This document shows, one piece after another, positions 1 to 20,484 of a stretch of 20,484 bases of DNA. The stretch covers positions 1 to 20,484 of IMG/VR virus record IMGVR_UViG_3300045999_001041, one strand, 5' to 3'. Both the position numbers and the translations under genes were made by a program. Numbering within the stretch: the first letter of the stretch is position 1; every line of letters starts with the position of its first letter. The DNA is from a virus. The notes under the pieces were generated by a model. That model saw nothing but the letters and a program-made list of their open reading frames with translations, did no database searches and was not told the origin of the DNA.

Positions 1-2
1 AG

Positions 3-71
3 GGACCCTGTGCCGTGCCGAGAGACGCGACCGCGAAACTGCACAGATTTCTTGATGCGCATTCCTGCTAG
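3..71 (+). CDS. possible C-terminal fragment of an unrecognised gene
   Basis: The first bases read as an open frame of 22 codons ending in TAG, with residues such as KLHRFLDAH near the end. The frame is open to the window edge, so this could be the 3' end of a gene upstream of the terminases. A second frame is also open from the edge to about base 111, and no homology can be recognised in either, so the choice rests only on more ordinary codon use. Bases 72-114 hold no other visible feature besides the leader of the small terminase gene. Confidence 0.25.
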   Translation, partial: GPCAVPRDATAKLHRFLDAHSC

Positions 72-114
72 ACGTTCACAAACAGCACCACTAAATGCTG
101 TTAGAGTTTGACGC

Positions 115-597
115 ATGGCAACTGGAAGAAAGCCCAAACCAGTTGAGCAGAAGATGCGAACTGGAAATCCTGGTAAACGCAAACTGCCAACTCTTGCGTC
201 TGTTCAGACGTTGCCTGTTGCGCAAACGTCTGTCCCTGAACCACATCGTCCTTTGATGGGCGCAACAAATGGTGGTCGTGGCCCTGGTCTGCGTCTTTGG
301 CACATGATTTGGGAGAGTGGTTCTCCGTGGCTCAGTCAGGATGTTGATGCTGAGTTGGTCATGATCGTGTGCGAGCAGACGGATGAGCGTGCGATTCTGC
401 GTGATCGGATGTTTCGCAACGGCATCGATTGGCGTGAGCGAGCAGCGCTTCGGATGCTTGAGAAGCAGATTGCTCAGAACCTGGCACAACTCGGCTTCAC
501 ACCTGTGGATCGTGCGAGGTTCGGTACACTCTCAACACAAACAGATGCATTGCAGGAGTTCCGTGAGCGAGTCGCAGCGAAGCGTTCTCACGCCTAA
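115..597 (+). CDS. terS: terminase small subunit, P27-like
   Basis: The 160-residue product should bind phage DNA at the packaging start and recruit the large subunit. The N-terminus carries the basic stretch GRKPKP...MRTGNPGKRKLP (residues 4-25), which is the usual opening of P27-family small terminases. The C-terminal half is helical and charged (RERAALRMLEKQIAQNLAQLG), followed by a TDALQEFRERVAAKR helix that would contact the large subunit. Its length is normal for the family. The large terminase gene starts inside its last codons, which supports the pairing. The start ATG lacks a strong Shine-Dalgarno sequence. The assignment combines the N-terminal pattern with position directly before terL; the overall fold is inferred. 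Confidence 0.85.
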   Translation: MATGRKPKPVEQKMRTGNPGKRKLPTLASVQTLPVAQTSVPEPHRPLMGATNGGRGPGLRLWHMIWESGSPWLSQDVDAELVMIVCEQTDERAILRDRMFRNGIDWRERAALRMLEKQIAQNLAQLGFTPVDRARFGTLSTQTDALQEFRERVAAKRSHA

Positions 598-2050
598 GAA
601 GTCCTGGTCACCGACCTACTACACGAAACGCAAATACAAAAAGACAGACGGTGATCTTGTCGCTTCGTTTGGCGAAGAACTGCTAGTCACAACAAAGGGA
701 GTCCGTGCAGGTGAGCCTTTGGTGTTCACCGAATGGCAGAGATGGTTACTCAATGCGCTGTTAGAGCGTCGTGCTGACAACAAACTGCGCTTCCGTCGTG
801 CGCTGATCGGACTGCCACGCAAGCAAGGGAAGTCCCTGCTCGGCTCTACGTTGGCGCTCTACGGTCTATTTGCCGGTGAACCTGGCGCTGAGGTCTATTC
901 CGCAGCAGGTGACAGACAGCAGGCTCGCATCGTGTTCAACGAAGCGAAGCAACAGATCCTTGAGAGTCCGCTCCTGTCAAAGGAGTGCAACGTCTACCGT
1001 GATGCGATTGAGGTTCGTAGGTTCGGTGGCGTTTATCGTGTGCTGTCCAGCGATGGCAAACTTCAGCAGGGCTTGAACCCATCTATGGTCGTGTTCGATG
1101 AGTTGCACGTTCAGCACAACGACGAACTATGGGACGCTTTGACGCTTGGCTCGGGCGCTCGTATCGACCCGATCACCGTAGCGATCACGACAGCAGGGTA
1201 CGACCTTCAAAGCCTCGCCGGACGTTTGTACCAGTACGGAAAGAGCATCGTCGCCGGAGAAACCGAGGATGATGCGTTCGGCTTCTTTTGGTGGGAAGCA
1301 AAGGCCGACTGCAACATCTATGATCGAAACGAATGGATGCGGTCTAATCCGAACTTGGCCCTCGGCCTCGTTGATGAAGAGGACATGGAAGTGGCCTCTA
1401 AGCAGACGAGCGAGATGGCGTTCCGTCGATACCGGCTCAATCAATGGGTGCGGAGCCAAGAGAGTTGGTTGCCTCTGGGCGCATGGGAGCAATGCACAGG
1501 GACAGTAGAGATCAACAAGGAAGATGATTGCTACGTCGGGATTGACATGGCACTCAAACACGACAGCATTGCCATCGTCCTCGCACAACCACAGGCTGAC
1601 GGCAAGTGCTACGTCGAAGCAAAGATTTGGCATCCCGACATGGAGGCAATAGACATTGCTGATGTAGAAGCACACCTGCGCCACCTGCACCTGAACTACC
1701 AAGTCAAAGAGTTCGCCTTTGACCCTGCGTTCTTCCAGCGAAGTGCAGAGGCACTCATGGATGACGGACTGCCAATGCTGGAGTTCCCGCAGTCATCACA
1801 GCGCATGATTCCTGCGTGTGGCAATGCATACGACATGATCGTGACAAACAGAGTTGTGCATAACGGATCACCGACATTCGGTGATCAGGTGCTATCTGCA
1901 GCGCAACGCATGACAGACAACGGATGGCGACTCAGCAAAGGCAAGAGCAAACGCAAGATCGACGCCGCGATCGCCCTGTGCATGGCGCTAGACAGGGCCA
2001 CACGCAGACAGAGTAGCACGCCATCGCCTACGATTGAATCGGTATGGTGA
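563..2050 (+). CDS. terL: terminase large subunit (ATPase and nuclease)
   Basis: This 495-residue motor pumps DNA into the prohead and cuts concatemers. Walker A is seen as GLPRKQGKS (residues 83-91) and Walker B as MVVFDE (175-180), followed by a coupling-like ITTAGYD (208-214). The C-terminal RNase H-like nuclease shows its acidic residues in YVGIDMA (324-330), FAFDPAF (384-390) and IDAAIALCMALD (466-477). I place the start at GTG 563 because AGGAG lies at 554-558, four bases upstream; the frame is open further upstream but those codons overlap the small subunit without support. ATG 545 is the main alternative and has no ribosome-binding site. The start overlaps terS by 35 bases, suggesting translational coupling. 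Length is typical for the terminase_1 type (P27/HK97-like systems). Confidence 0.95.
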   Translation: MSESQRSVLTPKKSWSPTYYTKRKYKKTDGDLVASFGEELLVTTKGVRAGEPLVFTEWQRWLLNALLERRADNKLRFRRALIGLPRKQGKSLLGSTLALYGLFAGEPGAEVYSAAGDRQQARIVFNEAKQQILESPLLSKECNVYRDAIEVRRFGGVYRVLSSDGKLQQGLNPSMVVFDELHVQHNDELWDALTLGSGARIDPITVAITTAGYDLQSLAGRLYQYGKSIVAGETEDDAFGFFWWEAKADCNIYDRNEWMRSNPNLALGLVDEEDMEVASKQTSEMAFRRYRLNQWVRSQESWLPLGAWEQCTGTVEINKEDDCYVGIDMALKHDSIAIVLAQPQADGKCYVEAKIWHPDMEAIDIADVEAHLRHLHLNYQVKEFAFDPAFFQRSAEALMDDGLPMLEFPQSSQRMIPACGNAYDMIVTNRVVHNGSPTFGDQVLSAAQRMTDNGWRLSKGKSKRKIDAAIALCMALDRATRRQSSTPSPTIESVW

Positions 2051-2054
2051 TCGC

Positions 2055-2192
2055 ATGAAACAGCGAATCATGTTCTTCACCGAACTACTTGGAGCGATTA
2101 CCTTCTGCGTTGGTGTTGGCATGATCAGCATCCCTGGCGCTTTGATCGCAACAGGAGTTCTAATAGTCGTCGCTTGTGAGGTCAATCAATGA
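2055..2192 (+). CDS. 45-aa membrane protein between terL and portal
   Basis: A short ORF begins four bases after the terL stop and ends in an ATGA overlap with the portal start. It encodes MKQRIMFFTELLGAITF and continues through two hydrophobic runs (about residues 11-24 and 28-41) separated by a Ser-Ile-Pro-Gly turn, so one hairpin or one long membrane segment is predicted. GGTGA lies a few bases before the ATG. The exact fit between two genes and the hydrophobic composition support a real gene. No function can be named; small membrane proteins at this spot occur in other actinophages, but whether they act in packaging at the membrane is unknown. Confidence 0.65.
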   Translation: MKQRIMFFTELLGAITFCVGVGMISIPGALIATGVLIVVACEVNQ

Positions 2193-3364
2193 GTTTGTTC
2201 AGGCCAGAGAAACGAGCGTTGCCCACAAGCATTGACCCCAATCAGATCACGGCTCGTCCCGTCTTCGGAAACTACTCCGGCGAGATCGTTTCAGAGTCCA
2301 CCATCTTCACGAGTAGTGCGTGCGCCTCGGCCATCACTTTGCTCGCAGACAGCGTCGCCACAATGACGTTACATCTCCAGGCAGACAAAGGTGGCCGATG
2401 GGCGAACCTGCCTACTCCGAGCGTCTTCAAGCGACCCAACGATGACCAGTTGATGTTCGAGTTCGTACAGCAGACGGTCGCCACGCTTGCCATCTATGGG
2501 GTTGCGTATTGGTGGGCGCCGATGCGTGGCATCTATCCGCTAGAACTGCGCAACATCCATCCGAATAAAGTCCAGGTCAAGGTGGATGACGATGGACAGA
2601 TGTTGTATCAGATCGGGCGTGAAACCTACGACTCAAGCACCATCCGTCGCATCAGTTGGATGCGACTACCTGCACAAGCGCAGGGCATCGCACCGATGGA
2701 CGCACTCCGCAACATCATCGGTACAGACATTGCCATCAACAGGTTCCTGTCCGCTTGGTACGGAGATGGTGGAACACCTGGAAGCGTCCTAGAAACAGAC
2801 GGACAACTCACCGCCGAGCAAGCACAGGTTCTGCGTGACACATGGGTAGACACGCACTACAAGCGTCGCCGTCCTGCCGTGCTGACAGGTGGCCTCAAGT
2901 GGAAGCCAATCACAGCAAGCGCATCAGACATGGACACGATGGCCCATCGTGAACAGATCGTGCGTGAGATTGCACGCTTCTATCGCATCCCGTTGCATCT
3001 CATCCTCGGGACAGGTGGAGACTCGCAGACGTATCAGAACGTCGAATCGGCCGGCATCATCTTCGTGCGACACACGCTGTTGCCCTGGATGCGCAGGCTA
3101 GAAGATGCCTTCAGCGACCTCGTTCCTGCCAATCAGCGCTTGCACTTCAACGCCGACGAGTTCATGCGTGCAGACCTGGCAACCCGAGTGCGTTCCGCAC
3201 AAATTCAGATCGCAAGCGGGATGCTCACACCGAACGAGGCACGCCACATTGAGAACAGAGAGCCGTACGAAGGTGGCGACAGGTTCGTGCTGAACCTTCC
3301 TGGCGCACCGATGGCAGGCTCAGGAGATATGCCATTCCTCGGTGAAGATGCGGAGAAAGAATGA
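2189..3364 (+). CDS. portal protein, HK97 family
   Basis: The 391-residue protein should form the dodecameric ring at one capsid vertex through which DNA passes. It shows family features: an N-terminal SSACASAITLLADSVATM helix (about residues 42-59), PLELRNIHPNKVQV (112-125), the stretch GDGGTPGSVLETDG (193-206), and the stem and clip segment with EQIVREIARFYRIPLHLIL (254-272) followed by a GGDSQTYQNVES motif. This last part is the classic HK97-type portal signature. GAGG lies seven bases before the ATG. It overlaps the upstream small membrane-protein gene and the downstream 87-aa gene by four bases each, so the three are probably translated in a coupled fashion. Confidence 0.95.
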   Translation: MSLFRPEKRALPTSIDPNQITARPVFGNYSGEIVSESTIFTSSACASAITLLADSVATMTLHLQADKGGRWANLPTPSVFKRPNDDQLMFEFVQQTVATLAIYGVAYWWAPMRGIYPLELRNIHPNKVQVKVDDDGQMLYQIGRETYDSSTIRRISWMRLPAQAQGIAPMDALRNIIGTDIAINRFLSAWYGDGGTPGSVLETDGQLTAEQAQVLRDTWVDTHYKRRRPAVLTGGLKWKPITASASDMDTMAHREQIVREIARFYRIPLHLILGTGGDSQTYQNVESAGIIFVRHTLLPWMRRLEDAFSDLVPANQRLHFNADEFMRADLATRVRSAQIQIASGMLTPNEARHIENREPYEGGDRFVLNLPGAPMAGSGDMPFLGEDAEKE

Positions 3365-3624
3365 AAGCCTACAAAGTCACAGTTACAGACACGGCAACTT
3401 TGCTCGTATCTGCCGACAACATCAATCGCCCTGTTTGGTTGCACAACAACACGAACGAAACGCTCTACATCGGTGGTTCTGATGTGTCTGTCGCACAGGG
3501 GTTGCCAATCGTGAAGCATTCAGCGCCATTGGCAGGTGGCCTCGGCCCTGGAGACACGCTTTACGGCATCGCAGAAGCAGGCAAGAGCATCGACGTCCGC
3601 ATCATTATCCCACCTGTTGATTGA
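3361..3624 (+). CDS. 87-aa beta-rich protein of the head operon
   Basis: The product is short, without a signal peptide or membrane segment, and alternates hydrophobic and polar residues (TATLLVSADN, VWLHNNTNETLYIGG, SIDVRIIIPP), predicting a small beta-sandwich. The gene starts in an ATGA overlap with the portal gene behind a GGAGAAAGA ribosome-binding site and ends one base before the protease start. Small beta proteins of this kind in head operons can be capsid decoration or neck accessory proteins, but I recognise no specific family. It is a real gene by spacing and coding pattern; its role is unassigned. Confidence 0.75.
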   Translation: MKAYKVTVTDTATLLVSADNINRPVWLHNNTNETLYIGGSDVSVAQGLPIVKHSAPLAGGLGPGDTLYGIAEAGKSIDVRIIIPPVD

Positions 3625-3625
3625 G

Positions 3626-4843
3626 ATGCCCTACGGAATCAGCGATAAACAGTCTGACTGCACAGGTTGGGCGACCGTCAAGATCAACGCTGACGGGAGC
3701 GCAGAAACTGTTGCGTGCCACGACACAAAGCAGGATGCCATCGATCAGGCAGTCGCCATCTCTATTGCAGAAGATAGTGAGATGGTTGGTGAAGTTCGGC
3801 AGGTGAGGCTCGCGCCTCCGCAGTTCATGCGAGAAGCTGCGAGAAAGGGCTTGCGACTGCATGAAGAGGGATACTCGGGCGATGGACTGCAACCGCAGAC
3901 CGTTGAAGATGCACGGAAGATGGCTTCAGGAAGCGTGTCAGAAGCCAAGTGGCGTAAGATCGGGCCTTGGATAGCACGACACATGATTGACTTAGATGCT
4001 GTCGAAGGCGACACAATCACCGCAGGCTATGTTGCGCATCTCCTGTGGGGTAGCGATGGAACGAAATCCGGCGCAAGGAGAACGATGGAATACGCAGAGA
4101 ACATCGTCGAACAACTCGATGAAGAACGACAGATGATCTACATCGAAGAACCATCAGACATGGTGGAAGGCGAAGGCGAGCCGGAGATGGAAGCGGAAGA
4201 CGAGCATGGAGACAGCCTCCATGTTGAGGTCGAAGCCCATGTTTGCATCCCTAAGTCGTGGGTTATCACGGAACGCAATAATCGGAGCGTTGCGTACACG
4301 ACGCTTGAGATGCGTGCAAAGCCCGAGGGAAGCACACTCGTTGGATACGCTGCGATCTTCGATTCACCGAGCGAGCCGTTGCCGTGGACGGAGTTCGTCC
4401 GGCGTGGCGCATTCCGCAAGACCATCAAGGATGGCGCTGATGTGCGTCTTCTGATCGACCACGAAGGTGTCCCGTTGGCACGAACACGCTCCGGCACCCT
4501 CACGCTGGAAGAGGACGACTACGGACTGCGCATTGAAGCGCAGTTGGATGAGGACAACCCTGACGCACGCAAGATCATGTCGGCCCTCCGTCGTGGCGAT
4601 ATCAGCCAAATGAGTTTCGCTTTCGAGACGGTCAAGGATTCTTGGAGTACTGACAAGCGAACACGGGAACTCCGTGAAGTCAAACTGTTTGATGTGAGCG
4701 TCGTGACTTACCCTGCCTATGAGGAGACGGTCGCAGAGTTGCGTTCACGCACTAGCACGCAGGCTGATACAGTCCTGCCGACGACAGCGAGAAACCTGCG
4801 TAAACGGCAGATCGAACTGTTGCAACTGCGAGCCGGTCACTAG
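3626..4843 (+). CDS. prohead protease (HK97/U35 type) with two N-terminal extra modules
   Basis: The 405-residue protein is about twice the length of a simple HK97 prohead protease. Residues 6-50 (CTGWATVKI ... CHDTKQDAIDQAVAI) form a short domain. Residues 62-165 form a helical domain with GLRLHEEGYSGDGL, TVEDARKMASG, WIARHMIDLDA and VAHLLWGSD. An acidic linker follows (about 170-205). The protease core spans residues 225-370, with GYAAIFDSPSE (240-250), the likely catalytic His279 in LIDHEG and Ser330 in SQMSFAF. It would cleave the delta domain of the capsid protein during maturation. I start at ATG 3626, just after the upstream stop, because the frame further upstream overlaps the 87-aa gene. 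The weak TTGAG site suggests coupling to the gene before it. Confidence 0.9.
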   Translation: MPYGISDKQSDCTGWATVKINADGSAETVACHDTKQDAIDQAVAISIAEDSEMVGEVRQVRLAPPQFMREAARKGLRLHEEGYSGDGLQPQTVEDARKMASGSVSEAKWRKIGPWIARHMIDLDAVEGDTITAGYVAHLLWGSDGTKSGARRTMEYAENIVEQLDEERQMIYIEEPSDMVEGEGEPEMEAEDEHGDSLHVEVEAHVCIPKSWVITERNNRSVAYTTLEMRAKPEGSTLVGYAAIFDSPSEPLPWTEFVRRGAFRKTIKDGADVRLLIDHEGVPLARTRSGTLTLEEDDYGLRIEAQLDEDNPDARKIMSALRRGDISQMSFAFETVKDSWSTDKRTRELREVKLFDVSVVTYPAYEETVAELRSRTSTQADTVLPTTARNLRKRQIELLQLRAGH

Positions 4844-4860
4844 CCGACACAGTCACTAGC
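4836..4860 (+). repeat. short direct repeat before the capsid gene
   Basis: The nonamer GTCACTAGC occurs at 4836-4844 and again at 4852-4860, across the end of the protease gene and the start of the 65-base gap before the capsid gene. No convincing -35/-10 pair is seen in this gap. The repeat could be a regulatory site or chance. Confidence 0.3.
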
Positions 4861-4908
4861 AAGATCACTCGGTCAAACAAGTCCACAACGAACAAAGGGA
4901 ATAAACCA

Positions 4909-6192
4909 ATGTCCATGTCCGAGAAACTCATCGAGAAGCGTTCCGCTCTGCTCGCTGAGGCGCAGGAAATCGTGTCGCTTGCAGAAGCCGAGGGCCGAGA
5001 TCTGACCGCCGAGGAAGACGAGAAGATCGCCACTTCGCTCCGTAGCGCATCCGAGTTGGATGACACCATCAAGGTGCATCAGGAACTCGAAGCCCGAAGC
5101 AAGGAAGCGCAGGAAGTGCGCAAGAACACGGCAGTCGTGTCGGTCAAGAGCGAGGCTCGCACCTACGAGAAGCACTCGTCGAACAACTTCCTTGCTGACG
5201 CATTCGCTGCTCAGTTCAACGGCGACTTTGAGGCTCGTGAGCGCCTCGCTCGCCACATGAACGAAGAGCGTGTGGAGCGTCGTGACGTCACGAGCGCCAA
5301 CTTTGCTGGACTCGTCGTCCCGCAGTACCTGACCGATCTCGCGGCTCCGCTTGCTCGTGCAGGTCGTCCGGTTGCAGACGCTGCTCGGAAGCATCCGCTC
5401 CCGGCTCAGGGTCTGACCATCAGCATCTCTAAGGTCACCACCGGAACCTCGACTGCTTCGCAGACCGAAGGTGCTTCGGTGTCGGAGACCAACATGGATG
5501 ACACCAAGTTGGACATTTCGATCGGGACCATCGCCGGTCAGCAGACGGTTTCCCGTCAGGCTCTTGAGCGTGGAACTGGCGTGGACATGATCGTGATGAA
5601 CGACCTCATCGCTTCGTACCACACGACGCTGGACTCGGCTGTTGTTGCCGAACTCCTGGCTTCGGCTGGACAGTCGGTGACCTACACCGATGCCTCGCCG
5701 TCGGTTGCCGAGTTGTATCCGAAGTTGATGGATGCGATTCAGAAGGTGCAGACCACTTTCTACGCAGGACCGAACGTGATCATCATGCATCCTCGCCGTT
5801 TGGCGTTCATCATGTCGGCGCTTGATACGACCAACCGTCCGTTGGTTGTTCCGGCTCCTCGCAACATGAATGGCGTTGCTTCCGGCAATGGAGCGGTTGT
5901 CTATGGCAACAGCGGATACGAGATCGCCGGTTTGCCGGTTATCACGGATGCCAATGTCTCCATCGCACAAGGCGCTGGAACCAACGAAGACACCATCTTC
6001 ATCGGCAACCTGCAGGAACTTCACCTGTGGGAGGATGCAGGTTCACCGATGTTCCTGCGTTTCGATCAGCCGAAGGCTGCGGAACTTGACGTGCTCGCTG
6101 TTGTCTACGGATACAGCGCTTACACGGCGAATCGCTACCCGAACGCTTGGGCGAAGATTGGTGGAACCGGACTGGTCACTCCGACCTTCTGA
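4909..6192 (+). CDS. major capsid protein, HK97 fold
   Basis: The 427-residue protein builds the icosahedral shell. Residues 1-80 are a charged, coiled-coil scaffolding (delta) region (EKLIEKRSALLAEAQEIVSL and onward) expected to be removed by the upstream protease. The mature part shows the HK97-type features: GLVVPQYLTDLAAPL (about 129-143), an E-loop region with TISISKVTTGTSTASQTEGA, then the P-domain and A-domain segments IMHPRRLAFIMSALD (295-309) and the C-terminal LRFDQPKAAELDVLAVVYGYSAY. A strong AAAGGGA lies eight bases before the ATG; a second ATG two codons later is a minor alternative. Codons here are more C/G-ended than in neighbouring genes, consistent with very high expression. 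A strong terminator follows. Confidence 0.96.
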   Translation: MSMSEKLIEKRSALLAEAQEIVSLAEAEGRDLTAEEDEKIATSLRSASELDDTIKVHQELEARSKEAQEVRKNTAVVSVKSEARTYEKHSSNNFLADAFAAQFNGDFEARERLARHMNEERVERRDVTSANFAGLVVPQYLTDLAAPLARAGRPVADAARKHPLPAQGLTISISKVTTGTSTASQTEGASVSETNMDDTKLDISIGTIAGQQTVSRQALERGTGVDMIVMNDLIASYHTTLDSAVVAELLASAGQSVTYTDASPSVAELYPKLMDAIQKVQTTFYAGPNVIIMHPRRLAFIMSALDTTNRPLVVPAPRNMNGVASGNGAVVYGNSGYEIAGLPVITDANVSIAQGAGTNEDTIFIGNLQELHLWEDAGSPMFLRFDQPKAAELDVLAVVYGYSAYTANRYPNAWAKIGGTGLVTPTF

Positions 6193-6202
6193 TCCGTCTA
6201 GG

Positions 6203-6249
6203 ATGGGGTCAGGTGCGATATCCCGTTTGGGCGCACCTGGCCCCATTTT
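6203..6249 (+). terminator. rho-independent terminator after the capsid gene
   Basis: Bases 6203-6217 (ATGGGGTCAGGTGCG) pair with 6232-6246 over 15 base pairs with a single G-U wobble, and a CCC/GGG mini-stem forms inside the loop. TTTT follows at 6246-6249. This is a classic intrinsic terminator, placed 10 bases after the capsid stop. It probably limits read-through so that capsid protein outnumbers downstream neck proteins. Confidence 0.85.
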
Positions 6250-6264
6250 CATTGGAGACACCAC

Positions 6265-6471
6265 ATGGAAGACAACGCAAAGTTGATCAGCGCATTGCAG
6301 GACGAGCGTCGTGGATACGTCGCACGCAATCTGCATGATCGTGTCAAGGCAGTAGATGAACAGTTGCGCTTGCTTGGCGTTGGAAGCAAGCGTGAGACTA
6401 CGACAGCGGAGCCGGCAGAAGAGCGTGCTGTCGTAGAAGCACCGAAGAAGCGCATCGCTAAGCGAGACTGA
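6265..6471 (+). CDS. 68-aa charged protein after the capsid gene
   Basis: The product opens with a helical, charged segment (ALQDERRGYVARNLHDRVKAVDEQLRLL written in two parts: residues 10-22 and 23-37) and ends with a Lys/Arg-rich tail (APKKRIAKRD). There is no membrane segment. GGAG precedes the ATG by seven to eight bases, and the stop lies two bases before the adaptor gene. Small helical proteins of this sort often sit directly downstream of the capsid gene in actinophages; their function is not established. No fold or partner can be named from sequence. Confidence 0.75.
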   Translation: MEDNAKLISALQDERRGYVARNLHDRVKAVDEQLRLLGVGSKRETTTAEPAEERAVVEAPKKRIAKRD

Positions 6472-6473
6472 CG

Positions 6474-7076
6474 ATGGCGATCACCAACGGTTACTGCACG
6501 TTGGCAGATGTGAAGTCAGCGCTTCGCTTGACTGACAACACAGACGACGCTCTTATTGAGAACGCTATTGAAGGCGCATCTCGCCGGATTGATGGTTACT
6601 GCGGTCGGTTCTTCTATCAGACCGCACAGACTGCCATCACGATGTATCCGTTTGATTCGTACAACCAGCCTGTTGAGAACGACATTTCTACGACAAGCGT
6701 TACTGTCAAGACTGATGACAATGGCGATGGCGTGTTTGAAACGACCTGGACGCAGGGAGTGGACTACCAACTGGAGCCACTCAATGCCACGTTGCAGGGA
6801 CGACCGTACCGAAGGATCGTCGCCATTGGTGGCAAGACCTTCCCGTTGCAGTACGTTCCCAACCGTCCGCTCGTCCAGGTGACAGCGCAATGGGGTTGGG
6901 CAAGCATCCCTGACGATGTGCGTGAAGCGTGCATCCTGCTTGCGATGCGTGGCTTTGCACGTCTAAATGCTGCTCTTGGGGTTGTAGGCTTTGCGGACAT
7001 GGCGATTCAGGTGCGTGCAGTCGATCCTGATGTGCGTGACCTGCTGAATCCGTACAAGATCATTGGGATTGCCTGA
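6474..7076 (+). CDS. head-tail adaptor (HK97 gp6-like connector)
   Basis: The 200-residue protein should form the ring that docks below the portal. The N-terminal part is typical: YCTLADVKSALRLTD followed by DDALIENAIEGASRRIDGYCGRFF split across residues 23-47, the helical pair that defines the gp6-like family. A beta-rich insertion (TSVTVKTDDNGDGVFETTW and following) is followed by VQVTAQWGWASIPDDVREA (about 134-152) and a C-terminal helix, again as in family members. Its position, second after the capsid gene, fits. It ends in a TGATG overlap with the next gene. Confidence 0.88.
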   Translation: MAITNGYCTLADVKSALRLTDNTDDALIENAIEGASRRIDGYCGRFFYQTAQTAITMYPFDSYNQPVENDISTTSVTVKTDDNGDGVFETTWTQGVDYQLEPLNATLQGRPYRRIVAIGGKTFPLQYVPNRPLVQVTAQWGWASIPDDVREACILLAMRGFARLNAALGVVGFADMAIQVRAVDPDVRDLLNPYKIIGIA

Positions 7077-7483
7077 TGCCTGCTTCCGTTTCACAGGTTG
7101 GCGATGCAATCAAGACCAAACTCGCAACTATCAGCGGTCTGCGTACCTATGCTTTCCAGCCGGAGCAGTTGAATCCACCGTTTGCGTATCCCGAACTGAC
7201 GCAGATCACCTATCACCGTTCGATGGGCTTGGGCGATGTTGAGATGCAATGGACAATCAACGTCGTTGTTGGCAGGTACACAGACAGGACAGCCAACGAA
7301 CTCCTTGACGAGTTCCTGAGTCCTACCGGAGCGAAGAGCGTCCGTGCAGTAATCGAATCAGATAGAACGCTCGGTGGAGTCGTACAGACGGTGATACTGT
7401 CCTCTGCAGCAGATGTGACGGCTCTGAACGAAGCAGATGCGAACTTCCTACAAGTCCAATATCAACTGACGGTACACGCCTAA
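7076..7483 (+). CDS. probable tail terminator / tail completion protein
   Basis: The 135-residue product has the alpha/beta arrangement of tail terminators: an N-terminal helix (VSQVGDAIKTKLATISGL), a Pro-rich strand (LNPPFAYPEL), a long central strand (EMQWTINVVVGRYTDRT), a helix (ANELLDEFLSP), and C-terminal strands ending FLQVQYQLTVHA. This layout and its position just before the tail tube gene suggest it caps the tail and joins it to the head. No head-tail stopper gene is recognisable between this and the adaptor, so a combined or alternative neck role is possible. Confidence 0.7.
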   Translation: MPASVSQVGDAIKTKLATISGLRTYAFQPEQLNPPFAYPELTQITYHRSMGLGDVEMQWTINVVVGRYTDRTANELLDEFLSPTGAKSVRAVIESDRTLGGVVQTVILSSAADVTALNEADANFLQVQYQLTVHA

Positions 7484-7492
7484 GGAGAACAC

Positions 7493-7663
7493 ATGGCGCA
7501 GTTCAAAGTCTTGAGCGAGCGATGCGCACTCGGCAAGGTCGGTGCAACCGTCACGATTGAGGAAGAGTCTGGTGTCAATGTCGAAGCGCTGATCTCAGCC
7601 GGACACATTGCTCCAGTCGCAGCGAAACCGATTGCCAAAGAAGCCGACAACAAGGAGAACTGA
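7493..7663 (+). CDS. 56-aa small protein before the major tail gene
   Basis: A short ORF with an excellent AAGGAG site (7482-7487) starting nine bases after the previous stop. The product opens MAQFKVLSERCALGKVGATV and contains NVEALISAGHIAPV (residues 29-42), a pattern of small SH3-like phage proteins with a conserved 'I-x-A-G-x-I-x-P-V' ending, followed by a charged tail. It lies two bases before the tail tube start. Proteins like this are common next to neck and tail genes, but the role is unknown. Confidence 0.75.
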   Translation: MAQFKVLSERCALGKVGATVTIEEESGVNVEALISAGHIAPVAAKPIAKEADNKEN

Positions 7664-7665
7664 CT

Positions 7666-8076
7666 GTGGCTCGAATCGTTCTGACCGACGCAAGCATCAC
7701 CATCAACAGCGTTGATCTGAGTGATCACTCTAACTCGGTGACCCTCAACTACGAAGTGGATTCCATTGAGGTCACCGCTTTCGGAGACACGGGACACAAG
7801 TTCTCGGGTGGATTGCAGAACAACACGCTGGAAGTTGTGTTGCATCAGGATTTCGCTGCGAGCGAGACTGAAGCAACCATCTATCCGCTTGTTGGCACGA
7901 CCACGACCGTCGTCATCAAGCCCACCTCCAGCGCTGTCAGCGCCACCAATCCGTCGTACACGCTGACTGGTTGCTACCTCGCTGCTCACAACCCTGTCGC
8001 AGGTGGTGTCGGAGAGTTGTCAAGCACGACCCTCAACTTCACAGGTGGCGTGCTGACTAAGTCCACAGGTGCGTAA
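7666..8076 (+). CDS. major tail tube protein (short actinophage type)
   Basis: The 136-residue product begins at GTG 7666 behind AAGGAG within the previous gene. It reads ARIVLTDASITINSVDLSDH, then VEVTAFGDTG-like IEVTAFGDTGHKFSGGL (about residues 34-50), then TTVVIKPTSSAVSATNPSYT (80-99), and closes with GELSSTTLNFTGGVLTK. This is the familiar order in very short actinophage tail tube proteins. It should polymerise as hexameric rings around the tape measure. The following chaperone pair supports the assignment. Confidence 0.9.
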   Translation: MARIVLTDASITINSVDLSDHSNSVTLNYEVDSIEVTAFGDTGHKFSGGLQNNTLEVVLHQDFAASETEATIYPLVGTTTTVVIKPTSSAVSATNPSYTLTGCYLAAHNPVAGGVGELSSTTLNFTGGVLTKSTGA

Positions 8077-8100
8077 TCACTAACTGAATCGAGAGCAGCG

Positions 8101-8394
8101 ATGAAGATTCGATTGAAGATCAACTACTCTGATGGTGCGTCGAAGGACGTAGAAGCAGGCTTTGCCGACTTCGTTGCGTTTGAGCGCACCTGGCAGAGAA
8201 GCGTTATGAAGATGGAACAGGAGATGCGCCTCACGGATCTCGCTTGGCTTGCGTGGCACGCCGAGAAGCGCACCAAGGCCACCACGAAGGTCTTTGATCC
8301 TGACTGGATTCAGAGCGTGGAAACGCTTGAGACGCTGACTGCTGAAGAGCCGAAGGCTGATTCCCCTTTAGACAGGGATCAGCCACCTGGCTGA
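8101..8394 (+). CDS. tail assembly chaperone, short (unshifted) form
   Basis: The 97-residue product is the upstream chaperone (lambda gpG equivalent) that holds the tape measure before tube assembly. It contains DFVAFERTWQRSVMKM and LTDLAWLAWHAEKR (about 45-58), a pattern common in these chaperones. It is read in the normal frame to TGA at 8392-8394. The last codons carry the slippery site from which a fraction of ribosomes move back one base to make the long form. It lies between tail tube and tape measure genes, as in most siphophages. Confidence 0.88.
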   Translation: MKIRLKINYSDGASKDVEAGFADFVAFERTWQRSVMKMEQEMRLTDLAWLAWHAEKRTKATTKVFDPDWIQSVETLETLTAEEPKADSPLDRDQPPG

Positions 8395-8519
8395 TCGCAT
8401 ACCTAGCGCTGGAATCTGGCATTCCACCATCTGCAATCCTCAACGAAGGTGAGCAGATGATCGAAGCGATGTTGCAGGTGGCGCTTTGGCGCAATAAGCA
8501 ACAACACGGAGAGAAGTAG
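8101..8519 (+). CDS. tail assembly chaperone, long form by -1 frameshift
   Basis: After decoding TTA at 8368-8370 the ribosome slips back one base and continues AGA CAG GGA from 8370, giving a 139-residue fusion (90 plus 49 residues). The added part reads SATWLIAYLALESGIPPSAI, then LNEGEQMIEAMLQVALWRN, which closely follows the usual gpGT-type second domain (a WL-x-A-x-L-A...GIPPS pattern). The -1 frame has no start codon with a ribosome-binding site of its own near its beginning, so it must be reached by frameshift. The long form is expected at a low ratio and should recruit the tail tube protein. Confidence 0.88.
8364..8396 (+). promoter_or_regulatory. programmed -1 frameshift signal
   Basis: The slippery heptamer C CCT TTA (8364-8370) fits X-XXY-YYZ in the zero frame. 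Six bases later, GATCAGCC (8377-8384) pairs perfectly with GGCTGATC (8389-8396) around the loop ACCT. The zero-frame stop TGA lies in the 3' arm of this hairpin. Spacing and stem length are those of a standard stimulatory element. Confidence 0.9.
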
Positions 8520-8528
8520 ATTTGGCGC

Positions 8529-9128
8529 ATGGCACGCTTGCAGACTGGTCTTGACGTCCGTTCTTTCGGCCCTGTCTTGCAAGAACTCCGTTACCTTGAC
8601 CGTGAGATGTACAAGGCGACGGAGAAAGGCCTCAAGAAAGCAGCGGAACCACTCGTCAAGGAAGTCCGGCAGGCATTCCCTGACAAGATCCTGTCAGGCA
8701 TGATGGTGATGTCCAAGACGAGCCGACGCAAGCGTGGCCCTTATCCCGTCTACAAGCGTGGAGAAGTCCGGCGACAGGTGAACTCCCGTGTCGGTGGCAG
8801 GAAGCGCACAGGGGAAACATCCTTCCCTGTCTTGAAGATCACACAGCGCAACGGAGCCGCGATGATCTTTGACATGGCACAGCAACAGCAAACGCCACGA
8901 AACACGCTGTCTGCGAACCTGATTGCGAAGTATGGAGATGCATCTCGCATCATGTGGCCGACTGTGCGCAAGAACGTCAAGAAGATTGAAGGTGCGATCA
9001 TCGATGAACTCAGCAAGGCTGAGCAGATGGTCATCCTGAAGACAGGTGGACTCACCTCGCAGTATCAACAGGCGAGCAAGCGTGCGAGCACACAGCGACG
9101 CACCATCGGTGGAAGGTTCGGTGCGTAA
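8529..9128 (+). CDS. HK97 gp10-like tail/neck protein
   Basis: The 199-residue protein is very basic. Its N-terminal part (YLDREMYKATEKGLKKAAEP, residues 18-37, then LVKEVRQAFP) resembles the opening helix of HK97 gp10-like proteins. A middle section holds basic patches (SRRKRGPYPVYKRGEVRRQ), and MWPTVRKNVKKIEGAIIDEL (about 143-162) resembles the C-terminal 'P-a-hydrophobic helix' of the same family. Its place after the chaperones, rather than before the tail terminator, is not the usual one. It could alternatively be a minor tail protein that joins the tape measure. The ATG has no close ribosome-binding site, with GGAGA about 15 bases away. Confidence 0.6.
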   Translation: MARLQTGLDVRSFGPVLQELRYLDREMYKATEKGLKKAAEPLVKEVRQAFPDKILSGMMVMSKTSRRKRGPYPVYKRGEVRRQVNSRVGGRKRTGETSFPVLKITQRNGAAMIFDMAQQQQTPRNTLSANLIAKYGDASRIMWPTVRKNVKKIEGAIIDELSKAEQMVILKTGGLTSQYQQASKRASTQRRTIGGRFGA

Positions 9129-12100
9129 TGGCAATCAATGTTCCCATCATTACGTCGTTTGATGCCAAGGGCATCTCTCGAGCCATTCGTGACTTCCAGC
9201 GTCTTGAAGGTACTGCACTCAAGACAGGCTTTGCGCTCGGCTCGCTGGATAAAGGCGCAACGATGGTTGCGACAGCACTCGCAAAGGTAGGTATCGGCGT
9301 TGCCGGTATCGGTGGCCTCGCTGTCCGTGAGTTCGCATCCTTTGATTCCGCAATGACGCAATCAACAGCGATCATGGGCGAGTTGTCTGATCAGATGCGC
9401 AATGAGATGGAAGAAGCTGCGAGACAGATGGGTAAGACCACGCTGTTTAGCGCCACCGAAGCAGCGGAAGCGTACTTCTTCCTTGCGAGTGCAGGCTTGG
9501 ATGCGTCTGCGTCTATTCAGGCTTTGCCTGTTGTTGCCAAGTTTGCGCAAGCAGGTATGTTCGATCTTGATACTGCAACGTCGCTGTTGGCAGACTCGCA
9601 GTCTGCACTCGGCCTCGCTATCCGTGATGATGCTGTCGCCAACATGGAGAACATGGCACGGATCGCTGATGTGCTTGTCAAGGGCAACATCATGGCGAAC
9701 GCTTCCGTTGAGCAACTTGCACAGTCGCTGACCAACAAAGCAGCGAGTGCGATGAAGGCTGTCGGTATGTCCATTGAGGAAGGTGTTGCCGTACTCTCAG
9801 CGTTTGCTGACCAGGGCATCAAGGGCGAAGAAGCCGGTACGAAGTTCTCAATCGTGATGCGTGAACTCCAGAGGCGTGCGCTAGAGAACAAGAAGGTCTT
9901 TGACGAGTTCAATGTGACAGTCTTCGATGCGCAGGGCGAGTTCCGCAACATCGCTGACATTATCTCTGAGTTAGAAGTGGCCCTGCGAGGCCAGTCTGAC
10001 GAGACGAAGAAGGCCATGCTGTCCATGATGGGCTTCGCAGATGAGTCTGTCACGGTCATCCTGTCCCTTCTCGGCACAAGCGATCAGATCCGCAAGTACG
10101 AGGCAGGCCTCAAGAGCGCAGGTGGCATCACCGAAGAGGTCGCAAACAAGCAGTTGGGTTCACTCAGTTCACAGTTGCAACTCGCCAAACAGCGTTTGCA
10201 GGATGTTGCGATCGAGGTTGGTGGGCAACTCGCACCGACCGTCATCAAGTTCACGGACTTCATCGGTCAGTTGATTGAAGTCATCGGCAAAGATGGTCTC
10301 GGTGGTGCGCTGGAGTTCGTCGCAGGCAAGTTCGCTACGTTCTTCTCGCAACTTGGCACACTCGGCAAGATCATCTTCACCGCTGTCGGTGCGTTCGTCG
10401 CACTCCGTACAGCGATGGTTGCCTACAACGCTGCGATGGCAATCGGACAGATTGCCGTGCAGACATTCGGTGTCGCTCTCTCTACAGCGAGTGGCATCGC
10501 ACTCGGCTTCGCTGGAACATTCACAGCGATCATCGCATCAGCAGGATTGATTTATTCGATCTATGCGAAGCGCAAGCAAGAAGCGAAGCAGGTCACCGAC
10601 GGCTTCACGGATGCGCTCAAACTGGAAGGCGAAGCACAGAACGAGGCGCTCGTTGCCCTCGCTAACAACAACGATAAGGCGCGAGACTTCCTCGAAGCGC
10701 TAAGTTCGCTCAGCCTTGAGTTCTCAGACGTCAATGCCTACGTCAAGACAGGTACTGGCGCTCTTGCAGGGATGGCAGACACATTCGCAAGGGTCACAGG
10801 CGAAGTGAATGGTGCGTACCCTGAAATCGCAGCGCTCTACGAGGCGTTTACAGGTGTTGAACTTGCCGGCGACAACCTGAAACAGAAGTACCAGAACATG
10901 ACGGACGAGCAACGCTTGCTCGTTTCGCAAATCAAGGTTCTGTTCGGTGAGTTGGAGAACCTGCGTGAAAGTGAACTCAAACTCGCAGACTCATCGAAAC
11001 TCGTTGCAGGATTGATGGGCGATGTTGCACAATCAACTGCTGTCGCTGGAAGCGCTGCTCGTGGCGCTAGTTCTTACTTCAATGCGCTCACCGGACGGAT
11101 GTTCACAACTGCAGATGCTGCGGAGCGTGTGATCGGTGCGTTGAATCCCCTTGCAGGCTTGGCGAATCTCGCTGCTGAACCAATCCGTTCCTATGGAGGC
11201 GTTGTGCGCTCAGCGCAGGAACGGCTCGAGGATTACATCAGCGCTGTTCGTACATGGGAACGGCAGACAGTTAGTGTTGAAGATGCACAGCGCAGGCTTG
11301 TGGATGCACAGAATGCGCAGTTGGAAGCAACGCAAGAAGTGGCCGATGCGCAGGAGTATTACAACAGCGTCCTGAATGGCTTTGCGATGGATAGTCGTGA
11401 AGTGATTGATGCGCAGGAACGGATGGCCGATGCACAGTTGCGCTATCGGGATGCGCAGTTGCGGACACGAGATGCGCAAGAAGCGCTGATTGAAGCGCAG
11501 AAGCGCTACCAGGCATTGTTTGAGCCTGCGAGCGCACGCTCCGTGCAGGAAGCAACAGACAAGATCACAGAAGCGCAGTTCCGTTTGGCTGATGCGCAGA
11601 AGGAACTTGAGCGTGTTGAGCGTCGCAGGTTCCCAAGACAGCGCGATCTTGCTGAAGCCCAGATCGCTGTTCGTGAGGCCACCTATCAGTTGCTTGATGC
11701 GCAGGCAGAACTCACCGATCTGCAAGATGGGCCGAGCGATGAAGAACTGGCTGATGCGAAGCGTGACATTGAGGATGCGACACGCAACCTGTCAGATGCA
11801 CAGCGTGCCGAACTGGAAGCCCTGAAAGACCTGACAGAAGCACAAACAGACCTCAACGAACTCATCAATGGCGCTACAGAAGGCTCTGACCGCTACCGAG
11901 AGGCAGTCGAGCGCTTGGAGAGTGCGAAGCGCAGGGAAGCAGATGCCATCAATGGCGTTGCCCAAGCGCTCCGCAACCAGCGTGATGCGCTCCTTGAGTT
12001 GCGTGAAGCAGAAGAGCGGATGGGCGAAGCACGAGGCGAAGTGCGTGGCGATCCGTTGCAAGCAGACATTGCCACATGGGAACGCACCGGAATCATGACA

Positions 12101-12406
12101 CCTGCGCTAGAGCAGGCATTCGCTGCGATTGACTGGGAAGGACTCGGCCAGTTGATGGGATTGCCTGGTCGTGCGATGGGTGGCCCTGTTCAGCGTGGAC
12201 AAACGTACATCGTCGGTGAGCGTGGCCCTGAAGTGTTCACGCCACGACAGTCCGGTACTATCGTCCCGAATCATGCGCTTGGTGGCGAAACAAGCATCAC
12301 CGTCAATGTCGCTGGAAGTGTGATCTCTGAGAACGACCTTGTGGAGAACATCCGTAGAGGCCTCCTGAACGCACAGCGATCAGGACGTACACTCGTCCTG
12401 TCATGA
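9128..12406 (+). CDS. tape measure protein
   Basis: The 1092-residue protein sets tail length; at the usual 0.15 nm per residue this implies a tail of about 160 nm. The N-terminal 300 residues match the TP901-type domain: VREFASFDSAMTQSTAIMGE (about 66-85), MGKTTLFSATEAAEAYFFLA (98-117), then ASAGLDASASIQALPVVAKF. Hydrophobic segments lie at about 412-483, and might enter the host membrane. Residues about 717-911 are a coiled coil with many DAQ/EAQ heptads. The C-terminus holds GRAMGGPVQRGQTYIVGERG and PEVFTPRQSG (about 1015-1045), the standard actinophage ending. Start is the ATG in a TAATG overlap with the upstream gene; the stop overlaps the next start by four bases. Confidence 0.96.
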   Translation: MAINVPIITSFDAKGISRAIRDFQRLEGTALKTGFALGSLDKGATMVATALAKVGIGVAGIGGLAVREFASFDSAMTQSTAIMGELSDQMRNEMEEAARQMGKTTLFSATEAAEAYFFLASAGLDASASIQALPVVAKFAQAGMFDLDTATSLLADSQSALGLAIRDDAVANMENMARIADVLVKGNIMANASVEQLAQSLTNKAASAMKAVGMSIEEGVAVLSAFADQGIKGEEAGTKFSIVMRELQRRALENKKVFDEFNVTVFDAQGEFRNIADIISELEVALRGQSDETKKAMLSMMGFADESVTVILSLLGTSDQIRKYEAGLKSAGGITEEVANKQLGSLSSQLQLAKQRLQDVAIEVGGQLAPTVIKFTDFIGQLIEVIGKDGLGGALEFVAGKFATFFSQLGTLGKIIFTAVGAFVALRTAMVAYNAAMAIGQIAVQTFGVALSTASGIALGFAGTFTAIIASAGLIYSIYAKRKQEAKQVTDGFTDALKLEGEAQNEALVALANNNDKARDFLEALSSLSLEFSDVNAYVKTGTGALAGMADTFARVTGEVNGAYPEIAALYEAFTGVELAGDNLKQKYQNMTDEQRLLVSQIKVLFGELENLRESELKLADSSKLVAGLMGDVAQSTAVAGSAARGASSYFNALTGRMFTTADAAERVIGALNPLAGLANLAAEPIRSYGGVVRSAQERLEDYISAVRTWERQTVSVEDAQRRLVDAQNAQLEATQEVADAQEYYNSVLNGFAMDSREVIDAQERMADAQLRYRDAQLRTRDAQEALIEAQKRYQALFEPASARSVQEATDKITEAQFRLADAQKELERVERRRFPRQRDLAEAQIAVREATYQLLDAQAELTDLQDGPSDEELADAKRDIEDATRNLSDAQRAELEALKDLTEAQTDLNELINGATEGSDRYREAVERLESAKRREADAINGVAQALRNQRDALLELREAEERMGEARGEVRGDPLQADIATWERTGIMTPALEQAFAAIDWEGLGQLMGLPGRAMGGPVQRGQTYIVGERGPEVFTPRQSGTIVPNHALGGETSITVNVAGSVISENDLVENIRRGLLNAQRSGRTLVLS
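11278..11860 (+). repeat. heptad-repeat region within the tape measure gene
   Basis: The DNA shows many imperfect copies of GATGCGCAG or GATGCACAG, encoding Asp-Ala-Gln units, frequently spaced at seven residues (for example IDAQERMADAQLRYRDAQ). This is an Ala-centred coiled coil. The codon-level similarity suggests growth by duplication of small units, although selection for the same heptad could also explain it. Confidence 0.7.
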
Positions 12407-13638
12407 GCCTCCCTGCAACACCAAAGGTTGTCGTCCGTTTCGGTACTGGCGCAGGCTTTGGCAACGCATTCATTCTTGGAAGCGCAACGGATGGCATCCT
12501 CGGGACGAACGTCCTCGCTACGTCCGTCGCTATCCCTGCTGACATTACGGACAAGGTAACATCTATCACGACACGCCGAGGCAGAGACCGTGTTACAGAC
12601 CAATACAACAACGGCTCTGCGACAGTCACGTTCATTGACGAGACCGGCGACTTTGATCCGACGAACACGACTGGCCCTTACTACGGTGAGATCCTGCCGA
12701 TGCGTCAGATCCGCATCTCCGCTGACTATTCAGGAACGACGTACTACCTGTTCAGCGGATACATCACATCTTGGGACTACGAGTATGAGAAGGGATGGGA
12801 TGGCGCAAAGGTCACTATCCAGGCTGAAGATGCGTTCCGTTTGCTGAACCTCGCACAAATTGAAGAAGTACCAACGTCCCTCCCGGGTGATCTACCTGGA
12901 ACACGCATCAACGACCTTCTTGACGAAGCCGGATGGCCCCAAAGCCTCCGTTCTATTGACGATGGTGATACGCAACTGCTTGATGACCCATGGACACCGA
13001 GGGCTTGTTTGCAAGCGTTGCAAACTGTAGAAGCGACGGAGATGGGTGCGCTCTACTGTGACCCTGCCGGAAACGTCGTCTTCAAGAGCAGAAATGCTGT
13101 TGCCTTCGCCGCGACGCAGACACCAACAGTCTTTGATGATGATGGCACAGGTATCGCCTACCAGGGCATTGACTTTGCACTTGATGACGATGAACTCGCA
13201 AATGATGTAATCGTGGAGGCAGAAGGTGGCGTTCCACAGCAGGCCGAGGACGCAACGTCAATCGAAACGTACTTCCGGCGCACACTCAGCCGGACAGGGC
13301 TTCTGTTCTATGACGACGCAGATGCACTCGGACAGGCCAAGCGCATCCTCAACTACCGGAAAGACGTCAAACTGCGGATCCAGTCGATCAGTCTTGATGT
13401 GAGTACAGCAAGCAGTCGTGTGCTTCCTGCGCTGTCTATCGACATGAACGAACTGATCGAGGTCAATAAGACCAACCCCGGCAATACACGACTAACAGCA
13501 GACCTGCTCGTGCAGGGCATCAGCCATGACATTCGCCCTGGACAATGGCAAACCACATTCACAACAGCGTTCCCGCTATCCGTTGCCTTCATCCTCGGTA
13601 GCACGGAGTTCGGTATTCTTGGCGAGAGCGCACTCTAA
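12403..13638 (+). CDS. minor tail protein, probable tail hub
   Basis: The 411-residue protein follows the tape measure gene in an ATGA overlap. It contains VTSITTRRGRDRVTDQYNNG (about 52-71) and ATVTFIDETGDFDPTNTTGP (73-92), then PMRQIRISADY, features of actinophage minor tail/hub proteins that combine distal-tail and hub roles. The end has LLVQGISHDIRPGQWQTTFT, again typical. The sequence FILGSATDGILG near the N-terminus (about 23-34) is echoed by FILGSTEFGILG at the C-terminus (about 396-407). Only one such protein is present before the tip proteins, so the baseplate seems simple. It should sit at the tail tip under the tube. Confidence 0.8.
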   Translation: MSLPATPKVVVRFGTGAGFGNAFILGSATDGILGTNVLATSVAIPADITDKVTSITTRRGRDRVTDQYNNGSATVTFIDETGDFDPTNTTGPYYGEILPMRQIRISADYSGTTYYLFSGYITSWDYEYEKGWDGAKVTIQAEDAFRLLNLAQIEEVPTSLPGDLPGTRINDLLDEAGWPQSLRSIDDGDTQLLDDPWTPRACLQALQTVEATEMGALYCDPAGNVVFKSRNAVAFAATQTPTVFDDDGTGIAYQGIDFALDDDELANDVIVEAEGGVPQQAEDATSIETYFRRTLSRTGLLFYDDADALGQAKRILNYRKDVKLRIQSISLDVSTASSRVLPALSIDMNELIEVNKTNPGNTRLTADLLVQGISHDIRPGQWQTTFTTAFPLSVAFILGSTEFGILGESAL

Positions 13639-13646
13639 GGAGAACA

Positions 13647-14054
13647 ATGGCGACCTACCCTCTTTCCCAAGCGTATGCGGACGGTGATGTTCTTTCCGCT
13701 GCAAACATCAACAGCATTACTGATGGCGTGAACGATATTGCGTTCGCTGTTTTCAACAATCAAGTTGGTACGACGTACACGCTTGCCTTGACAGATGTGG
13801 CGCAGATAGTGACACTCAACAATGCGTCTGCCATCACGCTGACCGTGCCACCTAATGCAAGCGTCGCATTTCCTATCGGAACGCAAATCGTTTTGACGCA
13901 GTTTGGCGCTGGACAGGTGACGATTGCACCTGGCGCAGGTGTGACTCTCCGCTCGTTCGGTTCTGCACTCAAGATCGCAGGGCAATGGGGGGTCGCAACT
14001 TGCGTCAAGACGGATACAAACACCTGGCTTGTCTTCGGTAACCTCTCGTCGTGA
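13647..14054 (+). CDS. small beta-rich tail tip protein
   Basis: The 135-residue product starts behind GGAG five bases after the hub gene. The N-terminus MATYPLSQAYADGDVLSAAN with following INSITDGVN is a typical attachment segment of phage tip proteins. The remainder has the pattern GTTYTLALTDVAQIVTLNNA, SAITLTVPPNASVAFPIGTQ and VLTQFGAGQVTIAPGAGVTL, a beta domain that recurs in phage tail fibres, ending in WGVATCVKTDTNTWLVFGNL. It probably trimerises at the tip or links the three following tip proteins. Its stop overlaps the next GTG start by four bases. Confidence 0.75.
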   Translation: MATYPLSQAYADGDVLSAANINSITDGVNDIAFAVFNNQVGTTYTLALTDVAQIVTLNNASAITLTVPPNASVAFPIGTQIVLTQFGAGQVTIAPGAGVTLRSFGSALKIAGQWGVATCVKTDTNTWLVFGNLSS

Positions 14055-14668
14055 TCCTTGCATCTCGCTACGGTTCAGTTGCGGATTCGCTTGTTTCCGC
14101 AGCAGGAGACTTCGTTCAGATCGTTCCGACTTCAGTTGGCGTGACTGGCACTTCAGGGACGATCAACTCAAATGGCACAGTCATCCTCAACTCGGTGACT
14201 TACTTTGCGATCAACGGATGTTTTTCATCGACATACAGAAACTATTTCGTACAGATCGAATGGCAATGGACATTTGCAGGTTCAACAAGCACTAACTGGC
14301 GTCTCCGCAAGGCCGGGGTAGATAGGACAAATGCCAACGGATATTGGGAATGGCTTTATGAAAGTGGTGGGCGTGGCGCAATGCAAACAGCGACTAACAC
14401 CAACGCAGGTTTTGTTCCTTTCGCTGGCAACAACCTACGAAATGCATTCCACATGACGTTCTTCAACCCATTTGATAACACAGGTGCAACTGGTGGATGC
14501 TTTGTGAGAAACAGGATGGCAACAACATTTTCTAGTGGTCGCCCTGCTGAAGTCCACGATACGGCAAGCATTTGCAATGGTGGGTCAGATACCCATGATG
14601 GGTTCTCCTTTGGCTCTTGGAGTAATGCTTTGAGTGGTCAAGTGGCAATCTACGGGTTCAAGGACTGA
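14051..14668 (+). CDS. tail tip/fibre protein, paralog 1 of 3
   Basis: The 205-residue product begins at GTG in a GTGA overlap. After a short leader it shows VPTSVGVTGTSGTINSNGTV (about 25-44), then FAINGCFSSTYRNYFVQIEW, and ends SGQVAIYGFKD. The same frame of residues is found in the next two genes (PTSV...G..TI..NG.V...NG.F...Y ... YG). The region between is divergent, with NPFDNTGATGGCFVRNRM and DTHDGFSFGSW. The pattern predicts a jelly-roll-like beta-sandwich, so a receptor-binding or fibre role is likely. AAGGA coding for the final Lys-Asp serves as ribosome-binding site of the next gene. No named family is recognised. Confidence 0.7.
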   Translation: MILASRYGSVADSLVSAAGDFVQIVPTSVGVTGTSGTINSNGTVILNSVTYFAINGCFSSTYRNYFVQIEWQWTFAGSTSTNWRLRKAGVDRTNANGYWEWLYESGGRGAMQTATNTNAGFVPFAGNNLRNAFHMTFFNPFDNTGATGGCFVRNRMATTFSSGRPAEVHDTASICNGGSDTHDGFSFGSWSNALSGQVAIYGFKD

Positions 14669-14670
14669 CC

Positions 14671-15210
14671 ATGAGCGGATTAGTACAAGTCAAGCCAACA
14701 AGCGTCACAACATCCGGTACTGCAACCATTGGGACTAACGGGACAGTCACATTCTCCGGCGCAACGCACTTCACCTTCAACGGCATTTTCAATGCGACGT
14801 ATCGCAAGTATGCTTTCTATTGCGAATACAACACAGCAATCGCATCTGAACTCTATTGCGATCTTTCGTTGAACGGCACTCCAACAGGAAGCGCAACTGG
14901 CTACAACTATTCCTATCTTGACTATCGAACGACCTCATTTGATTCGGGTTCTGTTGCGAACATCCCTATCATCGCCAAGACAGGAAACTTGAGCCAAGAT
15001 CAAGCGTTTGTAATGATTGTGACTGGACCTTTCCTCGCTGGGCCAACCGTTGCACGATCGGACTTTTCGTGTATGTACGCCTCCGCTAACCCTATTTGGT
15101 GCGGGAATAGAGTTTGGCATCACACATTGACCACTTCATACAACGGCTTGCAGATTTATGGAGCGAGCAACTGGTCGGGCCGACTTCAGATTTACGGATT
15201 CAAGGAATAG
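14671..15210 (+). CDS. tail tip/fibre protein, paralog 2 of 3
   Basis: The 179-residue product shares the frame of its neighbours: VKPTSVTTSGTATIGTNGTV (about 7-26), FTFNGIFNATYRKYAFYCEY, and the end NWSGRLQIYGFKE. It starts two bases after the previous stop behind AAGGA. Its middle part has SYLDYRTTSFDSGSVANIPI and NPIWCGNRVWHHT, which differ from both paralogs. The shared ends with a variable centre suggest a conserved attachment/packing scaffold with different binding surfaces. The role in host recognition is inferred from location and pattern. Confidence 0.7.
   Translation: MSGLVQVKPTSVTTSGTATIGTNGTVTFSGATHFTFNGIFNATYRKYAFYCEYNTAIASELYCDLSLNGTPTGSATGYNYSYLDYRTTSFDSGSVANIPIIAKTGNLSQDQAFVMIVTGPFLAGPTVARSDFSCMYASANPIWCGNRVWHHTLTTSYNGLQIYGASNWSGRLQIYGFKE
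14691..14711 (+). repeat. 21-bp near-direct repeat, copy 1
   Basis: This 21-base segment, coding for the conserved Lys-Pro-Thr-Ser-Val-Thr-Thr motif of paralog 2, matches 15230-15250 of paralog 3 at 19 of 21 positions. The DNA-level identity is higher than elsewhere in the two genes and could support recombination between them. Confidence 0.7.
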
Positions 15211-15212
15211 AT

Positions 15213-15743
15213 ATGGCCCTCAACTTGTGCAAGCCAACAAGCGTTACGACAGGTGGCGGGTCAGCCACAATCAGTACCAATGGGAGCGTCCGTTTCGCAG
15301 GTGCGAGTAGCGTTTCACTCAATGGAGTCTTCAAATCTGACTTCCAGTTCTACAAGATCCTATTCCGCACAGAAGCGATCACTTCTGCTGGGAGCATTGT
15401 TGCCTCTCTCCGCAAGAGTGGCACAGACAACACGAGCAGTTACTTGAGTCAAATCGCCAACATCAACGGAACATCATTGAGCACCTTCAACACGACTGCG
15501 TACAATGGCGCATTCATAAATAACTGCTATGGAACTTGGGCAGGTGCTGCGGAGATAGATGTGTTCAGCCCGTTCATTTCAAAGCCGACGACATTCATTG
15601 TGCGTAATGTGAGCGATCAGAACTACGCATCGCTTTACGAAGGTGGAACACGGCATGGGGTCACAGACACATTTGATGGAATCACATTCGCCAAAGGGAC
15701 ATCTATGACCGGATGGGTCGCTGTCTATGGACTTTCACAATAG
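15213..15743 (+). CDS. tail tip/fibre protein, paralog 3 of 3
   Basis: The 176-residue product starts at ATG 15213, two bases after the previous stop, behind AAGGA; the frame is open further upstream but that part lies inside paralog 2. It shows CKPTSVTTGGGSATISTNGS (about 6-25), then SLNGVFKSDFQFYKILF and an end TGWVAVYGLSQ. Its middle has VRNVSDQNYASLYEGGTRHG and VTDTFDGITFAKG. DTFDGITF resembles DTHDGFSF of paralog 1, so these two share part of the C-terminal half. A receptor-binding role is inferred. Confidence 0.7.
   Translation: MALNLCKPTSVTTGGGSATISTNGSVRFAGASSVSLNGVFKSDFQFYKILFRTEAITSAGSIVASLRKSGTDNTSSYLSQIANINGTSLSTFNTTAYNGAFINNCYGTWAGAAEIDVFSPFISKPTTFIVRNVSDQNYASLYEGGTRHGVTDTFDGITFAKGTSMTGWVAVYGLSQ
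15230..15250 (+). repeat. 21-bp near-direct repeat, copy 2
   Basis: This is the partner of 14691-14711, differing at two positions (the 16th and 19th base). It encodes the conserved motif at the start of paralog 3. Confidence 0.7.
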
Positions 15744-15752
15744 GAGAACATC

Positions 15753-15977
15753 ATGACGTTTACGATCAAGACTTACTACGCAGATGGAACGATGGAAGAA
15801 CGTGATGCGACACCTGAAGAGGTTGCAGAACGTGATGCACAGATCGCGCAGATCGAACAGGCTGACCGTGAAGTGCAGGCACAGATGGAAGCGAAGCAAG
15901 CAGCGAGGCAAGCAGGAATCCAAAGGTTGATGGAACTTGGCCTCACGGAAGAACAAGCGCTCGCTATCGCAGGCTAG
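15753..15977 (+). CDS. 74-aa coiled-coil protein (tail accessory-like)
   Basis: The product reads MTFTIKTYYADGTMEERDAT, then a charged helix with DAQIAQIEQADREVQAQMEA, and closes RLMELGLTEEQALAIAG. This form (short beta N-terminus, coiled coil, LGLTEEQ ending) is common in small phage proteins found next to tail-fibre genes, sometimes annotated as tail-fibre assembly-like. GGAG lies seven bases before the ATG. Its 3' end overlaps the start of the secreted lectin-like protein by 41 bases if the TTG start there is right. Function is inferred from context only. Confidence 0.75.
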   Translation: MTFTIKTYYADGTMEERDATPEEVAERDAQIAQIEQADREVQAQMEAKQAARQAGIQRLMELGLTEEQALAIAG

Positions 15978-16977
15978 ATCGCAGCTTCTGATCTTCGCTC
16001 CTGTGGCAGGGCTTGCCCTGTTTGGCAATGTTGCGACAGCAGAACCGAGCGTGCAGTTAGGGCAAGCATGGGAAGGCCATGTGCTTCAGATGGCCCTGCC
16101 AGATGGTTTCGTGTTCACGGATGTGCTGTTCGCTTCCTACGGCTTGCCGAGCGAGTTCACGCTGAATCCTGCGTGCCATGCGTCTACGTCCGTCAGCGTC
16201 GTTTCTAGCGTCGCTGTAGGACAGCAGGCATTCACGCTTGATGCCACCAACGGCAGGTTCATGGAAGACCCCTGTCCTGGCGTTTACAAGCACTTGCAGG
16301 TTGTGCTTGCCGTCGGGCCAGTAGAGACCACAACATCTAGTACCGAAGCGCCGACGACCACAACATCTAGTGTGCCAACGACCGAAGTATCAACAACGGT
16401 AGATCAGCCAACAACCACAGAAGCCCTGCCGATAGAAGAGACAACGACTGTGCCAGTACCAAGCACAGAAACCATCCCACAACCAGTCTTCTCAACGCCG
16501 AGCCTCACTTCTACTTCTGTTGCGACTACTGTTCCCGAGGCTACAACCATTCCTGCTACGACGGAGGTGGCGACCACATGGCCCCAACCAACGGCATCTA
16601 CGACTGCGACCATCACGCCATTGCCTTCAACAACGCTGTCACCTACATCCACACAGGCAGAGGCCACAACGACGACCGAGCCTGCGCCGACCACGACACC
16701 GACCACGACAGAACCACCAACGAACCTGATAGTTGATTCTGTATTCGATTTCGATACATCAGAACTCACGCAGTCTGATATCGACCTGCTGATTGAGCAG
16801 GTGCAGGATGCGCCGGAGGAAGTACGGCAGGAGTTTGAGGCGCAGGTAGACCTCTATTCAGGCCAGTTTGATTCCTATGTGCCACTAGGTTCCAGCATCC
16901 CTGTCGGCGCTCGGCGTGTGGTGATCGCTGTGTCAGTAGCGACAACCCTGCCAGTTGCCCGACGCCGAAGCGTTTGA
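15937..16977 (+). CDS. secreted lectin-like protein with Thr-rich linker
   Basis: The frame gives 346 residues from TTG 15937. Residues 1-35 form a signal peptide: basic start (RKNKRSLSQAR), hydrophobic core LLIFAPVAGLALFG, and a cleavage site after NVATA. Residues 36-128 resemble an SUEL/rhamnose-binding lectin domain: a G-F-V-F-x-D-V-L-F-A-S-Y-G segment (57-69), NPACHASTSVSVV (77-89) and ATNGRFMEDPCPGVYKHLQV (103-122), corresponding to the family's 'N..FGDPC.G..K.L.V' core, with only two cysteines (80 and 113). Residues about 130-262 are a Thr/Pro/Ser linker. Residues 263-346 form an acidic helical domain ending in an Arg-flanked hydrophobic stretch (VVIAVSVATTLPVA). The TTG start overlaps the previous gene and has a weak ribosome-binding site, but it yields a complete signal peptide. 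It may bind glycans at the host surface or on virions; role not established. Confidence 0.7.
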   Translation: MASRKNKRSLSQARSQLLIFAPVAGLALFGNVATAEPSVQLGQAWEGHVLQMALPDGFVFTDVLFASYGLPSEFTLNPACHASTSVSVVSSVAVGQQAFTLDATNGRFMEDPCPGVYKHLQVVLAVGPVETTTSSTEAPTTTTSSVPTTEVSTTVDQPTTTEALPIEETTTVPVPSTETIPQPVFSTPSLTSTSVATTVPEATTIPATTEVATTWPQPTASTTATITPLPSTTLSPTSTQAEATTTTEPAPTTTPTTTEPPTNLIVDSVFDFDTSELTQSDIDLLIEQVQDAPEEVRQEFEAQVDLYSGQFDSYVPLGSSIPVGARRVVIAVSVATTLPVARRRSV

Positions 16978-17004
16978 GGCTCTCTTGATACATGGCTTGC
17001 AAGA

Positions 17005-17178
17005 ATGTTTCCCATGCCGAAGTTGTCTGATGTTTCAGGTTTGGCGTGGACGCTCGTAGGTACTGGCCTCGTGCTGATCACGCTGACTGGTGATACTCGG
17101 CGTTGGGGTTTGATCATGGCAGGAGCCGGATTGATCATCAACATCATTGCTTTGTTTGGCGATAGGGAATCAGAATGA
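17005..17178 (+). CDS. 57-aa two-TM protein, holin candidate
   Basis: A short ORF opens MFPMPKLSDVSGLAWTLVGT and holds two hydrophobic segments (about residues 12-27 and 34-51) separated by a charged turn GDTRRWG, then a short acidic tail (GDRESE). This is a class II holin-like or accessory membrane topology. It ends in an ATGA overlap with the next lysis gene, which supports it as real. The ATG has no strong ribosome-binding site; ATG 17014 is an alternative. It could be a holin, antiholin or accessory protein. Confidence 0.65.
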   Translation: MFPMPKLSDVSGLAWTLVGTGLVLITLTGDTRRWGLIMAGAGLIINIIALFGDRESE

Positions 17179-17402
17179 AGAGCGTCGCATTCAGGGTCTT
17201 TGCTGTCTTCGGTTATTCAGCAATGTCAATCATCGGTGGTGCATCAGTACTTGGTGGCATCCCTGTTTGGAAGGCTGCGATCCTCGCCGGCATCGCATCA
17301 ACATCACAGGTGATTGAGAAGTTGGCTCGTGCCTACGCAGACGACGGCAAGATCGACAAGCAGGAACTGGACACCATCTTCAAGAACGCAGGCAAGGAGT
17401 AA
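17175..17402 (+). CDS. holin, r1t-like
   Basis: The 75-residue product has an N-terminal basic residue pair, one or two hydrophobic segments (VFAVFGYSAMSIIGGASVLG and VWKAAILAGIASTS), then LARAYADDGKIDKQELDTIF. The motif 'LARAY.DDGK...EL...F' after the membrane part is characteristic of r1t-type holins of actinophages. It would form membrane lesions to release the endolysin encoded directly downstream. GGGA precedes the ATG. It overlaps the previous gene by four bases and lies two bases before the endolysin start. Confidence 0.8.
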   Translation: MKSVAFRVFAVFGYSAMSIIGGASVLGGIPVWKAAILAGIASTSQVIEKLARAYADDGKIDKQELDTIFKNAGKE

Positions 17403-17404
17403 AC

Positions 17405-17893
17405 GTGCGTCCGTACACAGGCAACAGCGATCCCTCTAGCAAGCCTCGTGCAGGCACGAAGCGCTTTCAGGACATGATCTGCTTCCTCTTCGGGATGCGG
17501 AATCTAGGGATCTATGCGAATCGTCCCGTCCGTGGTGGTAGCGGTCTGAGTGTTCATGCGACCTGGAGGGCGATGGACACAGGTGGCACAGCGAAGCAAT
17601 GCAAGGAACTGATCAACTTCCTTTATCAGTATCGTGATCGTTTGCTCATCGAAGAGTTGCACGACTATCAGAACAACTGGATTCCTGGCAAGGGCTTCGG
17701 TGCTGGATACAGGTGCGACCGTGACAATGGTGGCGTTGCATCAGGCTGGAAGGTCTACGAGAAGAACACCATCGGGCCAGGTGGCGCTTGGGTTCACACG
17801 GAGATCGCACCTGCGATGGCAGACGACCCGGCAAAGGTGGATGCTGTGTTCAAGGAGATCCTTGACGAGATCGCTCAGGCGCTCAAAGGGTGA
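17405..17893 (+). CDS. endolysin, M15-like peptidase
   Basis: The 162-residue protein starts at GTG 17405. It shows LSVHATWRAMD with His51 and Asp58 seven residues apart, and WVHTE with His131. These match the zinc ligands of M15 peptidases (VanX/VanY-type, S-x-H-x6-D ... H). The acidic residue normally three positions before the last His is Ala128 here; Glu133 follows two positions after. The domain fills nearly the whole protein, with no separate wall-binding domain and no signal peptide, so export needs the holin. Location between holin and a membrane protein supports a peptidoglycan-cleaving lysis role. Cleavage of peptide cross-bridges is expected, but substrate is inferred. Confidence 0.75.
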   Translation: MRPYTGNSDPSSKPRAGTKRFQDMICFLFGMRNLGIYANRPVRGGSGLSVHATWRAMDTGGTAKQCKELINFLYQYRDRLLIEELHDYQNNWIPGKGFGAGYRCDRDNGGVASGWKVYEKNTIGPGGAWVHTEIAPAMADDPAKVDAVFKEILDEIAQALKG

Positions 17894-17896
17894 GTC

Positions 17897-18091
17897 ATGG
17901 CCGAAGGCATCATCGTCGCTGTGATCGGTCTGATTGGGGTTGTGTTGGCTTCGCTGATACAAACCACACGGAAAGAGAACAAGACTGATCACGCACAGGT
18001 GATGAACGCTGTGGTGCGCATTGAGCAGAAGATTGATACGCACATCAATGATCATGCTCGAGCATCATTGGAGAATCAGAACGAAAGGTGA
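17897..18091 (+). CDS. TM plus coiled-coil protein of the lysis cassette (DUF2746-like)
   Basis: The 64-residue product starts behind AAAGGGTGAG. It has a single membrane helix at the N-terminus (IIVAVIGLIGVVLASLI), then a charged TTRKENKTDHAQVMNAVVRI and EQKIDTHINDHARA, a helix repeating His/Asp residues. This resembles small mycobacteriophage proteins (DUF2746) placed next to holin and endolysin genes. It may act as a holin, an antiholin, or a membrane partner. It is the last gene of the late operon; its stop lies inside the inverted repeat at 18087-18128. Confidence 0.75.
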   Translation: MAEGIIVAVIGLIGVVLASLIQTTRKENKTDHAQVMNAVVRIEQKIDTHINDHARASLENQNER

Positions 18092-18128
18092 CGCAGGCTG
18101 ATACTCGCTGCAATCAGCCTGCGTCACC
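18087..18128 (+). terminator. perfect 16-bp inverted repeat, end of late operon
   Basis: GGTGACGCAGGCTGAT (18087-18102) pairs without mismatch with 18113-18128 around a ten-base loop. No T-run follows on the + strand, and none on the - strand. It lies at the stop of the last lysis gene and before the recombination operon. The most likely role is a terminator or a 3' end-stabilising structure; a protein-binding site is possible. Confidence 0.6.
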
Positions 18129-18145
18129 ACCAACAACAACGGATG

Positions 18146-18183
18146 TTTATGTGTGCAACACCCATCGGGTACTATGCACAGTA
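18146..18183 (+). promoter_or_regulatory. candidate promoter with leaderless start
   Basis: TACTAT (18170-18175) is a good -10 element, and the ATG of the exonuclease gene follows after seven bases, which is where transcription would start. The -35 region (TTATGT at 18147-18152) is weak. No ribosome-binding site precedes the ATG, consistent with a leaderless mRNA, which is common in Actinobacteria. TATGCA occurs twice (18173-18178 and 18182-18187). Confidence 0.5.
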
Positions 18184-19106
18184 TGCATAAACACCAAGTA
18201 ATCCCAAAGCCTGCACACGGATCGATCGAATGGTTGCGTCTGCGCCATCGCAACGCAAACGGCGACTGCATCGTAGGTGCAAGCGAAGTCTCAACAATCA
18301 TGGGATGCAACCCATTCCAGTCGATCTCCGATCTTGCAGTCCGCAAGACGATGGAACCAACTATCGGTGAGACGAATCCTGCAATGGTGCGTGGCAACTA
18401 CCTGGAGCCAACGCTCATCCAATACGCATCGGACACGCTTGAGAAGCGTCTGCACACGCCGGACGTTATGTACGCACGAGGCCGGATCATTGCAACGCTT
18501 GACGCACAGGGCATTGATGACCCGAGCCTAGTTGTAGAAGCGAAGACAACGAACAGTTGGGCATCCGGCGATGCGTTCCCCGATTCCTGGTTCTGGCAGG
18601 CACAAGCACAAATGTTCTGCACAGGTGCGCCAAAGGTTGTCTTCATCATTCTTGATCGACACATGAGGTTCTGCTTTGAGTTCGTAGAAGCGAGCAAGGA
18701 TGCGCAGGACGATATGTGGGACAAGGTAGAGGCGTTCTGTTCTGCCATTGACCGAGGCGAGATTCCCGAGCATGAGACGCTGACTGCACCGATGGTTGCG
18801 GAACTGCATCCTGAGCCTGCCGGAGAAGTCGAACTAGACAACAGCGCCATCGCCCTGCTTGCTCAATGGCAGGGAGTCAAGGAATCCATCTCGCTTCTTG
18901 AGAAGGAAGAGCGTGACCTGAAGGATGCGCTTGCACGAACATTGCTGGACAAGGAATACGGAACAGTCGCCGGTCGGCGTGTGGTGTCATGGAAGATGCA
19001 GGAGTCACGCAGGCTGGACAGCAAAGCGCTTGCCGAGGACTATCCCGACATTGCCGATGCCTACACGAAGACCTCAACATTTCGCGTCATGCGAGCAACC
19101 AAGTAA
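18183..19106 (+). CDS. YqaJ-type exonuclease
   Basis: The 307-residue protein should resect DNA ends 5' to 3' for recombination with the annealing protein encoded next. Motifs: HGSIEWLRLRH (12-22) and GDCIVGASEVSTIMG (27-41), the usual opening; RGNYLEP with Glu75; ATLDAQG with Asp107; VVEAKTT with Glu119 and Lys121 (the D...ExK nuclease core); and WQAQAQMFCTGA (138-149). A C-terminal helix (LLEKEERDLKDALARTLLD) follows. I start at ATG 18183 because it fits a leaderless transcript and the family's usual length; GTG 18153 and ATG 18174 in frame are alternatives. It begins a new operon after the inverted repeat. Confidence 0.92.
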   Translation: MHKHQVIPKPAHGSIEWLRLRHRNANGDCIVGASEVSTIMGCNPFQSISDLAVRKTMEPTIGETNPAMVRGNYLEPTLIQYASDTLEKRLHTPDVMYARGRIIATLDAQGIDDPSLVVEAKTTNSWASGDAFPDSWFWQAQAQMFCTGAPKVVFIILDRHMRFCFEFVEASKDAQDDMWDKVEAFCSAIDRGEIPEHETLTAPMVAELHPEPAGEVELDNSAIALLAQWQGVKESISLLEKEERDLKDALARTLLDKEYGTVAGRRVVSWKMQESRRLDSKALAEDYPDIADAYTKTSTFRVMRATK

Positions 19107-19121
19107 CAGAAAGGGACAGGA

Positions 19122-19910
19122 ATGGAAATCATCAAACTCCTCAATAAATGCATGGAGGATGCAGGTGCTGTGCGCAAGACAGAGCGCAACACGCATCAGA
19201 ACTTCAACTTCCGTGGGATTGACAGCGTTGTAAATGCTGTGTCCCCTGCGTTTCGCAAGCATGGCGTTGTCGTTGTGCCACAGATCAACGACATTGCCTA
19301 CGAGACAGTAACCATCGGGCAGAACAGAACGCAGATGGGCCATGTCCGTGTCAATGTGACTTACACATTCTTCGCACCTGATGGCAGTAGCGTTGCGTCC
19401 ACAGTTTGCGCCGAGAGCATGGACAGCGGAGACAAGGCCACAGCAAAGGCAATGTCCGTTGCGTTCCGCACAGCACTCCTGCAGACACTCTGCCTGCCTA
19501 CGGATGACACCGACCCCGATGCCGACACCTATGTGCGGAGCGAAGCACCGAAGACGCAGGAACAACCGAAGAGCGAGCCTGCACCACAGGCCAAGCGTGC
19601 AGAACTCGGAAGCAAGGCAAAGGCAGAGCCTGCAAAGGTGCAAAGCGCAAAGCCTGCACCTGCACGGCAGGAAGCAAACGACGGACTCAAGATCAATCCC
19701 GTCTCCGACAGTCAAATCAAATACATCCGAGGGCTTGCTGCGGAAGTCGGATCAGACGATGATCTCCTGCACTCAATCGCAGGCAAGACAAGCCTCAAAG
19801 ACCTGAACAGCAAGGAAGCATCAAACCTGATCGCTGACCTTATGGCAATCAAAGCAGGCGAAGCGCAACTGCGCATCGACGGCGACGGCAAAGCAACAGT
19901 TATCCGATAA
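19122..19910 (+). CDS. erf: ERF-family single-strand annealing protein
   Basis: The 262-residue protein pairs complementary single strands during phage recombination. The ERF domain covers residues 1-135, with FNFRGIDSVVNAVSPAFRKH (28-47), and the hallmark GDKATAKAMSVAFRTALLQT (103-122) followed by LCLPTDDTDPD. A Pro/Ala/Lys-rich linker (about 140-190) joins a small C-terminal domain (SDSQIKYIRGLAAEVG ... LKDLNSKEASNLIADL), which is also seen attached to other phage annealing proteins. AAAGGGA lies six bases before the ATG. The pairing with the upstream exonuclease is a typical two-component recombination system. Confidence 0.94.
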   Translation: MEIIKLLNKCMEDAGAVRKTERNTHQNFNFRGIDSVVNAVSPAFRKHGVVVVPQINDIAYETVTIGQNRTQMGHVRVNVTYTFFAPDGSSVASTVCAESMDSGDKATAKAMSVAFRTALLQTLCLPTDDTDPDADTYVRSEAPKTQEQPKSEPAPQAKRAELGSKAKAEPAKVQSAKPAPARQEANDGLKINPVSDSQIKYIRGLAAEVGSDDDLLHSIAGKTSLKDLNSKEASNLIADLMAIKAGEAQLRIDGDGKATVIR

Positions 19911-19929
19911 ACGGAAGGAAGACTAGGAC

Positions 19930-20136
19930 ATGAGAACATTTACTCTCCGTGCGCATTGGGGCAACGGGAACTACAAGACACACTTGTTCGGCGCAGAGAA
20001 CGACAGGGATGCCGTTGCAACAGGTGCAATGGTTGTCATGCAACTCGCATACCCGAATCGTGAGCCGTGGGCGAGCGGACACATCCAACTCATCAACGAC
20101 ATGGGCGTGATCCTCCAAGAGATGCAGGCCAAGTGA
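19930..20136 (+). CDS. 68-aa hypothetical protein
   Basis: The product reads MRTFTLRAHWGNGNYKTHLF, then GAENDRDAVATGAMVVMQLA and ends INDMGVILQEMQAK. It looks like a small alpha/beta protein without membrane parts. GGAAGGAAG precedes the ATG by about ten bases, and the stop overlaps the next start (TGATG). It lies in the recombination operon; no function can be assigned. Confidence 0.7.
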   Translation: MRTFTLRAHWGNGNYKTHLFGAENDRDAVATGAMVVMQLAYPNREPWASGHIQLINDMGVILQEMQAK

Positions 20137-20484
20137 TGCAGGAAGAACTTTGGGCTACATACAACGGGACGGGAGGGTACGTCGATCGACCTGCCTCCGT
20201 CATGCGTGCGTGGGGACAGATCGCAGATGGTTCACTTGGCGCACGGCAGAAGCAAATCCTCAATGCGCTGGATGGCGCAGAAGAGGGCATGACATGGCGT
20301 GAGATCGGCAGGTGGCTCGCAGATCGTGGCATCCACCTACATCACGGAGAGATCTCCGGCGCACTATCCAATCTGCACAGAGCAGGACAGGTGTTCCACC
20401 TGGTTGAACGGCGAGATCGCTGTCATCCGTATGTCCTTGCGAAGTATCGCAACTGGTATCACATCGGTGACAGGTACGACGCTT
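20136..20484 (+). CDS. winged-helix DNA-binding protein (partial)
   Basis: The frame runs open to the window end (116 complete codons). Residues 36-101 fit a winged-helix domain: ARQKQILNALDGAEEGMTWR, EIGRWLADRGIHLHHGEISG, ALSNLHRAGQVFHLVERRDR and CHPYVLAKY, with the 'ALSNLH.AG.V..L...R' recognition helix and wing. It is likely a transcriptional or replication regulator of the early operon. The TGATG overlap with the previous gene suggests coupling. The C-terminus is missing because the window ends. Confidence 0.75.
   Translation, partial: MQEELWATYNGTGGYVDRPASVMRAWGQIADGSLGARQKQILNALDGAEEGMTWREIGRWLADRGIHLHHGEISGALSNLHRAGQVFHLVERRDRCHPYVLAKYRNWYHIGDRYDA

Follow-up and report, generated by a model that had tools for sequence, protein, structure and literature searches.

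The window analysed here, a 20,484-nucleotide stretch of DNA from a virus of lake-type actinobacteria, carries a gene (gene A) whose product bears a SUEL-type lectin head with a conserved sugar site. The gene heads a syntenic cassette with holin-like and putative endolysin genes, is fused in a subset of relatives to its small neighbour, gene B, and has its head swapped for unrelated domains in related phages. The conserved export signal, the glycan-binding heads, the membrane partner and the position in the lysis cassette make it very probable that A is a late surface-acting protein. Our best full reading, which we advance tentatively, is that A is an exported, membrane-tethered lectin, the first gene of an A-B-C-endolysin cassette, and that it aids envelope disruption and release. 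Across several hundred contigs of uncultured phages, the cassette places holin-like and endolysin genes beside a surface lectin whose heads are exchanged in the manner of receptor-binding tips. That the stalk and partner genes are kept while the head is exchanged suggests that ending an infection involves, in these viruses, an overlooked component that acts at the surface.

Table 1. Features of gene A and the adjoining genes in the window
Feature	Position	Strand	Basis
Gene A, predicted exported SUEL-lectin stalk protein, 346 aa; TTG start, TGA stop	15937..16977	+	
Signal peptide, residues 1-35; K/R-rich n-region, LLIFAPVAGLALFGNVATA followed by EP	15937..16041	+	sequence, hydropathy, conservation in relatives
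SUEL lectin head, residues 36-128	16042..16320	+	profile and fold matches
Thr/Pro-rich stalk, residues 129-260	16321..16716	+	composition
Conserved acidic C-terminal module, ending YVPLGS-IPV-RR-hydrophobic-RRR	16717..16974	+	about 400 viral relatives
Gene B, 57-aa two-TM protein, in the frame of A past its stop	17005..17178	+	hydrophobicity, relatives, phrog_29041
Gene C, 75-aa two-TM holin-like protein	17175..17402	+	size, two hydrophobic segments, position; phrog_26427
Gene D, putative M15-type endolysin (SVHATWRAMD...WVHTE)	17405..17893	+	motif and position only
Gene E, 64-aa one-TM protein	17897..18091	+	

The lectin head, export signal and stalk of gene A

The open reading frame and the motifs on which the original prediction of a SUEL lectin was based were all recovered, with FASYG at residues 65-69, CHASTSVSVV and NGRFMEDPCPGVYKHLQV present in the translation. 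In a six-frame search, PF02140 matched the head with 33.4 bits (E=1e-9; cut-off 31.4) and had matches in 0 of 14 control genomes, while hmmscan of the whole A protein gave 30.1 bits, slightly below the same cut-off. Pfam was therefore borderline, and profile and fold searches against the PDB were decisive. A profile of six phage sequences matched the rhamnose-binding lectin 5h4s (4.9e-42), the Flavobacterium gliding adhesin RemA (8gl6_D, 2.5e-21) and CSL3 (4.2e-15). The AF2 model of the head (pLDDT 86.1, pTM 0.79) found 14 PDB matches with E <0.001 in Foldseek; ranks 1-14 were all SUEL, RBL or latrophilin-type lectin domains, and the first unrelated match after them had E=0.22. These profile and fold matches rule out a chance or weak motif resemblance to SUEL, and we firmly assign the head, by homology and predicted fold, to the SUEL-type lectin domains.

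The primary sugar contacts of CSL3 are Glu7, Tyr27, Asn74, Asp79, Gly83 and Lys86 (PMC3269628). Their counterparts in A are E46, Y68, N105, D111, G115 and K118, which are invariant in the six phage domains (alignment A4); the Asn74-Lys86 numbering was set by the HMMER alignment, and Glu7 and Tyr27 were positioned by motif. A thus shares fold, profile and the Glu, Tyr, Asn, Asp, Gly and Lys of the primary sugar site with the SUEL/RBL family (PF02140; CSL3, SUL-I and the latrophilin lectin domain), but differs from it in having a single domain rather than tandem ones and FMEDPC in place of F-GDPC, a one-residue insertion between the sugar-site Asn and Asp that is also found in the nearest relative, L163. 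The expectation that animal members have more cysteines was correct: A has just two, C80 and C113, and its phage relatives in A4 likewise have only the two aligned Cys, whereas the four-disulfide feature of animal RBL domains (PMC3269628) is absent from A.

RemA, whose SUEL domain is of the bacterial type, has FASYGTP...CHA...DPC in common with A. It is a large surface adhesin of Bacteroidota; A, in contrast, is encoded by a phage and combines a Thr stalk with an actinobacterial anchor. SUEL domains in phages have precedent, since two proteins of uncultured Caudovirales phages (A0A6J5NGG5 and A0A6J5PD65; TM 0.88) are already named for it in databases; their annotation gives the domain name only, with no cassette and no head swapping. 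In the literature searched, which had limited coverage and few subscription papers, we found no description of phage SUEL lectins or of PA14 in lysis cassettes, nor of the A-B-C cassette with head exchange.

The TTG start of gene A sits within the 3′ end of the preceding gene. Its frame is closed upstream by a TGA at 15928, leaving TTG 15937 as the sole usual start codon 5′ of the signal peptide. The signal peptide itself is conserved, with 85% identity over 20 aa in L164 and similar sequences in L163, L081 and L082. L163 shows the same arrangement, having only TTG-type starts that overlap its upstream gene. Translation starting downstream of the signal sequence, which would have undone the predicted export, is therefore unlikely. 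Among the matches listed, an N-terminal hydrophobic segment was present in 173 of 178 complete A-family proteins, compared with 239 of 1057 other (control) ORFs.

Past the head, the linker predicted to be Thr/Pro-rich and about 130 residues long comprises 132 residues, including 50 Thr and 20 Pro, and the acidic C-terminus does end in an Arg-flanked hydrophobic stretch (RR-hydrophobic-RRR). This C-terminal, or juxtamembrane (JM), module is conserved in about 400 viral matches. The relatives were recovered with alignments, after single-sequence scans with full A or its C-terminus had given no matches in viral or genome contigs. The hydrophobic stretch is short, with about 14 residues, one Pro and a KD value of 1.39 over 17, so A may not itself span the membrane; in L163 it scores below threshold. 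A may either cross the membrane or be held there by B.

The lysis cassette and the A-B fusion

The genes that follow A are tightly packed: the stop of B overlaps the start of C (ATGA), and D begins two bases past C. The identification of C as holin and D as endolysin is putative, from size, TM count, motif and position. Endolysin profile searches of the window's gene D protein gave no match, and a VanY (PF02557) endolysin occupies the D position in the relatives L061 and L063. The family of gene C, phrog_26427, is labelled "nuclease" in PHROGs, a label that looks wrong for proteins of 75-90 aa with two hydrophobic segments that adjoin lysis genes. A promoter and terminator scan of the window found such sites to be no commoner than in shuffled sequence. 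The late-region site predicted for A, between tail and lysis genes, is supported.

The arrangement recurs in relatives, as judged from samples, capped at 80 loci per scan, among the matches listed rather than from a full census, a scope that also applies to the N-terminal segment counts given above. Where the flank was long enough to judge, B lies within 600 nt of A for 119 of 125 non-redundant unfused A genes, and within 600 nt of all 40 of the second-type A genes described below (both among the matches listed). When loci were fetched by the A module alone, without C, 56 of 73 unfused loci among the matches listed had a C gene within 2.5 kb; fused A is linked more loosely to C (28/47, among the matches listed). 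Conversely, of the 60 loci to which C alone led among the matches listed, 42 have A upstream, and the 18 others, without a recognised A, suggest that A is dispensable in some phages.

Two layouts occur among the relatives: A and B are either fused, or split with A ending shortly before B. The 944-aa hypothetical protein WJZ48438 of Actinomycetia phage DSL-LC01 (OQ999401.1) holds a JM module and a two-TM C-terminus in one protein; the former matches the end of A and the latter matches B. Unlike the window's arrangement, it is a fused A-B with a non-SUEL head and does not directly adjoin the annotated endolysin. There are 47 non-redundant A-B fusions among the matches listed, a sign that A and B act together. 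In the window, the TGA at 16975-16977 could have been a nonsense mutation or a readthrough site within one A-B protein, which the relatives rule out: in about 20 of them A ends at this point, by TGA or TAA, and B has a start of its own, often in a different frame.

Head exchange and the distribution of the anchor

The heads found on the shared stalk and cassette include SUEL, PA14, PPC-like, CBM-like and legume lectin. The PA14 heads score 31.8 bits in Pfam (cut-off 24) and match RsgI3 at 4e-29, and the PPC-like head scores 25.7 bits against a cut-off of 25.9. The CBM-like beta-sandwich head (AF2 86.8) matches CBM35, CBM61 and CBM29 in Foldseek with E <0.001 and TM of about 0.45, distant fold matches from which we only tentatively call it carbohydrate-binding.

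Heads change while their surroundings stay. Compared with the window, L164 is 90% identical in C, 74% in B, 81% in D and 70% in one tail protein, and its head is unrelated, while L163 has a SUEL head 56% identical to that of the window. On a tree of JM, B and C, at least 13 head changes are required, where the minimum is 5. In L081 (4105-5451) and L082 (3065-4417), JM, B and C are identical and the heads unrelated, PA14 in the former and CBM-like in the latter. These two are perhaps alleles within one population, though for this pair taken alone a chimeric assembly is possible. The SUEL head of the window is also 54% identical to that of the fused protein of L024, despite tails of different layouts, which is consistent with domain shuffling. 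That L024 protein (3196-6681) is a 1162-aa phage protein that combines a legume-type lectin (PF18483, 5.7e-43), SUEL and a fused A-B C-terminus.

A diverged second version of the cassette came from SUEL-guided loci, so its SUEL heads are there by construction. It has a signal peptide, one or more heads, a P/S-rich or helical stalk and a C-terminal module ADMSPEEREEATKTVVATVV...RR, followed by a B-like gene (hhalign probability to B: 96.4) and often by a C-like gene. It was seen in L251, L253, L256, L259, L264, L267, L271, L294 and L322, apparently different actinophages.

The JM module is not purely viral, as it was found in 7 of 395 Acidimicrobiia genomes, where it makes up the C-terminal portion of surface proteins that have a stalk and a DUF4082, RCC1 or other head. 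In 5 of these 7, the reading frame extends to a two-TM C-terminus. The genes around them look like ordinary chromosomal genes. A phylum-wide genome sample yielded only two genomes with the module, both already among the 7, and gene C was found in 0 of the 395 Acidimicrobiia genomes. The chromosomal proteins of L243-L249 combine an RCC1 or DUF4082 head with a Thr stalk and the anchor found in A, an arrangement that appears to be an uncharacterised architecture for surface display in bacteria. Mycobacteriophages such as Bipper have major capsid proteins 35-36% identical to that of the window, which fits an actinobacterial phage, and the host is likely of the Acidimicrobiia type.

Possible roles of the lectin protein

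In the mechanism we propose, Sec would export A late from the infected actinobacterial cell, and outside it the SUEL head on its long Thr/Pro stalk may bind an envelope glycan of rhamnose- or galactose-like geometry, and the conserved C-terminal module together with the two-TM partner B would keep A at the membrane. Encoded first in the putative A-B-C-endolysin lysis cassette, A would engage the glycan layer left by holin and endolysin and could help to dismantle the envelope and release progeny at lysis, in a LysZ- or spanin-like manner, with the head as an exchangeable glycan-binding module matched to host surface sugars. Lysis of actinobacteria by phages is poorly understood, and many cassettes contain unexplained TM genes (PMC13056207). 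The same paper describes LysZ of corynephages CL31 and Cog as a protein of 177 aa with one TM and N-in C-out topology that acts on lipoarabinomannan; envelope glycans are its proposed target, and its deletion gives small plaques that are rescued in glycan-deficient hosts (PMC13056207). Compared with LysZ by this description, A also lies in the lysis cassette of an actinobacterial phage, but in place of a single N-in C-out TM it has an N-terminal signal of cleavable type, an anchor at the C-terminus and folded lectin domains as heads, with the opposite topology.

The position of A inside the lysis cassette points to lysis at least as much as to adsorption or the blocking of other phages, both of which the original prediction had suggested. 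A lysis role alone, however, gives no explanation for the frequent head swapping. Repeated swapping is what an arms race would give if A coated the infected cell or lysis debris so that incoming phages or the virus's own progeny could not attach, its heads tracking changing receptors; the late position, an exported and putatively glycan-binding head, and the two head types on the identical backbone of L081 and L082 fit such masking as well. Yet exclusion is usually early and needs no tight linkage to holin and endolysin, and the receptor matching to be expected, a head domain that recurs in tail genes of the phage carrying it, was not found: PA14 gave a single match per record in 21 of 21 positives, and SUEL one match per phage record tested, none in tail genes. 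We regard surface masking as rather unlikely, and the analogy with LysZ leaves an accessory role in lysis slightly favoured over it.

Of the earlier alternatives, carried on virions or exported, export is far more strongly supported, by the conserved Sec-type signal, the basic/hydrophobic C-terminus, the two-TM partner and the chromosomal anchor, and the virion part found no support. A protein that decorates the tail or capsid and binds host or environmental glycans during adsorption might well be encoded just downstream of tail genes and have heads resembling those of adhesins. But A keeps a signal peptide, which is not a feature of tail fibres or virion adhesins, its C-terminus comes with a membrane partner gene, the same anchor occurs on chromosomal surface proteins, and a structural-protein profile search of A gave no match, so we consider a virion protein very improbable. 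The shared architecture of head, stalk, JM and two TMs on Acidimicrobiia chromosomes, there with DUF4082 or RCC1 heads, is instead what would be seen if A were a late moron beside the lysis genes that replaces or imitates stalked proteins of the host, against grazers or in aggregation or cell contacts. We think such mimicry improbable, given that the architecture occurs in just 7 of 395 genomes and that B and C are conserved beside A across many phages and in the diverged second version, beyond what a moron would lead one to expect.

Returning to the lysis role, it is conceivable, if short of probable, that these loci represent a widespread, undescribed lysis component of actinophages, in which an exported stalk with an exchangeable head (SUEL, PA14, PPC-like, CBM-like or legume lectin) and a two-TM partner act on host-specific envelope glycans; host range would then have a glycan determinant at lysis as well as at adsorption. 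Should the heads bind sugars of the host envelope, head identity could help in predicting hosts for phages that infect uncultured Acidimicrobiia and related lineages. Both A and B are small genes that lend themselves to direct testing.

Elsewhere in the window, the tail region upstream of A contains three tandem paralogous genes (14051-14668, 14671-15210 and 15213-15743, all on the + strand), which are 28-29% identical to one another over nearly their full length.
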